A stretch of 64,000 bases of DNA, taken from positions 1 to 64,000 of the IMG/VR virus record IMGVR_UViG_3300025910_000007. One strand, given 5' to 3'. Below are positions 1-64,000 of the stretch, in pieces (within the stretch, counting starts at the first letter, position 1; each line of letters opens with the position of its first letter). The translations under genes were made by a program, and so were the position numbers. The DNA comes from a virus. Below the pieces are notes generated by a model. The model was not told the origin of the DNA, searched no databases, and worked only from the letters and a program-made list of their open reading frames with translations.

Positions 1-8600: not shown

Positions 8601-8830
8601 GGTTTCAGGCCTCCCCAACCAATCGGAACGCGATTGCCCTGATCGTCGTAGTAGACGATGGCGAAGTTAGTATCGCTGTAGCCGTCCCATTCCAGTATCG
8701 GTTCAGCATAGCGGCGAACGGTTCTGCCATCGGTGCTGACGTAGTACCAGCAGAACCCGTCGCGAACAGCCTTCCAATCACCGCCAAGGACCACTTTCAA
8801 TTGTTCAGCGATGGGGCGTTTGCGTTTCAT
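8561..8830 (-). CDS. Small phage protein, unknown
   Basis: The chosen start at 8830 (MKRKRPIAEQ) overlaps the stop of the DUF5662 gene as ATGA. The 89-residue product has a WYYVSTDGRTVRR beta hairpin and an aspartate-rich FAIVYYDDQGN segment. A longer upstream start would duplicate coding sequence of the DUF5662 gene and is unlikely. No function can be assigned. Confidence 0.55.
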   Translation of the reverse strand: MKRKRPIAEQLKVVLGGDWKAVRDGFCWYYVSTDGRTVRRYAEPILEWDGYSDTNFAIVYYDDQGNRVPIGWGGLKPCRTNSQIRASLS

Positions 8831-9303
8831 TCGTCCAGCATCGCAGCGGTGTTTTCCAGTATCCGTACCAATTGCGGTGACAGACTGAAGCGATCTGCAT
8901 TGTGGCGGATGCTTTTCAAAATGTTCCCGTCGTTGTGCCTCTCGCCGGCCGCCTTCCAATCGCAGAACATTTCCACCAAATCAACAAGGTTCATGTCGCT
9001 AACGCCTTCACGGTGGTGTTCAGGATGGTGACGATTTCGCGCGTAGTGATGGGCAAGCGCCGGTCCCAACGCTTTGCGGAACCCTTCGTATTCAGCACTG
9101 CCGTAGGTAGAGGTCGCCAACTTCGGGGTGAATTCAGTGAAAGCCTCGACTTCAGGACTGGACAACTTGCTCTGGTCATGCAATTCACTGCGTGACAGCA
9201 GCGCCTGAACGAAAAGATTCAACAAATTGCGGACACGTTCAATGTGTCGCATGGTTGCGTAGTTCGTCGCCTGTTGCTCAATCGTCAGCGCGTTTTCAGC
9301 CAT
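8827..9303 (-). CDS. DUF5662 family phage protein
   Basis: The 158-residue protein carries the family signature: HIERVRNLLNLF, HDQSKLSSPEVEAFTEFTPKL, HHYARNRHHPEHH and MNLVDLVEMFCDWKAA. The histidine/aspartate-rich core resembles a metal-dependent HD-like site, but no activity has been established. The family is frequent in phages of many hosts. Confidence 0.85.
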   Translation of the reverse strand: MAENALTIEQQATNYATMRHIERVRNLLNLFVQALLSRSELHDQSKLSSPEVEAFTEFTPKLATSTYGSAEYEGFRKALGPALAHHYARNRHHPEHHREGVSDMNLVDLVEMFCDWKAAGERHNDGNILKSIRHNADRFSLSPQLVRILENTAAMLDE

Positions 9304-9342
9304 TGGCAGTTTCCTTTGTTTGACGATAAGGGCGTTTGCGTT

Positions 9343-9744
9343 TCATCTTCCGTTGAGACGTTTTTCAACTGCGGCCAACTGATCGACCTGATTGATCCTG
9401 GGATACATCGCAGACAGGATGCTGTAGACGGCGTACTGAAGCTGCTGGAATTCTTCGGTTTCGGCGACGCTTTGGTTCCCTGCAACGCAACGTTCAGCCA
9501 ACGTAATGCGGCGGGGATTCAGCACCCGCAAGATGTCTTCCCCGACCGTCATGATCCACTGCTCTGCCTCAGTGATCTGCTTGTCTTCACGCTTGTTCTT
9601 GCCGCCCTGGATACGTTGCTCGATCCAATGTCGCACGGTGCTGGGCGATGTCCAGTCGCGTCCCAGCAGCACGAACAGCCATTCCGTGTCAGCAGCACGA
9701 TTCAAACAGCTTGTTGGATTCGCCAGCTCGTTGCACTTTTTCAT
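9343..9744 (-). CDS. Small phage protein, unknown
   Basis: The start at 9744 (MKKCNELANPTS) is preceded by GGAG and gives 133 residues. The protein is mostly helical, with DTEWLFVLLGRDW near the N-terminus and a C-terminal helix ending AVEKRLNGR. No catalytic or metal-binding motif is recognised. It lies two bases after the upstream zinc-finger gene. Confidence 0.55.
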   Translation of the reverse strand: MKKCNELANPTSCLNRAADTEWLFVLLGRDWTSPSTVRHWIEQRIQGGKNKREDKQITEAEQWIMTVGEDILRVLNPRRITLAERCVAGNQSVAETEEFQQLQYAVYSILSAMYPRINQVDQLAAVEKRLNGR

Positions 9745-9745
9745 G

Positions 9746-10189
9746 TCACTCTCCATAACCTTCAACGGCGTCCCCACCCGGTTCCTGCAACGGTCCATAC
9801 CATTGTCCACCGAATGAGGCGCTGTCGTGACGTTTGTCGTCCCCGGCCCGGTAGTGAAATCCGCATTCCGTAACGCGGACCAACAGGGCGACGAATGCGA
9901 GACTTTCTCGCCACCAGTACCAGCCCGGTGATGTCGGTACGTGCGTAGTCCAGCGCAGTGCCCAACCGGACCGCAGCTTTTCCCACCAGTAACCTTTCGC
10001 GTAGTTCAGAATGCCAACGTAGACGGCTTCATCCTGTTCAGTGGTCATCTTCACGCCGGGACAGTCAGTGGGCAGCGAACCTTCCGCGCCACCACAGACC
10101 TTGCACAACACCAGGCCGCCCTCGCAAATGTTGCAGCCGGGGCAGTCTTCCTTGTCACAGTCTTTTGAGGTTTTGAGTACGTGCTTCAT
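9746..10189 (-). CDS. Zinc-finger phage protein with CxxCGGAEGSLPTDCPG motif
   Basis: The start at 10189 gives 147 residues. The N-terminus holds a CPGCNICEGGLVLCKVCGG zinc-binding cluster followed by AEGSLPTDCPG, a combination widely seen in small phage proteins. The C-terminal half is tryptophan-rich (GWYWWRES, GQWYGP) and resembles a small beta domain. It probably binds nucleic acid or protein; function unknown. Confidence 0.65.
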   Translation of the reverse strand: MKHVLKTSKDCDKEDCPGCNICEGGLVLCKVCGGAEGSLPTDCPGVKMTTEQDEAVYVGILNYAKGYWWEKLRSGWALRWTTHVPTSPGWYWWRESLAFVALLVRVTECGFHYRAGDDKRHDSASFGGQWYGPLQEPGGDAVEGYGE

Positions 10190-10194
10190 GTTGT

Positions 10195-10401
10195 TTAATC
10201 CTGGCTGTCGAAGTTGTTCAGCAGCACCTGCTCGACTTCGTTGGCCATTTCCCGTAGCCAATTATCCCACTCCTCTTTGTACTTTTTGGTTGCGGTGAGC
10301 ACTGCTTTGGCCAGTGGCGGGAAATCCATTTGCATATCTGCCAGTACCTTGTTGACGATGTTCGCTGCCAACTGATGAATCGTGGCTTTGGTCTGTCTCA
10401 T
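10195..10401 (-). CDS. Small helical protein, unknown
   Basis: This 68-residue, charged helical protein has its ATG overlapping the stop of the upstream gene (ATGA), which supports it being translated. It has no recognised domain. Confidence 0.5.
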   Translation of the reverse strand: MRQTKATIHQLAANIVNKVLADMQMDFPPLAKAVLTATKKYKEEWDNWLREMANEVEQVLLNNFDSQD

Positions 10402-10607
10402 GACTGCCCCTTCTTCGATTTGAAACGGTAGATGTTCCGCACGTCTTTACCCGTTTCCAGTTTATACTCTGCCCGTGTCCAGCAGGACCAGACTGGCGTA
10501 TCGCACGCGCAGCCGAATACGATATAGCCGATCTTGTGTCCTTGTTTGTTCAGGCGGTTCAGATAGCCTTTGGGGCGGAATTCTTGTTTGCAGATTGAGC
10601 AGATCAC
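10398..10607 (-). CDS. Small zinc-ribbon-like protein
   Basis: The 69-residue protein begins CSICKQEF and has a later FGCACDTPVWSCW segment, so four to five cysteines could hold one zinc. The rest is basic. It is coupled to its downstream neighbour by a four-base overlap. Nucleic-acid binding is possible; no family is recognised. Confidence 0.5.
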   Translation of the reverse strand: MICSICKQEFRPKGYLNRLNKQGHKIGYIVFGCACDTPVWSCWTRAEYKLETGKDVRNIYRFKSKKGQS

Positions 10608-10611
10608 GATG

Positions 10612-10848
10612 CTATCTCTTTATAACTTTGTCATAGTGTCCAGCAATGCTGCCATCGGTGAAAACGACATGACGTTCCATTGTTGGCACTCGCAGACGTC
10701 GAGATTCTTCTGAGGTGAATTCAGTGAGAATAATCTTGGCGATCTGCTTGTTTTGCCGTTGGCCAGCATTGAAACCGTCTTCTTTGATGTGAATGACTTC
10801 ATCGCCAATGGACAGGCCGTTGTGCGACTGCATGTGAGTGTGTGTCAT
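10612..10848 (-). CDS. Small phage protein, unknown
   Basis: The start at 10848 (MTHTHMQSH) overlaps the stop of the upstream gene as ATGA and gives 78 residues. The sequence (IGDEVIHIKEDG, HVVFTDGSIAGHYDKV) suggests a small SH3-like beta barrel. No family is recognised. Confidence 0.5.
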   Translation of the reverse strand: MTHTHMQSHNGLSIGDEVIHIKEDGFNAGQRQNKQIAKIILTEFTSEESRRLRVPTMERHVVFTDGSIAGHYDKVIKR

Positions 10849-11039
10849 CTTGCATTCTCTTGCTTCGGTATTAGGCCCCATGTCATTCCATCCGGCAGCG
10901 GTCGCGGCCGGCTAATCAGTATCTCTACTACCTTCGGCGGATAGGATGGGTCTATGTTCGCCGGACCGCTGTAAACGACCTTGCGACCGTCCGCCAGTAC
11001 CAGCGTGACAGTCTGGTAGAGGTGTTTTTCATCATTCAT
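10845..11039 (-). CDS. Small beta-rich protein, unknown
   Basis: The 64-residue protein contains TVTLVLADGRKVVYSGPA, a pattern of small beta-hairpin phage proteins. It overlaps the end of the upstream gene by eight bases and the start of the downstream gene by four, so it is part of a coupled string. Function unknown. Confidence 0.5.
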   Translation of the reverse strand: MNDEKHLYQTVTLVLADGRKVVYSGPANIDPSYPPKVVEILISRPRPLPDGMTWGLIPKQENAR

Positions 11040-11547
11040 TGTGCAGTTCCTTGGCGACGGTCAGACGACGTTGCACTTCGGCGGACACCCTCTTCTCGAA
11101 CGCTTCGTCCAGTCGCTTATCTAGTCCCTCGTCGATCCTCGCCAGCGCTTTTTGAATGCGTGCGTTTGCTTCGCCCAACAACTTCAATTCGTAACGTGTA
11201 ATGCGGCTGTCTGCCGCCTGTTCATACGTCCTGACCATGTCGTCCCAGCATTCGGACGCAATCCTCTTGATCGCATCTTCAGTAGCTTTCTGGATCAACT
11301 CAAACACAGTGTCCTGAATCTGCACCTTGAACTTTCCGGTGCGCTGGTCCCAGACCTCCTTACCGACGTAGGCTTCGATTTCATTTTGAATGCTTTGCGC
11401 CATCTTGGCCAGCACCGGGTCTTGGCAGAGGGCCTTCAGCCGCTTGCGAGCAAACTCCTCGACGATCTGATGTCGCAATTCCACCTCGATCTGTGTGTCG
11501 CCGCCAATCAATCTTTCCAATGCTGGCAGGTTCAATTGCACAATCAT
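11032..11547 (-). CDS. Coiled-coil phage protein, unknown
   Basis: About 171 residues (ATG at 11547 or 11553), strongly helical and charged, with long heptad-like stretches from residue 30 to the end. No catalytic motif is seen. It follows the SbcC C-half immediately, so an accessory role in the recombination nuclease complex is possible but only inferred from position. Confidence 0.5.
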   Translation of the reverse strand: MIVQLNLPALERLIGGDTQIEVELRHQIVEEFARKRLKALCQDPVLAKMAQSIQNEIEAYVGKEVWDQRTGKFKVQIQDTVFELIQKATEDAIKRIASECWDDMVRTYEQAADSRITRYELKLLGEANARIQKALARIDEGLDKRLDEAFEKRVSAEVQRRLTVAKELHNE

Positions 11548-11554
11548 GGTCACC

Positions 11555-12232
11555 TCACAAATGAATTACCTTCCCGCACGCGATCTGTTTGCTGTGCGTA
11601 ATTAGCACGATCTGCGTTGCCATCTCGTCTGCCAACGATTCCAGCAACTGCCGTGCTGCCGGGCGGTGTTCGCGGCTCAGATGACGAAAAGGTTCATCGA
11701 GAAAGAGTATTCGGCGCTTCCTTGGTCGTGATAGCATCAATGACAGCAACCGCAAGGCGAAGGCGGTAACGTCAAGAACGCCACCACCGACGTTACTGGG
11801 GTCTACCTTCCTACCATCTCGCAGGAACCGTAACTGCGCTTCTGTCTTGCCTCTGGCCTGTCTGAAGCCTACCTCGAAGCTGTAAGCATCGGGGCCGAAT
11901 ACCGCTTTCAGACAGCGCGAGACGATGCCTGCAATGCGGGAATGGGCTTTCTGCTGGATCGCTTCTGCGACGGCCTGAATGAGCTGTTGCGCTTGCAGAG
12001 CAGTTTGTTCTCGTTGGGTTGCTGCTGCCAGGGCTTTACGTTCGCTGCGAACGGTGCGAATGGCATGAGCGTAATCGGCTTGCAGACGGGTTAGGCGGGA
12101 CTGGATTTCATCGGTTTGCAAAAAGGGGGTAGTTAGTTGCCCCGCCCGTTCCGCTTCCGCCGCTTGCCCATGCTGGCCGGTCCTCGGCCCGTTTGCCGCT
12201 GCGCTAGCGTTAATAAGGGGGGTATTAGCCAT
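11555..12232 (-). CDS. SbcC/Rad50-like ATPase, C-terminal half
   Basis: The 225-residue protein has a coiled coil (residues 40-110) followed by an ATPase lobe with a D-loop and Walker B segment, RRILFLDEPFRHLS, and an H-loop VLITHSKQ. It has no Walker A and no zinc hook; these lie in the gene at 17350-18375. Together they would rebuild a T4 gp46-like ATPase partnered with the SbcD-like nuclease at 15957. The ATG overlaps the stop of the upstream gene by eight bases. Confidence 0.8.
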   Translation of the reverse strand: MANTPLINASAAANGPRTGQHGQAAEAERAGQLTTPFLQTDEIQSRLTRLQADYAHAIRTVRSERKALAAATQREQTALQAQQLIQAVAEAIQQKAHSRIAGIVSRCLKAVFGPDAYSFEVGFRQARGKTEAQLRFLRDGRKVDPSNVGGGVLDVTAFALRLLSLMLSRPRKRRILFLDEPFRHLSREHRPAARQLLESLADEMATQIVLITHSKQIACGKVIHL

Positions 12233-13625
12233 CTACAGCCCCGCTGTAGCGTTTGGGGGCCTTTACAATGGGGTAGATACCCAACGCATCGAAGTACAGC
12301 TGGTGCATCACGCGAAACAGTTCGTTCCGCGCGTACTTCGGAACCAAAAAGCTGTCATGACAGCCCAGACAGGGAATGCTCTGGCAGGTGAAATGGTACA
12401 GCAGGTTGATAGCGATTGTCGAATCTACCCGCATGAGCTTGACGCCCATGTCCTGACCAAAATAGTGGTCGATCCGACGATGGTAGGCACGTACAACCGG
12501 AACGATCTTTTTGAACGTCAGATTGGTGCGGCTGAGAGCGTCCCGTAAGTTGTTCGATTCTGCCAGTGCTTTGCCCCGTTTCCATTCGCCGCCCTTTGTC
12601 CGCGGCAGCAACTTGCGATTGCATGCGCTAATTGCGGCGGTATCTGAATCCGCGTTGAGTAAAGCGTTCACCATCACCTTTGCCAGCAAACGCATGTCCG
12701 GCGTCGTGTCATCGCCCCACAGCCGATAGGGGTCTTCTTTGTAGTCAATCTTTTCCAGATGATACACCATGCGCGGGTGCATACCGCTGTAGTCCATCTC
12801 GACCGATGTAGTTCCGTTGAACTCAATGGATTTCCGTTCGCGTCGCCCCAACGATTGATGCCCGTATCGACCCGTGTACAGCCTGCCATGCTGCTGGAAA
12901 TTGTCAGTGAATATCGCGTAGTGGATTGGTCGCAGCCGGTAGGCGCCGTCGTCGCAATCCTGCACGGTATCCCATCGTTCATAGTAAATGCGGTACAGCC
13001 GATTGACCTTGTTGATGTGGACCAGTTTGGCGTGAGTATCCGCCGCAATGGGATCAGTGGGGTCAAATGGCAGTTCTTCCCTGATGTCGCCACGCTTGCG
13101 CAGAATGACGTAGCTTTTCATCGGGGTTTCCGGTTCGTAATCCCACGGGTCTTTGTGGGCCTGTTCCTTGACCGGCTCTGCTGGTATGGCTCGCGACATC
13201 TTCGGCGATCCTTTCGGGCTGCGGTACAGGTCAATCAGCCCGACGTCATCGGCGCAGTCCTGTACGTTCAATTTCGCTTTGGAACAGTCGGGGCGTTTGG
13301 GGTCACGAGGTGTCAGCACGCAAGCCCCGATCCGGGCCGCTTCTACCAACTCACCGAAGTAATCATGCCAGTACGTTCGTTTTTCGTGTACCTTGTACTT
13401 CTTGAACAACGGCGACTGCATGAGTTGATCGAACAGGACGTCGGCGCGGCGGTTATTTTCGGTGGTGCGCTTGACGCCCTGCCGAATCATCAGTGTTGGT
13501 AACTTATTGTAAACGGCGTCGAGCGGTAGTTTGCCGGATTTGCTGCGGACCTTCGGCCGACGTTCCTGAGCCTGCGCCCACGCTGCTGCACTCGTTTTAC
13601 GCGACGCCTTTGTCGCCTTGGCCAT
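12225..13625 (-). CDS. Polymerase-A-like palm protein of unknown role
   Basis: The 466-residue protein has three stretches that resemble family A polymerase motifs in order: SVEMDYSGMHPRMVYH (like motif A, DYSxxELR) near residue 275, LLAKVMVNALLNAD (helix like motif B) near 315, and CLGCHDSFLVP (like motif C, HDE) near 425. Upstream, FQQHGRLYTGRYGHQSLGRRER resembles the arginine-rich strand before motif A. The N-terminus is basic. The bona fide DNA polymerase is a different gene at 30339. A primase, translesion or terminal-transferase role is conceivable. Confidence 0.6.
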   Translation of the reverse strand: MAKATKASRKTSAAAWAQAQERRPKVRSKSGKLPLDAVYNKLPTLMIRQGVKRTTENNRRADVLFDQLMQSPLFKKYKVHEKRTYWHDYFGELVEAARIGACVLTPRDPKRPDCSKAKLNVQDCADDVGLIDLYRSPKGSPKMSRAIPAEPVKEQAHKDPWDYEPETPMKSYVILRKRGDIREELPFDPTDPIAADTHAKLVHINKVNRLYRIYYERWDTVQDCDDGAYRLRPIHYAIFTDNFQQHGRLYTGRYGHQSLGRRERKSIEFNGTTSVEMDYSGMHPRMVYHLEKIDYKEDPYRLWGDDTTPDMRLLAKVMVNALLNADSDTAAISACNRKLLPRTKGGEWKRGKALAESNNLRDALSRTNLTFKKIVPVVRAYHRRIDHYFGQDMGVKLMRVDSTIAINLLYHFTCQSIPCLGCHDSFLVPKYARNELFRVMHQLYFDALGIYPIVKAPKRYSGAVDG

Positions 13626-13734
13626 GACAGCCCCCTATCCTCATTTCTGGTAAAGGTTCCGGGTGGCCCGCACGGCATCGGTAGAAACAGATAGGGGGAA
13701 AGCAAACCCGATGAACGGCGGGCCGCGACGGTAG

Positions 13735-13980
13735 CTACTCCGTCTGCCCGGATGCTCCCTTTAGTATATCCTTTTCGGCTGTTGCCCGCTTTGCTGAACA
13801 GGCGGGACACCAATCATTCTGCACTTCATAGTCAACCACACCGAAGACCTTTTTGGTGAATATGCTGGTCCAGCCCTTCGGTGACGCTTGACGTCCTGAT
13901 GCGCAGTGTGCATACGCGATAAGTTCCAGTCGGCAATTGTCGCATGTCCACAAGAACGGATAGACCTGTCTCATGCCCAT
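13735..13980 (-). CDS. Small zinc-ribbon protein
   Basis: The 81-residue protein has CDNCRLELIAYAHC near the start and DWCPACSAKRATAEKD near the end, two CxxC knuckles that can form a zinc ribbon. It begins four bases downstream of the TIGR02996-like gene stop. Function unknown. Confidence 0.55.
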   Translation of the reverse strand: MGMRQVYPFLWTCDNCRLELIAYAHCASGRQASPKGWTSIFTKKVFGVVDYEVQNDWCPACSAKRATAEKDILKGASGQTE

Positions 13981-13983
13981 CGC

Positions 13984-14361
13984 CTAGCCCTCCCCGCAGA
14001 AACTGAGGATCGCGTCCAGCAGACATTCGATGGGGGGCGTCTCCCATGAGCATGGTTTATACCCCATACCTTGCCCTCCGAGTGTCATTTCATCTTCGTC
14101 AATTCTTTGGAACAAAACAGTAGGCAGGTCTTCCGGCCCTTGCAGGATATCGCGTGATACCACGTAAGTATGATCGTGCCAGCCGGTAAAGGTCCGGGGA
14201 CGCCACCCTTTCTGTTCCCATTCCCGCAGATATCTCGCAGCCCGGTCTTCGCCGCGTTCTTCCAGCCAATCCGCCAGCATCAACTTTGGCGCAGCGACGT
14301 CTGGGCGTTCGAGTATCGCGTCTTTGAAGGCGTTCAGGTCTTTGGTATCGGTAGCAGTCAT
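13984..14361 (-). CDS. TIGR02996-domain protein
   Basis: Residues 8-48 (FKDAILERPDVAAPKLMLADWLEERGED, followed by RAARYLREWE) match the TIGR02996 repeat-companion domain, which is abundant in Gemmata-like planctomycetes and some myxobacteria. The remaining 75 residues have no known fold. Its presence in a phage suggests capture from, or adaptation to, such a host. It lies in a string of overlapping small genes. Confidence 0.75.
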   Translation of the reverse strand: MTATDTKDLNAFKDAILERPDVAAPKLMLADWLEERGEDRAARYLREWEQKGWRPRTFTGWHDHTYVVSRDILQGPEDLPTVLFQRIDEDEMTLGGQGMGYKPCSWETPPIECLLDAILSFCGEG

Positions 14362-14582
14362 TCGTCGCCTTGCGGTTCAGTCCACCACTGCGGTGGCGTC
14401 AATCCCATGTTGTACCAGTCGCCACGGCCCATTGGCCATTTATGCGGCCACAGTTTGAATATGGCCTGCTTGACCTTGTCTTTCTCCTCTTCGTTGACCT
14501 GCTGGCGGATACCCTGACCAACGCCGGCAATGTTCATGGCGGCATGACCAATCAAGGTAATCATGGCTTCTTGTTTGGTCAT
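14358..14582 (-). CDS. Small phage protein, unknown
   Basis: The 74-residue protein has a short hydrophobic helix (residues 7-25) and a tryptophan-rich C-terminus. Its stop overlaps the TIGR02996-like gene start as ATGA. No domain is recognised. Confidence 0.5.
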   Translation of the reverse strand: MTKQEAMITLIGHAAMNIAGVGQGIRQQVNEEEKDKVKQAIFKLWPHKWPMGRGDWYNMGLTPPQWWTEPQGDE

Positions 14583-14585
14583 CGT

Positions 14586-14885
14586 TCAATCCAAATCAGC
14601 GATCAGACCGAATTTGCGTGCCAATTTTGCCATCTGCGCACAATCTTCTTTGCTTGCATGTTCATCGAAACAATTGCTGGAAACGTGGTACAGTGCCAAG
14701 GCGAATTCATTTTCGCCAGTCTGTTTGGCCAACTCGCGCAACTGTTTCGCGTATTCGCCGCGTCCAGCGTCAGTAGGGTATGTTCCGCCTTCGACACAGC
14801 CGCGAATTTTCAAACCTTCCATGACCCAGCTGACGAACATGATGGCCAATGCAGCATCGGCGAACGCACCGCTTTGCAAGTTCAT
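14586..14885 (-). CDS. Small helical phage protein, unknown
   Basis: The 99-residue helical protein has AEYAKQ-type charged helices and three cysteines spread along the chain. It overlaps the upstream coiled-coil gene by four bases. No family is recognised. Confidence 0.5.
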   Translation of the reverse strand: MNLQSGAFADAALAIMFVSWVMEGLKIRGCVEGGTYPTDAGRGEYAKQLRELAKQTGENEFALALYHVSSNCFDEHASKEDCAQMAKLARKFGLIADLD

Positions 14886-15154
14886 ACTTCCTCCAGCCTA
14901 TCGCCATATTCTTGGTTGAACTGCGCCAGCAATTCCGCCGCTTCTGTTTCCGCCTGTTCCGCCTCTCGTTCCAGCTTCTTCAGGCGGGCTTCCAGTTTGT
15001 GCTCATCCGCCGTCCCGTATTGCTTCTCATGCTCAGCATCAATCTGGGCCAGACGTCCAGCCGCCTGATCAGCTTCACGTTGGAGACGTTCCGCCGTTTT
15101 CTTGATACGCTGGAATTCTTCCAGGGTAATGGCGTCGTTCGGCTTGGTCATCAT
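14882..15154 (-). CDS. Small coiled-coil protein, unknown
   Basis: The start at 15154 overlaps the upstream stop (ATGA) and is preceded by GAGG, giving 90 residues. Almost the whole length is a predicted two-helix coiled coil rich in Glu, Ala, Lys and Gln. It may be a scaffold or partner protein. Function unknown. Confidence 0.55.
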   Translation of the reverse strand: MMTKPNDAITLEEFQRIKKTAERLQREADQAAGRLAQIDAEHEKQYGTADEHKLEARLKKLEREAEQAETEAAELLAQFNQEYGDRLEEV

Positions 15155-15375
15155 TTCCTCGGCTGACATTCCTTTGCATACCGCTGGCAGACGGTATTGA
15201 CAGTGTCGTCAGTGCCAATGCGAATGACCACATCATTGAATACGAGGCCAATTATGCGACTGTCGCGATTGCGTCGCAAATGTTCGATTGTTAGTTCAGC
15301 AGTGCGACCGATCTCACTGCCGGCCGGCGGGTGTAAATAAGTGTCCCACTGTCGCACGTCATCGAGGTATTTCAT
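15151..15375 (-). CDS. Small phage protein, unknown
   Basis: The start at 15375 (MKYLDDVRQW) overlaps the stop of the upstream basic protein. The 74 residues contain a RIIGLVFNDVVIRIGTDD beta segment and a C-terminal helix. No family is recognised. Confidence 0.5.
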   Translation of the reverse strand: MKYLDDVRQWDTYLHPPAGSEIGRTAELTIEHLRRNRDSRIIGLVFNDVVIRIGTDDTVNTVCQRYAKECQPRK

Positions 15376-15548
15376 CTGCCCCGTCCTTTCTTCCACTGTT
15401 TGCGTCGTCGTTTCTTTGGCTTACTGCCCTTGGGCCGAACAATCAACATCTTTGGCGGTTGCGAGAACGACGGCTTGCATATGTCCGTACTGTTACGTGG
15501 ATCGTTTTCGGGCAGTTTGTAACCGCCCTTGCTGCGAGAACCCATCAT
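15372..15548 (-). CDS. Small highly basic protein
   Basis: The start at 15548 (MMGSRSKGG) overlaps the upstream stop as ATGA. The 58-residue product ends with a long Lys/Arg tail (RRRKQWKKGRGR), so it may bind nucleic acid. No family is recognised. Confidence 0.5.
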   Translation of the reverse strand: MMGSRSKGGYKLPENDPRNSTDICKPSFSQPPKMLIVRPKGSKPKKRRRKQWKKGRGR

Positions 15549-15781
15549 GTCATCCGGCAATTGACTCGGTGTTCGCGTTCTTCCGCCGTGATGTTGTACT
15601 CTGTTCCGCAAGTGCATTCGTAATTGAGGTAATGGATGCGGTAATTGCGGTTCCATCCTGAACCGCAGGGGGTATTAGTCTTGCTGCACTTCGGGCATTT
15701 GGTAGGGAGGATATCCGCGTATTCCAGTGCTTCCAACATGGCGTTGTCCGCAGCCGAAAGCCTCTGTTGTAATTCGGTCAT
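15545..15781 (-). CDS. Small zinc-ribbon protein
   Basis: The start at 15781 (MTELQQRLS) gives 78 residues with CPKCSKTNTPC and YECTCGTEYN knuckles, suggesting one zinc ribbon. The C-terminus is charged. Function unknown. Confidence 0.55.
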   Translation of the reverse strand: MTELQQRLSAADNAMLEALEYADILPTKCPKCSKTNTPCGSGWNRNYRIHYLNYECTCGTEYNITAEEREHRVNCRMT

Positions 15782-15873
15782 TATGTGTACTCCAACCAAT
15801 CCTCATCTCGATGTACGGTGAAGCCGCTTTCCAGTTTCGGGTGGCGCAGACCACGCCCGAGCACGTCCCCCAT
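15781..15873 (-). CDS. Very small ORF, uncertain
   Basis: A 30-codon ORF (MGDVLGRGLR... ending DWLEYT) fits exactly between its neighbours. Its TAA overlaps the next ATG (TAATG) and its start follows the previous stop without a gap. Coupling is the only evidence for translation, since no clear ribosome site is present. Confidence 0.35.
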   Translation of the reverse strand: MGDVLGRGLRHPKLESGFTVHRDEDWLEYT

Positions 15874-15960
15874 TCACAACCATTGAATCTCATGTTCCGC
15901 CACAAATGCAAACAGCAGATTTCCAGCTGCATCTGTCATAGTTGCATTGACTGGTGTCAT
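15874..15960 (-). CDS. Very small ORF, uncertain
   Basis: A 28-codon ORF (MTPVNATMTD...) starts with an ATGA overlap at the end of the SbcD-like gene and ends one base before the next small ORF. Tight coupling suggests it may be translated. It has no recognisable function. Confidence 0.35.
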   Translation of the reverse strand: MTPVNATMTDAAGNLLFAFVAEHEIQWL

Positions 15961-16916
15961 TTTCCATCTCCTCTGTCCAGTATCCCTAGCACCGTTCGCC
16001 GTACTTCAGCCGGCGCCCCGTCCAATGCCCGTCGCAACGCTTCACCAAAGTCTACCGCTACGTCAGACAGATTGCCCAACTCCTCAAGGAAATCTTCCAT
16101 GCCCGCAGCCGTCAGGGCCTGCATGCGGTCTGGTTCGATGAATTGATCCTTGCTCACGTCCAGGTAGTGCCGCTCAATGCGCCCGTCGCTGTACAGCAAT
16201 CCGACGCATGGCTTGCTGTCCCGTTCAGCGCTGGTCCGACGCTGGAAACAGCCTGGCACGAACACCGGCGTCTTCCCTTCGCCACTGGACAACAGGCCGC
16301 AGTGATTGTCACCGACAACGCAGGCATCATAGCCTTTCAGACGCTTGCGGAATTCAGCCAACCGGCCCCGTTCTGGCGCCCCCGGATAGCCGGTCTTGGA
16401 TGTCCAGACCATCTCATGACAGACCGCCAGCCGAAAGCCGAATGGATCGACGCTACCGCCAGTCCAGGGCGTCACCGGATGGCCCCACGGGAAACCATGC
16501 AGGATTAGTTTGTTTAATGTCAGGGGCTTGTCCGGCTGTAGATATGTCACTTTGCCTGCCTCAACTAACGTCCAAAACGCACTGCGGTGCAAATCTTCTT
16601 GAGCATGGTTAGGGGTGTCGTGCTGGCCGTTGATGCCGCAGCAATTGGGCATCCGCTTCAGCAAAAAGTTGACAAGCTGCGCAGGCTCATTCCACCGATG
16701 AAGAATATCCCCGGCAACAACCAACGAGCAGCGGTGCTCACTGACCAGCGTAAAAAGTTGCTCCAATTGTCGATCCTGTGCTGTGTACCAGTTCTCATAG
16801 GATCGAGCAATGGGCGGGCGATGGCTAAAATGCAAATCGGAACAGAGGATCGCTAGCACTGTAGGTGGCTGATCCTTCGGCGGTTGCTGAGGTCGGCGGT
16901 CGAAAGGATTGTTCAT
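15957..16916 (-). CDS. sbcD: SbcD/Mre11-like nuclease
   Basis: The 319-residue metallophosphoesterase has the expected motifs: SDLHFSH (motif I), VVAGDILHRW (motif II), GINGQHDTPNH (motif III, usually GNHD) and LILHGFPWG. It should be the nuclease partner of the split SbcC-like ATPase, acting on DNA ends and hairpins like T4 gp47/gp46. ATG 16916 is preferred over GTG 16922. The proline-rich N-terminus is unusual. Confidence 0.85.
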   Translation of the reverse strand: MNNPFDRRPQQPPKDQPPTVLAILCSDLHFSHRPPIARSYENWYTAQDRQLEQLFTLVSEHRCSLVVAGDILHRWNEPAQLVNFLLKRMPNCCGINGQHDTPNHAQEDLHRSAFWTLVEAGKVTYLQPDKPLTLNKLILHGFPWGHPVTPWTGGSVDPFGFRLAVCHEMVWTSKTGYPGAPERGRLAEFRKRLKGYDACVVGDNHCGLLSSGEGKTPVFVPGCFQRRTSAERDSKPCVGLLYSDGRIERHYLDVSKDQFIEPDRMQALTAAGMEDFLEELGNLSDVAVDFGEALRRALDGAPAEVRRTVLGILDRGDGK

Positions 16917-16918
16917 AT

Positions 16919-17344
16919 TCACCGATCACGCATACCATCGAACGGAGTGGGCTCCCCCGCTTCACGATAGATTTTTACGCAGGCGGCGCAGATCGGATCG
17001 TGCAGCGAATCATCTTCCCAGGTGAAAACGCTCTCGGGATTACCGCCGGAGAGCTGGTCAATCAGCTCGTGGATCGCTTTGCATTCTTCGGTAGACAGCG
17101 TAACCATTGGCGTCTCGAACTTTATCGCATGCAAATGCCGTATCAACGCTTCGACGTTCAGAATGGCTTCCTTCGTTACGGGATCGAGGATCGGCGTTTC
17201 TCCGTCCGAAACGCTCAACGCCGTAACCAAGGCTCGTTGTATCCGTCCCAACCATTTACAGATGTTCGACAATTCCTGTTCTGTCATCCGCCGCGGTGGA
17301 CACCGCGGCGGATCGGTGAACATTTCAGTTGATTCTGTAGCCAT
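16919..17344 (-). CDS. Protein between sbcD and sbcC N-half, unknown
   Basis: The start at 17344 (MATESTEMF) follows GGAGAGG and gives 141 residues. The protein is helical with three cysteines in DPICAACVKIY. It lies between the nuclease and the ATPase N-half, so involvement in the same complex is possible, but no family is recognised. Confidence 0.55.
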   Translation of the reverse strand: MATESTEMFTDPPRCPPRRMTEQELSNICKWLGRIQRALVTALSVSDGETPILDPVTKEAILNVEALIRHLHAIKFETPMVTLSTEECKAIHELIDQLSGGNPESVFTWEDDSLHDPICAACVKIYREAGEPTPFDGMRDR

Positions 17345-17349
17345 GTCAT

Positions 17350-18375
17350 TTATCCTCTCCCACATGCAGGGCACTTCCCCTGCATCGCCCTTGCTAGTTC
17401 CTCATTTGCCCTATCCGCTTCCTGCCGCAGACGCACTACAGTTTCCGCTGCCTCATGCCTTCGCGTCAGTGCTGTTCGCAACCCATTCATTTCTCGTCTC
17501 AGCGTATCCGCCCGTTCTACCGCTGCCCCCAACCTAGCTAATTCATGTGGGGCAATAATTCGCTGAGCGGTATTACGAAGTTTTACCGTTTCCGCCAACG
17601 TCGAACGTAGCCGGTCCACCTGTTTGCGTAAATCCAGCGCCTTCCCCAACGAGGATACGACGCTAGAACACGCCAGGATCGCGTAGGTCGCGTTCTGAGA
17701 GGTTCTTTGGGCGTTTACCCGGTCTTGCAGTCTGGAAGCGATTGCATGCGATTCTAGGCGCTTTTGCTGCGCTACTTCGGACAGCTTTACTATCTTACCC
17801 CACTTAGCTAAAGCATCGGGAACCCAGCATAAGGAAAACTTATGTTGTAATGCTTCAGCCAGGCGCTTTTCCGCGACCGTTACCTCGGCCCTCGCCGCAC
17901 GTACTTCACTGGCAATACCGCTCAGCGTCTGGTCGATCAATCCCAGGTTAACAACGCCGTTCAGTTCGCGGGATACCTCACCGGCAGACAGGAACACCCA
18001 ATAATGCGGGGCATGCTGACCGGCGAAGGATTCTTCTGACAGGTTCAGCAATTGGGCGACGGCCGCGGGAACGGTGCGGGCTTCCCCTGTACCGAATTGG
18101 AGCGGCTGGCCGTCCAGCAGATAGCGATTGCCCTTGCTGCCCTGTTCACGGACGATGCTATGACCGTCGATGATGGCTTCGGTGCGGCAGTGTTTGGCGC
18201 CCCAACGTAACGGTCCGTCCTTCGGCGGTTTGTTCAAACAGAGGAAACGTAGGGCGCGTAGGATTGTAGTCTTGCCCCGATCCGTCGGCCCTTGGATGCT
18301 GGTAGCGCCCGCAGCAAAATCAATGACCAGTTTTTTCCAGCACTGGAAATTGGAGAGGGTGAGGCACTCAAACAT
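17350..18375 (-). CDS. sbcC: SbcC/Rad50-like ATPase, N-terminal half ending at the zinc hook
   Basis: The start at 18375 (MFECLTLSNFQCW) gives 341 residues. Walker A is GPTDRGKTT (residues 28-36) and a Q-loop-like region follows. From about residue 165 the protein is coiled coil, and it stops right after CPACGRG, the CxxC zinc hook. The other half (coiled coil plus Walker B) is at 11555-12232. A copy of the dispersed repeat lies inside the coiled-coil coding region (17670-17694), encoding NATYAILAC. Confidence 0.82.
   Translation of the reverse strand: MFECLTLSNFQCWKKLVIDFAAGATSIQGPTDRGKTTILRALRFLCLNKPPKDGPLRWGAKHCRTEAIIDGHSIVREQGSKGNRYLLDGQPLQFGTGEARTVPAAVAQLLNLSEESFAGQHAPHYWVFLSAGEVSRELNGVVNLGLIDQTLSGIASEVRAARAEVTVAEKRLAEALQHKFSLCWVPDALAKWGKIVKLSEVAQQKRLESHAIASRLQDRVNAQRTSQNATYAILACSSVVSSLGKALDLRKQVDRLRSTLAETVKLRNTAQRIIAPHELARLGAAVERADTLRREMNGLRTALTRRHEAAETVVRLRQEADRANEELARAMQGKCPACGRG
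17670..17694. repeat. Dispersed repeat copy S2 inside the sbcC-like gene
   Basis: This copy carries CGCCAGGATCGCGTA plus the CGCGTT half and lies in frame within the coiled coil. About 110 bases to its right there is a CTATCTTACCC stretch, which also lies about 110 bases from copy S1a, so a longer degenerate repeat may be present at both sites. Confidence 0.55.
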
Positions 18376-18658
18376 TTGACGTTTCTTGTGGGCATTGTTT
18401 GAGATAGCGATGCACTTCATCCAACGTGGCTTCAATCAACCGCTGGATGGCCTGATCGTAGATCGCAGACAGCCCGCCTTGATCTTCCCATGTTTCCAGA
18501 CAACAACGCAGGAACGCCGCCTTTTGTACATGTTCGGTCAGTGGATATGGTTCGCTTGCGCCAATGACGGATGAATGCAATCCCTGACACACTGAAACGA
18601 TATCAGTGTATTGTGGGTAATTCGGTAGAATCGCGTGGCGTTTTTGCATCTGGTTCAT
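18368..18658 (-). CDS. Small helical protein, unknown
   Basis: The start at 18658 (MNQMQKRHA) follows GGAAG. The 96 residues include AFLRCCLETWEDQGGLSAIYDQAI, a helical segment with no known family. It overlaps the SbcC N-half start by eight bases, indicating translational coupling. Confidence 0.55.
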   Translation of the reverse strand: MNQMQKRHAILPNYPQYTDIVSVCQGLHSSVIGASEPYPLTEHVQKAAFLRCCLETWEDQGGLSAIYDQAIQRLIEATLDEVHRYLKQCPQETSNV

Positions 18659-18659
18659 A

Positions 18660-19064
18660 CTAATAGCCACTTCCTTTGGTATATTTCCCTGCTACTTTCT
18701 CTTCAGTCTTCAAGTAGGTCGCAGTTAGTTCCATCGCAATCCAATCAGCAACACTTTTAGCTTCTTTGACATTGCTGCTGTTCATGACCGATCCTTGTGG
18801 CGGATAGTCCAGCCCTCGCAAAGCGGTAAGTACATGCTGCAAAGGCGTTCCACATTGCAAGGCAACAGAGATGACACGAGCCAAAGCATCGCACGTACCA
18901 CGTAAGAGTGTGCCAGCCTTGGCAATGTCTATGAAAATTTCACCGGGGCTGCCATCGTCGTATTCACCGACCGTCAGGTAAATAGTCTGGCTGCCAATTC
19001 GACAGCATTGACGCCAACTATGCCTGCGTGTCGGCAGGCATTTGCGGATTACGTCTTTGCTCAT
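18660..19064 (-). CDS. Stand-alone TSCPD-domain protein (NrdJ C-terminal-like)
   Basis: The start at 19064 (MSKDVIRKCLP) overlaps the upstream stop. The 134 residues match the TSCPD domain normally found at the C-terminus of B12-dependent ribonucleotide reductase: RKCLPTRR, YLTVGEYDDGSPGEIFIDIAKAG, VISVALQCGTPLQHVL and LDYPPQG. No reductase catalytic domain is in this window. It could modulate host or phage reductase activity. Confidence 0.75.
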   Translation of the reverse strand: MSKDVIRKCLPTRRHSWRQCCRIGSQTIYLTVGEYDDGSPGEIFIDIAKAGTLLRGTCDALARVISVALQCGTPLQHVLTALRGLDYPPQGSVMNSSNVKEAKSVADWIAMELTATYLKTEEKVAGKYTKGSGY

Positions 19065-19639
19065 GTCTTCAATCCCCGTAATACCTTCCGCAGATGTTCC
19101 GGCTTGACACCGGAAAAGAATGTTTCCAGCTGCATTCCAGTCACGCGAAACACCGTCCCGCCGCACTCGGCCTCCAGCACCAATGAGGGCCGCGGGTATT
19201 CGGCGAACGCCCCAACCTTCCGCAGTATTACCATCAACGTTGATGGGAAGAAGACAACGGCCTCGCGTTGATCCCGTCGTGCAATTACTGCCCAGTAGGG
19301 TATTCTGGCGGCTGTCGCGGTCGCGGCGATTTCATTGAACCATTGGCCCCATTCCGGCTGTCGCTGATGTCTCAACCGATCCAGTATGTCATGCGACGTA
19401 GATCGGCTGTAGCCGCGTTTGAGACTGAATACCAGCAGACGTAGCAACGGGGCGCCGCTGATGTCAGTCAGACCAACGTCGCCAAATTGATTGGCCGTTT
19501 GCTTCTGCTTGCGGCTGCGAACGGTAGCACGAGCACCACTACCGCCGGTACGCCAGAAGACAGAATCCGTTTTGCCTTCGGACCACCACCAGCTGAGTTC
19601 GGAGCAGATGGTTCGTTCAAAAACGGAGCCCTTGGCCAT
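19061..19639 (-). CDS. PD-(D/E)XK-like nuclease or resolvase candidate
   Basis: The 192-residue protein begins GSVFERTICSELSWWW and has FWRTGGSGARAT, then NQFGDVGLTD followed by VFSLKRGYS. This order (Glu helix, GDxxxTD, xxK) fits a restriction-endonuclease-like or Holliday-junction-resolvase-like fold. The position expected to be Glu in the ExK motif is Ser (FSLK), so activity is uncertain. It starts directly beside repeat array 1, behind GGAG, so it shares a boundary with the Tas-like locus. Confidence 0.6.
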   Translation of the reverse strand: MAKGSVFERTICSELSWWWSEGKTDSVFWRTGGSGARATVRSRKQKQTANQFGDVGLTDISGAPLLRLLVFSLKRGYSRSTSHDILDRLRHQRQPEWGQWFNEIAATATAARIPYWAVIARRDQREAVVFFPSTLMVILRKVGAFAEYPRPSLVLEAECGGTVFRVTGMQLETFFSGVKPEHLRKVLRGLKT

Positions 19640-19665
19640 GTTTCGTCTCCGTTGACAGGGGGCAA

Positions 19666-20087
19666 ATCATTCAGGGGCTTCGGTTCTATCTGGGCACGCA
19701 GTTCATTCCGAGGCAGCAGTTCCATCTTTCTTTTCGGTTCATTCAGTCAGGGCACTTTTCTGTCTGAGCAAGCAGTTCATTCAGCCGTGGCGATTCTATC
19801 TATGCATCCAGTTCATTCCTCGTTCGCTGTTCTGTCTTTTGCGACAATTCATTCCAAAGCCGCAGCTCTATCTGTGTCTTCAGTTCATTCCTTGTGGACA
19901 GTTCCATCGGTGTCTACAATTCATTCCCGTGTCACGGTTCTATTTTGCACCGCAATTCATTCATTCGCAGCAGTTCTATCCCGGCTCTCGGTTCATTCCG
20001 CGGTCACTGTTCTATCAAAGGAAGCAGTTCATTCGCGTGCGACATTTCTGTCTGACTCCACAGTTCATTCCAACACCTCAGTTATTC
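19666..20087 (-). repeat. TIGR-like dual-repeat array 1
   Basis: Two short half-repeats alternate with an exact 36-bp period over about 11.5 units. On the minus strand they are GAATGAACTG and GATAGAACTG/GACAGAACTG. Adjacent half-repeats are 18 bp apart, leaving variable spacers of about 9 nt. Positions of the plus-strand TTCATTC cores are 19702, 19738, 19776 and then every 36 bp to 20064; TTCTATC-type cores fall midway. One unit is 38 bp. The ends are degenerate, and the right end contains the stop codon of the tas-like gene. This is the layout reported for TIGR arrays, whose guide RNAs are 36 nt with two spacers. Confidence 0.88.
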
Positions 20088-21101
20088 GCTCACTGGCCAG
20101 CACGGCGGCGGGATGTAGTGGACGTGTCCGCCATGTTCCAGCACCCACGGCTTCGGCATCGGCAGCCCCAGAATCTCGCGGCCTATCTGATGGTAGTGGC
20201 TGAGGAAAATCGTCACCGCGTAGCGAGCTGCCCGCCGATCCACTCCAACAGGCTGCAAACGTCCGTCTGCCCACAGCTTCTTCTGGTCAGGGGAAATCGC
20301 CAGCCCCTTGCGTTTGGCCAGTTCCAACCGTCCCAATGCTTGCTCGCGGAACAACCCCGCATCGTTCCGCTGCGTCTCTCGTTGTTTGCGTTCGCTGTAC
20401 AGCCTGACGTAGAGGTAATTGTCATTCTGCAAGCTGCTGGCACGCTTCTGCGCCCGTGCCCGTTTGGCCTTCACCTTCGTCAGCAGTTCAGTACCAGACA
20501 GTTCGATGCCCTTGTCGGCATGTTCCTTCAGCACCTTCTCGGCGATGACATCGTCGTCCCCGTTCAGGGACGTTTCGCTTACGGTCAGCTTCTTGAAGGA
20601 TTCGCCCAACTTGTAACACAGTGTCTTGAGTCGAGCATTCCACGGCCGTTTCTGACCGCGTTCCCACGGCTGAAGTTTGGGGTCCAGCAATCCAGCAAAA
20701 CGCCAGATCGCACCCGCAGTCTGAGCACGGGCAACGTCGATATGGGCCAGCAGCCCCGCGGCGATCACCGCGTCTACCCCGGCGATGCTCATGGCCCAAC
20801 GGCCCAATGGGCGGGCCTGCGCGAATTCCCGCAGCACCCGGGCTGATTCTCTTTCCAGTCGCTCCAGCCGCTGCTTCATCTCCGTAATGAGGACCGGATC
20901 GGCAAGGATATCGGTACTGCGTTCATGTGCCGACTCCTTGTTGCGGGCGCCGACACGCAGTTTCTGGATGCCGTAGTACATGCCTACGGCTGCGGCCATC
21001 TGTTCGCGGTCGAACGTGTGAGCTTCAGCCAGCTGGTCCTTGGTGTACCGCGCCGTTTCCGGCTCCATCAGCAGCGGGGCGGTTCCGTTCGTCGTCTTCA
21101 T
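20082..21101 (-). CDS. Tas-like protein (Nop/IS110-C-terminal-like RNA-guided protein)
   Basis: The 339-residue protein starts behind GGAG. Residues about 100-180 (RWAMSIAGVDAVIAAGLLAHIDV and IWRFAGL) match the helix-hairpin-helix-like segment shared by IS110-family transposase C-termini and Nop-type RNA-binding proteins. The context is decisive: 36-bp dual-repeat arrays abut both ends, as in TIGR-Tas systems, where Tas binds tigRNAs. No RuvC-like DEDD motif or HNH motif is visible, so it resembles the nuclease-less TasA type. The N-terminal 90 residues are helical and the region from 215 to 270 is basic. Confidence 0.82.
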   Translation of the reverse strand: MKTTNGTAPLLMEPETARYTKDQLAEAHTFDREQMAAAVGMYYGIQKLRVGARNKESAHERSTDILADPVLITEMKQRLERLERESARVLREFAQARPLGRWAMSIAGVDAVIAAGLLAHIDVARAQTAGAIWRFAGLLDPKLQPWERGQKRPWNARLKTLCYKLGESFKKLTVSETSLNGDDDVIAEKVLKEHADKGIELSGTELLTKVKAKRARAQKRASSLQNDNYLYVRLYSERKQRETQRNDAGLFREQALGRLELAKRKGLAISPDQKKLWADGRLQPVGVDRRAARYAVTIFLSHYHQIGREILGLPMPKPWVLEHGGHVHYIPPPCWPVSE

Positions 21102-21142
21102 GGGTTTCTCCTGTTTGCAAAAGGGACGTTCACAGATAGCAG

Positions 21143-21380
21143 TTCTGTCAGCAGCAGCTCATTCAATCGTTGCAGTTCTATCTTTCGTCTCAGCTCATTC
21201 AGGGGATACAGTTCTGTCTGTCAGTGCAATTCATTCTGTTCGTGCAGTTCTGTCTGAGGGTCCAGTTCATTCTCTCGGGGCAGTTCTGTCATACTCCGCA
21301 GTTCGTTCCGCCATTTCAGTTCTATCTGTCTGCTTAGCTCATTCTCTCGGAGCGGTTCTATCGGAGGGGTCAGTTACTTC
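21143..21380 (-). repeat. TIGR-like dual-repeat array 2
   Basis: This array has the same alternating half-repeats and 36-bp period as array 1 and lies upstream of the tas-like gene. Plus-strand TTCTGTC/TTCTATC cores are at 21143, 21176, 21212, 21248, 21284, 21320 and 21356. TTCATTC/CTCATTC/TTCGTTC cores are at 21158, 21194, 21230, 21266, 21302 and 21338, with a degenerate one at 21374. The first interval is 15 bp instead of 18. The left end stops about 25 bp before the tas start codon region, and the right end includes the stop codon of the next gene. Confidence 0.87.
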
Positions 21381-21865
21381 ATCGCTTCCTTCATCAGTCC
21401 GGCCAGTTGCGCCTCAGTCCAGGCATCTGCAACCATCTGCCCGTCCTGCATTCCCGCTGCCACTGCTTCGAGGAACGCAGCCTGCCGGGCGTTACCAATC
21501 TCACGTTGGCGGTATCCTACAGCCGATTTCATCACCTGCGTTCGAGTAGCGACGGATAGCCGCGTCCCATCAGGCAACGGCCAGTTGTAGAACTTGCCGC
21601 ATGCCACTACTATCGAATCACGAAACCGGCGACTGTAGGTTCGCGGCGACCCGCAATCACGGGCAATCACGCAGCGGGCTTCCCGCTGGACTTCTCGCAA
21701 GGCTTCTTTGGCGGCCATTTCTACCGCCGCACGTACCGTCATGGCATTGGCCAGAATCACGACCACCATTTCTTCGACGGCCATTGGGGTATAACCGTAC
21801 TGCTCATAAGCAGCCGTAGCGGCGTCCCGAATTGACACAGCAGTATCTGCCTGTCCGCTCTCCAT
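21374..21865 (-). CDS. Helical phage protein, unknown
   Basis: The 163-residue protein starts behind AAGGAG and is largely helical, with a VEEMVVVILANAMTVRAAVEMAAKEAL stretch. Its stop codon lies in the degenerate last unit of array 2. No family is recognised. Its position beside the array does not by itself imply a link to the Tas-like system. Confidence 0.55.
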   Translation of the reverse strand: MESGQADTAVSIRDAATAAYEQYGYTPMAVEEMVVVILANAMTVRAAVEMAAKEALREVQREARCVIARDCGSPRTYSRRFRDSIVVACGKFYNWPLPDGTRLSVATRTQVMKSAVGYRQREIGNARQAAFLEAVAAGMQDGQMVADAWTEAQLAGLMKEAMK

Positions 21866-21866
21866 G

Positions 21867-22337
21867 TCATCGCTCCTTCGTCAACGCTACGTCCATGTTG
21901 TCCTTCAATTCTTCCATCTCCAGCCGCTTCAGTGTATCGCGCATGCCCTTGATCTGGTCGCGGCGTCGTTGCCGTTTCAGGTTCAGCAGATGGGCATTCA
22001 GTTCGTGCAACGACTTCGGCGGCTGCGGACGATGAAGGTCTCCAGCGGAACGCGGCATCTCATTGTGGCAATCCACGTTCCGCCGTTCTACTTCATAGCC
22101 CAACGCCTGTAGGACGCGGTAAGCGCACGAATAGCGATCTCCGTAGCCGTCGTGAATCAAGACGTCGCCAAGGTAGATCGCGTCACCGTGATAGCTGATG
22201 ATGGTGATTTTGGGCTTTGGCTCATTCGCAGTTTCCAGTGCGGCGACCAGAGCGTTGCGCACGTCTGCATCGGTCCAGTGGCTGTATGGAGGCAGCTTGT
22301 TCGCAGCAGCGCAGACCATTGCTTCGGTGACTTGCAT
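21867..22337 (-). CDS. Phage protein with charged C-terminal helix, unknown
   Basis: The start at 22337 (MQVTEAMVCAAANKLPP) overlaps the upstream stop by one base and gives 156 residues. The N-terminal half contains HWTDADVRNALVAALE. The C-terminus is a long basic/acidic helix. The longer upstream reading would overlap the next gene almost fully and is rejected. Confidence 0.55.
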   Translation of the reverse strand: MQVTEAMVCAAANKLPPYSHWTDADVRNALVAALETANEPKPKITIISYHGDAIYLGDVLIHDGYGDRYSCAYRVLQALGYEVERRNVDCHNEMPRSAGDLHRPQPPKSLHELNAHLLNLKRQRRRDQIKGMRDTLKRLEMEELKDNMDVALTKER

Positions 22338-22705
22338 TATTTGGCCTCCTTCGTCAGTACCAACGGTCCCGGATCGGCTTCCGATTTGAACGTATCGAAC
22401 AACCAGCGGCGGGCTTCTGGTGGGAATTTCTCTACCATCTTCAGCGGGTCTTTCAACCGCAGCGCTTCCCGCACCGCGTAATGCCGCAGCAGTTCCTTGG
22501 CGATGGCCATAGCACGTATCTGCGTTTTGCAACGGCACAAGCTGTAGCCGACGGACGCTGCGGTGATTTTGTAGCCGGGGACGTCGTTTATCGGCCTGTG
22601 AATGGCCAGCAGCCCATCCGGGGACACCATCGCTTCCCAATCCATGAACGTGAATTTGTCATCTGTCATCAGACGGATGACGCGAAGTTTCCAGGCTTTA
22701 CTCAT
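22337..22705 (-). CDS. Small phage protein, unknown
   Basis: The 122-residue protein starts inside the RecA-like gene end (ATGAGTAA overlap). It has two cysteines in SLCRCKTQ and a helical basic C-terminus. Coupling to the RecA-like gene suggests a recombination accessory role, which is inference only. Confidence 0.55.
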   Translation of the reverse strand: MSKAWKLRVIRLMTDDKFTFMDWEAMVSPDGLLAIHRPINDVPGYKITAASVGYSLCRCKTQIRAMAIAKELLRHYAVREALRLKDPLKMVEKFPPEARRWLFDTFKSEADPGPLVLTKEAK

Positions 22706-23777
22706 AACGGGGCTTCCTGTTCACTTCGCATGCTGCTTCGATCTCCGACCAGACTTGACTGACCAGCAGGCGCAGTTCCTTGACCTTGTCTTGCTCTTCG
22801 ATCTGTTCGATTAGCTTCTCCTTTGGTCCCTCGAAATTGAATTCCGGGGCAATGACCGTTTTCGCCTTGCTGGTATCTTTGTCGTCATCGCCGCCATCTT
22901 TGCCCTTGGCGGGCTTCCAGCGTTTCTCTTCCATCATGAAATCGACGCAGCTGCCTACGTCGTCCATGCCCAACCCCGGATAGAACGGCACGCGAATGCG
23001 ATGATGGCGGCCGTTCTCGCGGTTCTTCTTGACGTGCATCACGAGGTAAGAGCCGATTTCCCGTTCCTTGCCCAGCACTTTGCTTTTGATGGCACCACCC
23101 AGACTGAACCAGATTTCTGATGTGGCATAGTACGTCAACGCCTGTCCGCCAGAACGTGTCTTGGGGTTGAACGGATTGCCGATGTTGACGCGGGACTGTT
23201 TGACGACGATCAGGATGCTGCCAGGTTTGGTTTCGTCCAGACCGTTGTGGGCGCCACGCATCTCTGACGAATTCATCATTGCCTTGTCGGTGCCGTATTC
23301 CTTCCCCTTGCTGCCCGCCTCCGTCTTCAGTGCGTCCTCACTGTCCAGAACATACATGAAGGGGCGGCCTTCCTTGACCGCGGTAGTGACGTTGTCGTAG
23401 AACTGGTTGAGCGTGCGTGATGCTCCCTTCTTCGTTGGTGGTTCCAGCCGATCCGCCAACCTGCCACCAAAGAATTTGCGCACGTCCATCAAGGCACCGC
23501 GTTCAGTTGGGTCATAGATCAGGCGGTAGTTGTCATAGTGCGAATTGATGGATGCTTCCGCCAGCATCTGCAAAGCGGCCATCGTCTTGCCGGCCTGACT
23601 GTCCCCTACCAGCATGTAGTACATCGATGGGAACAACCCAACGCCCGGACGACTGGTCAAACCGAGATTGAGCAGCGTCAAGCCAGTAGACAGCCCCATC
23701 TTGAAATCGGGACGGCCTGCCGGAGGTTTGTCTGCGAGCAGTTTCTTCTTCATGCGTTCGACAGTCTTGCTGGCCAT
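22698..23777 (-). CDS. RecA/UvsX-like recombinase ATPase
   Basis: The start at 23777 (MASKTVERM) follows AAGGAAC and gives 359 residues. Walker A is GDSQAGKT (about residue 60). FMYVLDSEDAL is the Walker B-like strand, and a central acidic insert and long C-terminus follow. The overall layout fits phage RecA/RadA-like recombination ATPases. The SSB and UvsY-like mediator are the next coding genes upstream, across the tRNA cluster. Confidence 0.82.
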   Translation of the reverse strand: MASKTVERMKKKLLADKPPAGRPDFKMGLSTGLTLLNLGLTSRPGVGLFPSMYYMLVGDSQAGKTMAALQMLAEASINSHYDNYRLIYDPTERGALMDVRKFFGGRLADRLEPPTKKGASRTLNQFYDNVTTAVKEGRPFMYVLDSEDALKTEAGSKGKEYGTDKAMMNSSEMRGAHNGLDETKPGSILIVVKQSRVNIGNPFNPKTRSGGQALTYYATSEIWFSLGGAIKSKVLGKEREIGSYLVMHVKKNRENGRHHRIRVPFYPGLGMDDVGSCVDFMMEEKRWKPAKGKDGGDDDKDTSKAKTVIAPEFNFEGPKEKLIEQIEEQDKVKELRLLVSQVWSEIEAACEVNRKPRYE

Positions 23778-23867
23778 GTTGAAAGTTCCTTGAAGACGAG
23801 ACGTCCGGAGTTGCACCGGGTCCGTTGCCGGACGGGTCTATGGCTAGCCGTCCACACGTCTCGATGA

Positions 23868-23976
23868 TTAGGAAGTGCCGAGCTACCACTCGTGCTATTT
23901 AGGCCGTTCAAAGCCAGTCACGATTGACCAGTCCAACTGACACCGCTCCAAGTGGTCATTGCCCAGCACTTCCTAG
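23868..23976 (-). other. Structured intergenic RNA candidate
   Basis: A 9-bp perfect helix (AGGAAGTGC with GCACTTCCT) closes about 90 bases that include a smaller TGACCA/TGGTCA helix and a CGAG-loop-CTCG hairpin. It resembles a tRNA-sized fold with an acceptor-like stem, but has no T-loop consensus. It lies between the RecA-like gene and a tRNA gene. It may be a decayed tRNA or leader structure. Confidence 0.35.
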
Positions 23977-23977
23977 A

Positions 23978-24047
23978 TGGGGCGGTTGGATTTGCACCAA
24001 CGAATTACCCGGCTATGGGCCAGAGCTTCCTATCCGCTTACACCCCA
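23978..24047 (-). tRNA. tRNA-Met-like (anticodon CAT)
   Basis: The minus-strand fold has acceptor TGGGGTG paired with CGCCCCA, a D arm closed by AGC/GCT, anticodon stem TCTGG/CCGGG with loop CCCATAG (anticodon CAT), and T arm GTTGG-TGCAAAT-CCAAC. Position 33 is C rather than the near-universal U, and no CCA is encoded. It is 70 nt, in order and unpermuted. Confidence 0.65.
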
Positions 24048-24053
24048 AACATG

Positions 24054-24118
24054 GGGATGGTCGGCACCCCGTGTACTCGGTCTATGCCTTTGTCCGGTAG
24101 CTGACCATCCCCAAGATA
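24054..24118 (-). ncRNA. tRNA-like hairpin lacking a T arm
   Basis: A perfect 10-bp helix (GGGGATGGTC with GACCATCCCC) encloses 40 bases. The inside has a CCGGAC D-loop-like segment and a CCGAGTACACGG hairpin, but no T-arm consensus. It sits between two tRNA-like genes. It could be an armless or decayed tRNA or a processing structure. Confidence 0.35.
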
Positions 24119-24194
24119 TCGGGCAGGGAGTCGAACCCTGCTCTTCCAGTTTGGTTCTGAGGACAAACTGGCGTGCGCCGTACACCACCGATTC
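24117..24194 (-). tRNA. tRNA-like gene with enlarged anticodon loop
   Basis: The minus strand has a canonical T arm (CAGGG-TTCGACT-CCCTG), variable AAGAG, anticodon stem CCAGT/ACTGG and a GTGT...GCAC D arm. The acceptor is imperfect (ATCGG/CCGAT core). The anticodon loop is 16 nt (24151-24166) instead of 7; its first and last bases extend the stem to 7 bp. It may be degenerate, or contain a 9-nt insertion removed by splicing. Confidence 0.5.
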
Positions 24195-24242
24195 ATGCGG
24201 CGTCCTTGCCTGTCCTCCCTATCCATACGCCTCTGTTCCAGC

Positions 24243-24340
24243 AGGATTGTCTGGAATCGAACCAGATCGGCTGTGGGGAGTTTCCATCCCCTCCGGGTTA
24301 CGTTCCTCAGCCTGCAATACCCCGTGATTGCTCCAATCCT
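24243..24340 (-). tRNA. tRNA-like gene with 34-nt anticodon-loop insertion
   Basis: Acceptor AGGATTG/CAATCCT pairs 7/7. The D arm is GCAAT...ATTGC and the T arm TCTGG-TTCGATT-CCAGA. The anticodon stem GGCTG/CAGCC (24308-24312 and 24269-24273) encloses 34 bases containing a GGGGA...TCCCC hairpin. The variable loop is only two bases. An intron-like insertion or an aberrant class II tRNA would both explain this. Confidence 0.5.
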
Positions 24341-24425
24341 CCAGCCGTTCTTTTTCCACCCTGCGAACGGCAACAGGCAGGAAGGAACGTCCGCTGATAC
24401 GCACCGAACGCCCCTTGTGGCTCAG

Positions 24426-25607
24426 TTAGTCCTCGTCATCTTCCGGGTCTTCGTCATCCCCATCGTCTTCATCTTCCTCCGGCTCTTCGTCGTCCTCGTC
24501 ATCCGATTCATCATCTTCCTTGACGGCCGACGCCTTGCGCTTCGGGGCCGGTGCATCGTCCTTGTCATCATCATCGTCTTCCGGCGTATCTTCCTCTTCT
24601 TGAATGCGGGTGACGTCGCTCGGCTTGATCTTGGCGTAGGCCGTCCCCTCTTCATCTTCCAGCGCCAGCAGCCCCTTGGATGAAACGGCGGTGATCTCGC
24701 ATTCCTTTTTCTTGTACATCACCATCCCGCCGATGACGAAATCCTCCGCCGGTTCAGTAGTATCCTTGTCATCGTCGGCGTCCTTGTGCGCCTTGGTAGG
24801 GGCCGCGTCTTCATCATCCCCATTGTCCGACGCACGAGACCGGCGCGGGGCCTCATCGTCGTCATGATCTTCAGCGTCAACGCTGCCGGCGTTCAGCAAC
24901 ATCGTCAGCTTCTTGGGATCGGGGCGAATCAGCATGGCTTCCAGCGACGACGTCCGCTCCAGCATGTCATCGGGGTATTCGTACTCACGCGGCTGGAAAT
25001 CGATGCGGCCGACCTGCCGGTATTTCTTGTTGGTGATCGCCACCCGCAGCGTCTGGCCCGTTTTCAGGTCGAAGAAGTCCTTGTCCCCGCGCAGAGCGTC
25101 GATGGCTACCTTGAGTTGCTGGCCGAAGCCAAAGCCGCGATTGAAGTAGGCGGCGCTCAGCACCTTGAGCGGGTTCTTCAACTTGCCCGGCTTGTCGTTG
25201 ACCCAGAACAGATTGCGCCGCTGCGGCTGCAACGGATCGGATTCCCCCTTGGGCACCCGCGGCAGTTCGTTACGCATCTTGCAGACAGGGCAGGGGGCGT
25301 CGTACACCTCACGCAGACAGCAGCACTTGTAGCCGAAGCCGCCGTCCGCTTCGGGCACCGAATGCTGTGCGTAGGTCAATTCCCAGTGCTGGAACCCTGC
25401 GTCAGCGCTGGGATTGCGTACCGCATCGCCCACGATGTAGGGCATGATGTCGAACGACAGCACGTCTTCGGTCAGGTCGAACCACTCAACGCCTTCTGGC
25501 AGCTTGACCGCTGTCGGTCCACGAGTCTCGGACTGCTTCTTCGACCACTCGGCCGCGGACGTCTTCCGTGCCTGTTCCTTCGCCTTTTCCCTCTGACTCT
25601 TCGCCAT
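24426..25607 (-). CDS. Single-stranded DNA-binding protein (gp32-like)
   Basis: The 393-residue protein has a basic N-terminus, a central domain with a zinc knuckle (YKCCCLREVYDAPCPVCK, residues about 93-110) and a long Asp/Glu tail over the last 60 residues. This architecture is typical of gp32-type phage SSBs, whose acidic tail recruits partner proteins. It should coat single-stranded DNA during replication and recombination. A second acidic linker is near residue 240. Confidence 0.82.
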   Translation of the reverse strand: MAKSQREKAKEQARKTSAAEWSKKQSETRGPTAVKLPEGVEWFDLTEDVLSFDIMPYIVGDAVRNPSADAGFQHWELTYAQHSVPEADGGFGYKCCCLREVYDAPCPVCKMRNELPRVPKGESDPLQPQRRNLFWVNDKPGKLKNPLKVLSAAYFNRGFGFGQQLKVAIDALRGDKDFFDLKTGQTLRVAITNKKYRQVGRIDFQPREYEYPDDMLERTSSLEAMLIRPDPKKLTMLLNAGSVDAEDHDDDEAPRRSRASDNGDDEDAAPTKAHKDADDDKDTTEPAEDFVIGGMVMYKKKECEITAVSSKGLLALEDEEGTAYAKIKPSDVTRIQEEEDTPEDDDDDKDDAPAPKRKASAVKEDDESDDEDDEEPEEDEDDGDDEDPEDDED

Positions 25608-25610
25608 TAG

Positions 25611-25754
25611 TCATTCTCCTTCGTGTGTCGGATCGTTCTTCAATTCGTTGGCTCGCAACCATCCCAGGCGGGCCAGTTTTACGCAGACATACAGGCCGAA
25701 CGGTAGTCCGGCCATCGTCATCGCCCCGAAGCAGTACCAGCCGAATTCACTCAT
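25611..25754 (-). CDS. Small single-pass membrane protein
   Basis: This 47-codon gene starts with an overlap at the end of the UvsY-like gene and stops three bases before the SSB start. Residues 5-27 form one hydrophobic segment (CFGAMTMAGLPFGLYVCVKL), followed by a charged tail. Function unknown. Confidence 0.55.
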   Translation of the reverse strand: MSEFGWYCFGAMTMAGLPFGLYVCVKLARLGWLRANELKNDPTHEGE

Positions 25755-26256
25755 CGGTGTTTCGCTCCCGCCGATGCTTGCTTTGGAACGCAGTCACGGC
25801 TTCATTACGGCGGTGTTCATCCATGTGTTCGCGGGCTGCGTCCGTTGATACCCGCGGCTTGGCCCAGTAGCCGCTCAAAAAGAGGTCAACCTCCTTGGAA
25901 ATCGCGGTCTTCCTATGTTCCAGTGTACTTACCGCAGCCTGCGCCATATCGACGGCGTGCTTGGCAGTGATTTCCTTGGACAGTGCCTTGCGGTAACGTG
26001 GGTCCAACAAGACCGCTTCCTCGACTGCTTCTTTGGGTTGTGCTTTCACCAGCCCAAAAGCCTCGGGGTTCTTGCGTACTTCCTGCGCGACTTCGGCGGC
26101 GACTACTTCTCGTTGCGCCTTGGCCCGTTCATGATCCTGGCGGACATCAGCCAGGATCGTTGCGTACTGGTGATAGAGGCGAACGTGGTTTTCCAGTTCA
26201 ACCTCTAGCCGGAAACGGTCGAATACGAAGAAATCGGGCTCTTTGTCGGTTTTCAT
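25747..26256 (-). CDS. UvsY-like recombination mediator candidate
   Basis: The start at 26256 (MKTDKEPDFF) overlaps the upstream stop (ATGA), giving 169 residues. A long helical region includes VRKNPEAFGL...EAVEEAVLLDP, then a LEHRKTAISKEVDLFLSGYWAKPR end. This matches a common phage family placed beside RecA-like and SSB genes and interpreted as UvsY-like mediators. The operon position supports it. Confidence 0.6.
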   Translation of the reverse strand: MKTDKEPDFFVFDRFRLEVELENHVRLYHQYATILADVRQDHERAKAQREVVAAEVAQEVRKNPEAFGLVKAQPKEAVEEAVLLDPRYRKALSKEITAKHAVDMAQAAVSTLEHRKTAISKEVDLFLSGYWAKPRVSTDAAREHMDEHRRNEAVTAFQSKHRRERNTDE

Positions 26257-26438
26257 TTCAATGTATCTCCGGATTGAACGCGGCGAACCTTGACGGAACT
26301 GCGGTCGAACCGATGAACCTTTTCCGTTTGGTCTTTGCTGCCGGCCCAAACGGACACAGCTTCTTCGATGTACTGTTCCATCTCGGCGATTGTCGCACCG
26401 TCAGGAACATCAATGGTCACGAGAAACAACCGAATCAT
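26253..26438 (-). CDS. Small phage protein, unknown
   Basis: The 61-residue protein starts with MIRLFLVTIDVPDGATIAEMEQYIEEAV, a beta-alpha layout seen in small uncharacterised phage proteins. It overlaps the upstream TIGR02996-like gene by 29 bases. Function unknown. Confidence 0.5.
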   Translation of the reverse strand: MIRLFLVTIDVPDGATIAEMEQYIEEAVSVWAGSKDQTEKVHRFDRSSVKVRRVQSGDTLK

Positions 26439-26994
26439 CCTGCACCTCAGTTGCCCACACCCTTAAGTATCCCGCTTCTTCCCCGCGTTCTTCCAGCCAA
26501 TCTGCCAGGATCAGCAGTTTGCCCATGTCCAGGGGCAGCAACAGCACTCCGTCCAGCATCTTCTGTGCTGCGGCGAAAATACCAGTACGGGTGCGGCGTC
26601 GTACCAGTTCGCGAATGACTTCTGCGTGCAATGCGGTAAAGATTTCGTCGCGGGGGCTATCATCGTAAGGACGCAGAAACCAGCGGCAGCCGGCCGGTTC
26701 GCCTAGTATCTGATCGCACTCATAACAAACCTTGGCGAAGAATTCCTCAGCTTCCTCAACTGTTGCATCGGACGCATTTGGATCAGCTGATGCATCCATC
26801 CAGAAACAGAACACTATTGCGTCCGCCGATTCGATAGGCCAATCACGTACTGACTGCACTGGTGGTGGCGAACAGGTTACGCCCTGTATCAACCGAGCGT
26901 CGTCCGATACCAACGCTTCCCGCAATGCTTCCAGCCCCTTTTCGGGCAGCTGATGGACAATGCCTCGTCGCCAGGTATCTCGCCAGTCTTCCAT
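26410..26994 (-). CDS. Protein with C-terminal TIGR02996-like segment
   Basis: The start at 26994 (MEDWRDTWRRG) follows GGGGA and gives 194 residues. Near the C-terminus, LPLDMGKLLILADWLEERGEEAGYLRVW matches the TIGR02996 type seen in Gemmata-like planctomycetes. The N-terminal part is acidic with four cysteines. This is the second such segment in the window. Confidence 0.6.
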   Translation of the reverse strand: MEDWRDTWRRGIVHQLPEKGLEALREALVSDDARLIQGVTCSPPPVQSVRDWPIESADAIVFCFWMDASADPNASDATVEEAEEFFAKVCYECDQILGEPAGCRWFLRPYDDSPRDEIFTALHAEVIRELVRRRTRTGIFAAAQKMLDGVLLLPLDMGKLLILADWLEERGEEAGYLRVWATEVQDDSVVSRDH

Positions 26995-27019
26995 GCATAT
27001 CCCCGATTTAGTATCCCAA

Positions 27020-28027
27020 TCAACCACCGCGGCCGCGAACCACTTCGAGACACGCCCAGACCAGTCCGTTGAACCCGTTGCGGCCAGCGTTGTACATGGG
27101 ATCGCGGAACGTCTCCAGTATCAACCCCGCTGTGCCCGCAGATTTGACGTCCTTTGCCTTCATTGCAGTATCCGCTGCGTTGGCCATCACCAGCCGCCGC
27201 ACCATCTCGGGGTCTTCGCCGCCTTCCTTGACGTCCTTCAGTATCTTCGCCACCGCGTCCCATCTGCCTTGTTGCCAGAGCAATGCTTTGACCAGATCGA
27301 ACGCCTTTTTCTGTACGCCTTCAGGCGCCAGCGCGGCCAGTCGTTCAGCGTCATCAGTGTATCGCAATGCTTTTTGCAGATCGTTGAGTGCGGTGCGGGC
27401 ACTGCCTTCCGCTCGTTGCACGATTTGATCGATCAGCTGTGATTTGACGGGTAGTCCTTCCTTGTCCGCAATCGTTTTGACCAGCGTCGTCAGGTCCGTA
27501 ATGCTCAGCGGTTTGAGAGCGATCACTTCGCAACGGGTACGGATAGCCTTGATGACCTTTTCGGGATCGGTGGTAGCCAGGAAGAAGTAGACGTGAGACG
27601 GAGTTTCTTCCAGCATGTTCAACAACGCTTGTTGTGCATGCGAAGTTCTGCTTAGCGACTGCACCTCCTCGAAAAACCAGATGCGACACTTGCCTGAACG
27701 GGGGGAAATGCCGATGCGCGATTTGATCCTGCGCGCTACGTTGATCGGTTCATCCCAAGCGGCGCAATCCTCTTCTGCGTAATCAGCCTCAGCACACTGT
27801 AGCTTCTTTTGCATGATACGGACCATCGTGGTTTTCCCCGTACCTGATGGTCCAGTCAACATGATGGCATGCGGCACTTTGCGAGCCTTGACCATGTCAG
27901 ATAGCTGCCGCACTGCGTCTGGCTGTCCGACGACGTCCGCCCATCGCGCCGGCCGCCATTTGCGGTAGAGCTGACTGGCCTCATCCCCATTACGTTCAGT
28001 CTGCGGGGCAGTATTCGTTTCAGGCAT
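27020..28027 (-). CDS. DNA polymerase clamp loader AAA+ subunit
   Basis: The start at 28027 (MPETNTAPQ) overlaps the upstream methyltransferase gene. The 335 residues have LYRKWRPARWADVVGQ (DnaX/RfcS signature), Walker A GPSGTGKT, Walker B IWFFEEV (EE instead of DE), sensor 1 FLATTDPEK and an SRC-like TRCEVI. It should load the sliding clamp at 36219 with other subunits not obvious here. Confidence 0.85.
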   Translation of the reverse strand: MPETNTAPQTERNGDEASQLYRKWRPARWADVVGQPDAVRQLSDMVKARKVPHAIMLTGPSGTGKTTMVRIMQKKLQCAEADYAEEDCAAWDEPINVARRIKSRIGISPRSGKCRIWFFEEVQSLSRTSHAQQALLNMLEETPSHVYFFLATTDPEKVIKAIRTRCEVIALKPLSITDLTTLVKTIADKEGLPVKSQLIDQIVQRAEGSARTALNDLQKALRYTDDAERLAALAPEGVQKKAFDLVKALLWQQGRWDAVAKILKDVKEGGEDPEMVRRLVMANAADTAMKAKDVKSAGTAGLILETFRDPMYNAGRNGFNGLVWACLEVVRGRGG

Positions 28028-28984
28028 CGTTGTCTCCAGTGGACTGTCGGTAGAGGCGTGCTGCATGTTCCACGTTCGCTACGGCCTGTCGATAGTACGA
28101 CTTCTTCAGTTCTGCCCCAATGCCCTTTCTGCCATTCTTGACCGCCACGTAGATTTCGCTTCCCACTCCCATGAATGGAGAAAACACCACATCATCGGGG
28201 GCAGACCACAAAGCCATGCAACGTTCGATCACATCCAATTGCAAGGGGCATATGTGACGGGCATCATCCTTGTCCTTGGCCTGCCGATAGGGCAGCACTC
28301 GCGTCTGGTCGATATCAAACCAGACCGGCGACGCATATTGCTGCCAGATCCAATGCGCCCGTTTGTTCTTGCGTGGGTCCGTATGCATCTTCAACTGCTT
28401 CGGTACGGACCGCTCCCCGTAATAGACCGTCAGGCCGTTCTCGTTGTTGATCGGTTTGGCGTTTTCGCCGGGCTTGCGGAACGCCAGCAAATAGTCGGGT
28501 ATGCCCGTCCGCACTATCGCGGAATCCTTGACCAGTTGTTGATGAGCCAGCCCAACCGCATGAGTGCGAACCGCCGCTATCAGCGGGTCTTTCCAAATGC
28601 AATGGCGGGAATGGAAGACAAATCCGTGCTCCTGAAACAGCCGGATGATGTCACCGCTAAAATCTTTCAGGCCGATTTCTTCGCCATTGCGTTTGTACGT
28701 TGGCAAGTCCATGCAATGTACCGCCACGATGCGGCCCGATGCCAGCGCCCGAAACAGTTCGGCAGCCAGATAGCCAAACTGCGTCAGGAATTCCTTGTAG
28801 GATCGGCAATTGCTCAGGTCGCGGGGGTCATCGCTGTATGAGTACAAGTCGAAAAAAACGGCGGCGAAAAGATGGAAAATCCTACTGATTCCGCCGGCAC
28901 TCCTTTCAGAATATCCATGCAGTCGCCACAATATAGGGCGTACTGAGGAGTGATTGTTTGTTTGTAGACATTGGCTATTGACAT
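28020..28984 (-). CDS. DNA methyltransferase (N6/N4 type), frame broken at a T7 run
   Basis: The C-terminal frame (28020 to about 28860) has PVWFDI, HICPLQLDVIERC and the AdoMet motif FSPFMGVGSE. The N-terminal catalytic motif FSIFSPPF is in another frame beginning at ATG 28984 (MSIANVYKQ). The frames meet at seven A bases on the plus strand (28852-28858). A -1 shift joins SPPFFF to DLYSYSDDPRDL. The motif order (catalytic, then AdoMet) is the beta class. It overlaps the SF2 helicase upstream, a common phage pair. Confidence 0.75.
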
Positions 28985-30342
28985 GAATCCCTCTTATTCA
29001 ACCATGCCGGTACTTCCATGATTTGTTGCGCCACACCGTTAGCAGAGTTATCGCGCAATACCTGATTGATGCTGGCGCAAATGCCAGCATACATCTCGCA
29101 GATTTGCCGTTCCTTGCGCAGCATATTGGCCGCTACCTTGCCTTCTGCTTCAGTATGAACCAGCCGCACATTGACACGATTCTTCTGCCCAAATCGCCAG
29201 CACCGCCGCAGTGCCTGATAGTATTGTTCCACGCTATGCGTTGGAAAGTAACTCACGTCTGCGCAATGCTGCCAGTTCAGGCCGAAACTGGCGATCTTGG
29301 GCTTCGTCACCAGCGCCCGTATCTGGCCGCTGGTGAACGCCATTAGTTTCTCTTCCTTTTCCTCATCACGGTCAGCACCGCTAACCTGTACCGCTCCGGG
29401 GATGAATCGTTCTAATAGCGCCGCTTCCTTGTTGAGCTGACACCAGGCAAGAACGGGCCGGTCTCTTGGTAGTAGTTCAGCTACCTTCTGGCAGCGTCGT
29501 TCCGCCGTTCGTTTCTTTTCTTCGCGCTGCTCGGCCAGAGTATTCGCCTGATAAGGGAAAAAACCATTGCGGAAATCATTGGGCAGTACGACTCGTTCCG
29601 CAACCAATTCGGGTAAGATGAATGCACCGTCGGCGTAGCCCAGATCAGAAGGTAGCCGTACCGCTCGTGCCCATCCTGACATCCATTCCCAGAAGCGTGT
29701 ACGGGCATGTCCCTTTAACGCCCAATGCTGCGTATCTTCCCCACCGTTGGTGAAGAACATGCCCAGCATTTGCCCACGAGGCATGATGCCCAATGCTTCA
29801 GACAGCGAACCAATCTCCATGTGATCGTTGGGGGCAGGAGTAGCGGTACAGCCCAAACGATACGGAACCTTCGTCATGAATTCAGTAACAACTCGCCGTG
29901 TTTTGCCGTCGAAATTCTTGATGCAGCTCAGTTCATCACCGACAAAGCCCTGAAAATCAGTAGGGCGGTAATGGTGCAATTGCTCGTAATTGGTGACGTT
30001 GATCCCGCGATGCAATGCTCCGCCCTTGACGCGATGAGCAATCATGCCGAAACGTTCGGCCTCCTGAACGAACTGCCGTCCTACAGCCAAAGGTGTCGCA
30101 ATTAGAATATTGCTGTTGGTATGTCGTACCACGTTTTCAGACCAGACCAATGATAGAAGTGTTTTGCCTAGGCCGCAATCGGCGAGGGCCGCTGCCCAGC
30201 CCTGACGAATTGACCACTCCGCCAGATACTTTTGAAAATCAAAGAGACAGTCCGGTAAGAACGTCGGGGCAAATCCATGCCGACGTCCTTGAACGGATTT
30301 GTGTTTGAGGAAAGCAGCGTATTCCCCGTTGGTATTTTTCAT
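28975..30342 (-). CDS. SF2/SNF2-type helicase paired with the methyltransferase
   Basis: The start at 30342 (MKNTNGEYA) overlaps the polymerase stop (ATGA). The 455 residues have FDFQKYLAEWSIRQG, Walker A LADCGLGKT, motif II VGDELSCIKN, motif III CTATPAPNDH and a C-terminal lobe with FGLNWQHC and QALRRCWRFGQ (motif VI). Such helicase-methylase pairs are frequent in phages; the role is probably DNA remodelling during replication or modification. Confidence 0.8.
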   Translation of the reverse strand: MKNTNGEYAAFLKHKSVQGRRHGFAPTFLPDCLFDFQKYLAEWSIRQGWAAALADCGLGKTLLSLVWSENVVRHTNSNILIATPLAVGRQFVQEAERFGMIAHRVKGGALHRGINVTNYEQLHHYRPTDFQGFVGDELSCIKNFDGKTRRVVTEFMTKVPYRLGCTATPAPNDHMEIGSLSEALGIMPRGQMLGMFFTNGGEDTQHWALKGHARTRFWEWMSGWARAVRLPSDLGYADGAFILPELVAERVVLPNDFRNGFFPYQANTLAEQREEKKRTAERRCQKVAELLPRDRPVLAWCQLNKEAALLERFIPGAVQVSGADRDEEKEEKLMAFTSGQIRALVTKPKIASFGLNWQHCADVSYFPTHSVEQYYQALRRCWRFGQKNRVNVRLVHTEAEGKVAANMLRKERQICEMYAGICASINQVLRDNSANGVAQQIMEVPAWLNKRDSCQ

Positions 30343-31769
30343 CCCTTCGGCCCCCATTCACCGCTCCTATCAACCCACGGATTCTTCTGGAACCAGTTCG
30401 CTTCCCCAATATCCGCCTCAACCTCCATCGGCACTACCAGCCACGGCCATTCTTTTGGCAGCTTGACTGAAACGAAATGGCGAACGGCATTCAGGTAGTC
30501 TTGTAGTTCGCTACGGGGCACGCTGCTGATGATTGAGTCATGGATCTGGCCAACGATCTTTGCCCGCATCTTGTGCTTTTCAATCCACTGTTGCAGCCAG
30601 ACCAGCACTTGCAACAGGCAATGGAATGAGGCTCCTTGGATCACGTAGTTCAGGACTTCGTTCCTCTTATATATCCCTGAACACTTGAAGCCAGTATGCA
30701 TGGCGAACCAACCCTTACGACGGTACGCCTGCCACCATTGTTCCTTCCATAGGGTGTAGACGGGAAAGCGGTTCTGCCACAGTTCGTCTTCTGCTGACTT
30801 TACCTGCGCTTCAAATGTACCGACTGCGGGCGCATGCTTGGGATTGCATGCCCCCAATTTCGTGATACCTTTTGCAGCCAGCCAGCGCCTCATGGGAATC
30901 TTGTTGGGTCCACGCAGATAGCGGGAAGTCCGCCACAATGACGGGGCGCACTGGAAATAGACGCTGCCGTAAAATTGTGCGAAAACGAATGCCCCCTTGC
31001 ACAGATTCCTGAGTGGTCCTGCATCTTCCTTGGCAATCTGGTTCCATTCTTCTCGGGTGATGAGGAAATTGTCCAGGGCGGCGTCTCGGTGCATGTCACT
31101 ATCGGGGTTGACCAGATAGTCTACCAGCGTCGGGTCGTGATGGTAGCACGCGCTTACCCGCACTTCTGCGCCTCGGAAATCGTTCTCGACGATGACCCAA
31201 TCTGGCCCGTCAGGTATGAATGCCGTGCGGATGTACTTGGAGATTTCCTTGTTGCGGATGGGGATGTTGGTGAAGTTGGGCGAACTTGACGAAGACCGAA
31301 ATGTGATGACGGTATTCAGGTTGAATGATGGATGCAGCCGGCCGTTGCAGACTTCTTGCGTGATCCCCTTGAGATAGGTGCCCCGCAGCTTGCACAACTT
31401 CTTCCAGCGAAAGTACGGCTTCAGGAACGGCAGCTTGATGCCAGCGAACGCCGCTTCATTGGTACTGTCCCGCCCTGTCGCCGTTACCGTCTTGCTTTTG
31501 TGTTTCAGTTCCTGAAAGACAACATGGGCCAACTGCGGGCCGCTGTCCAGATTGGCCTTCATGCCAAAGCGACGTCGCCAGATTTTGTAAACATCGTCCG
31601 CACGTAGCTGTCGTTCCAGTTCCTCGATCTGATTGGTAACTTGGACCGTGACCCGTTCCAGATAGGGAATGTCGATACGAATTCCGTTCGCTTCAACTTT
31701 CGCTAGCGCCAGCGCCCCCTCCATGAACAGCTTGAACGCCCGCGGTGAATCGGGAACGACCTTCTGCAT
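30339..31769 (-). CDS. DNA polymerase I-like (family A), polymerase domain only
   Basis: The 476-residue protein has motif A VIVENDFRGAEVRVSA (first Asp retained, DFRGAEVR in place of DYSQIELR), a motif B-like KGAFVFAQFYG, and motif C GQIHDSIISSVP (HDS in place of HDE). It lacks the 3'-5' exonuclease, which is in the separate UDG-exonuclease fusion at 34608. It is the main replicative polymerase candidate. Confidence 0.87.
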   Translation of the reverse strand: MQKVVPDSPRAFKLFMEGALALAKVEANGIRIDIPYLERVTVQVTNQIEELERQLRADDVYKIWRRRFGMKANLDSGPQLAHVVFQELKHKSKTVTATGRDSTNEAAFAGIKLPFLKPYFRWKKLCKLRGTYLKGITQEVCNGRLHPSFNLNTVITFRSSSSSPNFTNIPIRNKEISKYIRTAFIPDGPDWVIVENDFRGAEVRVSACYHHDPTLVDYLVNPDSDMHRDAALDNFLITREEWNQIAKEDAGPLRNLCKGAFVFAQFYGSVYFQCAPSLWRTSRYLRGPNKIPMRRWLAAKGITKLGACNPKHAPAVGTFEAQVKSAEDELWQNRFPVYTLWKEQWWQAYRRKGWFAMHTGFKCSGIYKRNEVLNYVIQGASFHCLLQVLVWLQQWIEKHKMRAKIVGQIHDSIISSVPRSELQDYLNAVRHFVSVKLPKEWPWLVVPMEVEADIGEANWFQKNPWVDRSGEWGPKG

Positions 31770-32221
31770 CAGCGGCCTCCCCGATGCCGCAGAATGATCT
31801 CTTGCGCAACACGCAGGTTCAGCCCGTTGGTTTCCTTTATCACCTTGGCATGATCGGGGCCAATCCAGCCGGGCGGTTTCAGGAACTTACCTGATGGACT
31901 GAATGTCGCCTGACCGCCGGGGAATTTTCTGTCGTTCGCTTCACATACTTCGGCCAGATGGGGCAGGTCAGGAACACCGCAGGAGAGCATGGTGCCGATG
32001 CAGACATATATTGTGTCGCAACAGCCGTCGATGACATCCTTCAGAATGGTTGGGCAATGACCATGCAGTTTCAACCTGTCCGGTCCCTCAAAATCGGTAT
32101 CGACCTCAAACCCCAGAGCGTAGATCGTCTCCAGCGCTTCCTCCAGTATCAGTTCCGCCCGCAGCCGGCGTGTCGCTTCATCAGGCTGGGCTGGGCTGGG
32201 CGGGAACCTGCTGGTGGGCAT
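31769..32221 (-). CDS. MazG-like nucleotide pyrophosphohydrolase
   Basis: The 150-residue protein has a helical ELILEEALETIYAL segment, DGCCDTIYVCIGTMLSCG and NDRKFPGGQATFSPSGKFLKPPGW, matching the PRA-PH/MazG-like all-alpha pyrophosphatase type common in phages. It would hydrolyse non-canonical or excess nucleotides. The start is uncertain because a small ORF with a better ribosome site overlaps its 5' end. Confidence 0.75.
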   Translation of the reverse strand: MPTSRFPPSPAQPDEATRRLRAELILEEALETIYALGFEVDTDFEGPDRLKLHGHCPTILKDVIDGCCDTIYVCIGTMLSCGVPDLPHLAEVCEANDRKFPGGQATFSPSGKFLKPPGWIGPDHAKVIKETNGLNLRVAQEIILRHRGGR

Positions 32222-32288
32222 CAGTAGGGGCGCAGGTGCCCATACAGAATAGGTTGGAGACAGCGGTAGGACTGAGTTTGTCGAACAT
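32181..32288 (-). CDS. Small ORF overlapping the MazG-like gene start
   Basis: A 35-codon ORF (MFDKLSPTAV...) starts behind AGGAG and overlaps the MazG-like gene in another frame by 41 bases. The MazG-like gene has no clear ribosome site, so this ORF may act as a leader that couples its translation. No function is recognisable. Confidence 0.4.
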   Translation of the reverse strand: MFDKLSPTAVSNLFCMGTCAPTDAHQQVPAQPSPA

Positions 32289-32296
32289 GGATTCTC

Positions 32297-33112
32297 CTAG
32301 ACGATCATCTCTGCGCGATCTTGCAACACGGGCTGGTATTCCTTGTCTAATGAAAAATCATCCGCTTTGAAATCTTCGGACGTTGGGGTATAGACGAGAC
32401 CGGGCGTTCGCAAACATTGCTTTTTCGCATCAGCGATACGCCGCGCCAGATCGTAGTGGGCTTGATAGATATGAACATCACCGCCGATCCAAACCAGTTT
32501 GGACGCGATCCGCCCGGTCCGATATGCTAACCACATCAAGAACGCCCAATACTGAAACCAATTGTGGGGCAGTCCGCAGATCACATCTACCGACCGTTGG
32601 TATGTAACCAACGTCAGCCCATTGTTCTTCCCAACGAATGCTTGAATGATGGTGCCGTGGCAATTGGTAATCGGGCAAGACGAATGAGTCATATCCGCCG
32701 TATTCCAAGTAGTGATGACGTTCCGACGGCTGAATGGATGATTTTGCACCCCATCGAGCATCAGTGCTATTTGGTCCACTGCGATGTTGCCGATTAACGA
32801 TCCACGAAAATTACGAAACTGCTGCGAGTAATTGAATGGTACATTGCCTATGTGATTTGCCCACGGCTGCCACCACGAACGAACTTTTTCATGCAAATCC
32901 CAGATGTTACACGATCCACTCATGAACCATTCCCATTCACGCAAGCAATTCTTCCATGCCGTTTTGCGGGCTGACACAAGAGGCACGACGTTAAATTCGA
33001 TTTGCATAGCGACCATGCGACGGCAAACCGAATTGCGTGTCATCAATTCTTCGCCGTCATCCAGTATGCTGCAAATCAAATCGGCATAGGTGGCATCCAC
33101 GTTGCCCATCAT
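32297..33112 (-). CDS. Thymidylate synthase family (ThyA-like)
   Basis: The start at 33112 (MMGNVDATYADL) overlaps the upstream stop and gives 271 residues. Conserved pieces are REWEWFMSGSCNIWDL, the catalytic-cysteine region ITNCHGTIIQAFV, YQRSVDVICGLPHN and HIYQAHYDL. The Asn after GLPH is the residue that selects dUMP over dCMP. It could be a thymidylate synthase or a dUMP hydroxymethylase. Confidence 0.85.
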   Translation of the reverse strand: MMGNVDATYADLICSILDDGEELMTRNSVCRRMVAMQIEFNVVPLVSARKTAWKNCLREWEWFMSGSCNIWDLHEKVRSWWQPWANHIGNVPFNYSQQFRNFRGSLIGNIAVDQIALMLDGVQNHPFSRRNVITTWNTADMTHSSCPITNCHGTIIQAFVGKNNGLTLVTYQRSVDVICGLPHNWFQYWAFLMWLAYRTGRIASKLVWIGGDVHIYQAHYDLARRIADAKKQCLRTPGLVYTPTSEDFKADDFSLDKEYQPVLQDRAEMIV

Positions 33113-33372
33113 CGGTACTTCCCACCTTCCTTCATTATCTCCACGTCCGTGCCGCCGTTCAGTTCCCGAAACTCTCCGTTCCACCAAGTGTCGCCAGTAG
33201 GTCCGTCGTACATTTGGATGTTGAAACGGTAGGTTCCCGATATTTCCAACGGGTTGATGAAGCTGTGGTAATGATCGTAGTAGTATTGGCCGGGAGCGTT
33301 GGTTCGGTAGTTCCAACCATAGAGCGGTTCGCTTTCAGCGATCCAGCGTTTGTATCCAGCCAACGCTGCCAT
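33109..33372 (-). CDS. Small phage protein, unknown
   Basis: The 87-residue protein is rich in Tyr and Trp (LYGWNYRTNAPGQYYYDHYHSF) with a beta-rich C-terminus. Its stop overlaps the thymidylate synthase start (ATGATG). No family is recognised. Confidence 0.5.
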   Translation of the reverse strand: MAALAGYKRWIAESEPLYGWNYRTNAPGQYYYDHYHSFINPLEISGTYRFNIQMYDGPTGDTWWNGEFRELNGGTDVEIMKEGGKYR

Positions 33373-33398
33373 CAGTTCCTATTTCTTTTCGATGGGAG

Positions 33399-33683
33399 TC
33401 ACTTCGTATGCTCCTTGATCCATCGCTGGACTTCTTCCGCCACTTCCAAGTATTCCCGCGACGGCGTCAGGTTTACTTCTTGACCCGGCCGATAGCTCTT
33501 CCAGATTTTTGCCCTCAAATAGGCCGGCAGCTTGAACCAATGCGCGGAACAGCCCCACATAGCCGGCGGACATTGTTTCGGGCAATTTGGCCAGTGGCAG
33601 TGATGATTGCGTGTCTGCCCCTGCGATTTGACGTAGGCCGCTTTCGCCGCGATTGATTCACCTGCGCTACGTTTCTTTGCCAT
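33399..33683 (-). CDS. Small zinc-binding phage protein
   Basis: The 94-residue protein contains HHCHWPNCPKQCPPAMWGC and AHWFKLPAYLRAKIW followed by YRPGQEV, a pattern of a widespread phage family with a CHC2-like zinc site. It overlaps the upstream gene out of frame. Function unknown, possibly nucleic-acid binding. Confidence 0.65.
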   Translation of the reverse strand: MAKKRSAGESIAAKAAYVKSQGQTRNHHCHWPNCPKQCPPAMWGCSAHWFKLPAYLRAKIWKSYRPGQEVNLTPSREYLEVAEEVQRWIKEHTK

Positions 33684-33879
33684 CGGTTTTCCTTTTCTTT
33701 TCAGCGGCGCGGGCGGTCAGGTACTTACGGAAGTCTTCCAGTTCCTTGGTGTCGTTGTCCAGTTCTTTCGGATCAGGTTTCCAGCCGCAGCGGGGGCAAC
33801 CGAGATGATCCTTACAGGAACCTTGCCAGCCAAACCGCTTCTTGCATTTGGGGCAGCAGGCGTCATTGAACGTGGTCAT
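33667..33879 (-). CDS. Small zinc-ribbon protein
   Basis: The 70-residue protein has CCPKCKKRF and DHLGCPRCGWKPD, a four-cysteine zinc ribbon, followed by a charged helix. It overlaps both neighbours by a few bases. Function unknown. Confidence 0.6.
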   Translation of the reverse strand: MTTFNDACCPKCKKRFGWQGSCKDHLGCPRCGWKPDPKELDNDTKELEDFRKYLTARAAEKKRKTDGKET

Positions 33880-34217
33880 CAGGCGCTATGCCCCTTCCGC
33901 ATCTCAGCGATAGTGTCGGGGTCATCCCTGCGGTGCAGACCACGCGTCGGATCACCCTGCCCATGCGTAATGCGGTAGGCGTCGAATTCGTCAGCCAGCC
34001 TACGCAGACGTGCGGGGAAATCGGGATGTACGTCAGGATCGTTGGCGATGCTGTCCGCGTAGGCCCGCAAAGCGACAGCGGCGTGCGGATCACGGGCACC
34101 CAGCACGAAGTTGGGCCACTCAACCACCGTACCATCCCTGCGCTTTACAAGGTATTTGCCCTCTGGCGACTTGGGATCGTCACGGACTAAGCCGGCCAAC
34201 TTCGGTTTCTCGTTCAT
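33879..34217 (-). CDS. Conserved phage protein, unknown
   Basis: The start at 34217 (MNEKPKLAGL) gives 112 residues. The segment GKYLVKRRDGTVVEWPNFVLGARDP followed by AVALRAYAD is shared by many phage proteins of unknown function. A longer upstream frame overlaps the next gene and is not needed. Confidence 0.65.
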   Translation of the reverse strand: MNEKPKLAGLVRDDPKSPEGKYLVKRRDGTVVEWPNFVLGARDPHAAVALRAYADSIANDPDVHPDFPARLRRLADEFDAYRITHGQGDPTRGLHRRDDPDTIAEMRKGHSA

Positions 34218-34656
34218 CGTTTTCCCCAAAAGGGTTTTGTGGCGATGGTAGGGCATGAGACGCACATCCAACGTGTCCGCATCTAGGACATTTGCCAACG
34301 CCCTTAACAATTTCGTCCAGCGTCGCGGTCAATTGTCGATCATGGTAACGAGCGGCCCGTGCCTCGAACACGAACAACGCAGCCTTCAGCAAACCGATAC
34401 CCGCTTCGGTTTCCGCACAGGGCAACTGGCTGTTGACATATTCGGCGCGGTCGATCAACGCCCGCAGCACTTCTTGCATCGTCGTGCCAGGGTGATGGCC
34501 AATGTTGCCGGGGTACTTGGTCCCTTCTCGCTTGACGAATGTAAGCGTTTGGAGCAGTTCTCCGTCTAGCGGGTCCAATAGGTATTCATGGCCGCGATCA
34601 ACCACTATCACAGTTTCAACCCCATTTTTGGCGCCAGCTTTTGTGCGATGTGCCAT
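34180..34656 (-). CDS. Conserved phage protein with small C-terminal zinc knuckle
   Basis: The 158-residue protein has QTLTFVKREG...NIGHHPGTTMQEVLRALIDRAEYV, a segment seen in a common phage family, and a C-terminal CPRCGHVGC zinc knuckle. It overlaps the UDG-exonuclease gene by 49 bases and its downstream neighbour by 38. Function unknown. Confidence 0.6.
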   Translation of the reverse strand: MAHRTKAGAKNGVETVIVVDRGHEYLLDPLDGELLQTLTFVKREGTKYPGNIGHHPGTTMQEVLRALIDRAEYVNSQLPCAETEAGIGLLKAALFVFEARAARYHDRQLTATLDEIVKGVGKCPRCGHVGCASHALPSPQNPFGENDERETEVGRLSP

Positions 34657-35846
34657 TCCACCAACGAGTCCATCCCGTTATACAGCAGCAGTTTTTGTAG
34701 CGGGGCCTCGCGGATGCGGTTGGGTGAATTGCCACCCCCTTTGGATGTCAGAAATGGCTTGATTTCATCATCGTAGCTTTCCCCACCTAGTAGCGCGAAC
34801 GTCATGAACTTGGCGCCGGTGATACCCCGCCGGTTGTCCGCTACATGAGACGCCAGCATGTCGTCGATCTTCCAGTTCCGCGGCATCACGCCCAGCTTGG
34901 CCAACGACCACCGAATCTCGAACTGAATATGCTGCCCGATCTTGGGCGAGTCCGACAGGAGCATTTCTTTAGTGGCTTGGATCGCTTCCCCGTGCCAGGG
35001 GTAAGCGACGCTGATCACCCCGTCGCTAACCGAACAGCTGTAGATTTCGGCATGCGCCCCGTCCGGCTTCAAAGTGGTAGTTTCATAGTCGAACGCCAGC
35101 GGCTTCCCCACCGCCGTCATCTTCCGCACCGCTGCTGCTGCCTTGTTCGCGTCCAGCTCCACCCGCACCATCGCCTTGTAGTCAGGCGGGCCGTCCGGCC
35201 ACGGCCGTCCCTTCAGTTTCAGCGCCCATTCCAACTGCTTTTCAAAATCGTTCAGCACCAATGGGTCGGGCTTGTCGTTGAACCGCTGAGCACTGCGTAG
35301 GACGTGGCTAGGATGCCAAACGGGTGCTACCCAGGCGTTTAGTTGCTGGTTGGGGATGCGCCAACCGACCCATTTGGTGACTTCGCCGGGGTCTTCCTTC
35401 CACAGCCAGCCGATGACCGACTTGACCGCGTGTTTGCCCAACAGGATCACCAGCTCGGGCTTCAGTGCTTTGATAGCGTTGACGACGGTAGGACGGCAGT
35501 AGCCGATTTCCTTGTCGGTAGGTTGACGGTTTTTGCCCTTGGCGTCGCTAGCGCGGCAGGCGATGGCGTTCATAATCCAGCAATCGCGGGTCAGTTCGCA
35601 CTTGAACCGACGCAGCGTTTGCTTCAGCAGATCACCAGCGGGTCCGACAAACGGCCGGCCGACAAGGTCTTCGTTTTCACCGGGGCCTTCACCGCAGATG
35701 AGGATTTTGCGGGCGCCGTCTCCATCAATCGGCATGCGAGGGCTTGCGCACTTCTTGTCGAGCTTACACGTCCAGCATTGTGGTTGCGGCGGGACCAGCA
35801 GCTTGAGCGAACGGGTTGTGACGGCGGAAAAGAAACCGGCCATCAT
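34608..35846 (-). CDS. Uracil-DNA glycosylase fused to 3'-5' exonuclease
   Basis: Residues 1-215 are a family 4/5-type UDG: an Fe-S cluster motif CWTCKLDKKC with later cysteines, GEGPGENEDLVGRPFVGPAG (motif 1) and WHPSHVLR (motif 2). Residues 240-412 are a DnaQ/PolI-like exonuclease with LAFDYETTTLKPD (Exo I), GQHIQFEIRW (Exo II-like) and a C-terminal YNGMDSLVEW (Exo III). It supplies the proofreading domain that the polymerase at 30339 lacks, and links it to uracil removal. Confidence 0.83.
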   Translation of the reverse strand: MMAGFFSAVTTRSLKLLVPPQPQCWTCKLDKKCASPRMPIDGDGARKILICGEGPGENEDLVGRPFVGPAGDLLKQTLRRFKCELTRDCWIMNAIACRASDAKGKNRQPTDKEIGYCRPTVVNAIKALKPELVILLGKHAVKSVIGWLWKEDPGEVTKWVGWRIPNQQLNAWVAPVWHPSHVLRSAQRFNDKPDPLVLNDFEKQLEWALKLKGRPWPDGPPDYKAMVRVELDANKAAAAVRKMTAVGKPLAFDYETTTLKPDGAHAEIYSCSVSDGVISVAYPWHGEAIQATKEMLLSDSPKIGQHIQFEIRWSLAKLGVMPRNWKIDDMLASHVADNRRGITGAKFMTFALLGGESYDDEIKPFLTSKGGGNSPNRIREAPLQKLLLYNGMDSLVEWHIAQKLAPKMGLKL

Positions 35847-36046
35847 TCTGCCCCCATTGCGTAATCATCAGCTTCGGCGCAATCACTGCACAATCCCAAT
35901 GGCGGCGGATCTTCAACTGACCAAGGGAACAACCGTCGGCAATTGGTACATGCGTAACAATCTGGGCACGCCACTACTTCGCGAAACACATCGCCGAATT
36001 GCCTGCCGCAGCGTCGACAGCATGGTGGATTATTGCTGTCCATCAT
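35843..36046 (-). CDS. Small cysteine-rich zinc protein
   Basis: The 67-residue protein has eight or more cysteines in CxxC pairs (CCRRCGR, CPDCYACTNCRRL, CSDCAEADD), so it may bind two zinc ions. Its stop overlaps the UDG-exonuclease start (ATGATG). Function unknown. Confidence 0.6.
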   Translation of the reverse strand: MMDSNNPPCCRRCGRQFGDVFREVVACPDCYACTNCRRLFPWSVEDPPPLGLCSDCAEADDYAMGAE

Positions 36047-36222
36047 GCAGCCCCAATCGTCTCAGTGTCTACCAGCATCCGGTCAATGTCGTCGTACCCA
36101 CCTGCCAGCATCCGCTCCTCTACCTCACGCGGATCAACGCCCGGCACCTTGCTCCAACCTGCCAGATGATGAAAGTCCCACAGCGAATCCAACACAGCGT
36201 TCCACGCACTTTGCGTCATCAT
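36043..36222 (-). CDS. Small phage protein, unknown
   Basis: A 59-codon gene starts with ATGA at the stop of the clamp gene and ends with ATGA at the next start. It contains DSLWDFHHLAGWSKVPGVD and an acidic C-terminus. The overlaps are the main evidence for translation. Confidence 0.55.
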   Translation of the reverse strand: MMTQSAWNAVLDSLWDFHHLAGWSKVPGVDPREVEERMLAGGYDDIDRMLVDTETIGAA

Positions 36223-37292
36223 GACTCCTGTTCGACTACTTCAGTAGCTTCTTCATGTGTCCCATCGCCGTTGCTGATAGGGGACACGTTCGGCCGAAAG
36301 AGCCATGCCGTGTAAATGTACCCACCCGCATCAACCCGCAGCCGATCCGTTGTCAGCGTCATCTCGCGGTGTTTGGTGACAATATCGCTCAGAATCTTGG
36401 GCGAAATCAGGAACGTCAGCTTGGGACCGTTGTACGTTACCTTGGGCGTTTCCTCGAACCAACCGGACACGCCCGTACCGCGTAATACCAATCGCCCCGG
36501 CCGCAACGAAACCTCCAGCATGTTGTTGTCAGTATTCTCTTGAGAGAATACCTCAGCGCGGGCGGCTGCTTCGGCCAGCCCCTTCGGCAACGCAGCGGGC
36601 TCGCCGCCTTCGGCCAGGAATTCCGTCAGGCTGGGGTAGTCTTCCAGATAGCGACGGCAGGACAGCACCAATCCGTTGGGATTGCGGAAATGAACCCAGC
36701 CCGCCGTTTCCCCGAATTCGACCATGCCCAACGATACGACGTTCTTCAGACTGGACGGCTTGAACATGGCCGGTTCGGCGAAGCCCGTTTTCAGTCGCCA
36801 GCGGCATGCCTGAAAATCAGTACCGGCTTCGATCCATTTGGGATGGACGTGGACAACGTTCGCGGCCGCCTTGGGGTCTTTCTCGTCTGCGCAGTTGTGG
36901 ACGATGTTGACTGCCTCGCAGAAGTCCTTGTGCAACTTGTGCCACTCTGTTGGCGTTTCGATGCTGTCGATGGGCAGCAGGATTTCCTTCTCCATGCGGA
37001 TGCCGGATCGGCGACGTTTGCCTGCTACCAGCAGTTCGCCGTCGCCTGCGCTGACGTCAATGTCGTCGTCGGGTAGCAGCTTCAGGATGTCCAGCAGCGA
37101 TTTGGACTGGACGGCGCCAGTGAACGCCTTCTCCAGACCGGATGGACCGCGGCAGGCGATTTCGTCGTTGAATGCGCAGACCTGCCCCTTGACAAAAATG
37201 AAGCACTGACTTTGCTCGATGACCTCCCTCGTAGCCAGGCCGGGGGCGACACCTTCCAGGCAACGCAGGAAATGCTCACGTCCGATTTTCAC
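36219..37292 (-). CDS. DNA polymerase sliding clamp (beta-like)
   Basis: The 357-residue protein has the three-domain beta-clamp pattern: the N-terminus MKIGREHFLRCLEGV, AFTGAVQSKSLLDILKLLPD, and a C-terminal PGRLVLRGTGVSGWFEE with LTFLISPKILSDIV. It should tether the polymerase. It overlaps the upstream gene by 17 bases. A phage-own clamp fits with the clamp loader at 27020. Confidence 0.72.
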   Translation of the reverse strand: MKIGREHFLRCLEGVAPGLATREVIEQSQCFIFVKGQVCAFNDEIACRGPSGLEKAFTGAVQSKSLLDILKLLPDDDIDVSAGDGELLVAGKRRRSGIRMEKEILLPIDSIETPTEWHKLHKDFCEAVNIVHNCADEKDPKAAANVVHVHPKWIEAGTDFQACRWRLKTGFAEPAMFKPSSLKNVVSLGMVEFGETAGWVHFRNPNGLVLSCRRYLEDYPSLTEFLAEGGEPAALPKGLAEAAARAEVFSQENTDNNMLEVSLRPGRLVLRGTGVSGWFEETPKVTYNGPKLTFLISPKILSDIVTKHREMTLTTDRLRVDAGGYIYTAWLFRPNVSPISNGDGTHEEATEVVEQES

Positions 37293-37869
37293 AATGTTCC
37301 TCCTGTCCGAGCGATAGTATCAAACGTTTCAATGCACCGGCGCTATTCAGCAGATGACTGAGGCGCCGGGCTATCTCCAGATCAGTCAGCTCTGTTTTGT
37401 CGTGGCGGCTGAATGGACCGGCGGCTGTGTTCAAAGTACGTTGCATCCAGGCATGAATCTCTTGCTTGCTGCGGCTTGTCAGTTTGGCGATCCATGACAG
37501 TTTATAGGCCCCGTTCTTCTGCCCCGCTTCGCCGAAACAGAGAGCCAGCAGGTCCAGTTCCCGCTTGCTGAACGGTTCGCCGGCACGGTTGATCCGATTC
37601 GTCGAAACGTAACCAGCGACGTCTGGATAGCGGGCCGGTAGTTTCCAAAGCCGTGTCCAGATGGATTTGGGGCTCCTGCCCATTTCGCTGTGGAAAGAGG
37701 GCGGCCGACCAGAAGCAATCCAACCATGAACAAGGAAACCGTCCAACAGTATATCATCATCGGCTGGCGTCCACGGATCGCCGTCGTGATAGAATTCGCC
37801 GTACCGTTCCGCCAGCCGGCGTTTCTGTTCGTTGAGTTTCGATCTGGGGTTGATGTGACGTTCACGCAT
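37276..37869 (-). CDS. SANT/Myb-like DNA-binding protein candidate
   Basis: The 197-residue protein has GDPWTPADDDILLDGFLVHGW and later a helix-turn-helix-like PFSKRELDLLALCFGEAG, suggesting two small DNA-binding helical units. The rest is helical. It separates the clamp gene from the micro-ORF array. A regulator or structural DNA-binding role is possible. Confidence 0.55.
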   Translation of the reverse strand: MRERHINPRSKLNEQKRRLAERYGEFYHDGDPWTPADDDILLDGFLVHGWIASGRPPSFHSEMGRSPKSIWTRLWKLPARYPDVAGYVSTNRINRAGEPFSKRELDLLALCFGEAGQKNGAYKLSWIAKLTSRSKQEIHAWMQRTLNTAAGPFSRHDKTELTDLEIARRLSHLLNSAGALKRLILSLGQEEHCENRT

Positions 37870-37871
37870 GG

Positions 37872-38054
37872 TTATTTCGTTTTCCTACTCTGTACATAAT
37901 GACGCAATCGCAGCTTTTGATCCTGCATCCGATTGGTTATCAGGTAGTATGAGAGCATGAATACCCGACGCCCCCCCCGTAACACAATCTCCGGTTCACC
38001 AACCAGCTTCCGTCCGGGTAGGGCGCCGCAGCTGCCCGAGTAAAACAGGATCAT
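37872..38054 (-). CDS. Micro-ORF a (MIxFYSG family), intact
   Basis: The 60-residue product reads MILFYSGS...EPEIVLRGG...VFMLSYYL and ends in a basic tail. The G8 tract (plus-strand C8 near 37973) leaves the frame intact. It is the last of seven tandem related ORFs and stops two bases before the SANT-like gene start codon. The same motifs (YYSG, PExVL, MLSFF) occur at the dpdA-1/dpdA-2 junction. Function unknown. Confidence 0.55.
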   Translation of the reverse strand: MILFYSGSCGALPGRKLVGEPEIVLRGGRRVFMLSYYLITNRMQDQKLRLRHYVQSRKTK

Positions 38055-38213
38055 GCGTCATCTTTCCGAAGCGATAGTTTTGCATCTGTCCACTACCCTC
38101 TTCTTTCGGACAAGAAATCAGGTAGTACGACAACATCAATGCAGCGCCCCCCCAAGGACGTCTTCTGGTTCCAGATCTTTGTTGCCGTTACTGCCTGAGT
38201 AGAACAGAATCAC
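37996..38213 (-). CDS. Micro-ORF b (MIxFYSG family), frame broken at G7
   Basis: A GTG start overlaps the stop of micro-ORF c (GTGA). The frame reads VILFYSGS...LEPEDVLGG, then meets a G7 tract (plus strand 38147-38153). A -1 shift there restores ALMLSYYLIS as in copy a; without it the frame stops at once. The shifted frame ends inside copy a. Confidence 0.5.
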
Positions 38214-38395
38214 GCGGGTAACTTCTTCCGCATACGGCGATAGCGACGGAAGCGGCCCTGCTGCATTTTCACCGCGGCCTGTCCTGAGAGCATATGATAG
38301 GTGAGCATGAAATCGCCTTTGCGCAACACCAGCTCAGGATCACATCGCGTGATCTTCAGCGTCCCGTCGCCGTTTCCCGAGAAAAAAATACGAAT
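38210..38395 (-). CDS. Micro-ORF c (MIxFYSG family), no ATG
   Basis: The frame reads RIFFSGNGDG...RCDPELVLRKGDFMLTYHML and a basic tail, the full family pattern without a G tract. There is no ATG/GTG/TTG in frame near the expected start after GAGGG, so ATT or another rare start would be needed, or the copy is decayed. Its stop overlaps the start of copy b. Confidence 0.45.
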   Translation of the reverse strand: MRIFFSGNGDGTLKITRCDPELVLRKGDFMLTYHMLSGQAAVKMQQGRFRRYRRMRKKLPA

Positions 38396-38559
38396 AACTT
38401 TCCCTCTTCTGTTTGCATACCAGCCGAAAACGGGGCTCTGGCCTACGTTTGCCTACTGAGTTGACAGCTGTCAGCATCAGCGTAGCCGCAGCCCCGAAGT
38501 ATCGTTCAGGATCAGTGGTATGGTCTCCCCCCCCCGTCGCCACTGTAGAAAATTACCAC
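38340..38559 (-). CDS. Micro-ORF d (MIxFYSG family), frame broken at G9
   Basis: A GTG start overlaps the stop of copy e (GTGGTAA). The frame reads VVIFYSGDGGG and then a G9 tract (plus strand 38527-38535). Shifting by +1 (or -2) gives TDPERYFGAAATLMLTAV, the family core; unshifted it stops within five codons. The shifted frame ends at 38340 inside copy c. Confidence 0.5.
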
Positions 38560-38735
38560 GGCCGCTTACTCTGCTTGCGATGAAATATGCGACGCATGAT
38601 CTTTTTACCAAATGCTGACGATTTGCCACTGGCGTAAATATCGTAATAGGTGCAGAGCAGACAAGGAACTGTTCGCGACCGTCGCACCATCGCAATGTCA
38701 ATAGGTCGATGAACTCCAGCAATGAACATAATCAT
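38553..38735 (-). CDS. Micro-ORF e (MIxFYSG family), intact
   Basis: The 60-residue product begins MIMFIAGVHRPIDIAMVRR and continues CLLCTYYDIYASG with a Lys/Arg-rich end. It lacks a G tract. It is a divergent member of the same family, and the overlap of its stop with the start of copy d supports translation. Confidence 0.5.
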   Translation of the reverse strand: MIMFIAGVHRPIDIAMVRRSRTVPCLLCTYYDIYASGKSSAFGKKIMRRIFHRKQSKRPW

Positions 38736-38765
38736 CGTGCGATCTCAATCAAGTGCTGAAAATTA

Positions 38766-38951
38766 TCATGGTTGTTTGGCAATGTGTTTTCTTTTCAACC
38801 ACCGGCGTAGGCGGATACGTTGCTTGAACCAAATACGAAGACGGGATTGCAGCTCTTCTTGTCGATTATCGAAATAAGAGAACATCATGTGGCGCCCCCC
38901 CTATTTTCGGCTGTTTGGTTCGCAGCCTATGCCAGAAAAAAATAAGATCAT
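38766..38951 (-). pseudogene. Micro-ORF f (MIxFYSG family) interrupted by in-frame TAG
   Basis: The ATG overlaps the shifted-frame stop of copy g (ATGA). The frame reads MILFFSG...EPNSRK, then TAG (38901-38903) directly before a G7 tract, then GGRHMMFSYF and a basic tail in the same frame. Readthrough, slippage or decay are all possible. An additional seven-codon MIIFST stub follows its stop. Confidence 0.45.
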
Positions 38952-39117
38952 TTCACTGTCCGCTGCTTTCTATGATCCCGCCACACCCACCGTTGCTTGC
39001 TTCCTATGTTCATGTATGTCAGTAGCAACGGCAAAGACGCCCCCCCCCGTTCGCCTCTTCATCAAAAGCCCTCGCCCACTTACCAGCCGATTCGGGGCCA
39101 GAATAAAATAGGATCAT
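38948..39117 (-). CDS. Micro-ORF g (MIxFYSG family), frame broken at G9
   Basis: The ORF starts seven bases after dpdA-2 and reads MILFYSGPESAGKWARAFDE, then meets a G9 tract (plus strand 39040-39048). A -1 shift gives SLPLLLTYMN and a basic tail, whose stop overlaps the ATG of copy f. That overlap exists only in the shifted frame, which argues that the shifted frame is or was translated. Confidence 0.5.
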
Positions 39118-39123
39118 GGAAGA

Positions 39124-40104
39124 TCACTTGCCATTACCAGAGAAGAATCCAACGGCCGGACGGCGATTGGCTGGCTTGAATGGCCAGGGATATTCCGATA
39201 GCCACTTGCGCAGCCCCTCGAAAAACAACAGGTTGGCAATCTTGCGCTCGCTGTGGCGATTGATGACGCCATGTTCGATAACGTTGCCGTCCTTGTCGTT
39301 CTTGCCCAGCGGTACGCCAATCTGTTTCAGCCATTCCCGCACGATCCGTTGTTCACCGGGTGACAGCGTCGAGTAGTGCTTACCCTTGGCTCGCGTAGGG
39401 GCGTCCTGCGACATGGTAATTTGGTAGGGCTCTGTTTCGTATGTGAACCTACCGCCACGCTTGTGCGGTAGCAAGATACCGCCAAACGCCCCTACCTTCG
39501 TCCACGTAGCAGAATCCACGCTCCACCACGGATAGCGCAACAAACATTCGTATCCGGTGACGGCGAATCCATGCAGTTTTACTTTCGGTAGCCGCTTTGG
39601 AGTGTCGCAAACGAAATCAAACACGCGGTCTAACCACGTTCGACATGCTGGCGATCCGAAGCTTCCTACTAGGCCGCCGATGGCGATGAACTCATAACCA
39701 CGTCGAACGTAGCGACGCAGCCATTTCAGATCGGTGCGAAAATGTACCACCGGAACCGGCGCCAGTCCGTGTTCTTTTTCGAGGTACTGCTGATTACGCC
39801 ATGTTAGTTCTGGTTCTGGGATCGCGTCCACATTGGCGTAATAGTCGATGTACTTTCGGTATTTCTTGACGAAGGCCGCGTACTCATCCATGTACCGCCA
39901 GAATTCTTTGGTGTCGTAATAACTCCAGGGTGATTTTCCGTGCTTCTTTCCGTACTTCGTGGCGGCTGTCCAAAGAGAGAAGCTGCCACTGTCCAGAAAA
40001 AACAAGCCGTTTTCCGTAGTCATTTCATCTGCCGTGAAATAGATTTGTGCGGCCCTAGAACGATACCGAGGCTCCGGACAGCCTCGCAAGCAAGAGTCTA
40101 TCAA
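39124..40104 (-). CDS. dpdA: DpdA-like 7-deazaguanine DNA transglycosylase, copy 2
   Basis: The body reads FFLDSGSFSLW, YYANVDAIPEP, QYLEKEHGLAPVPVVHF, IAIGGLVGSFGS, VKLHGFAVTG and YPWWSVDSATW, the TGT-superfamily core of DpdA proteins that exchange guanine for preQ0 in DNA. The open frame starts at TTG 40104 or ATG 40023. The expected N-terminal piece (IYYSG...PETVL...IMLSFF) is encoded just upstream in the frame of copy 1, so a frameshift near 40125 probably separates it. Confidence 0.78.
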   Translation of the reverse strand: MIDSCLRGCPEPRYRSRAAQIYFTADEMTTENGLFFLDSGSFSLWTAATKYGKKHGKSPWSYYDTKEFWRYMDEYAAFVKKYRKYIDYYANVDAIPEPELTWRNQQYLEKEHGLAPVPVVHFRTDLKWLRRYVRRGYEFIAIGGLVGSFGSPACRTWLDRVFDFVCDTPKRLPKVKLHGFAVTGYECLLRYPWWSVDSATWTKVGAFGGILLPHKRGGRFTYETEPYQITMSQDAPTRAKGKHYSTLSPGEQRIVREWLKQIGVPLGKNDKDGNVIEHGVINRHSERKIANLLFFEGLRKWLSEYPWPFKPANRRPAVGFFSGNGK

Positions 40105-40993
40105 ATCGGGGACACGGTATGTCGAAAAAAGATAGCATGATGCGAGCTTTTGTTTTCAGCACCGTTTCAGGTTGTCCGCCTTTGGCTCCGGCGCCACTGT
40201 AGTAAATCTTCAGGGGCTTATAGCTTCCATCGGGTTGCAGCTTTTGCAATTGTTTCCGCAGCCATTCATAATATTTAAGGTAGCATGCGTACCAAACTCT
40301 CGGATTAGCTAAATCACCTGCGGAGAACCCTAGATGATCGAGCCATCGCAAAACAGCTCTACGATGAAGCGGAGGCAGCGTGTCGAGATGGCCTTGATTA
40401 CTTTGTTTGGTATTACCGACTTTTATGATGATTGCATCCTTTTCGGCTGTCCATACACCTTTTTTCGTTAGCGGTAACACTAAATATCCGCGGCTACCAA
40501 GATGCGCCCAACGTACTGTATCGACTGAATGCCAAGGAAACTGAGCCATCGACCGATGTCCTCCGATTCCAAAACCATGCACTTTCACTTGCGGGATTCC
40601 GCGGCTATTGCACAGCTGATCGAAAACCAGACGAATCCACTCCTTACTCGTTCTTCTAGTTGTCGAGGCTGCGATACCGCCCAGACCTATGTATCGGTAG
40701 CCCCGATTTATGTAGTGTCGAATCCACTGCAAATCTGTTCCTAGGTGTATGACTGGAACGGGAGAAAGCCCGTGCTCTTTTTCGAGATATTGCTGGTGGT
40801 CCCAAGACAACTTTGCGTCAAACATCACGTCGACATTAGCGTAGTAATCAATCGCGATTTCATTGGCATGAATAAAAGCCGCGTATTCATCCATGTACGT
40901 CTTGTAACTGGAGGCCGTCGCTTTCGATTTCTGCCAAAGTGAAAATGCGCCGGAATCTAAGAAATGTGAACGGGGCGGCCAGAATTCGGTCAT
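40055..40993 (-). CDS. dpdA: DpdA-like 7-deazaguanine DNA transglycosylase, copy 1
   Basis: The start at 40993 (MTEFWPPRSH) gives 312 residues with FLDSGAFSLWQ, YYANVDVMFDA, QYLEKEHGLSPVPVIHLG, IGLGGIAAST, VKVHGFGIGG and FPWHSVDTVRW. It is about 45% identical by eye to copy 2. Its last 50 residues are not part of the usual body but the IYYSG...MLSFF module. It lies directly downstream of folE in a preQ0 operon. Confidence 0.8.
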   Translation of the reverse strand: MTEFWPPRSHFLDSGAFSLWQKSKATASSYKTYMDEYAAFIHANEIAIDYYANVDVMFDAKLSWDHQQYLEKEHGLSPVPVIHLGTDLQWIRHYINRGYRYIGLGGIAASTTRRTSKEWIRLVFDQLCNSRGIPQVKVHGFGIGGHRSMAQFPWHSVDTVRWAHLGSRGYLVLPLTKKGVWTAEKDAIIIKVGNTKQSNQGHLDTLPPLHRRAVLRWLDHLGFSAGDLANPRVWYACYLKYYEWLRKQLQKLQPDGSYKPLKIYYSGAGAKGGQPETVLKTKARIMLSFFDIPCPRFDRLLLARLSGASVSF

Positions 40994-40997
40994 GGTT

Positions 40998-41579
40998 TCA
41001 CCCGCGGATGAGACTGAGCAGTTCTTGGCGCACGACGGATTCACGAAAAGCCCCTGTCAATGACGATGTTACCAGTTCCGAATGCTGTTTCTGTACACCG
41101 CGACAAACCATGCAGAAATGAGTCGCTTCCAGTATACAAGCGGCCCCCAGCGGCTTCAGATGCTCGTCCAGCGCAGCAGTCACTTGCTGACATAGACGTT
41201 CCTGTATCTGCAAACGGCGAGCATAGATGTCGAGAATTCGTGCCAGTTTGCTTACTCCAATCACTCGTTTGTCTGGGATGTATGCGATGTGGGCGCTACC
41301 GAAAAATGGCTGTAGGTGATGTTCGCAAACAGAATGGAATTCGACATTGCGTAACACTACCATCTCGTCGCAGGCCCCATCCTCGAACACCTTCAGCACG
41401 TCTTCGGGTTTTTGTTTGTAACCTGCGAACAGCTCATCGTAACTGCGCAGCACGCGATCTGGGGTATCTCGCAGCCCCTCGCGCTCGGGGTCGTCCCCAA
41501 TGTACGTCAACAACGACAGAACGGCTTGACGGGCCTGACAGTACCAGATGGTATCGCCGGCCGGCTTCGGTTCATCCAT
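40998..41579 (-). CDS. folE: GTP cyclohydrolase I
   Basis: The start at 41579 (MDEPKPAGD) follows GAGGAA and gives 193 residues. Zinc and active-site residues are seen in FHSVCEHHLQPFFG, with IGVSKLARI and HFCMVCRGVQKQHS. It makes dihydroneopterin triphosphate, the first step towards preQ0. The upstream queC overlaps its leader. Confidence 0.92.
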   Translation of the reverse strand: MDEPKPAGDTIWYCQARQAVLSLLTYIGDDPEREGLRDTPDRVLRSYDELFAGYKQKPEDVLKVFEDGACDEMVVLRNVEFHSVCEHHLQPFFGSAHIAYIPDKRVIGVSKLARILDIYARRLQIQERLCQQVTAALDEHLKPLGAACILEATHFCMVCRGVQKQHSELVTSSLTGAFRESVVRQELLSLIRG

Positions 41580-41586
41580 GCGTTCC

Positions 41587-42267
41587 TCATTTCGACAGCA
41601 ATTCACAAGACAGGTAGGACAGCGGGTCTTCTGTGTTGTTGGCCGCGAACGCGGTAAGCCGCTCCTGGCAGCTTCCGCACTTGCCGCACGCGAGCGGCTG
41701 CGCCTTGTAGCAGGTGCGTGTCAGTGCGAACGGAACGTTCAGAAGCAGCCCCTCGCGCACGATGTCGTCCTTGGTAAGTTGCAGAAATGGCACTCGTAAG
41801 GAAACCTTGCCATCAGTCGCAGCAGCAATGGCTTCTCGTGCAGCGTCGATGAATCGTGGGCGACAGTCCGGATAGATGAAATGATCCCCCGCATGAACGC
41901 CTAGATACATGGTCGCCGCTCCGACGCTCTCAGCAAGACCAGCAAGGACAGATGCGAAAATCAGGTTGCGACAGGGGACCACTGTTTGGCGCATGCTCTC
42001 TGCTTCGTAGTGTCCCTCCGGTATATCGCCACCACTCAACAACAAATCAGAACGGAATCCCGCCATGACACCAGATAAATCGATGAGACGAAAAGACACC
42101 TCGTAGTAGCCCGCGATCTGCGATGCCGCTTGATTTTCGTATTGATTGTGCTTGGACCCATAGTAGAAGGCGACGGCCATCAGATCGTTGGGACGGATAT
42201 CTCGCAGCACTTGGGCTAGCAGCACAGTGGAATCCAAGCCGCCAGACAGCGAAACTATCGCTCGCAT
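41587..42267 (-). CDS. queC: 7-cyano-7-deazaguanine synthase
   Basis: The 226-residue protein has the PP-loop SLSGGLDSTV at its start, VPCRNLIFASV, and the zinc cluster CYKAQPLACGKCGSCQERLTAF at the C-terminus. It converts 7-carboxy-7-deazaguanine to preQ0 with ATP and ammonia. It is in a row with queE, queD and folE. Confidence 0.93.
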   Translation of the reverse strand: MRAIVSLSGGLDSTVLLAQVLRDIRPNDLMAVAFYYGSKHNQYENQAASQIAGYYEVSFRLIDLSGVMAGFRSDLLLSGGDIPEGHYEAESMRQTVVPCRNLIFASVLAGLAESVGAATMYLGVHAGDHFIYPDCRPRFIDAAREAIAAATDGKVSLRVPFLQLTKDDIVREGLLLNVPFALTRTCYKAQPLACGKCGSCQERLTAFAANNTEDPLSYLSCELLSK

Positions 42268-42269
42268 AA

Positions 42270-42998
42270 CTACTCCAATCCAACGATCTTGTGTAACTGA
42301 AGACAGAGGGTATAGCCAAAGCGTAGACAGCTGTCGACCGCTGCTTTGGTGTTGGCTGCATTCTTGACAGGATCTTGCTCATCGCAGGGCTGGACATAGA
42401 CCTTGTCATGGTATTGATGCAGTGGTAAAGGACGGAAGGGGCGACAGCCGTTAAGTGTCACAGACGGCAGCCCGTCAGCCTCGACCTGTCCGGCACTGAT
42501 GACGTATTTCCATGCGTCGACGCGGCGAACGATCTCGGGTGCCACCTTTGGCGTCTTGGGGGAGCAGACGAAGTGCAACTTGGGGTGATCGTACAAAGTG
42601 GAGAGCGATGGATCGTACAACGTGCCATTCGTCTCGATTTGCACGACGAAGTTGGCCAGTGCTGTACCAATGAAATCTCCGAGCCGCTGCCGTAGCGGTT
42701 CCCCTCCGGTAATGACGATCAGGTCACGGTCGGGATGATTCGTCTGGTAGGGGCCGCGCAGTTGCTGCAACACTTCGATAATCAACTGGAATTTCGACAG
42801 AAGCCGACGACCGCTCGTGTAGTCTGTGTCGCAGAGCGGGCACTGGAGATTGCAGCCAGCCAGACGAATAAACACAGCCGGACGTCCAGCAAATGGCCCC
42901 TCGCCCTGAACCGTGTAGAATACCGAATGGACGTCAAGCAATCCTTCGGGATGCGGCTCACTCTTTTCGATGGGCTGGACATTCGGCAGGGTAATCAC
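42270..42998 (-). CDS. queE: 7-carboxy-7-deazaguanine synthase (radical SAM)
   Basis: A GTG start overlaps the csrA stop. The 242 residues have VFYTVQGEGPFAGRPAVFIRLAGC and the CxxxCxxC cluster CNLQCPLC followed by DTDYTSG, then ITGGEPLRQ. It rearranges carboxy-tetrahydropterin to CDG in preQ0 synthesis. Confidence 0.93.
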   Translation of the reverse strand: MITLPNVQPIEKSEPHPEGLLDVHSVFYTVQGEGPFAGRPAVFIRLAGCNLQCPLCDTDYTSGRRLLSKFQLIIEVLQQLRGPYQTNHPDRDLIVITGGEPLRQRLGDFIGTALANFVVQIETNGTLYDPSLSTLYDHPKLHFVCSPKTPKVAPEIVRRVDAWKYVISAGQVEADGLPSVTLNGCRPFRPLPLHQYHDKVYVQPCDEQDPVKNAANTKAAVDSCLRFGYTLCLQLHKIVGLE

Positions 42999-43174
42999 TG
43001 GGCTTCCTCCTGCTGCTGCTTCATGCGGTCCCGCACTTCTTGCCGCAGGATGATGACGTCATCAGGGGCGACGAACCCCAGGCGAACGCGCTTACCGATC
43101 ACCTCCAGCACCGTGACCGTGATACCACCGTCCACGACAATCTGTTCGCCTTCTTTGCGACTCAGAACAAGCAT
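42995..43174 (-). CDS. csrA: CsrA-type RNA-binding regulator
   Basis: A 59-residue gene too short for most ORF cut-offs. The sequence opens MLVLSRKEGEQIVVDGGI and contains VTVLEVIGKRVRLGF and a C-terminal RQEVRDRM helix, a complete CsrA. CsrA dimers bind GGA motifs in mRNA leaders and alter translation. It overlaps queE by four bases. A phage copy could retune host metabolism or phage leaders with GGA-containing ribosome sites. Confidence 0.92.
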   Translation of the reverse strand: MLVLSRKEGEQIVVDGGITVTVLEVIGKRVRLGFVAPDDVIILRQEVRDRMKQQQEEAQ

Positions 43175-43199
43175 GATTTACCTCCTTGCTAGGACTGAT

Positions 43200-43628
43200 C
43201 TAGTATCCATGTCCGGGATAATCGGCGCAACAGGCCGGCGTTTCCCAGAGCCGCACGTTCGTTACTTCGAGCCCGCTAACCGTCAGCAGCTCTTGGCATT
43301 TTTCGTACAGTTCTCGCGCCATGTTTTCGGCGGTCGGATTGCCGTACTTGACGGCGTAAGGCGGACGTTCCTCGGTTGCTGCTAAATGGGATAGCTGCGG
43401 ATCGGCGGCATTCAACAGCAGCGCATGGTCCCAATTGGCGTCCAGCCAGCCCCCAATCAACTCTTTGATCTTGCCAAAGTCGACCACCATGCCCAGCCGA
43501 TCCAAGCCGTCGGCCCGTACCGTTACCTCAGCAACGCCGCGGTGACCGTGCAGCGAACGGCACTTGCCGCCGTGCCCCAGCACGCGGTGACCGTAGTCGA
43601 ATTCCAGGCGGCGGGTAACGGTGGTCAT
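43200..43628 (-). CDS. queD: 6-carboxytetrahydropterin synthase
   Basis: The 142-residue protein has FDYGHRVLGHGGKCRSLHGHRG (zinc histidines and catalytic Cys), MVVDFGKIK, DHALLLN and PTAENMARELY. It makes carboxy-tetrahydropterin for QueE. Its ATG overlaps the stop of the DUF6884 gene. Confidence 0.92.
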   Translation of the reverse strand: MTTVTRRLEFDYGHRVLGHGGKCRSLHGHRGVAEVTVRADGLDRLGMVVDFGKIKELIGGWLDANWDHALLLNAADPQLSHLAATEERPPYAVKYGNPTAENMARELYEKCQELLTVSGLEVTNVRLWETPACCADYPGHGY

Positions 43629-44101
43629 GTCCCCCTCGAAAATAATCCGCCAGATCGATGCGAGAGCGTTGATTTGACTGCTGCCAGCATTTTGCCGATG
43701 GGAAGGCCCACGAATGGAAAGACAAGATCAACGGAGCTGTTCGCGAACGCGGCTCGAATTGCTGCGCAATATTCCTTGCCCCCCAAACCAATCACCTGCT
43801 CGAATCTATGCAGTTTCATCCGCAAGACCTGCTCGCAAAGCAACCGAACCGCTATCGGAGATGATGATGGTCGGTTGAAAGAGACATCGTAGGGGCCGGG
43901 AATCATGAAATCGGGCGAGATGAATCCGTATTTGGCGCTGAGTATCATCCAAACATCGCCGAACTTTTCGGCGTAACGGCGATTCAGGCGAAACGGCCCG
44001 CCAATGTAGGCCGACTTCGCCTGAATCGCCCCGCGCCGGGGAGCGACGTCCCATGCCTTTGCCTTGCCGCATGGGACTACCACTAGCGTCCCGCTTCCCA
44101 T
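43625..44101 (-). CDS. DUF6884-type protein
   Basis: The 158-residue protein has VVVPCGKAKAWD, SAYIGGPFRLNRRYAEKFGD, WMILSAKYGFI, VIGLGGKEY and FPFVGLPIGKM, matching the DUF6884 family. Relatives are found near DNA modification or DpdA-like genes, and placement beside queD fits that. The biochemical role is unknown. Confidence 0.7.
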   Translation of the reverse strand: MGSGTLVVVPCGKAKAWDVAPRRGAIQAKSAYIGGPFRLNRRYAEKFGDVWMILSAKYGFISPDFMIPGPYDVSFNRPSSSPIAVRLLCEQVLRMKLHRFEQVIGLGGKEYCAAIRAAFANSSVDLVFPFVGLPIGKMLAAVKSTLSHRSGGLFSRGT

Positions 44102-44109
44102 AACAGTCT

Positions 44110-46521
44110 CTACTTCGTGGCACAGCTCGGCAGGTTGTCGCCGCGCCCCCAGGCCGAAATCCAGCCGCGAATGGTGGACACCTTGACGGCTTGATTGACG
44201 GCGTTCGCGTACTCCTCAGCATTCTTGGCCGACTTGTCTTTGTTTTTCAGCCACGCCTTGTAGACCTGCTCTTTGTTCGACGGACCGCGGACGGTGTCGC
44301 TTTTGGCGACCTTGTCCTTCTTCGCGACCTTTGCCGGCTTGGCAGCAGCTGGGGCCTTGACATGCCCATTGCTCGCGGCTTTGGGCGCATCCCCTTCCAA
44401 CCCGATCTCGGTGTGCTCGCCCAGCGCCTTGCGGATGTTCGCCAGCAGGCCCTTCAGCGTCTTGTCTTCGGGCTCGCGGACGTCCGCCTCACCCATCTCG
44501 GCCAACGTGTTCAGGTTGCGCACGATGGCCACACGCTTCGCATCGCCGGCCGCTGCGAACCCCATCGCCGCCAGCAGCTCCCGGGCCTGCTTTTCGTCAA
44601 CCAGCAGCTGCTTCTTCCGCTTCGTTGCCGTTGCCATGTCTTCCTCCATTGTGTCTGTAGTGGGCGATGTCGGGTATTGTATGGACTTCGCCGACTCAGG
44701 AAACACCAATCCCGCCGCCTCTGCCTGAATCAACATCTCTTCGCGATTGCTGCCCACCTTGGCCCGACCCGTCCTGCCACAGTGCGTCCGCTCGGCCGCT
44801 TCCAGGGCCGTCCCCAGGCTGCGGTAGTGCTTGGGATAGTTGCTGCCGCCCATCTTGAGGTCCAGCTCACAGACCTGCCACGTCCCACGAATGCCGTCGA
44901 CCGACGAGAAGAACTCGGCGAAGAAGTAATTCTCGCCACCGGAGAGCATCGCCGTGGCCCGGCTGACGCGATAGCGTCCGCAGACCGTCTCCCAAATCTG
45001 CCGATAGGAGGTGGCACCGACCACCCTTTTCTCGTCGAACATCCATTCCAGCCGGCCATCATCGGGCGGGCGGATACGTACCGGCACCGCATTGTCCCGT
45101 GCTGCCGGACGGGATTCCCCAGCGTTGACCCGCTTGCGAGCCGTGAAGTCGCCCTTGCGCATCATCTCGTTCGTGACGTCGCCGGGCTTCACGCCGTGCG
45201 GGGCCAGCAGTTCCGGCCAGTCCGCCCATTGATGGACGTTCGGACCGTGCAGCCAGACCAACTCGTTGACGACGTTCTGCACGTCCGTCTTCTGCGTCTT
45301 GACGACGGGCGGTGCGGGTGCGTCGGCGTTGCCTGCGCGTTTGGTCGGCACTGAAGTGTCCTCCAGAAGTCCCTCATCCAGTGCTAGTATAACCCAGCGC
45401 TCGAACTGGACGTCACCGACCGCCTCCTTGAGCGACGCCAGATCGGCCGGCACCTCGGCATCCCCTGCAACCTGATCCGCGGTCCAGCCGCTGACGATCA
45501 GGATGGCGGCGAACTCCTCGTAGGACTGCGGGACGTCGGCGACGGTGCTGGACACGGTACGCCGTTCCGCTGCCAGCATCTGCGGTACTGCGAGGGCGCC
45601 GACGGCCTTACGGGGCAGGATGATGTCGACGACGCGGTCGTAGGTTTCCTGCAACGATTCCTTCGCAGCCGCTTCCGTCCGAAACGGTCCGGCAACGGAC
45701 GTGTTGCCATCTGCGACGTAGTAGTTCGGGAATGACGCACCGTCCGATGCGACCTTCAGACCATCAGATGCCGGGGCAGGAATACCAGCAGCCGTAGCAG
45801 TGGCAGACGGGGCAGGACTGTCCACCGCCGGGGTAGGCGGGAAAGGGGGCTGGTCATTCCAATTGGCGGGCGGTTCACTGACGAACGCCTCGAAATCAGG
45901 GTTGGTGATGGCTTGGCCTTCCTCCTGCTTCTTGAGGTACGCGCTGATCTCATTGGCTGCACGCTGCCGGTTGGCCGCGACCTCCTCCGGCTGATCCTCC
46001 AGCTCGCTCGGGTCCAGTTCAGCATCGGGCGTCCGGTTGGCCTCGTCGTCAGCGATCAGCCGTTCCGCTTCCTCCGGCGACGGCCGCATGGGGTCGGGCT
46101 CTTCACCAAAGTAACCGCCATCCTCCTCGCGGGCCATCAGCTGCGACGCCTGCCATTCCGGGCAGTCCGTGTTACCGCAGCTGCAACCGGGCGGATGCGC
46201 CTGCACGATGGCGTCAGTCTCTTCGCCCCAGACCTTCGCCGCTGCGTTGCTCAGTTCCTCAGCGACCGCGTTCTGCTGTTCGCAGTGGGCGGCGTAGGCG
46301 CCTTCCGTCTGCTTCAGCTCGGCGTCCTGCGCCGCATGCTCTTCGGCGAACGCCTTGGCGGCGGTCAGGGACAGCCGCTTGGTGCTGATCTTGACGTCCT
46401 TGCCATCGACCATGTGGCAGACGTCGAAGAAGCGATCCTTGCGCTTCAGCAACAGGTAGGTCGTGCCCTCACTGAAGTGATTGCCGCTGTTCTCGTCCCG
46501 CGTCCAGTTCAAGCTAGCCAT
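44110..46521 (-). CDS. Large multi-segment phage protein, unknown
   Basis: The start at 46521 (MASLNWTRDENSG) follows GGAG and gives 803 residues. Segments include CSCGNTDC near residue 110, an acidic proline-rich stretch (200-270), a central domain with SYRQIWETVCGRYRVSR, and an Ala/Lys-rich C-terminus ending in an HTH-like VYKAWLKNKDKSAKN...STIRGWISAW. An internal ATG at 44637 has a strong GGAGGAAG site and could give a separate 175-residue C-terminal protein. Confidence 0.6.
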   Translation of the reverse strand: MASLNWTRDENSGNHFSEGTTYLLLKRKDRFFDVCHMVDGKDVKISTKRLSLTAAKAFAEEHAAQDAELKQTEGAYAAHCEQQNAVAEELSNAAAKVWGEETDAIVQAHPPGCSCGNTDCPEWQASQLMAREEDGGYFGEEPDPMRPSPEEAERLIADDEANRTPDAELDPSELEDQPEEVAANRQRAANEISAYLKKQEEGQAITNPDFEAFVSEPPANWNDQPPFPPTPAVDSPAPSATATAAGIPAPASDGLKVASDGASFPNYYVADGNTSVAGPFRTEAAAKESLQETYDRVVDIILPRKAVGALAVPQMLAAERRTVSSTVADVPQSYEEFAAILIVSGWTADQVAGDAEVPADLASLKEAVGDVQFERWVILALDEGLLEDTSVPTKRAGNADAPAPPVVKTQKTDVQNVVNELVWLHGPNVHQWADWPELLAPHGVKPGDVTNEMMRKGDFTARKRVNAGESRPAARDNAVPVRIRPPDDGRLEWMFDEKRVVGATSYRQIWETVCGRYRVSRATAMLSGGENYFFAEFFSSVDGIRGTWQVCELDLKMGGSNYPKHYRSLGTALEAAERTHCGRTGRAKVGSNREEMLIQAEAAGLVFPESAKSIQYPTSPTTDTMEEDMATATKRKKQLLVDEKQARELLAAMGFAAAGDAKRVAIVRNLNTLAEMGEADVREPEDKTLKGLLANIRKALGEHTEIGLEGDAPKAASNGHVKAPAAAKPAKVAKKDKVAKSDTVRGPSNKEQVYKAWLKNKDKSAKNAEEYANAVNQAVKVSTIRGWISAWGRGDNLPSCATK

Positions 46522-46595
46522 CGTCGTCTCCTGTTGGTGGATTCTTCTCACCGCTTCAACACTGCCCTGTTCCGCAAGGTTGTTTGGGCTGCGGC

Positions 46596-46856
46596 TTACT
46601 CAAGTAGCCGGATCAACTCCGGCAGTTCCTCCGGCGCGATCGGCCGGAGGCTGTTCAGGTCGCCGCCGGTCAACTTGCGGTACACCTGACCCAACCACAC
46701 CGGGCTGGGGTCATACCGCCGTCCTGCCCCTTGATGCGGTGGTATGTGGGCCGTCGCCACGATCTGCCCGTCGTGGACGGACAGCGTGCTCCAGGTGTAA
46801 GTAACCCGGCATGGTGGCGAGGTCCACATCTCTGGTTCCGTCTGGTACTTCGGCAT
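46596..46856 (-). CDS. Small phage protein, unknown
   Basis: The start at 46856 (MPKYQTEPEMW) follows GGGAGATGG. The 86 residues are beta-rich at the start and helical at the end (EELPELIRLLE). It precedes the large unknown gene. No family is recognised. Confidence 0.5.
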   Translation of the reverse strand: MPKYQTEPEMWTSPPCRVTYTWSTLSVHDGQIVATAHIPPHQGAGRRYDPSPVWLGQVYRKLTGGDLNSLRPIAPEELPELIRLLE

Positions 46857-46876
46857 CTTTCCATCTCCCTGCTGCA

Positions 46877-47176
46877 CTACGCAGCTTCGGTCGGGCGAAA
46901 GTGTTCGAGAATGTCTTGCGGCAGATACCTACAGGTCGAGCCGTCGCTGTTCTCGGCGTTGTGGACGAGCACCCACAGCCTCTCGTGAGCTTCACCGATC
47001 TCGAAGCACAGCCCCTTGCTGCCAATGACTGCCTGACAACCGGCAACAAACCCCAACGCCCATCCCGTCACAGACGCGGTAGTCACTGTTTTGGAAGGTA
47101 CGAACTCTGCCCACCAAGGACGATCAGCGTAGGGTCCGGCGTCTGGGAAAACCCCTGCGGTTCGGATTGGATGCAT
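46877..47176 (-). CDS. Small protein driven by repeated promoter element
   Basis: The 99-residue protein has three cysteines and a helical C-terminus (YLPQDILEHF). An AGGAGAAC ribosome site precedes the ATG, and the leader begins at promoter element P1. The leader resembles the one at 59 kb, suggesting the two genes are co-regulated. Function unknown. Confidence 0.6.
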   Translation of the reverse strand: MHPIRTAGVFPDAGPYADRPWWAEFVPSKTVTTASVTGWALGFVAGCQAVIGSKGLCFEIGEAHERLWVLVHNAENSDGSTCRYLPQDILEHFRPTEAA

Positions 47177-47221
47177 TGCTGTTCTCCTGTTTTCGTTTCC
47201 CGCGTTCCCTTATCTACCCTT

Positions 47222-47250
47222 AATCTTACCGTCAGGTTAGAATAAAGCAA
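47222..47250 (-). promoter_or_regulatory. Promoter/operator element P1
   Basis: On the minus strand, TTGCTT (47245-47250) and TAAGAT (47223-47228) are separated by 16 bases, a sigma-70-like promoter. The spacer contains an inverted repeat, TCTAACC-TGAC-GGTAAGA, that overlaps the -10 and would suit a repressor. The element is nearly identical at 47782 and 59087. Confidence 0.75.
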
Positions 47251-47315
47251 TAGCTGTTGCACCTTTTTTCTGAAATAATTTTCCGGTTCAAGCTCAGCCA
47301 ATTTCCCCAGCTTAC

Positions 47316-47738
47316 CTATCTTAACAAACGCGCCAGGATCGCGTGTACCGCGTTGGCGGCGTCCCAGCGGGGCAAAGGGCGGTTTCTAGCACCCTCGTTG
47401 ATTCTGGGGGCATCCTGTCGCTTTGGCGACCGTATCCTGACGGGCCAGGCGCCCCAGCTTGCGTTCCGCCACGATGGCCCCTTCTCTGCTTCGGACAGCG
47501 GGGCCGGTGCGGCCTGCATTGTGCTGGGCCTGCGTACAGTCAACTCATGTACAGTACCCGGCAGTTCGCCCATCCCGCCTAACGTCGCCAGCACAACCTG
47601 ACCGGGACTGGCATAGCGAACGAACCGCAGCGGCCGGCCGTGGGTATCGCTGTAGACCAGCTCGAACATGCGGTAAGGACACCAGCGCAGGCTGGCATCG
47701 TTCGCGATCTGAGCGGCGGTGGGCTTGCCCTTGGCCAT
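47316..47738 (-). CDS. Small protein driven by repeated promoter element P2
   Basis: The 140-residue protein is basic and ends NAVHAILARLLR, where the dispersed repeat S3 encodes the last residues. No domain is recognised. Element P2 lies 45 bases upstream of the ATG. Confidence 0.5.
   Translation of the reverse strand: MAKGKPTAAQIANDASLRWCPYRMFELVYSDTHGRPLRFVRYASPGQVVLATLGGMGELPGTVHELTVRRPSTMQAAPAPLSEAEKGPSWRNASWGAWPVRIRSPKRQDAPRINEGARNRPLPRWDAANAVHAILARLLR
47330..47354. repeat. Dispersed repeat copy S3
   Basis: The copy has CGCCAGGATCGCGT followed by ACCGCGTT and forms the 3' end of the gene at 47316. A CTATCTTAACA stretch lies immediately to its left, similar to CTATCTTACCC near copies S1 and S2. 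Confidence 0.55.
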
Positions 47739-47781
47739 TGCTGAATCCTATCTTCGCTTCGTTCGTCTTTCCAACGTCCTT

Positions 47782-47810
47782 AATCTTACCGTCAGGTTAG
47801 ATTAAGTCAA
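47782..47810 (-). promoter_or_regulatory. Promoter/operator element P2
   Basis: The minus strand reads TTGACT (47805-47810), a 16-base spacer and TAAGAT (47783-47788), with the same inverted repeat as P1 in between. It has the best -35 of the three copies. Confidence 0.75.
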
Positions 47811-47840
47811 GCGCTTTTTGGCGAAAGTGAAAAGATTTTC

Positions 47841-49319
47841 TCAATCTTCGTCGTCCTTTTCCTTCGGGGCGCCGGCAGGGTAACAGCTCACGACGAACGG
47901 CCGGCCCAACGGCAGGCAGCCTGCAACGCAGACCTTGTCCCTTCCTGGCGCCCCCTCACGCGGCGGGACAGCCCAGTTCAACCGCCAAACTCCCAACCGT
48001 TCTTCGTCCTGCCGTTGGTTCAACCCGATGACGGCGGTAGGGTGCGCGTTCTTCGTCTTGCTTTCGCTGAAGTTGTCGCGGCCTAGCCATTCGCGGGTGT
48101 AACTATCCGTGTCCGCCTGCGTCGCCGTCAGCAACAGGAAATGGTGCTCAAGGTTGATCCGGCGCAGATGGCGCCATGTCTTGTCCACCGCCAGCCGCCG
48201 TTCCCTCTCGTTGGGTGGGTCCGCCAGAATGTCGGCATAATCCACAAGGACCACGTCGGGGACGAATCCCTGCCGTTTGGCTTTCTTGATTTCTGCGTCC
48301 ATCGCCGCAACGGACAACGTCGAATTGGCGCAGCAGTGCAGCCGGAAGTAGCTGTCCAGCGATTTCAGCCCCTTCGTCATCGTCTGCTGTTCGCCTTCGT
48401 CGATCTGCTGGCGGGTCAACGCTGCCCTAAACTCCAGCTTGTCGCATTCCACAGTCGATATCACCTGACCGCGATCTTTCCATTGCGAAGTAATCTGCCG
48501 CGGCATCTTGACTGTGCAAGGCCATTTGCCTTTTTTGGTGGACTTGTAAGGATGGCGGCACATGCGAGCGGCGAACCGCCAGCGGATTTGCCGCTCGCTC
48601 ATGTCCCCGACCTCAAAGAAGAACACGCGATTGCGTTGCATCATGGCATGCCAGGCCATTTCCAGCAGCGCCCATGTCTTGCCTTTCTTTTCTCCAGCAA
48701 GGACTACCACGAAGTTATCGCGGGCCAGCGTATCTCCCAGGAACTCACCCAGCGCCCCGTTGTATCGAATGATCGGTTCTACCTTCTGCGCGAACATATC
48801 GTCCCAGGCGGCGGCATCCCCTAGCAGATTCGATGTCCGCCCAATCGCTTCTCCCGGTTCAGACAAGGCAAACGACGCCAGCCGTTCCTTCGCCTTGTCT
48901 AGCCGGTCCCGGTCCAGGTCACCCCCCATGTCATCGACCAGCCCGCGCAGCAGCGTCTTCTCGAATTGCTCGACGGCCATCTCGATGATATGCGGCGGCT
49001 TTACCTCTTCATGCAGCCTTTCGTACTGGTCGGAAACATCGGACAGCAGGCTCTGTACCAGCTGCACCTCATGCGTATCCCGATTGCCCGAACCCACCCA
49101 CCGGTTGAAATAGTCGGTGATCGATTTGCGGGGCGCCTCGTTGTGGCGATTAAAGTGTTTGACGCACCAGCCCCCAATGCGATTGGCGTAGGGGGAAGGC
49201 AGTGCATCTGCGGACCAGACACGAGAGAGGCTTTCCAGGACCGGGGTACTCACGATCATCCCCATCAGCACCTGCCGCACCACTTCGCCGTCGCCGGTGC
49301 TTTCTTCGGAGCGTACCAT
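47841..49319 (-). CDS. DnaB-like replicative helicase
   Basis: The 492-residue protein has an N-terminal helical domain and a RecA-like core: Walker A LAGEKKGKTW (about residue 208), FFFEVGDMS, Walker B VVLVDYADIL and a C-terminal GLNQRQDEERLGVWRL. The acidic tail KEKDDED may contact partners. It lies next to the loader candidate and drives fork unwinding. Confidence 0.8.
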   Translation of the reverse strand: MVRSEESTGDGEVVRQVLMGMIVSTPVLESLSRVWSADALPSPYANRIGGWCVKHFNRHNEAPRKSITDYFNRWVGSGNRDTHEVQLVQSLLSDVSDQYERLHEEVKPPHIIEMAVEQFEKTLLRGLVDDMGGDLDRDRLDKAKERLASFALSEPGEAIGRTSNLLGDAAAWDDMFAQKVEPIIRYNGALGEFLGDTLARDNFVVVLAGEKKGKTWALLEMAWHAMMQRNRVFFFEVGDMSERQIRWRFAARMCRHPYKSTKKGKWPCTVKMPRQITSQWKDRGQVISTVECDKLEFRAALTRQQIDEGEQQTMTKGLKSLDSYFRLHCCANSTLSVAAMDAEIKKAKRQGFVPDVVLVDYADILADPPNERERRLAVDKTWRHLRRINLEHHFLLLTATQADTDSYTREWLGRDNFSESKTKNAHPTAVIGLNQRQDEERLGVWRLNWAVPPREGAPGRDKVCVAGCLPLGRPFVVSCYPAGAPKEKDDED

Positions 49320-49322
49320 CGC

Positions 49323-50369
49323 TCAGTCCTCCATGTAAGTCATGCGGACCCGCCCGTTCGGTAGTGTTTCCTCGATGTAGCGCTTGCGTTGCTGAGCGGC
49401 CTGTTCTGGACCCAGCGTTTTATTATCACTGCGGCGTTTGGCTGAAATGATCTGCGGGAACTTGTCAGCGATGCCCTTACCTGAATAGGCTTCGGGCATG
49501 TGCTGTTCACCGAAATGGTCCAGATACCACTGGCAGTAGACGCACACGTCCTTTTCGGGATAGGCCCCATGCAAGACGCGCAGCTGTTTCGCCCATGTTG
49601 TAACAACCGCGGCGGCAGACTTGCGATGCGGTCCATTCACCCCTAGCAATCCAGCGCGGTGAACGAGTTCGTACAGGCGGGCTGCGATATTCCTCTCCAT
49701 TGATTGAACAGGAAGGGAACCGTTGGTTGATGCGGGATTTGCCTGATGGGAAGTGCTAGATTTCCCGCAAGAAGAATTATCGTCCCCCCCTGTCCCAAGA
49801 ACGCCGTTAGGCGTTTGGGACTGTTGTTTTTTGATTGTTTTCTTTTTAGGGGGGTAAATACCCCCCACCCGTCGGGGGTATTTACCCCCCGCGGATTCGT
49901 CGGGGGTATTTACCCCCCGCGGTTTGCGGGGCGGTATTTCAACTTCGCCCAACTTCAGAGCGGCCAGCTGTTTTTCAACCTTGCTCGAACAGATATGCAC
50001 CCACCGCTGTTGTGATTCGCCATGCTTGACGGTCTTGACGAAGCCTTCCTTGCGGAACTTCTTGAAGAACTGCTTTTGCGTATCGCTGTCCCAATCAAGG
50101 GAAGTGCGAAGAAATGAAGTGGTGCAGAGAAAGTACGTCTGATCGTCGAATTGCTTTTTGACGCTGTGCTTGCCCGTGGCATGATTGATGAGGTCTTGAT
50201 AGAAGAGGGCTTCAACCTTGGTGAAGAGGCGGTAGGTGACGAATTCCCGCCGAAAGAAGAAGTAGTTGCCCTGCGATTGGGTGATGAGGTCGTCGCAAGC
50301 GCAAAGCGACACGCTGTCCTGCGAACCCTTTACTTTGGCGGTAGGAACGCTAGAATTGTGGGTAGGCAT
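49323..50369 (-). CDS. Helicase-loader/replication-initiator candidate
   Basis: The 348-residue protein starts behind AAGGAG. Residues 30-135 resemble a winged-helix domain (LINHATGKHSVKKQFDDQTYF...FLRTSL). A proline-rich linker (PPRKPRGVNTP, YPRRVGGIYPP) follows, then a helical C-terminus with CVYCQWYLDHFG. Phage proteins of this layout beside DnaB act as loaders. Short GGGGTATTTACCCC repeats lie in the linker coding region. Confidence 0.55.
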   Translation of the reverse strand: MPTHNSSVPTAKVKGSQDSVSLCACDDLITQSQGNYFFFRREFVTYRLFTKVEALFYQDLINHATGKHSVKKQFDDQTYFLCTTSFLRTSLDWDSDTQKQFFKKFRKEGFVKTVKHGESQQRWVHICSSKVEKQLAALKLGEVEIPPRKPRGVNTPDESAGGKYPRRVGGIYPPKKKTIKKQQSQTPNGVLGTGGDDNSSCGKSSTSHQANPASTNGSLPVQSMERNIAARLYELVHRAGLLGVNGPHRKSAAAVVTTWAKQLRVLHGAYPEKDVCVYCQWYLDHFGEQHMPEAYSGKGIADKFPQIISAKRRSDNKTLGPEQAAQQRKRYIEETLPNGRVRMTYMED

Positions 50370-50404
50370 ACCCGTTCTCCTTCTTCATGTTGGGGGACAA
50401 GGTC

Positions 50405-50431
50405 AAAGGGAGCACTGGTCATGCTCCCTTT
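50405..50431. terminator. Hairpin, possible terminator
   Basis: A perfect 10-bp stem (AAAGGGAGCA with TGCTCCCTTT) has a 7-base loop. On the plus strand it is followed by T-rich sequence; on the minus strand the tail is only TTT. It lies between the initiator-like gene and an upstream small gene and may attenuate leftward transcription. Confidence 0.45.
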
Positions 50432-50508
50432 TTCCTTTTCTGGTTCAGCTATTTGATCTCGCCGTGTTCATTTCTAGTCTTGGGCGCCATTGCCCGTAAC
50501 GCTCTGTT

Positions 50509-50727
50509 TCAATTGCCCGCTAGCACTTCTTCAATCCATTTGCTTAGGCGTGGGCACCGCACCTCGAAAAAACAGGATTCCGTGATCGGATCGTTGAGAT
50601 GGTTGCGGATGATCTGTTTGGCCGCTTGTTCGTAAGCGGCTTCATCGTTTCGACATTCGTTAGGCAGCAACGCCACCGCTACGGCTATTTTGGGTGGGAT
50701 GACCTTGGTTAGTTTGTAGGGGCTCAT
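50509..50727 (-). CDS. Small phage protein, unknown
   Basis: The 72-residue protein (MSPYKLTKVIPPKIAVAV...) is helical with two cysteines. Its ATG overlaps the stop of the RHH-like gene. Function unknown. Confidence 0.5.
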   Translation of the reverse strand: MSPYKLTKVIPPKIAVAVALLPNECRNDEAAYEQAAKQIIRNHLNDPITESCFFEVRCPRLSKWIEEVLAGN

Positions 50728-50900
50728 GCTGTTCGCCTCCGCCGTTTGTAGGTATCGAGTGGACGTACTGCCGGACGCGGGGGCGGCATCCCCAGCAGTT
50801 CCCGCACGATGGCATTGAACGATTTATCCTTGCCCAAAGCCTTCAACGCTTTGTAGGCATGAACGTCGACGCCGATCACCTTCTGTTCTGTTTTGGCCAT
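50724..50900 (-). CDS. Ribbon-helix-helix-like small regulator
   Basis: The start at 50900 (MAKTEQKVIGV) follows GGGAGG. The 58 residues, VIGVDVHAYKALKALGKDKSFNAIVRELLG, match the beta-helix-helix pattern of RHH or antitoxin-like DNA-binding proteins; the tail is Arg/Lys-rich. No toxin neighbour is evident, so it is probably a regulator. Confidence 0.6.
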   Translation of the reverse strand: MAKTEQKVIGVDVHAYKALKALGKDKSFNAIVRELLGMPPPRPAVRPLDTYKRRRRTA

Positions 50901-50982
50901 AGCTGCCTCCCGTCTGGGTTGGGTAGGATTCAGGTATAATAGCTTATGCAACGGGTTTCCGTCTAGCGGAATTCTGGGAATT

Positions 50983-51423
50983 TCAAAGCAGGACGTCTGG
51001 ATCGCGGGCCAGCTGCGCATCCTTGCCGCGGGCCGTCGCGTTGGTGCATTGATGGGATGTGCCACGCTGATAGATTTCGTGGCAAGCAACGCAGGACGCA
51101 TTGCCGCTCAGTCGCATGGGGTCTTCGAGCAAGTAGTGCAGCCGCTTCTCGGTCCGTTCCAGTCCTACCTTCGCCTCAGCCGATTTGGCGTTAGCCAGGC
51201 ACGCCTGAATCAACCCCAACAAGCGGATGGCCCCGTCTGCGGTAAAACGGGTGCTGTAATCCCCTGTCAGCGATTCCAGCAGATAGGACAGCGCCCGTTC
51301 GCGACGCCCGTGTTTGGTGGTGTTTTCCTGCTGATTGACGCAGGAACAGAGGTTTTCCGCCAGGCGGATTTGATAGGTGCGCAGCAGCCACTGAATTGTG
51401 GTGCTGACTTCCTTGTTGTCCAT
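50983..51423 (-). CDS. Helical phage protein with HNH-unrelated CxxC, unknown
   Basis: The start at 51423 (MDNKEVSTT) overlaps the upstream stop and gives 146 residues. The protein is helical, with SCVACHEIYQRGTSHQC near the C-terminus as a possible zinc site. No family is recognised. Confidence 0.5.
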   Translation of the reverse strand: MDNKEVSTTIQWLLRTYQIRLAENLCSCVNQQENTTKHGRRERALSYLLESLTGDYSTRFTADGAIRLLGLIQACLANAKSAEAKVGLERTEKRLHYLLEDPMRLSGNASCVACHEIYQRGTSHQCTNATARGKDAQLARDPDVLL

Positions 51424-51581
51424 CATTTCTCCTTTGCGGGCAGTTTCAGTGTCCCGCTTTTGGTGAATTTGATTCTGGTTGTTGGCGTACAGCGGATGCA
51501 ATAACTGAACAGCCGGCCGAACTGGCGGACGCACCGAACATTGCCACCGCAATTGCATTTGCAGATGAACTTGGTTTTCAT
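51423..51581 (-). CDS. Small zinc-binding protein
   Basis: A 52-codon gene linked by ATGA overlap to the RNase H gene. It reads MKTKFICKCNCGGNVRCV and SYCIRCTPTTR, giving six cysteines, and ends in a Lys-rich tail. It probably binds one zinc and nucleic acid. Confidence 0.6.
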   Translation of the reverse strand: MKTKFICKCNCGGNVRCVRQFGRLFSYCIRCTPTTRIKFTKSGTLKLPAKEK

Positions 51582-52108
51582 GTATGCCCCTCATGTTTGC
51601 GTAGAAATTCCTTCGCCAATCGCGAACAGGTTTTGTCGCACCATACATTCCACGGCGAAACAAGCCGCCCGTGTTTGGTACAGCCCCGCCGCAAGTCGAT
51701 CTGTGTCGGGTGGCCTGATACCAGCTCAACTTGCCATCGTCGGCCTTGTCGCAGTTCGATGATCTGTTTGCGCAGCCAATCAGGTATGCCATTGAAGCGG
51801 TCACTGGTCGTTAGTCGGTACAGCGTTACCAGCGAATCGGTAAACAGGACGCCGTTCCAGCCGAATGGTAGGGACAGCAACGCCTGAACGGCAGCGTATG
51901 CCTCCGAGAAATTGTTGGTGATTTTGAGCAGCACTGGGCCGCCCCATGGTTTTACATGCTCGGGTTTGATGATCCCGCAAGCGGATTTTAGCTTACGTTG
52001 ACTGATGGAATCGACCCAGCAGAACGCAAATGTACCGCCATGAGACGAAGGGTTCGGTCCGATAACGCCGCCGTCGCAGAAGATTTGATCGGGTAGGATT
52101 TCGTTCAT
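51578..52108 (-). CDS. RNase H family protein
   Basis: The start at 52108 (MNEILPDQIFCDGG) overlaps the upstream stop. The 176 residues place an acidic quartet in order: FCDGG (D), NNFSEAYAAV (E), LFTDSLVTL (D) and VWCDKTCSRLA (D). This fits type I RNase H, which would remove RNA primers or R-loops. The C-terminus is basic. Confidence 0.78.
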   Translation of the reverse strand: MNEILPDQIFCDGGVIGPNPSSHGGTFAFCWVDSISQRKLKSACGIIKPEHVKPWGGPVLLKITNNFSEAYAAVQALLSLPFGWNGVLFTDSLVTLYRLTTSDRFNGIPDWLRKQIIELRQGRRWQVELVSGHPTQIDLRRGCTKHGRLVSPWNVWCDKTCSRLAKEFLRKHEGHT

Positions 52109-52281
52109 TGGCCCAAATCCCATACCTCATTGATTCTCTGCTGATCGCCGGACGCGATGGCGTCTTTCAGCAACTGTTCCCATTCGATGTAGGCCGCATC
52201 CAACATCGCCACTTCTTCCGCAGTTGGCGGGATCGGGTCCGGTTCATACCTGGTCCACGCCCGCCCTTTGGCTTCATTCAT
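52105..52281 (-). CDS. Small phage protein, unknown
   Basis: A 58-residue gene (MNEAKGRAWTRYEPDPIPP...) with acidic helices. Its stop overlaps the RNase H start. The dispersed repeat pair lies just upstream. Function unknown. Confidence 0.55.
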   Translation of the reverse strand: MNEAKGRAWTRYEPDPIPPTAEEVAMLDAAYIEWEQLLKDAIASGDQQRINEVWDLGQ

Positions 52282-52300
52282 TATTAGATTCCCTTATACT

Positions 52301-52389
52301 GCGTCAGGATTGCGCAGGTCGCGTTCAGATAGCTCCGCTGCGATTTCCCCTGTTTGCTGTTTCACGTCGCGTTATACGCGATCCTGGCT
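52301..52389. repeat. Dispersed repeat, inverted pair (copies S4a and S4b)
   Basis: S4a (52301-52326) reads GCGTCAGGATTGCGCAGGTC plus CGCGTT. S4b (52364-52389) is a divergent reverse complement containing CGCGATCCTGGC. Both are intergenic. The spacing and opposite orientation resemble the S1 pair at 6550-6635. Confidence 0.6.
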
Positions 52390-52412
52390 TGATTGCGGGG
52401 CATTCCTGATGG

Positions 52413-52652
52413 TTAGGGCCGTTCCCCTTTCCGCAGTTCTTCAATGTCCAGGTAGCGGAACTGCTGACCGCAACTGACGCAGCGGTCCAGTTCCAGCAGT
52501 TCGCCGCCTTGGTTGTTTCTTTGCATCAGTAGGACGCCACGTTCGCAGACAGGGCAGTCGCGCTTGAAGCGGCTGCGGTAGTCAAACGGTGTCAATTGCC
52601 CATGATAGACGTCGCGGATGGGCTGATCGAAGTTGGGGGCGATTTCGTTCAT
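52413..52652 (-). CDS. Small zinc-ribbon protein
   Basis: The start at 52652 (MNEIAPNFDQ) gives 79 residues with DCPVCERG and RCVSCGQQF, a classic four-cysteine zinc ribbon. It precedes the dispersed repeat pair and follows the primase gene. Function unknown. Confidence 0.6.
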   Translation of the reverse strand: MNEIAPNFDQPIRDVYHGQLTPFDYRSRFKRDCPVCERGVLLMQRNNQGGELLELDRCVSCGQQFRYLDIEELRKGERP

Positions 52653-52654
52653 GT

Positions 52655-53530
52655 TCATTCCAGAAACTCCCTTCGCAGTTTGCGAACTTCTTTGGGTGAC
52701 GCACTGCCGGGATCGGCTGCGTCGATTTCAACGCGAATCGTCTTGCCGGCGAACGCGCTCAGTTCCCGGCACAGTATCTTCGCACGTCGTTGTGCGGCCG
52801 GTTCTGAATCGAAAATGATGATGCGGATGGGGTGTCGTGATATCAACAGCACCTGTGCCCGCGTTACCCCGACGCCCAGCGTTGCGACTGCGCCTGGACC
52901 CACTCGCATGGCGTCCATTGGCCCTTCCGTCACGATGATGGCGTGGCGGACCATATCATGTCCGAAGAGCAGGGATTTCGCGGGGAACACTTCTTCTTCT
53001 GGCTTGGCGTTCTCATAGCGCAGTTTCGCCTGATCGGACACCGCCCGCGTCGTCCAGCTAACCGTTTCCCCGCGGAAGGTAATGGGGATGAATACCCGCC
53101 ATGCCAGCCGCGCACTTAGTCCGATCCCTTTCAGGCCCCATAGCCGTTCCACTTCAACCGGATCGAAACCACGATGACGCAGGTATGCCTTGTGGATTGG
53201 CAGCAGCGCTCCTAGCCCATGCGGCAGCACCAGCTTGCCCCGCCGACGCATGGTAGGGGCGCGGCGGTCCCAACGCATGCCCTTGAGCAGTTCGGCGATC
53301 TTGCGGGGCTCTTCGCCGGTAACATCGCGAACAACATCCCAAAGACGATGCACCCCGCATTTCCAGCAGGAGCAGGAACCGTGGGCGATGCTAATGCCCA
53401 TACCGTAATTGCCCGTACCGATGCCACAATACGGGCAGACGATCCCGAGCCAGCCTTCAGAGACGTGTTGACTTTCGCCGTGCTGACGAAAGTCAACGTC
53501 GTACTCTTGCAGGATTTCGATGAGGGTCAT
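52655..53530 (-). CDS. DnaG-like primase
   Basis: The 291-residue protein has an N-terminal zinc domain (CPYCGIG...CSCWKCGVH) and a TOPRIM region with IIVTEGPMDAMRV (the Glu) and RIIIFDSEPAAQR (a DxD-like motif, here DSE). It is shorter than bacterial DnaG and lacks the helicase-interaction domain. It should make primers for the DnaB-like helicase fork. Confidence 0.82.
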   Translation of the reverse strand: MTLIEILQEYDVDFRQHGESQHVSEGWLGIVCPYCGIGTGNYGMGISIAHGSCSCWKCGVHRLWDVVRDVTGEEPRKIAELLKGMRWDRRAPTMRRRGKLVLPHGLGALLPIHKAYLRHRGFDPVEVERLWGLKGIGLSARLAWRVFIPITFRGETVSWTTRAVSDQAKLRYENAKPEEEVFPAKSLLFGHDMVRHAIIVTEGPMDAMRVGPGAVATLGVGVTRAQVLLISRHPIRIIIFDSEPAAQRRAKILCRELSAFAGKTIRVEIDAADPGSASPKEVRKLRREFLE

Positions 53531-53802
53531 GGCTGTTGCGGTTGCGGCGGTCGGTTCAGCATTCGTAGCAGCTGGGCTTCCGCTTTGGCGCTTCGGACCC
53601 CTTCAGCATGAGCATCGTCCAGTGCCAGAGCGATGAGTTTGGTTAGTTCGCTATCGACGGCGGCTTCTTGCTTTAGTCGGCCGCTCGCTTCGGTAGGCAG
53701 ATGTACCCAGGCGTCTATTACATGCTGCGCTTGTTCCAGCGATTCTTCAGACACGATCCAGCCGTCGCGAAATGCTGTCAGCAGTTCATCTTTGTAGGTC
53801 AT
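53527..53802 (-). CDS. Small helical protein, unknown
   Basis: The 91-residue helical protein with acidic N-terminus ends in a Pro/Gln tail. It is joined by ATGA overlaps to genes on both sides, including the primase. Function unknown. Confidence 0.55.
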   Translation of the reverse strand: MTYKDELLTAFRDGWIVSEESLEQAQHVIDAWVHLPTEASGRLKQEAAVDSELTKLIALALDDAHAEGVRSAKAEAQLLRMLNRPPQPQQP

Positions 53803-54074
53803 GGGGCCTCCTTCACGCAGTAGCGTAGCTGAGTGGCGGCATCGGACAGGAAGTCCGCCAATTTGTCCAGGTCTTTCGCCTTGAGGAAACAGAGCGAAAA
53901 GACGGTATTCCCTTCGCTGATGACGAGGTTGCTAATGTCCTTACCTTTGCTGCCCTGTTCGACGTAGATCGTCGCCGAGCCGCCTTCATCATCTGCCGAC
54001 AATGGCAAGGTCAGGGTTAGCTGCATTCGCTCCGACTGTTCCGCCAGGGCTTTGTTGAATTCTTGATCGGTCAT
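53799..54074 (-). CDS. Small phage protein, unknown
   Basis: The start at 54074 (MTDQEFNKALAEQ) overlaps the upstream stop and gives 91 residues. TLTLPLSADDEGGSATIYVEQGS is a beta segment. No family is recognised. Confidence 0.5.
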   Translation of the reverse strand: MTDQEFNKALAEQSERMQLTLTLPLSADDEGGSATIYVEQGSKGKDISNLVISEGNTVFSLCFLKAKDLDKLADFLSDAATQLRYCVKEAP

Positions 54075-54556
54075 GATTTGTCTCCGCACACAAAGGTCTG
54101 TTTCCAGTGAGACGGCAGCCGTTCCGTCAGCAGGTTTTGGTACATCGCCCAGATGATAGCTGGCGGGACGTCGTGAACGTTGCGGGCGATGGCCACGTCA
54201 ACCGGGCAAAGGACGTTGACGATCTCGACATCGCGGCCATAGATTTCGGCCAGCCTGTAGTAAGGAGATATTTCCCATGCCTGCGTATTGGTGTTGTCCA
54301 CGACCACCGACGCCATATCGCTGTAGTGGTCGGGATCTGTGAGCTGATTCAGGAATTTGCCGAGGCATTGATTGTGCGCCGGCCCGATGTTCGCCGGGTT
54401 GAAACGATAGACGCCGTCGATTACATGAAAGTCATCCGCTGAACAGACCAAAGGTCTGTTCAGACCGTCTAGGCCCCCCAGCAGACCGTTGTGATTGTCT
54501 TCGATCCACGTCGATTTCCCTGATCCCGGCAGCCCTCGCATGATGTAGACTTTCAT
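54071..54556 (-). CDS. P-loop kinase, polynucleotide-kinase-like
   Basis: The 161-residue protein begins MRGLPGSGKST (Walker A), and has CSADDFHVIDGVYRF, VVVDNTNTQAWEISPY and ARNVHDVPPAIIWAMYQNL. This matches AAA_33/NEDD4BP2-type kinases related to T4 Pnk. It could phosphorylate 5'-OH nucleic-acid ends, which is of interest given the unusual tRNA genes, but substrate is not proven. Confidence 0.72.
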   Translation of the reverse strand: MKVYIMRGLPGSGKSTWIEDNHNGLLGGLDGLNRPLVCSADDFHVIDGVYRFNPANIGPAHNQCLGKFLNQLTDPDHYSDMASVVVDNTNTQAWEISPYYRLAEIYGRDVEIVNVLCPVDVAIARNVHDVPPAIIWAMYQNLLTERLPSHWKQTFVCGDKS

Positions 54557-55968
54557 GTGTTTCCCTCGTTGAGAAGTTCCTTGATGAGCTGATCGAACAC
54601 GCTGAGGTTGTCTCCCTTGCCGCGGCCGTCGATGGTACGGTTGATCGTTTTCTGCTTCGCTTGCAACAGTCCTACCAAACGCTCTTCAATTGTTCCTTTC
54701 GCCACGAGCCAAAATGAGCGGGAATGGATACCTTCCTGACCGCGGCCGATGCCGTGCGTGCGGTCTTCTGCTTGCGTATGCGTGGCAGGTGACCATGCGT
54801 ATTCGACGAACGCTGTTGTACTGACACCTTTGGCGGACCACCCCACCCCAGTCGCCTTGATCTGCCCCAGGAACACCCGGCATTTACCGTTGGTTAGGAA
54901 CTTGTCAACGGCGTTCTGTCGCTTATGGCCGGTGATGGTGCCATCGACGCGGACGCAGCAATCCTTGTAACGCTTTTCCAGTTCGCCGAGAACGGAATGA
55001 TGGACAGCGTACAGGATGATCTTTTCTTCTGAGTCATGCAGGAAGCCGTCCACCCAATCGAACACCGCTTTGAGTTTTAGTTGTGCCGCCAGTTTCTTCA
55101 GCGCTGCCAATTTCACCAACGCTGCGGCCCGCAATGATTTCTTACGTTTCTTCGGATGGAACTTGGCCAGCCATAACCCGAACGACCGCTGCGCCAGTTC
55201 ATACTCCTTCCTGCGTTCAATACCGAGCGGAACAACGTGTCGTGCTTTGGGTGGTAGCTGTTTGAGGACGTCTTCCTTGCGACGGCGGATCATCAGGTTG
55301 TCTACCAGCAGTCGGTTAAGGACGTCGAGATTGCTGGCCCCGTCGAAGGAAATACCCCACGGTGTACGTCTGGGAGCACAGAACTTGTGACCAAATGGCC
55401 AGAAGGATGGGAACAGGTCGGGACGAAGTATGTTCAACGTCACGAACAATTCGCGGGGGCGATTACCGATGGGCGTGCCCGACAGCGCCAGTACGTGCGG
55501 GACGTTTCTGCAAAGCAATCTACAGGCTCGACTGCGGGCAGATTTGGTGTCGAGAAGGTAGTGGCTTTCATCGATGATGATTAGTTGCGGGTTCAGGCTG
55601 GTCAGGGCATCTACCCAGCCTTCCCGATGGACACCCTTGCGTTCGGATGGAGCCAGGATGTCATAGTTGACGATGACGACCTTTCGACGCGACCACGAAC
55701 CGCCGCGGCGGGGGGACAGCCCCCCAACCACGGCAGCCCCCAGCCCGAAATGCACGCGGCACTCACGTTCCCAGTTGTACTTCAATCCTGCTGGACAGAC
55801 GATGACGATAGGCAGCAGCGCAGGATTGCGGTGAGCGTACAGCAGCGCTTGCAGGCTTTTGCCCAGCCCCATCGAATCGGCAAGGAGCGCCCTGCCATCG
55901 AAGCGTTCTATGGCCTCGACGCCTTCGATTTGGAACGGGTAAGGTTCGGTGAGAATGCGGCGAATCAT
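54553..55968 (-). CDS. SNF2-family helicase (SMARCAL1/UvsW-like role)
   Basis: The 471-residue protein has PYPFQIEGVEAIE, Walker A LADSMGLGKSL, motif II IIDESHYL, motif III LALSGTPIGN and a C-terminal lobe with GQIKATGVGW and QAEDRTHGIGR (motif VI). Such phage helicases remodel stalled forks or R-loops. It overlaps the kinase gene by four bases. Confidence 0.83.
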   Translation of the reverse strand: MIRRILTEPYPFQIEGVEAIERFDGRALLADSMGLGKSLQALLYAHRNPALLPIVIVCPAGLKYNWERECRVHFGLGAAVVGGLSPRRGGSWSRRKVVIVNYDILAPSERKGVHREGWVDALTSLNPQLIIIDESHYLLDTKSARSRACRLLCRNVPHVLALSGTPIGNRPRELFVTLNILRPDLFPSFWPFGHKFCAPRRTPWGISFDGASNLDVLNRLLVDNLMIRRRKEDVLKQLPPKARHVVPLGIERRKEYELAQRSFGLWLAKFHPKKRKKSLRAAALVKLAALKKLAAQLKLKAVFDWVDGFLHDSEEKIILYAVHHSVLGELEKRYKDCCVRVDGTITGHKRQNAVDKFLTNGKCRVFLGQIKATGVGWSAKGVSTTAFVEYAWSPATHTQAEDRTHGIGRGQEGIHSRSFWLVAKGTIEERLVGLLQAKQKTINRTIDGRGKGDNLSVFDQLIKELLNEGNT

Positions 55969-55983
55969 CTGGTCTCCGTTGAG

Positions 55984-56202
55984 CTACGACACCGTTCCGG
56001 CCAAGGTGCAACGATCCTTCATCTTCAGTCGGCAGAGGTAGTCTTCGACAGCTAGCGATGCTTCCGATTCCAGCATCGAGATTGGGCTGCATCCGATCTG
56101 TTTGGCACGTTTCGTCAGCATCTGCCACTCTTCGCGGGTCAGGCGGTCCCGCAGGATGACGGTGCAGCGCTCGACGCCGTCTTTGCTCATGGTGAACTTC
56201 AT
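55984..56202 (-). CDS. Small phage protein, unknown
   Basis: The 72-residue protein (MKFTMSKDGVERCTVILRDRLT...) has a helical core and several Lys/Arg residues. It might be an RHH- or HTH-like binder, but no clear match is seen. Confidence 0.45.
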   Translation of the reverse strand: MKFTMSKDGVERCTVILRDRLTREEWQMLTKRAKQIGCSPISMLESEASLAVEDYLCRLKMKDRCTLAGTVS

Positions 56203-56210
56203 TGGGATGC

Positions 56211-56405
56211 CTAGCCTTTCTGTTTTTCCAGTGAGGCTTTGGTGACGAAGCTGGTAGTGCCGCGGGGCGATTCGCCGGTTAGGTCAACCGTGAAGATGAC
56301 CTGGGCGCAGTCGGGGTGTCGCGCTTTGTATGCCCACATCATCGCCCAGCTGAGGTACTGGTCGATAATCATGAGGTCGTGTTCGGTGTTGTCCGGCGGT
56401 TTCAC
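56211..56405 (-). CDS. Small phage protein, unknown
   Basis: A GTG start at 56405 overlaps the stop of the sigma-like gene. The 64 residues (VKPPDNTEHDLMIIDQ...) end in a Lys/Gln tail. The overlap supports translation. Function unknown. Confidence 0.5.
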   Translation of the reverse strand: MKPPDNTEHDLMIIDQYLSWAMMWAYKARHPDCAQVIFTVDLTGESPRGTTSFVTKASLEKQKG

Positions 56406-56950
56406 GGCAGCGCCTCCCGCACTTCGGCAAAACTCTCTGCCACCCGCCGCCAGGTCCAACCGAGTTCCAGCAGAAAAGTCATGATCGCCCCCCGGCGGCG
56501 ATCCACCGGCTTTTCTGCCGGCTCTTCATGTTCCCGCTCTTTCATGAGTGCCACGATATCGGGCGGCGGTTCCAGCGCCAGCCGCAGCACGACCGCAGCG
56601 TCATTGCTGACCTCAGCCAGCAGCGAATAGGGGCCGTCGTCCAGTGCGGCCAGTGCTTCCATCTTCAGGCCGTAGGTTTCGTGGGCAGTTTGCTTGCGTC
56701 GGGCTGCTAGACACTTTTGCAAGCCTACCCAGACGCGATAGTAGACCCAGCCCGAGAAGTTCTTGCGTGTCCCATCGAACGTGTTGTAGGCGATGCAGTA
56801 GGCCTCGGATGCATCGCTGAACAGGTCGTCGTAATCGCCGCCATGCGACCGCTGGAACCGGCAGCAGATGTAATGCAGCAGCTTCTCGACGTGCTCATAC
56901 GATGCTCGGCGCGGTTGAAACGTCTCCTGTTGAATCGTTGCGGCCATCAT
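56402..56950 (-). CDS. Sigma-70-like factor
   Basis: The 182-residue protein has a region-2-like segment: HVEKLLHYICCRFQRSHGGDYDDLFSDASEAYCIAY, then FSGWVYYRVWVGLQKCL (helix 2.4-like). A C-terminal helix-turn-helix-like TWRRVAESFAEVREAL fits region 4. It could redirect host RNA polymerase to phage promoters. No obvious cognate motif is proven. Confidence 0.65.
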   Translation of the reverse strand: MMAATIQQETFQPRRASYEHVEKLLHYICCRFQRSHGGDYDDLFSDASEAYCIAYNTFDGTRKNFSGWVYYRVWVGLQKCLAARRKQTAHETYGLKMEALAALDDGPYSLLAEVSNDAAVVLRLALEPPPDIVALMKEREHEEPAEKPVDRRRGAIMTFLLELGWTWRRVAESFAEVREALP

Positions 56951-57014
56951 CGACCAACCTCCTGTTTGGGGACATGGTAGGAATAGGGGCCTCTTCCCTG
57001 TTCCCTGTTCCGGT

Positions 57015-57191
57015 TTACTTCTGGCGGGCCGCCTCAGTCCGCTGAGCGTAGGCGCGTCCCCGCTGCTGCCGCCAGCGGGCGTACTGCCTGCGGGTCGGTT
57101 CCACCTGGGCCAACCTGCACGCCCTGTTGAACAGGTCGTCGCATACGGCGGCCATTGTGTAGGTAGTGGTCGGCTTCTTCGTGCTCTTCAT
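57015..57191 (-). CDS. Small basic protein
   Basis: A 58-residue gene (MKSTKKPTTTYTMAAVCDD...) with a very Arg/Gln-rich C-terminus (RRQYARWRQQRGRAYAQR). It lies immediately downstream of the tRNA. It may bind nucleic acid. No family is recognised. Confidence 0.5.
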   Translation of the reverse strand: MKSTKKPTTTYTMAAVCDDLFNRACRLAQVEPTRRQYARWRQQRGRAYAQRTEAARQK

Positions 57192-57228
57192 CGTCGTTCT
57201 CCTGTCATGTGATGTAGGGCGAAACAGA

Positions 57229-57305
57229 GCCGCGGATGGGCTTTGAACCCATGTCTCCCGACGCGTGCGGGTATCCTGGTCCAGCCTTTTCTAGACGACC
57301 GCGGC
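57229..57305 (-). tRNA. tRNA, anticodon uncertain (possibly CGC)
   Basis: The acceptor GCCGCGG/CCGCGGC pairs 7/7. The D-region (GTCTAGA...GGAC) resembles tRNA-Glu, and the T arm is ATGGG-TTCAAAG-CCCAT. The anticodon arm is irregular: the best stem is CCCG/CGGG around CACGCGT, giving CGC with A rather than U at position 33. The D-loop is long. A functional tRNA with weak spots or a decaying copy are both possible. Confidence 0.6.
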
Positions 57306-57320
57306 TGATGGTTGCGGCAG

Positions 57321-57518
57321 TTAGCCCAACTGAAGATGATCCCGCAGCTGGTCCTTCATGCCCGCCGGTGCGTACTGAATGAACTGTTGAAACTCAGGAA
57401 TCTTGGCAGTGTCTCCCGCAAGGATATCGCGGGACAGGTTGAGCAGATGACAGTACAGTCCGAAGGATGACATGGACTGATGGGCCTGCTGCTGACGCTG
57501 CTGTTCTCGGGTCTTCAT
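57321..57518 (-). CDS. Small helical protein, unknown
   Basis: The 65-residue protein starts with a Gln/Arg-rich stretch followed by helices (SFGLYCHLLNLSRDIL). It sits just upstream of the tRNA in transcription order. Function unknown. Confidence 0.5.
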   Translation of the reverse strand: MKTREQQRQQQAHQSMSSFGLYCHLLNLSRDILAGDTAKIPEFQQFIQYAPAGMKDQLRDHLQLG

Positions 57519-57549
57519 CGGTTTCTCCTGTTTGGCGGGCGAATGGGAA

Positions 57550-57759
57550 TCACTGTGGACAATTCACGTCGATGGCCACGATGCGGTTGCGCTCGCTGTA
57601 GCGGCCGACGAAAACGGTGCGGGCCTTTTCGATCATGGTCTGGTCGGTATCGTCGGCCGTCTGCTGGACGAAGACGTAGCGGTTGCGGAACTGGCCATTG
57701 ATCTCAACAGCGACCCGCACGCGGCGGCATACGCCTAGGATGGTAGATTGGTGGTTCAT
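57550..57759 (-). CDS. Small phage protein, unknown
   Basis: The start at 57759 (MNHQSTILGV) overlaps the upstream stop (ATGA), giving 69 residues. RRVRVAVEINGQFRNRYVFVQQ is a beta-rich core. No family is recognised. Confidence 0.5.
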   Translation of the reverse strand: MNHQSTILGVCRRVRVAVEINGQFRNRYVFVQQTADDTDQTMIEKARTVFVGRYSERNRIVAIDVNCPQ

Positions 57760-58184
57760 GGGTTGCTCCTGAACAAAGTGTCGGTGCTGCCGCCGCAGTA
57801 CGACTCCGGATCGCTCCGTTTCAAATAGCGACGGTAGCGAACTGCCGGCAGATGCAGGAACGTCAGCACGTGTTCGATCAAATCTCGTTTGAACAGTGCC
57901 ACTTCGCGGGACTGTGGATAGCCGGATACCCACGTCGCCCGCCACGGCAGCCGTTTCTTCAGGGCGTCGATGACTGCTGACGGGACGTAGCGCAGGAACG
58001 CCACTTTGCCCAGCCGCGGTATCGCGAAGAAGTCCTCTTCGTACATCAGCCCGGCCTCTTCGGCATGGTCACATGCCACCAGCCAATCGCCAGGTGCGTA
58101 ATCCTTCGCCTTGGGGTTGGCTTTCCTCTTGGCTTCGCTCGCGGCCCGCAACGCTGCCTTGACTTCAGGGGTCATCTTGCTCAT
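57756..58184 (-). CDS. Phage protein with basic N-terminal helix, unknown
   Basis: The start at 58184 (MSKMTPEVKAAL) gives 142 residues. A Lys/Ala-rich helix is followed by YAPGDWLVACDH and LGKVAFLRYVPSAVIDALKKRLPW. No domain is recognised. Confidence 0.5.
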   Translation of the reverse strand: MSKMTPEVKAALRAASEAKRKANPKAKDYAPGDWLVACDHAEEAGLMYEEDFFAIPRLGKVAFLRYVPSAVIDALKKRLPWRATWVSGYPQSREVALFKRDLIEHVLTFLHLPAVRYRRYLKRSDPESYCGGSTDTLFRSNP

Positions 58185-58194
58185 CGTCGTTCCC

Positions 58195-58557
58195 TCAATC
58201 AGACACGCGGTGCCAGACGCCATGCATTTTAACGCGGGTGATGCCTTCCACAGCGACGGAGCGGTAGCCATGCTTGGCCATGTCGAAGATCGTCAGCAGT
58301 CCCTTGTCGGTGGGATCGTAGGCCATACCCCGCCCGTTGACATAGGCATGGACACCGATGCGGCCGTTGTACAGCCGCAGTTCGCCAGTGGAACGCTTGA
58401 TTGCTTCGACTGCGAACACTTTCCCGCCCGAACTCAGAATGAATTCCACGGCCTGCTGACGACTGACCGTAGGGCCGCAAACCGCCTGGTGGGCAGCCAG
58501 GTCGGTTGCGTTGAACAGGCCCCCACAGTGGGGGCAGGGATTGCTGAAGAGGTCCAT
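58195..58557 (-). CDS. Zinc-finger phage protein
   Basis: The start at 58557 (MDLFSNPCPHC) gives 120 residues. CPHCGGLFNATDLAAHQAVC is a C2HC-type finger at the N-terminus. A beta-rich domain follows (GRIGVHAYVNGRG). DNA or RNA binding is likely. Confidence 0.6.
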   Translation of the reverse strand: MDLFSNPCPHCGGLFNATDLAAHQAVCGPTVSRQQAVEFILSSGGKVFAVEAIKRSTGELRLYNGRIGVHAYVNGRGMAYDPTDKGLLTIFDMAKHGYRSVAVEGITRVKMHGVWHRVSD

Positions 58558-58582
58558 CGGAATCGTCTCCGTTTCATGGACG

Positions 58583-58807
58583 TTAGCGGGCCACGTCAAA
58601 CATTTCGTCGTCGAATGCTGTCATGCACCAGCGGCCTGACCAGATGATGCGTGCCGGGCATATTTTGCCGCCCACTTCCAGCCCAGGATGTTCCGAGATG
58701 GCGGTGATGGGGTGGGAGCCTCCCAGTGCGAAAATTACGTCGTCGATCTTGAGCGATTTGCCGCAGCGGCGGATCGGCGGTTGCGGTTTGTTGTAAGGGC
58801 TCATCAT
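58583..58807 (-). CDS. Small phage protein, unknown
   Basis: The start at 58807 (MMSPYNKPQPP) follows AGGAGAACG and gives 74 residues. It is beta-rich with a cysteine pair and no recognised domain. Confidence 0.5.
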   Translation of the reverse strand: MMSPYNKPQPPIRRCGKSLKIDDVIFALGGSHPITAISEHPGLEVGGKICPARIIWSGRWCMTAFDDEMFDVAR

Positions 58808-58856
58808 CGTTCTCCTGTGTAACGGAGGAAAGGGAAGCAATCGAGTCGGTTTGAAT

Positions 58857-59042
58857 TCAGCGCGGTCGCGGAAGGCATTCAAATCGCTGGTCACCTTCTT
58901 TCCACGGACGGCTTTCCTTGACGAACTGAATGTTCACAATGCGCCGCAGATTGTTCTTCGCATGCGCCGCGGTATCCCCCCAAGACACGTAGGTACGTTC
59001 AGCACCATCTGGCATCTCAACCGTGATTGTCCATCGTCGCAT
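58857..59042 (-). CDS. Small protein driven by promoter element P3
   Basis: The 61-residue protein (MRRWTITVEMPDGAERTYVSW...) is a beta hairpin followed by a helix. Element P3 and a leader almost the same as that at 47.2 kb lie upstream, with AGGAGAACG as ribosome site. It is probably an early gene; function unknown. Confidence 0.6.
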   Translation of the reverse strand: MRRWTITVEMPDGAERTYVSWGDTAAHAKNNLRRIVNIQFVKESRPWKEGDQRFECLPRPR

Positions 59043-59086
59043 TGCGTTCTCCTGTTTTCGTTTCCTTCGGTGCTCCCAACGTTCTT

Positions 59087-59115
59087 AATCTTACCGTCAG
59101 GTAAGAATAAAGCAA
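59087..59115 (-). promoter_or_regulatory. Promoter/operator element P3
   Basis: The minus strand reads TTGCTT (59110-59115), 16 bases, TAAGAT (59088-59093). The inverted repeat is perfect here: TCTTACC-TGAC-GGTAAGA. It is the rightmost of three copies and probably drives the leftward operon from its upstream end. Confidence 0.77.
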
Positions 59116-59144
59116 GCCCAAACGGTAAGAATTTCTGAAATAAT

Positions 59145-59381
59145 TTACCCCTTGTCTGGTAAGGACTTACGCGGTGGATGATACCCTAGCGGCCGTCCCC
59201 GTTGGCGCGGGATCGCTGCAAAATGCTCAACGTCCAAGGCGGTAAAGAAGAGCATCGAACGATGGCCGATCTCCAGGCGTTCTATGGCCCGCAGTCTCCC
59301 CGCACTAACGAACTGCCGTACCCGCTGCTTCGACACCCCCAGCATCTGCGATACCTCGCGCGTCGTCAGCAACTGGTTCAT
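59145..59381 (-). CDS. Excisionase/MerR-like HTH regulator
   Basis: The start at 59381 (MNQLLTTREVSQM) gives 78 residues. LLTTREVSQMLGVSKQRVRQFVSAGRLRAIE is the HTH_17 excisionase-type winged helix. The tail is basic. It is the first leftward gene next to the divergent control region and may bind the P elements, which is a guess. Confidence 0.78.
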   Translation of the reverse strand: MNQLLTTREVSQMLGVSKQRVRQFVSAGRLRAIERLEIGHRSMLFFTALDVEHFAAIPRQRGRPLGYHPPRKSLPDKG

Positions 59382-59523
59382 GACTGACCCCTGAATTAAA
59401 TCTAACCGGACGCATAGATTATACCCGATCAGCAAGAAGGGGTAAAGGAAACCTAGCGTCGCTCCCGCAACAACGTTAGAATAAGGTTCCAGCAAACCAA
59501 CTCAGGGGAGGTCCGCACGACCA
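59382..59523. promoter_or_regulatory. Divergent intergenic control region
   Basis: This 142-bp gap separates the leftward HTH gene from the rightward terminase. It contains AT-rich stretches (around 59396-59430), a CGTTAGAATAAGG segment resembling part of the P elements, and GGGGAGG ahead of the terminase start. Individual promoters cannot be fixed by eye. Confidence 0.45.
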
Positions 59524-60345
59524 ATGGCCGCCAAGTCGAAGACATCCAAGGCTAAAGGGAAACGCCCGGGAAGAAAGTCAGCCAAGGCAGCCCGTCCCAG
59601 GGTACGCCCTGAGATACCTGTTACGCTGAACGAACAGGTGTCCCCGGTATCGGTCCCAACGCCGGAAGAGATTGACAATCTGTCCGATGGGGAATTATCC
59701 CCAAGACAGAACGCTTTTATCCTTCATTACCTCAATGGCGTGCCCGCTACAGAAGCGTATCAGTTAGCAGGGTTCATCACGAAGTCCTACTCAGCTGCTG
59801 CTGCTGGTGCATGCTACCTTTTAAAGTGCCCTAAGATCTATAGAGCGATCAGGGCATGGTTCGTGCAAAGGACTGAACGAGTAGAGATAGACAAGGACTA
59901 TTTGATCGCAAAACTGGTGGAAAATCTGGAGCGATCAATGCGTGCCCGCCCGGTGTTTGACGCATTGGGGCACCCTACGGGTGAGTACCAGTACGAGGGC
60001 AATGTAGCCAATCAATCGGCCAAGTTGATCGCGCAGATGCTGGGGATGATTCAACTCAACGTCAATCATCGCGGCAAGGTCGACGTAGATCATAGCGGTC
60101 AGGTCGGCCACGCCCACCTGCACGCCCACGTAGAAATGAACGGCAAGAAGGTGCTGTTGAAGGATCTGACCCCGGAAGAACGGCTGACGTTCTGGAACCT
60201 GGCCAAGCGCCTGCAAGCAGAAAAGAACGGGGATACTGAACCGATTACCGTTCCTGCTCTACCAGCACCGGAAATCGCCCCATCTTCTTCAACGCAGCAG
60301 GAGTCCCCTCATGCCGCGTCGCAAACGTCTGAAACCTCTTCCTGA
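59524..60345 (+). CDS. Terminase small subunit
   Basis: The 273-residue protein has a basic N-terminus, then LSPRQNAFILHYLNGVPATEAYQLAG (HTH of Terminase_2), and VEIDKDYLIAKLVENLERSM. It would recognise packaging sites and stimulate the large subunit, which must lie beyond the right edge. The acidic/Ser tail is disordered. Confidence 0.83.
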   Translation: MAAKSKTSKAKGKRPGRKSAKAARPRVRPEIPVTLNEQVSPVSVPTPEEIDNLSDGELSPRQNAFILHYLNGVPATEAYQLAGFITKSYSAAAAGACYLLKCPKIYRAIRAWFVQRTERVEIDKDYLIAKLVENLERSMRARPVFDALGHPTGEYQYEGNVANQSAKLIAQMLGMIQLNVNHRGKVDVDHSGQVGHAHLHAHVEMNGKKVLLKDLTPEERLTFWNLAKRLQAEKNGDTEPITVPALPAPEIAPSSSTQQESPHAASQTSETSS

Positions 60346-60556
60346 ACACCCCCTCATTCCCGCCGTCCGTTTAGCCATTGATGCCCTGTTACGCAAACGC
60401 GGTTTCTGCCTGTTACGTCGGCCCAAACAGGGAGAACCGATCTGGCAGCGGGCAGGGATACTTTACCGCCAAAGTGCAGCCGTTCTGACGTTGGACCCGC
60501 ACGACGTCGAGGATGCGGCCTATCTGGAAACGTTGCGGGCGGAGGGTTATGAATGA
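60311..60556 (+). CDS. Small phage protein, unknown
   Basis: The 81-residue protein overlaps the terminase gene by 35 bases and its stop overlaps the acetyltransferase start. It is basic at the start and acidic at the end. No family is recognised. Confidence 0.55.
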   Translation: MPRRKRLKPLPEHPLIPAVRLAIDALLRKRGFCLLRRPKQGEPIWQRAGILYRQSAAVLTLDPHDVEDAAYLETLRAEGYE

Positions 60557-61047
60557 ACGCCATCAAAAGTCAGCTGCATCTACGCTGGATGATCCGCCGG
60601 GATATGCCGGAAGTGCTTCAAATCGAACAGGCATCTGAGACGGCCCCGTGGACGGAAGAGACATTTCTGCATACCTTACGCGGCCGCAACTGTATCAGCT
60701 TCGTCACCGAGATGAATGGCAAGGTCGTCGCATTCATGGTCTATGAGTTGAGCGAGCACCACCTCGAAATCCTGCGTGGCATAGCGGTACATCCATCCCA
60801 GCGCCGGCAGGGCATCGGTGCTGTGATGATTGCGAAACTGGCCAGCAAGCTCTCCGCTCATCGACGGACGCGCATCATCACCACGGTACACGAGACGGAT
60901 TTGCCGCGGCAGATGTTCTATCGTTCGCAGGGCTTCAAGGCGGTTCGGCTGCTGCGTGGGTACTTTGGCGAAGCGGATGGCTACGTGCTGGAGCGGTGTG
61001 ATTACCCGGACGAATATTGGCGTGGGGTAGCGGAGGTGCTGGAATGA
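60553..61047 (+). CDS. GNAT acetyltransferase (RimI-like)
   Basis: The 164-residue protein has the acetyl-CoA-binding motif IAVHPSQRRQGIGAVMI and a RSQGFKAVRLLRGYF beta bulge, similar to RimI. The target is unknown; phage GNATs may modify host proteins or nucleosides. It is coupled to neighbours on both sides. Confidence 0.83.
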   Translation: MNAIKSQLHLRWMIRRDMPEVLQIEQASETAPWTEETFLHTLRGRNCISFVTEMNGKVVAFMVYELSEHHLEILRGIAVHPSQRRQGIGAVMIAKLASKLSAHRRTRIITTVHETDLPRQMFYRSQGFKAVRLLRGYFGEADGYVLERCDYPDEYWRGVAEVLE

Positions 61048-61262
61048 ATGACGTGGCAATGTCAGTAACCAGTGGCATCGATCTGGAAGAGGCTGGTGCG
61101 AACGTCAGCAAGATCGTGGCCGACAAGGTTAATGCCATGTGTGGTGAGTTGACGAAGAAGATGGGCGTGGGCTGGATTATGGACGCCATGACGCAGGTGC
61201 CGCTGAATGTACTGGGGGCGTCGGTATTGCTCATCACTATCGTCGGCAGGAAGGTGAATTGA
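61044..61262 (+). CDS. Small membrane-anchored protein
   Basis: The ATG overlaps the acetyltransferase stop. The 72 residues are helical with a hydrophobic C-terminus (VPLNVLGASVLLITIVG), probably one membrane segment. Function unknown. Confidence 0.5.
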   Translation: MNDVAMSVTSGIDLEEAGANVSKIVADKVNAMCGELTKKMGVGWIMDAMTQVPLNVLGASVLLITIVGRKVN

Positions 61263-61540
61263 TGAACGACAAGGTCTACATCGTACAGGGCGAAACGGGC
61301 GAATACGATGATGCACAGAACTGGTACGTCGCTGTTTATTTGGACAAGAAAGCCGCCGATCATGCCTGTCGGGAATTGAATGATTGGTGCGTCCGCAATA
61401 GGGTGGGCGATGACTGTCATGAGCGGGATTCACTGTCATACGCCGAGCGGCAGAAGCTGCAATGCCCGTTCGATCCCAACTGGCGGGCCAGTGCCTACGG
61501 GATGAGCTATGCGGTGGTCGAAGTACCGTTGCGGGGGTAG
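61262..61540 (+). CDS. Phage protein, unknown
   Basis: The 92-residue protein reads MNDKVYIVQGETGEYDDAQNWYVAVYLDKKAA and LNDWCVRNRVGDD, a pattern seen in uncharacterised phage proteins. It ends before the hairpin-repeat region. Function unknown. Confidence 0.55.
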   Translation: MNDKVYIVQGETGEYDDAQNWYVAVYLDKKAADHACRELNDWCVRNRVGDDCHERDSLSYAERQKLQCPFDPNWRASAYGMSYAVVEVPLRG

Positions 61541-61554
61541 GCGGGCGGACGATA

Positions 61555-61708
61555 TTTAGTTTGTTTAATGGTTGTTTACCATTAAACAAACTAAAGGATA
61601 GGATTCATTAGTTAGTTTAATGTAGCGGCAACATTAAACTAACTAAATCTGCCCTTGTCATTAAACAAACTAAAGGATAGGATTCATTAGTTAGTTTAAT
61701 GTAGCGGC
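61555..61708 (+). repeat. AT-rich hairpin array with 50-bp direct repeat
   Basis: A 50-bp segment at 61580-61629 recurs exactly at 61659-61708. Hairpin 1 pairs 61555-61570 with 61580-61595 (16 bp). Hairpin 2 pairs 61608-61622 with 61632-61646 (15 bp). All arms are versions of CATTAAACAAACTAA, so several alternative hairpins are possible. The array is the only noncoding stretch in this rightward block and lies ahead of the ParB-like gene. It may be an attenuator or a protein-binding or partition site. Confidence 0.7.
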
Positions 61709-61765
61709 TGCGTCGGATTGGCTTCTGGCGGCGGCCGACGGTACTCCTACAATGAAAGGATCGCA

Positions 61766-62599
61766 ATGGGCAGCACTACGCAGAAGAAGAACAAGCCCGC
61801 ACCGTTTCGCATTGATTTGGAAGACGTCATCGAAGATGAATACTTGCAGCAGCGGGCCAAGCTGTCGGAGGTTACGATTGCGGAATACACCGAGATGCTC
61901 CAGGCCGACAAGGAATTCGACTTCCCGCCGGTTACGGTGTACTGTGATCCGTCTGACGCCACATGGTTGGTCAATGGGTTTCATCGCCTGCACGCCTACC
62001 GAAATGCGGAGCGTCGCAACATGCCAGTAAAGATCATCAAGGGGACGAAGCGTGAGGCATGGCTGTATTCTTTGTCAGCCAATGCCAAGAACGGGCTACG
62101 TCGTACCAACGCGGACAAGCACAAGGCCGTCTACTCAGCTTTGGAAGATGAGGAGTTGTGGGGCTGGACGGATACGCGCATCGCCGAATTGTGCGGGGTC
62201 AGCTCGTCTTTCGTTGGGGAAGTCCGCCTGAAGGTGGCCGAAGATCATGGACGGAAGTCCCCGACTGAGCGGGAAGGCAAGGGCAAAGGTGGCGGCACGC
62301 AGAAGGTCAAGGTCGGCAATCAGGGCAGGCCGAAGGCTGCCACTTCAGCAGGATCGGTGCCAGAGCAGAACAATGGGGAATCCTCACAGATAGTAGTCAA
62401 GCTGAATTCAAGCCATTTGCAATTGATCGACAAAATGTCTGAAGGCTTTACATCGTTGAGCGCCTACATCATTACCAACGACGCCGCTCGTCAGCGGTTG
62501 GCAGTTTTGCGGAAGCTCTTCGATCGATTGGTCAAACCATTCGACAAGGCAAAGCCGGCCACTGGAACTACAGGAAAGGATGAGGAGGAATCTGAATGA
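61766..62599 (+). CDS. ParB-like protein
   Basis: The start at 61766 (MGSTTQKKNKP) follows AAAGGA and gives 277 residues. The N-terminus has the ParB/Sulfiredoxin-like VNGFHRLHAYR and the KHKAVYSALEDEELWGWTDTRIAELCGVSSSFVGEVR HTH. The hairpin array just upstream could be a binding site. Possible roles are partition-like, CTPase or nuclease. Confidence 0.75.
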   Translation: MGSTTQKKNKPAPFRIDLEDVIEDEYLQQRAKLSEVTIAEYTEMLQADKEFDFPPVTVYCDPSDATWLVNGFHRLHAYRNAERRNMPVKIIKGTKREAWLYSLSANAKNGLRRTNADKHKAVYSALEDEELWGWTDTRIAELCGVSSSFVGEVRLKVAEDHGRKSPTEREGKGKGGGTQKVKVGNQGRPKAATSAGSVPEQNNGESSQIVVKLNSSHLQLIDKMSEGFTSLSAYIITNDAARQRLAVLRKLFDRLVKPFDKAKPATGTTGKDEEESE

Positions 62600-62799
62600 C
62601 CACAGAACCCAACATTACCGAAGTACAAATCGCCCACGTCCAGCCGGGCGACGTCATCGTCTACCGCAGCCCTACCGCAATGTCCCCTGAAGATGTCACA
62701 GCCGTCGGGGATCGACTGGCCGAAATCTTCCCGGGTCACCAGATTGCGATACTGGATGAGGGCGGCGAACTGCAAGTCCTGCGGCCGGAGAAGGAGTAG
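62596..62799 (+). CDS. Small phage protein, unknown
   Basis: The 67-residue protein (MTTEPNITEVQIAHVQPGDVIVYRS...) is coupled to the ParB-like gene by an ATGA overlap. A ferredoxin-like beta-alpha layout is possible. No family is recognised. Confidence 0.5.
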   Translation: MTTEPNITEVQIAHVQPGDVIVYRSPTAMSPEDVTAVGDRLAEIFPGHQIAILDEGGELQVLRPEKE

Positions 62800-62802
62800 C
62801 CG

Positions 62803-63348
62803 ATGGGTACGTTCACGATTGAATGCCCGACACCGATTCAGGCACAATGCGGCATCAAGGCTCGTGATCTATCGCCGGGCTGGGACGGTTATGTCATGCC
62901 GTACCGTGACCGGCAGGAACAGGTAGTGGTTGGTACGCCGTCCGATGATGATACCGCATGGCTGGAAGAACTGGTGAAGGTTGAAAAACTCGTTGCGGAA
63001 GCGTTGCTTTGCGCAGGAAACATGTGCGATCATGAAACGTCACCGTTGTACGGCAAGCTGCGTCTAGCTACTACGCTATTGGGCATGCTCTGTGGTGTAT
63101 GGGCAAAGAACAAGGTGGCCCATCGCAATAACTCAGTTGCGGTGAAGGCCCCTATCGAAGGAAGCCCCAAAGTAGGTTCACGCTGGTGGGATTGCAACAG
63201 TGCTGTCGTGGTCGTGCGGAGCGTTGAAGAACACTACGGCGCTACCTATGTCAATTACACCTGGCGCGATGGCCGGGTCGGTTACACCATACTGGATCAT
63301 TGGCATGAGGCCAACGGCAAGCCCAACTTCATCCCCGTCGAATGGTAA
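62803..63348 (+). CDS. Phage protein, unknown
   Basis: The 181-residue protein has GSPKVGSRWWDCNSAVVVVRSVEEHYGATYV near the end and a helical middle. The N-terminal 60 residues are beta-rich. No family is recognised. Confidence 0.5.
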   Translation: MGTFTIECPTPIQAQCGIKARDLSPGWDGYVMPYRDRQEQVVVGTPSDDDTAWLEELVKVEKLVAEALLCAGNMCDHETSPLYGKLRLATTLLGMLCGVWAKNKVAHRNNSVAVKAPIEGSPKVGSRWWDCNSAVVVVRSVEEHYGATYVNYTWRDGRVGYTILDHWHEANGKPNFIPVEW

Positions 63349-63446
63349 GGTTCTGTCGCTACTGTCTGGGCTGGTTCTTCGTACTGGCAGCGGTATTCAT
63401 GATCTCCCTCGCAATTCTGCGGGCCATCTATCTCTTCAGGCACTAA
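63342..63446 (+). CDS. Very small membrane protein
   Basis: A 34-codon ORF starts in the last codons of the upstream gene. Residues 8-27 (LGWFFVLAAVFMISLAIL) form a single membrane helix with basic flanks. It could be a holin or spanin-like piece, but evidence is weak. Confidence 0.4.
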   Translation: MVRFCRYCLGWFFVLAAVFMISLAILRAIYLFRH

Positions 63447-63447
63447 C

Positions 63448-63723
63448 ATGGGCCGACCTGCCAAGCCAAAACATCCCGGTTGCGTTTGTTGTGGCGCCCG
63501 CAAACGGACGAAGCAGCATTGTCGTAAATGCGCCAAGGCGTTCTCACTCAAGGTCGCATCACGGCAGCAAGTGATGATTGCAGAAGGCCGTTGCCCAACG
63601 TGCGGCGAACTGAAGACAGGGGCCAACAAACGATACTGCATTGACTGCGCCTGCAAGGTGAAGATAGCGGTCAAGGCATGGAAGGAAAGGCAGAAGGTGG
63701 GGACATGCTCGAATTCACCGTAG
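63448..63723 (+). CDS. Zinc-finger protein, unknown
   Basis: The 91-residue protein has CVCCGARKR...HCRKC and CPTCGELKTGANKRYCIDC, two CxxC pairs around basic residues, suggesting a nucleic-acid-binding zinc ribbon. It starts one base after the small membrane ORF. Confidence 0.55.
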   Translation: MGRPAKPKHPGCVCCGARKRTKQHCRKCAKAFSLKVASRQQVMIAEGRCPTCGELKTGANKRYCIDCACKVKIAVKAWKERQKVGTCSNSP

Positions 63724-63956
63724 CCGTTCGTGGGAGTGATGGAGCCGTATTTCATCAGGACAGGACTAGAATTTCGCAATTGGTTCGTTTGGCTTATGAA
63801 TCAGCCGACAAATGGCGGTACATCATTCGGCAAGTGACCGAACACCGTCGTTCCTGTCGGATACGGCTCATTGTGGGGTATACCGGCTGTCGATACGCTC
63901 CGGTATGGAAGTATGAGGAAATGACCATCCGTGTTCGCGATGAGGAAATACCATGA
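63705..63956 (+). CDS. Phage protein, unknown
   Basis: The start at 63705 (MLEFTVAVRG) follows GGTGGGG and overlaps the upstream gene by 19 bases. The 83 residues are beta-rich with many arginines. No family is recognised. Confidence 0.5.
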   Translation: MLEFTVAVRGSDGAVFHQDRTRISQLVRLAYESADKWRYIIRQVTEHRRSCRIRLIVGYTGCRYAPVWKYEEMTIRVRDEEIP

Positions 63957-64000
63957 CACCAGAAGAACGGGCAGCAGCAATTGTGATCGGCATAAGCGTC
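63953..64000 (+). CDS. Partial gene at right edge
   Basis: ATG at 63953 overlaps the upstream stop (ATGA) and opens MTPEERAAAIVIGISV before the window ends. Too short to identify. Confidence 0.4.
   Translation, partial: MTPEERAAAIVIGISV

What the first reader, a model, noticed from the sequence alone, without database searches (positions are those of the whole stretch)
19666..21380. Tas-like gene flanked on both sides by 36-bp dual-repeat arrays (TIGR-Tas-like system)
Two arrays with alternating half-repeats GAATGAACTG and GA(T/C)(A/G)GAACTG abut a 339-residue protein carrying the IS110/Nop-type RNA-binding segment. The half-repeats are 18 bp apart and the full period is 36 bp, matching TIGR arrays, whose tigRNAs are 36 nt with two short spacers. 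This identification follows the TIGR-Tas description reported in 2025. The two-sided layout, with the gene embedded between arrays, is the notable point in a planctomycete-type phage.
Basis: partly seen in the sequence, partly recalled or inferred. Interest (0 to 1): 0.95.

Follow-up and report, generated by a model that had tools for sequence, protein, structure and literature searches.

The report
Phage TIGR-TasA locus with two arrays
This phage carries a genuine but already described kind of RNA-guided DNA-binding system (TIGR-Tas): one nuclease-free Tas protein gene sits between two arrays of paired short guides, so it is a solid new example rather than a new kind of system.

Summary
On the minus strand, two arrays of alternating 10-bp half-repeats (edge GAATGAACTG, loop GA(T/C)(A/G)GAACTG, 8-bp spacers, 36-bp period) flank a 339-aa gene at 20082-21101. 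Dinucleotide shuffles give 0 matches against 15 found. The arrays hold 6 + 11 complete dual-spacer units.

The protein is a Tas protein. It matches TasR (9mty, E=1e-21) and TasH (21kl, 2e-12) by sequence, and the nine PDB fold matches with E<=0.001 are all TasH or TasR chains. It has no HNH, RuvC or IS110 DEDD domain, so it is TasA-type. Most of 82 viral and phage relatives have similar arrays next to tas. The source paper (PMC12045711) already reports arrays 'upstream and/or downstream' of tas, and 5 of 53 usable relatives are two-sided, so the layout is not new.

Minor local features are a ~51-aa helical insert not seen in the relatives aligned, a 'CTG' box C found in no other array here, and no detectable dedicated promoter or terminator.

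Targets remain unknown: spacer pairs do not match their own phage, related phages, or parts of two lysogen genomes above chance. In relatives the arrays turn over much faster than their flanks. The planctomycete host was not confirmed.

The parts
20082..21101 (-). tasA-type gene, 339 aa, Nop-like domain protein without nuclease domain
   Evidence: phmmer to TasR 9mty E=1.2e-21 and TasH 21kl E=2.4e-12; profile search 9.3e-32 and 3.4e-18; AlphaFold2 model pLDDT 86.5 with the nine PDB fold matches at E<=0.001 all TasH/TasR chains; no RuvC/HNH/DEDD hit in Pfam up to E=10
21140..21380 (-). upstream TIGR array: first (degenerate) edge repeat overlaps the stop codon of the preceding gene, then 6 complete edge-A-loop-B units and one partial unit ending about 40 bp before the tas start
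   Evidence: repeat parse; shuffles give 0 matches
19663..20070 (-). downstream TIGR array: 11 complete units (ten of 36 bp, one of 38 bp), from shortly after the tas stop codon to about 25 bp before the next gene; last edge degenerate (GAATGATTTG)
   Evidence: repeat parse; shuffles give 0 matches
20424..20576 (-). codons for a ~51-aa insert (about residues 176-226), predicted helical hairpin, absent from the closest relative and from the other relatives shown in the alignment
21374..21865 (-). preceding co-directional gene (163 aa, unknown family); its stop codon lies in the first edge repeat; neighbour, not thought to be part of the system
19061..19639 (-). following co-directional gene, PDDEXK/RusA-like phage endonuclease (192 aa); neighbour, not thought to be part of the system
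   Evidence: phrog_244 E=6.7e-9; PF24608 5e-7

Best explanation
This is a dual-repeat TIGR-Tas locus of the TasA (nuclease-free) type, carried in the replication/recombination gene cluster of a phage genome. Shown by sequence: a Nop-like Tas protein flanked on both sides, on its own strand, by two TIGR arrays encoding 17 complete dual-spacer guides of about 36 nt (8 + 8 nt of spacer), and the linkage of such arrays to this protein in relatives. Inferred from the described homologues TaTasR, SpTasH and FpTasA: the arrays are transcribed as part of the minus-strand operon and cut within the edge repeats, with help from TasA and a host RNase, into 36-nt tigRNAs. A TasA dimer holds one tigRNA, spacers A and B pair with opposite strands of an adjacent 16-18-bp DNA target, and the DNA is bound and bent but not cut. 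Inferred with less confidence: the bound complex blocks transcription or replication of rival mobile DNA (or of the host) during infection, and the many quickly changing guides are a repertoire shaped by an arms race. The stated confidence is for the system type and guide mechanism; for the last step alone I would say about 0.45.
For: Arrays. Protein homology to Tas and only weak similarity to IS110 transposases. No nuclease domain. Relatives: 80 viral loci, most with about 36-nt dual-repeat arrays beside tas, with edge and loop repeats sharing their terminal motifs in most arrays. The closest relative (L002, 50% identical) is also two-sided. The TasH protein of phage CGphi29, characterised in the paper, is a homologue with the same 8-nt spacers. 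Biochemistry of the homologues: PMC12045711. Rapid spacer turnover against conserved flanks in relatives.
Against: No target found: spacer pairs do not match their own phage or related phages above shuffled pairs, nor the parts of two lysogen genomes searched. No dedicated promoter or terminator beyond chance was detected around the arrays, whereas the paper says arrays typically end in a terminator. The box C motif is CTG rather than CCA/CCG. No expression data exist for this phage.
Confidence: 0.88

Rival explanations
1. A TIGR-TasA locus whose tigRNAs act on the phage's own DNA (regulation of its own genes, or packaging/replication timing) rather than on rival or host DNA.
For: No nuclease, so self-binding would not be lethal. 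The locus sits in the replication gene cluster.
Against: The observed spacer pairs match their own genomes no better than shuffled pairs, in both possible geometries and both pairing phases. In relatives spacers change while the flanking genome stays about 98% identical, which is unlike fixed regulatory sites.
Confidence: 0.07
2. A degenerate, no longer functional TIGR-Tas locus: the array repeats have drifted (CTG box C, a 38-bp unit, a partial unit, no terminator) and the protein has an extra insert.
For: Repeat mismatches, missing terminator, unusual insert.
Against: Open reading frame with conserved Nop-region residues; edge and loop repeats keep the same box C in both arrays, which suggests co-evolution with the protein rather than decay; 33 of 35 spacers are exactly 8 nt.
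Confidence: 0.06
3. An IS110-family transposase relic or active IS110 element with unrelated flanking repeats.
For: Weak Pfam Transposase_20 match (E=0.037, below cut-off) and the PHROG name 'transposase'.
Against: No DEDD domain; N-terminus too short for one; nine best fold matches are Tas proteins, IS110 members only at E>=0.17; no element ends; single copy; arrays linked to this protein across many phages.
Confidence: 0.01

Closest known systems
TIGR-TasA (FpTasA of Flavonifractor plautii; PMC12045711)
   Same: Solo Nop-like Tas protein without nuclease, next to dual-repeat arrays.
   Different: Here arrays lie on both sides, there is a ~51-aa insert, and RNA processing is untested. FpTasA was not compared directly by sequence.
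TIGR-TasH of Salicola phage CGphi29 (HQ634153; TasH entries 21kl, 9w04)
   Same: Phage-borne, homologous Tas core, same 36-bp period and 8-nt spacers; TasH is the best fold match.
   Different: TasH has an N-terminal HNH nuclease and one downstream array with repeats AAGCGAGCCA/AAGACAACCA; the window protein has no nuclease.
TIGR-TasR (PDB 9mty)
   Same: Homologous Nop-like region (E=1e-21), fold match.
   Different: TasR carries an active RuvC domain and uses 9-nt spacers.
TasA locus of IMGVR_UViG_3300047160_014435 (L002)
   Same: Closest relative found, 50% identity; array-tas-array layout.
   Different: Repeats GAGCGAGCCG/GAGAGAACCG, at least 74 parsed spacers in two large arrays, no insert in the protein.
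IS110/IS621 bridge-RNA recombinases
   Same: Distant relationship in the Nop-like RNA-binding region (IS621 8wt6, E=6e-4).
   Different: Window protein has no DEDD catalytic domain and no element ends; guides lie in arrays rather than in a single bridge RNA.

Membership tests
TIGR-Tas | Single effector with a Nop-like domain related to known Tas proteins | tested here: met
   Sequence and fold matches to TasR and TasH
TIGR-Tas | Adjacent array of two distinct alternating 8-12-nt repeats | tested here: met
   10-nt edge and loop repeats on both sides of the gene; 0 expected in shuffles
TIGR-Tas | Short spacers of about 8-9 nt giving units of about 36 nt | tested here: met
   33 of 35 spacers are 8 nt; 16-nt total spacer as reported for SpTIGR
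TIGR-Tas | Edge and loop repeats share terminal box motifs that change together | tested here: met
   GA...CTG in both repeats here; CCA/CCA or CCG/CCG in most relatives
TIGR-Tas | Array typically begins and ends in truncated edge repeats and is followed by a rho-independent terminator | tested here: inconclusive
   Terminal repeats are degenerate, but no minus-strand terminator directly after either array. The paper calls this typical, not universal
TIGR-Tas | Arrays processed into 36-nt tigRNAs bound by Tas | not testable with these tools
   Needs small-RNA sequencing
TIGR-Tas | tigRNA-directed binding of opposite strands of a DNA target | not testable with these tools
   Needs biochemistry; target searches gave no match above chance
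TasA subtype | Nop-like domain alone, no HNH or RuvC | tested here: met
   No nuclease family; only about 20 residues precede the coiled-coil helices
IS110 transposase | N-terminal DEDD (RuvC-like) catalytic domain | tested here: not met
   No PF01548 match up to E=10; fold model has no N-terminal domain
IS110 transposase | Mobile-element boundaries or multiple copies | tested here: not met
   No paired ends, single copy

The most novel reading that the evidence does not exclude
A TasA subtype in which the ~51-aa helical hairpin inserted in the Nop-like region, together with a changed box C (CTG), gives the nuclease-free complex a new partner or activity, fed by two arrays embedded in the replication operon and expressed only as part of it.
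Probability: 0.1. Interest if true: 0.5.

Novelty: new member of a known kind. Interest (0 to 1): 0.32.

Why it matters
TasA is the commonest and least understood TIGR effector: its targets and biological role are open. This locus adds a divergent phage example with 17 readable guides, and the relatives gathered here show that arrays can be rewritten while flanking DNA stays about 98% identical. That fits a quickly changing targeting repertoire and makes the question of where spacers come from testable in near-identical phage pairs. The window locus itself does not change what is known about the system.

Tried and rejected
IS110 transposase: rejected. Coding or CRISPR-like repeats: rejected by the dual-repeat structure and the homologous arrays. 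Exact repeat pattern in other viral contigs: no hit, so this repeat version was seen only here. Single-sequence search of viral contigs: no relative; an alignment was needed. Self-targeting by spacer pairs (1404 pairs, 1.6 Mb): not above shuffled pairs; the one deviation, a deficit of 2-mismatch matches in the expected geometry (24 against a mean of 35, 1 of 60 shuffles as low), is weak after 16 comparisons. Cross-phage targets: not above controls. Lysogen chromosomes (0.8 Mb of Acidobacteriaceae KBS 96, 0.4 Mb of Halomonas NO4): no exact match, single-mismatch matches near chance level; only part of each genome was searched. Rfam: nothing. Near-identical phage records by DNA: none. The target geometry (spacer A followed by the reverse complement of spacer B) is my derivation from the reported 8-nt 3' overhangs; the opposite geometry was tested too. 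First script for the target scan failed on a missing key and was rerun.

Full report
What was checked. The two arrays exist at the stated place and are read on the minus strand, like the gene between them. Edge repeat GAATGAACTG and loop repeat GA(T/C)(A/G)GAACTG alternate every 18 bp with 8-bp spacers. The upstream array (21380-21140) has 6 complete edge-to-edge units and a partial one. The downstream array (20070-19663) has 11 complete units, one of them 38 bp long. The edge-N8-loop pattern (2 mismatches allowed) gives 15 matches, all in this locus, against 0 in 100 shuffles. The first edge repeat of the upstream array overlaps the stop codon of the preceding gene.

What the protein is. The 339-aa product of 20082-21101 matches TasR (PDB 9mty, E=1.2e-21) and TasH (PDB 21kl, E=2.4e-12) directly, and at 9.3e-32 and 3.4e-18 with a 34-member profile; IS621 transposase comes far behind at 6e-4. 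An AlphaFold2 model on that alignment (pLDDT 86.5, pTM 0.83) has TasH and TasR chains as its nine PDB matches at E<=0.001, with IS110-family recombinases only at E of 0.17 or worse. No HNH, RuvC or DEDD domain was found, and only about 20 residues precede the coiled-coil helices. By the paper's naming it is a TasA.

Relatives. An alignment search found 80 viral loci, and two further phages were found by tblastn, Salicola phage CGphi29 and Microcystis phage Mvi-JY20. Most have dual-repeat arrays of about 36 bp next to tas; with the window included, 85 arrays and 1682 spacers were parsed in 69 loci. The common repeats are GAGCGAGCCA/GAGAGAACCA and variants, and the last three bases of edge and loop usually agree. 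The window's CTG/CTG occurs in no other parsed array. Of 53 non-redundant relatives with DNA on both sides, 45 have a downstream array, 12 an upstream one and 5 both. The nearest relative, L002, is 50% identical and two-sided; the window protein differs by a ~51-aa insert predicted as a helical hairpin, absent from the other relatives shown in the alignment. Cellular genomes also hold relatives, including Halomonas sp. NO4 and Acidobacteriaceae KBS 96.

Mechanism. [quoted passage not shown] TasA lacks a nuclease and is suggested to block transcription or replication or to aid recombination. For this locus the anatomy is shown; processing, binding and function are inferred. No promoter or terminator beyond chance was found around the arrays, so I infer expression within the minus-strand gene cluster, which includes a UvsX-like recombinase, an SbcC-like exonuclease subunit, a PDDEXK/RusA-like endonuclease and further replication genes.

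Targets. 1404 neighbouring spacer pairs were tested against their own genomes (whole or partial contigs, 1.6 Mb in all) in both geometries, both phases and with gaps of 0-2 bp. Matches equal those of shuffled pairs. Tests against all the other phages gathered are also near control level, and parts of two lysogen chromosomes gave no exact match. The targets of this family remain unknown.

Array turnover. L025 and L048 are 98.2% and 98.7% identical over 6.7 kb and 5.2 kb on the two sides of the locus, yet share only 15 of about 39 spacers; whole A+B units are inserted, lost or replaced inside and at both ends. Pairs with Tas about 92-96% identical (L016/L017, L028/L039, L064/L065) share none. 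This supports a quickly changing repertoire. It concerns relatives, not the window itself.

Verdict. The finding is correct and its interpretation is supported. Since the two-sided layout, the phage setting and nuclease-free Tas proteins are already described, it is a new member of a known kind.

Noticed in passing
L025 6842-7572 and L048 6766-7462 (also L043/L050, L016/L017, L064/L065): TIGR arrays turn over far faster than their surroundings: flanks 98% identical over about 12 kb, but only 15 of about 39 spacers shared, with whole A+B units swapped inside and at both ends.
   Followed up: partly
L054:5947-8079 (+): A Tas protein interrupted by an intein with a LAGLIDADG domain (Intein_splicing E=3e-10); the related L023 Tas, 97% identical outside it, lacks it.
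   Followed up: partly
window 30339-31769 and 34608-35846 (-): Family A DNA polymerase split into two genes: a UDG-superfamily plus 3'-5' exonuclease part, and a polymerase part, with thymidylate synthase and a PRA-PH-like gene between them.
   Followed up: partly
L145 (Halomonas sp. NO4) and L149 (Acidobacteriaceae KBS 96): Tas relatives with dual-repeat arrays in sequenced bacterial genomes not titled as MAGs, possibly prophages, useful for laboratory tests.
   Followed up: partly
window 24426-25607 (-): 393-aa protein with a very acidic, repetitive C-terminus and no Pfam match, near the UvsX-like gene.
   Followed up: no
window 49870-49939: Short tandem repeat, 28-bp unit, 2.5 copies, 88% matches, within the 348-aa ORF at 49323-50369.
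   Followed up: no

Follow-up and report, generated by a model that had tools for sequence, protein, structure and literature searches.

Micro-ORFs beside phage dpdA genes correspond to the first unit of the DpdA barrel and suggest a split, phase-variable DNA transglycosylase

The dpdA locus and its micro-ORF array

The window analyzed here is a 64,000-nucleotide stretch of an 84,483-base IMG/VR virus record, and no close relatives of it at the DNA level were found among cultured phages. On its minus strand lies a preQ0-type operon in which the preQ0 synthesis genes, a radical SAM gene (queE-like), queC, and folE, sit directly upstream of the linked dpdA2 and dpdA1; an array of micro-ORFs follows, beyond which the same order continues with an unknown gene of 197 codons, a sliding clamp, and a DNA polymerase segment. 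The operon adjoins a gene for a DUF6884 protein (43625-44101, minus strand; E 1e-17). Elsewhere in the window, a segment that looks regulatory (49784-49939), with a C7 run and with direct repeats containing C6 runs (GGGGGTATTTACCCCCC), overlaps a predicted gene (49323-50369). The features of the locus are as follows.

42270..42998, minus strand: radical SAM protein, probably queE (Pfam Radical_SAM, E 5e-5, and operon position)
41587..42267, minus strand: queC, preQ0 pathway (Pfam PF06508, E 2.2e-52)
40998..41606, minus strand: folE (GTP cyclohydrolase I), preQ0 pathway (Pfam PF01227, E 2.6e-68)
40055..40993, minus strand: dpdA2, TGT/DpdA body from β-strand 3 (MTEFWPPRSHFLDSGAFSLW); phrog_887 match from profile position 57
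40055..40213, minus strand: module 0, LKIYYSGAGAKGGQPETVLKTKARIMLSFFD..., in-frame fusion to the DpdA2 C terminus (module HMM match)
39124..40023, minus strand: dpdA1, TGT/DpdA body from β-strand 3 (MTTENGLFFLDSGSFSLW); phrog_887 E 3e-38, from profile position 60
38948..39117, minus strand: module 1, broken; MILFYSGPESAGKWARAFDEEANGGG, -1 shift, then ASLPLLLTYMNIGSKQRWVWRDHRKQRTVK (three-frame translation; both halves match the HMM)
39040..39048, minus strand: G9 tract where module 1 changes frame
38766..38951, minus strand: module 2, MILFFSGIGCEPNSRK*GGRHMMFSYFDN..., with one in-frame TAG (38903-38901) at the G-tract
38895..38901, minus strand: G7 tract of module 2, its first G being the last base of the TAG
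38553..38735, minus strand: module 3, intact, 60 codons, without a repeat tract (E 5.5e-14)
38340..38559, minus strand: module 4, broken; GTG start, VVIFYSGDGGG, +1 shift, then DHTTDPERYFGAAATLMLTAVN... (second part matches the HMM)
38527..38535, minus strand: G9 tract where module 4 changes frame
38210..38398, minus strand: module 5, open frame without an ATG, GTG, or TTG start, (V)IRIFFSGNGDGTLKITRCDPELVLRKGDFMLTYHML... (seed HMM E 2e-20)
37996..38213, minus strand: module 6, broken; GTG start, VILFYSGSNGNKDLEPEDVLGG, -1 shift, then AALMLSYYLISCPKEEGSG...
38147..38153, minus strand: G7 tract where module 6 changes frame
37872..38054, minus strand: module 7, intact, 60 codons, tract in frame (E 9e-13)
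37971..37978, minus strand: G8 tract of module 7, in frame

A sequence-only reading of this region had described the array as seven related ORFs of about 60 codons, with overlapping starts and stops that join them into one coupled unit. Seven minus-strand segments downstream of dpdA do share the hhFYSG, MLSYY, and basic-tail pattern, and the relatives show that the resemblance is not due to chance; several starts and stops also overlap as described (ATGA at 38951, GTGA at 38213, GTGGTAA at 38559). The single unit of seven intact ORFs does not hold: full-length ORFs with a standard start are limited to modules 3 and 7, modules 1, 4, and 6 are frame-broken, and module 2 contains a TAG. Overlooked in that reading were the poly-G tracts, an eighth module, and the absence of the module segment from both DpdA proteins. 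The tracts are concentrated in the array, which holds five of the six G/C runs of at least 7 in the window within 1.25 kb (P about 2e-8), and dinucleotide shuffles of the array give a mean of 0.18 such runs and a maximum of 2.

Both window DpdAs retain the catalytic Asp motifs (LDSGSF and SVDSATW in DpdA1, LDSGAF and SVDTVRW in DpdA2). Neither contains a complete one-chain, 8-strand barrel starting with β1-α1-β2; each begins at β3, and the AF2 model of the DpdA2 body has six barrel strands. Within the window, β1-α1-β2 is found only as separate modules or at the C terminus of DpdA2, which continues in frame into module 0, the eighth module, directly upstream of dpdA1. At the equivalent site in L009, between two dpdA genes, the module is free (gene order folE, dpdA, module, dpdA, two modules). 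AF2 left module 0 unplaced in the natural DpdA2-module 0 fusion (module pLDDT 35-42), a prediction that neither supports nor refutes docking. The C-terminal VGFFSGNGK of DpdA1 was considered as a module remnant and rejected, as other DpdAs have the same ending.

The module as the first unit of the DpdA barrel

A profile built from 11 fused DpdA N termini recovers 80 of 92 stand-alone modules at E < 0.01, vs 5 of 5254 antisense control ORFs, which bears out the earlier proposal that the micro-ORFs are stand-alone copies of a DpdA-type N-terminal module. Module 3 of the window is matched by this profile at E 6.5e-4, and module 7, for which the profile is likewise independent, at E 0.19 only. The AF2 model of the fused DpdA of L034 is an 8-strand barrel (pLDDT 89, pTM 0.87) in which the module comprises E2-6, H11-20, and E23-27, so that residues 1-27 form β1-α1-β2, and DSGAF lies on β3. 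Both tRNA-guanine transglycosylase (TGT) and DpdA 7ui4 match this model at Z 18, with L034 residue 1 on residue 40 of Zymomonas mobilis TGT; Foldseek alone ranked generic TIM barrels above TGT, and TGT and DpdA came to the top only after VIA-align. In the TGT/DpdA barrel, the module constitutes strand 1-helix 1-strand 2. Since the window bodies enter PHROG 887 at positions 57-60 and the fused L034 protein enters at position 10, both window DpdAs lack exactly this unit. In TGT, the segment that matches the module helps to form the pocket for the target ribose and the next phosphate, and its loop-helix contributes to the dimer interface (PMC5395182).

In broader searches, the module profile had a sole, weak match among PDB sequences, again 7ui4 (E 0.09), and representative modules gave nothing below E 0.01 against Pfam and PHROGs. 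The phage proteins resemble DpdA, the DNA-guanine transglycosylase of phages and bacteria (PHROG 887; PDB 7ui4), in their homologous body, in the DSGAF and SVDS motifs, and in their folE, queC, and queE-like neighbors, and the module corresponds to the N-terminal strand-helix-strand of the DpdA barrel. Known DpdAs, however, are one chain, whereas in these phages the first unit is encoded apart, in several copies, and with repeats; Z. mobilis TGT also differs, in that its substrate is tRNA and the segment is present in cis. Free and fused forms alternate even within one subtype, the TPG-type module standing alone in L029, L036, and L051 and lying in frame with the DpdA body in L067 and L080. 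An internal ATG lies 8-15 codons ahead of DSGAF in most fused DpdAs, which allows the body to be produced by itself with the fused module switched off.

Distribution and conservation of modules near dpdA

In 57 loci, we counted 150 modules beside dpdA; many stand in tandem, and their subtypes recur. The window and nearly all of its relatives are IMG/VR virus records, mostly metagenomic. Searching with the DpdA body gave 49 viral loci, most of which contain stand-alone modules by the module profile, again often in tandem. When the module alone served as query, 28 loci were retrieved, and 27 of these encode a DpdA body no more than 6 kb away. Across 16 phage records, modules are confined to the surroundings of dpdA. 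Where DpdA is body-only, a stand-alone module lies no more than 3 kb away in 35 of 41 loci; among the remaining 6, inspection by eye shows a weak module in L011 and L040 and one in frame in L052, and L053 stops at the contig edge. The arrangement is present in a cultured phage, Edwardsiella vB_EpM_ZHS, which encodes the DpdA ZHS_65 and the 59-residue ZHS_62 and is the only cultured phage with the LAGLDASH module type. No cultured phage was found with the TPG or TWL subtypes, and the TPG alignment had no match in the bacterial genomes searched.

Between phages, orthologous modules show saturated pS (about 0.78) and a mean pN of 0.28-0.42, with the closest pairs down to 0.12. High pS together with low pN indicates that the modules are conserved and, as judged from these substitution rates, probably translated; the module family is under purifying selection. 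The sequence-only reading had named random frame decay among relatives as grounds for giving up its proposal; for the family, this was not what we found.

Alternatively, the modules could be independent small proteins that have their own function, such as DNA binding through the basic tail or anti-restriction, and only descend from the DpdA N terminus. The many copies per genome, the distinct conserved subtypes, the basic tails, and the presence of stand-alone modules in addition to a fused DpdA in 20 of 25 fused loci all fit this explanation. We nonetheless consider it unlikely, given that body-only DpdAs almost always have a module nearby, that modules are restricted to the vicinity of dpdA, and that an identical subtype is also found fused in frame to a DpdA body.

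Two ORFs are recorded here as separate observations. In L013 (10379-10810), distant from dpdA, a module (MKVFLAGVPAGNQAVREHHLKAMGANNRLTTFYYL) is fused to a DUF4326 domain (E 1e-19). In L003 (4575-4757), a 60-codon ORF, MKIYFGDSGESIGKG..., immediately precedes a module; it shares the strand-1-like start and lacks a clear second strand.

Slippable repeats and a model for a split DpdA

In many modules, the stretch from strand 1 to strand 2 carries a slippable repeat of poly-G, poly-C, (AG)n, or occasionally (AT)n. A strict repeat is present in 27 of 130 in-frame modules vs 27 of 26,000 length-matched control windows, an enrichment of over 200-fold, and dpdA bodies contain 2 repeats in 58.9 kb. 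The repeats vary in base and position among modules, as if they had been gained repeatedly; L027 has four modules in a row, each with a G7-8 tract in frame. Frame offsets of 0, 1, and 2 occur in 31, 12, and 8 cases, numbers that give no unbiased estimate of out-of-frame modules, which were counted only if a repeat was present. In many phages, the second halves past the frame breaks are open and conserved. The position of the breaks, at simple-sequence repeats and not at random sites, points to on/off switching.

Tract lengths differ among L074, L075, L077, and L079, which are related phages 85-91% identical and not strains of one phage. Between conserved flanks, L074, L077, and L079 have C8, C9, and C7 at one tract and G8, G9, and G8 at another; L079 and L075 form a C9/C8 pair, and (GA)n lengths also differ among the four phages. 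Among L074, L077, and L079, only L074 has an open NTPDR module and only L077 an open VPGGG module, each module being broken in the other two phages; the 880-bp dpdA body between the variable modules has no indel. A search for second strains with the exact flank patterns of L017 and L027 matched only those two records themselves.

That the window array is decaying duplicate debris, its frames broken at mutation-prone G-runs, would account for the TAG of module 2, the missing start of module 5, and the lack of tracts in the modules of its nearest relatives, the close clade L007-L011. The TAG and the start loss are not repairable by tract slippage, and part of the array may indeed be decaying. 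As an account of the whole array, we regard decay as improbable: five new G-tracts at differing alignment positions would not be expected from it, the shifted halves are still open in a family under purifying selection, and all four consecutive modules of L027 keep their G-tracts in frame.

Recoding at the tracts, by programmed ribosomal frameshifting or by transcriptional slippage, could instead yield full-length modules without genetic switching; it would explain why, in many phages, breaks coincide exactly with G-tracts and (AG)n and the halves after the shift are open and conserved. Such recoding would be expected to use one conserved direction at a conserved site; here, all three offsets are present, the window modules require -1, +1, -1, or none, tracts differ in base and position, and tract lengths, and hence the shift needed, differ between related phages. 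We rejected it as the main reading on the mixed direction of the shifts and give it little weight overall. Assembly or sequencing errors at homopolymers are a very improbable source of the breaks, even with mostly metagenomic records and a single window sequence, as errors cannot produce the large tract enrichment, dinucleotide tracts vary too, and dpdA bodies are clean; single tract lengths could be wrong through assembly error, and the tracts themselves are not an assembly product.

We favor, with a probability of roughly 0.65, a split DNA transglycosylase in which phase-variable, interchangeable micro-proteins provide the first strand-helix-strand unit in trans. In this model, the dpdA gene product would be the barrel from strand 3 on, with the catalytic Asp motifs, and β1-α1-β2 would come as separate ~60-residue proteins, each encoded by one of the alternative modules of a tandem array, and one such protein would complete the barrel. 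Completion in trans is the simplest way to reconcile the structure, the pairing of the genes, and the way in which fused and free forms alternate. Replication slippage, the presumed cause of the frame differences, would shift each module in or out of frame, and a phage population would come to include particles with differing sets of working modules. If the window phage switches in this way, its present state would have modules 3 and 7 on, modules 1, 4, and 6 off by tract length, module 2 off by its TAG, and module 5 without a standard start. Exchange of modules might plausibly alter the target context or the dimer partner and thereby the modification pattern met by host restriction. A stronger form, in which a DpdA body and a swappable module library with a repeat of its own in each member make a combinatorial phase-variable enzyme that diversifies targets against restriction, is more tentative, and we put it at somewhat under even odds.

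The arrangement resembles bacterial contingency loci (Campylobacter, Neisseria) in its slippable tract inside the ORF, which sets the frame, in the resulting on/off states, and in its length polymorphism; unlike them, it is phage-borne, lies within a half-barrel module of a DNA-modifying enzyme, and has several independent tracts in a row. By analogy, it may also be compared with the phase-variable specificity subunits of restriction-modification systems, where an exchangeable, switched part alters a DNA-modifying enzyme. There is no homology to these or to the specificity domains of HsdS (the type I restriction specificity subunit), no Pfam family at all reaching its cut-off on the modules tested, and the phage part consists of three secondary-structure elements that belong to the catalytic barrel. 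A search of the open-access literature returned nothing on stand-alone DpdA modules or on slippage-based phase variation of phage modification genes. If the model is correct, a catalytic TIM barrel would be built from a fixed body and interchangeable first units encoded as micro-ORFs, and simple-repeat phase variation would act on a phage's own DNA-modification enzyme; we found neither described earlier in that literature. It would also account for many unannotated ORFs of ~60 codons that environmental phages carry near dpdA, and would make phage variation of modification against restriction testable. The model further implies that gene callers and frame "repairs" would annotate module loci wrongly.

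Among the dpdA genes themselves, L017 has a decayed second fused copy (2638-3231) preceding the intact one, and body plus module can thus also duplicate together. DpdA reading frames of 630-690 residues occur in L051 (5830-7860), L046 (5728-7806), and L045 (420-2318); the body match of L051 is interrupted by an intein-like insertion just before the catalytic SVDSTSW motif, and the long frame of L046 has a weak LAGLIDADG match.
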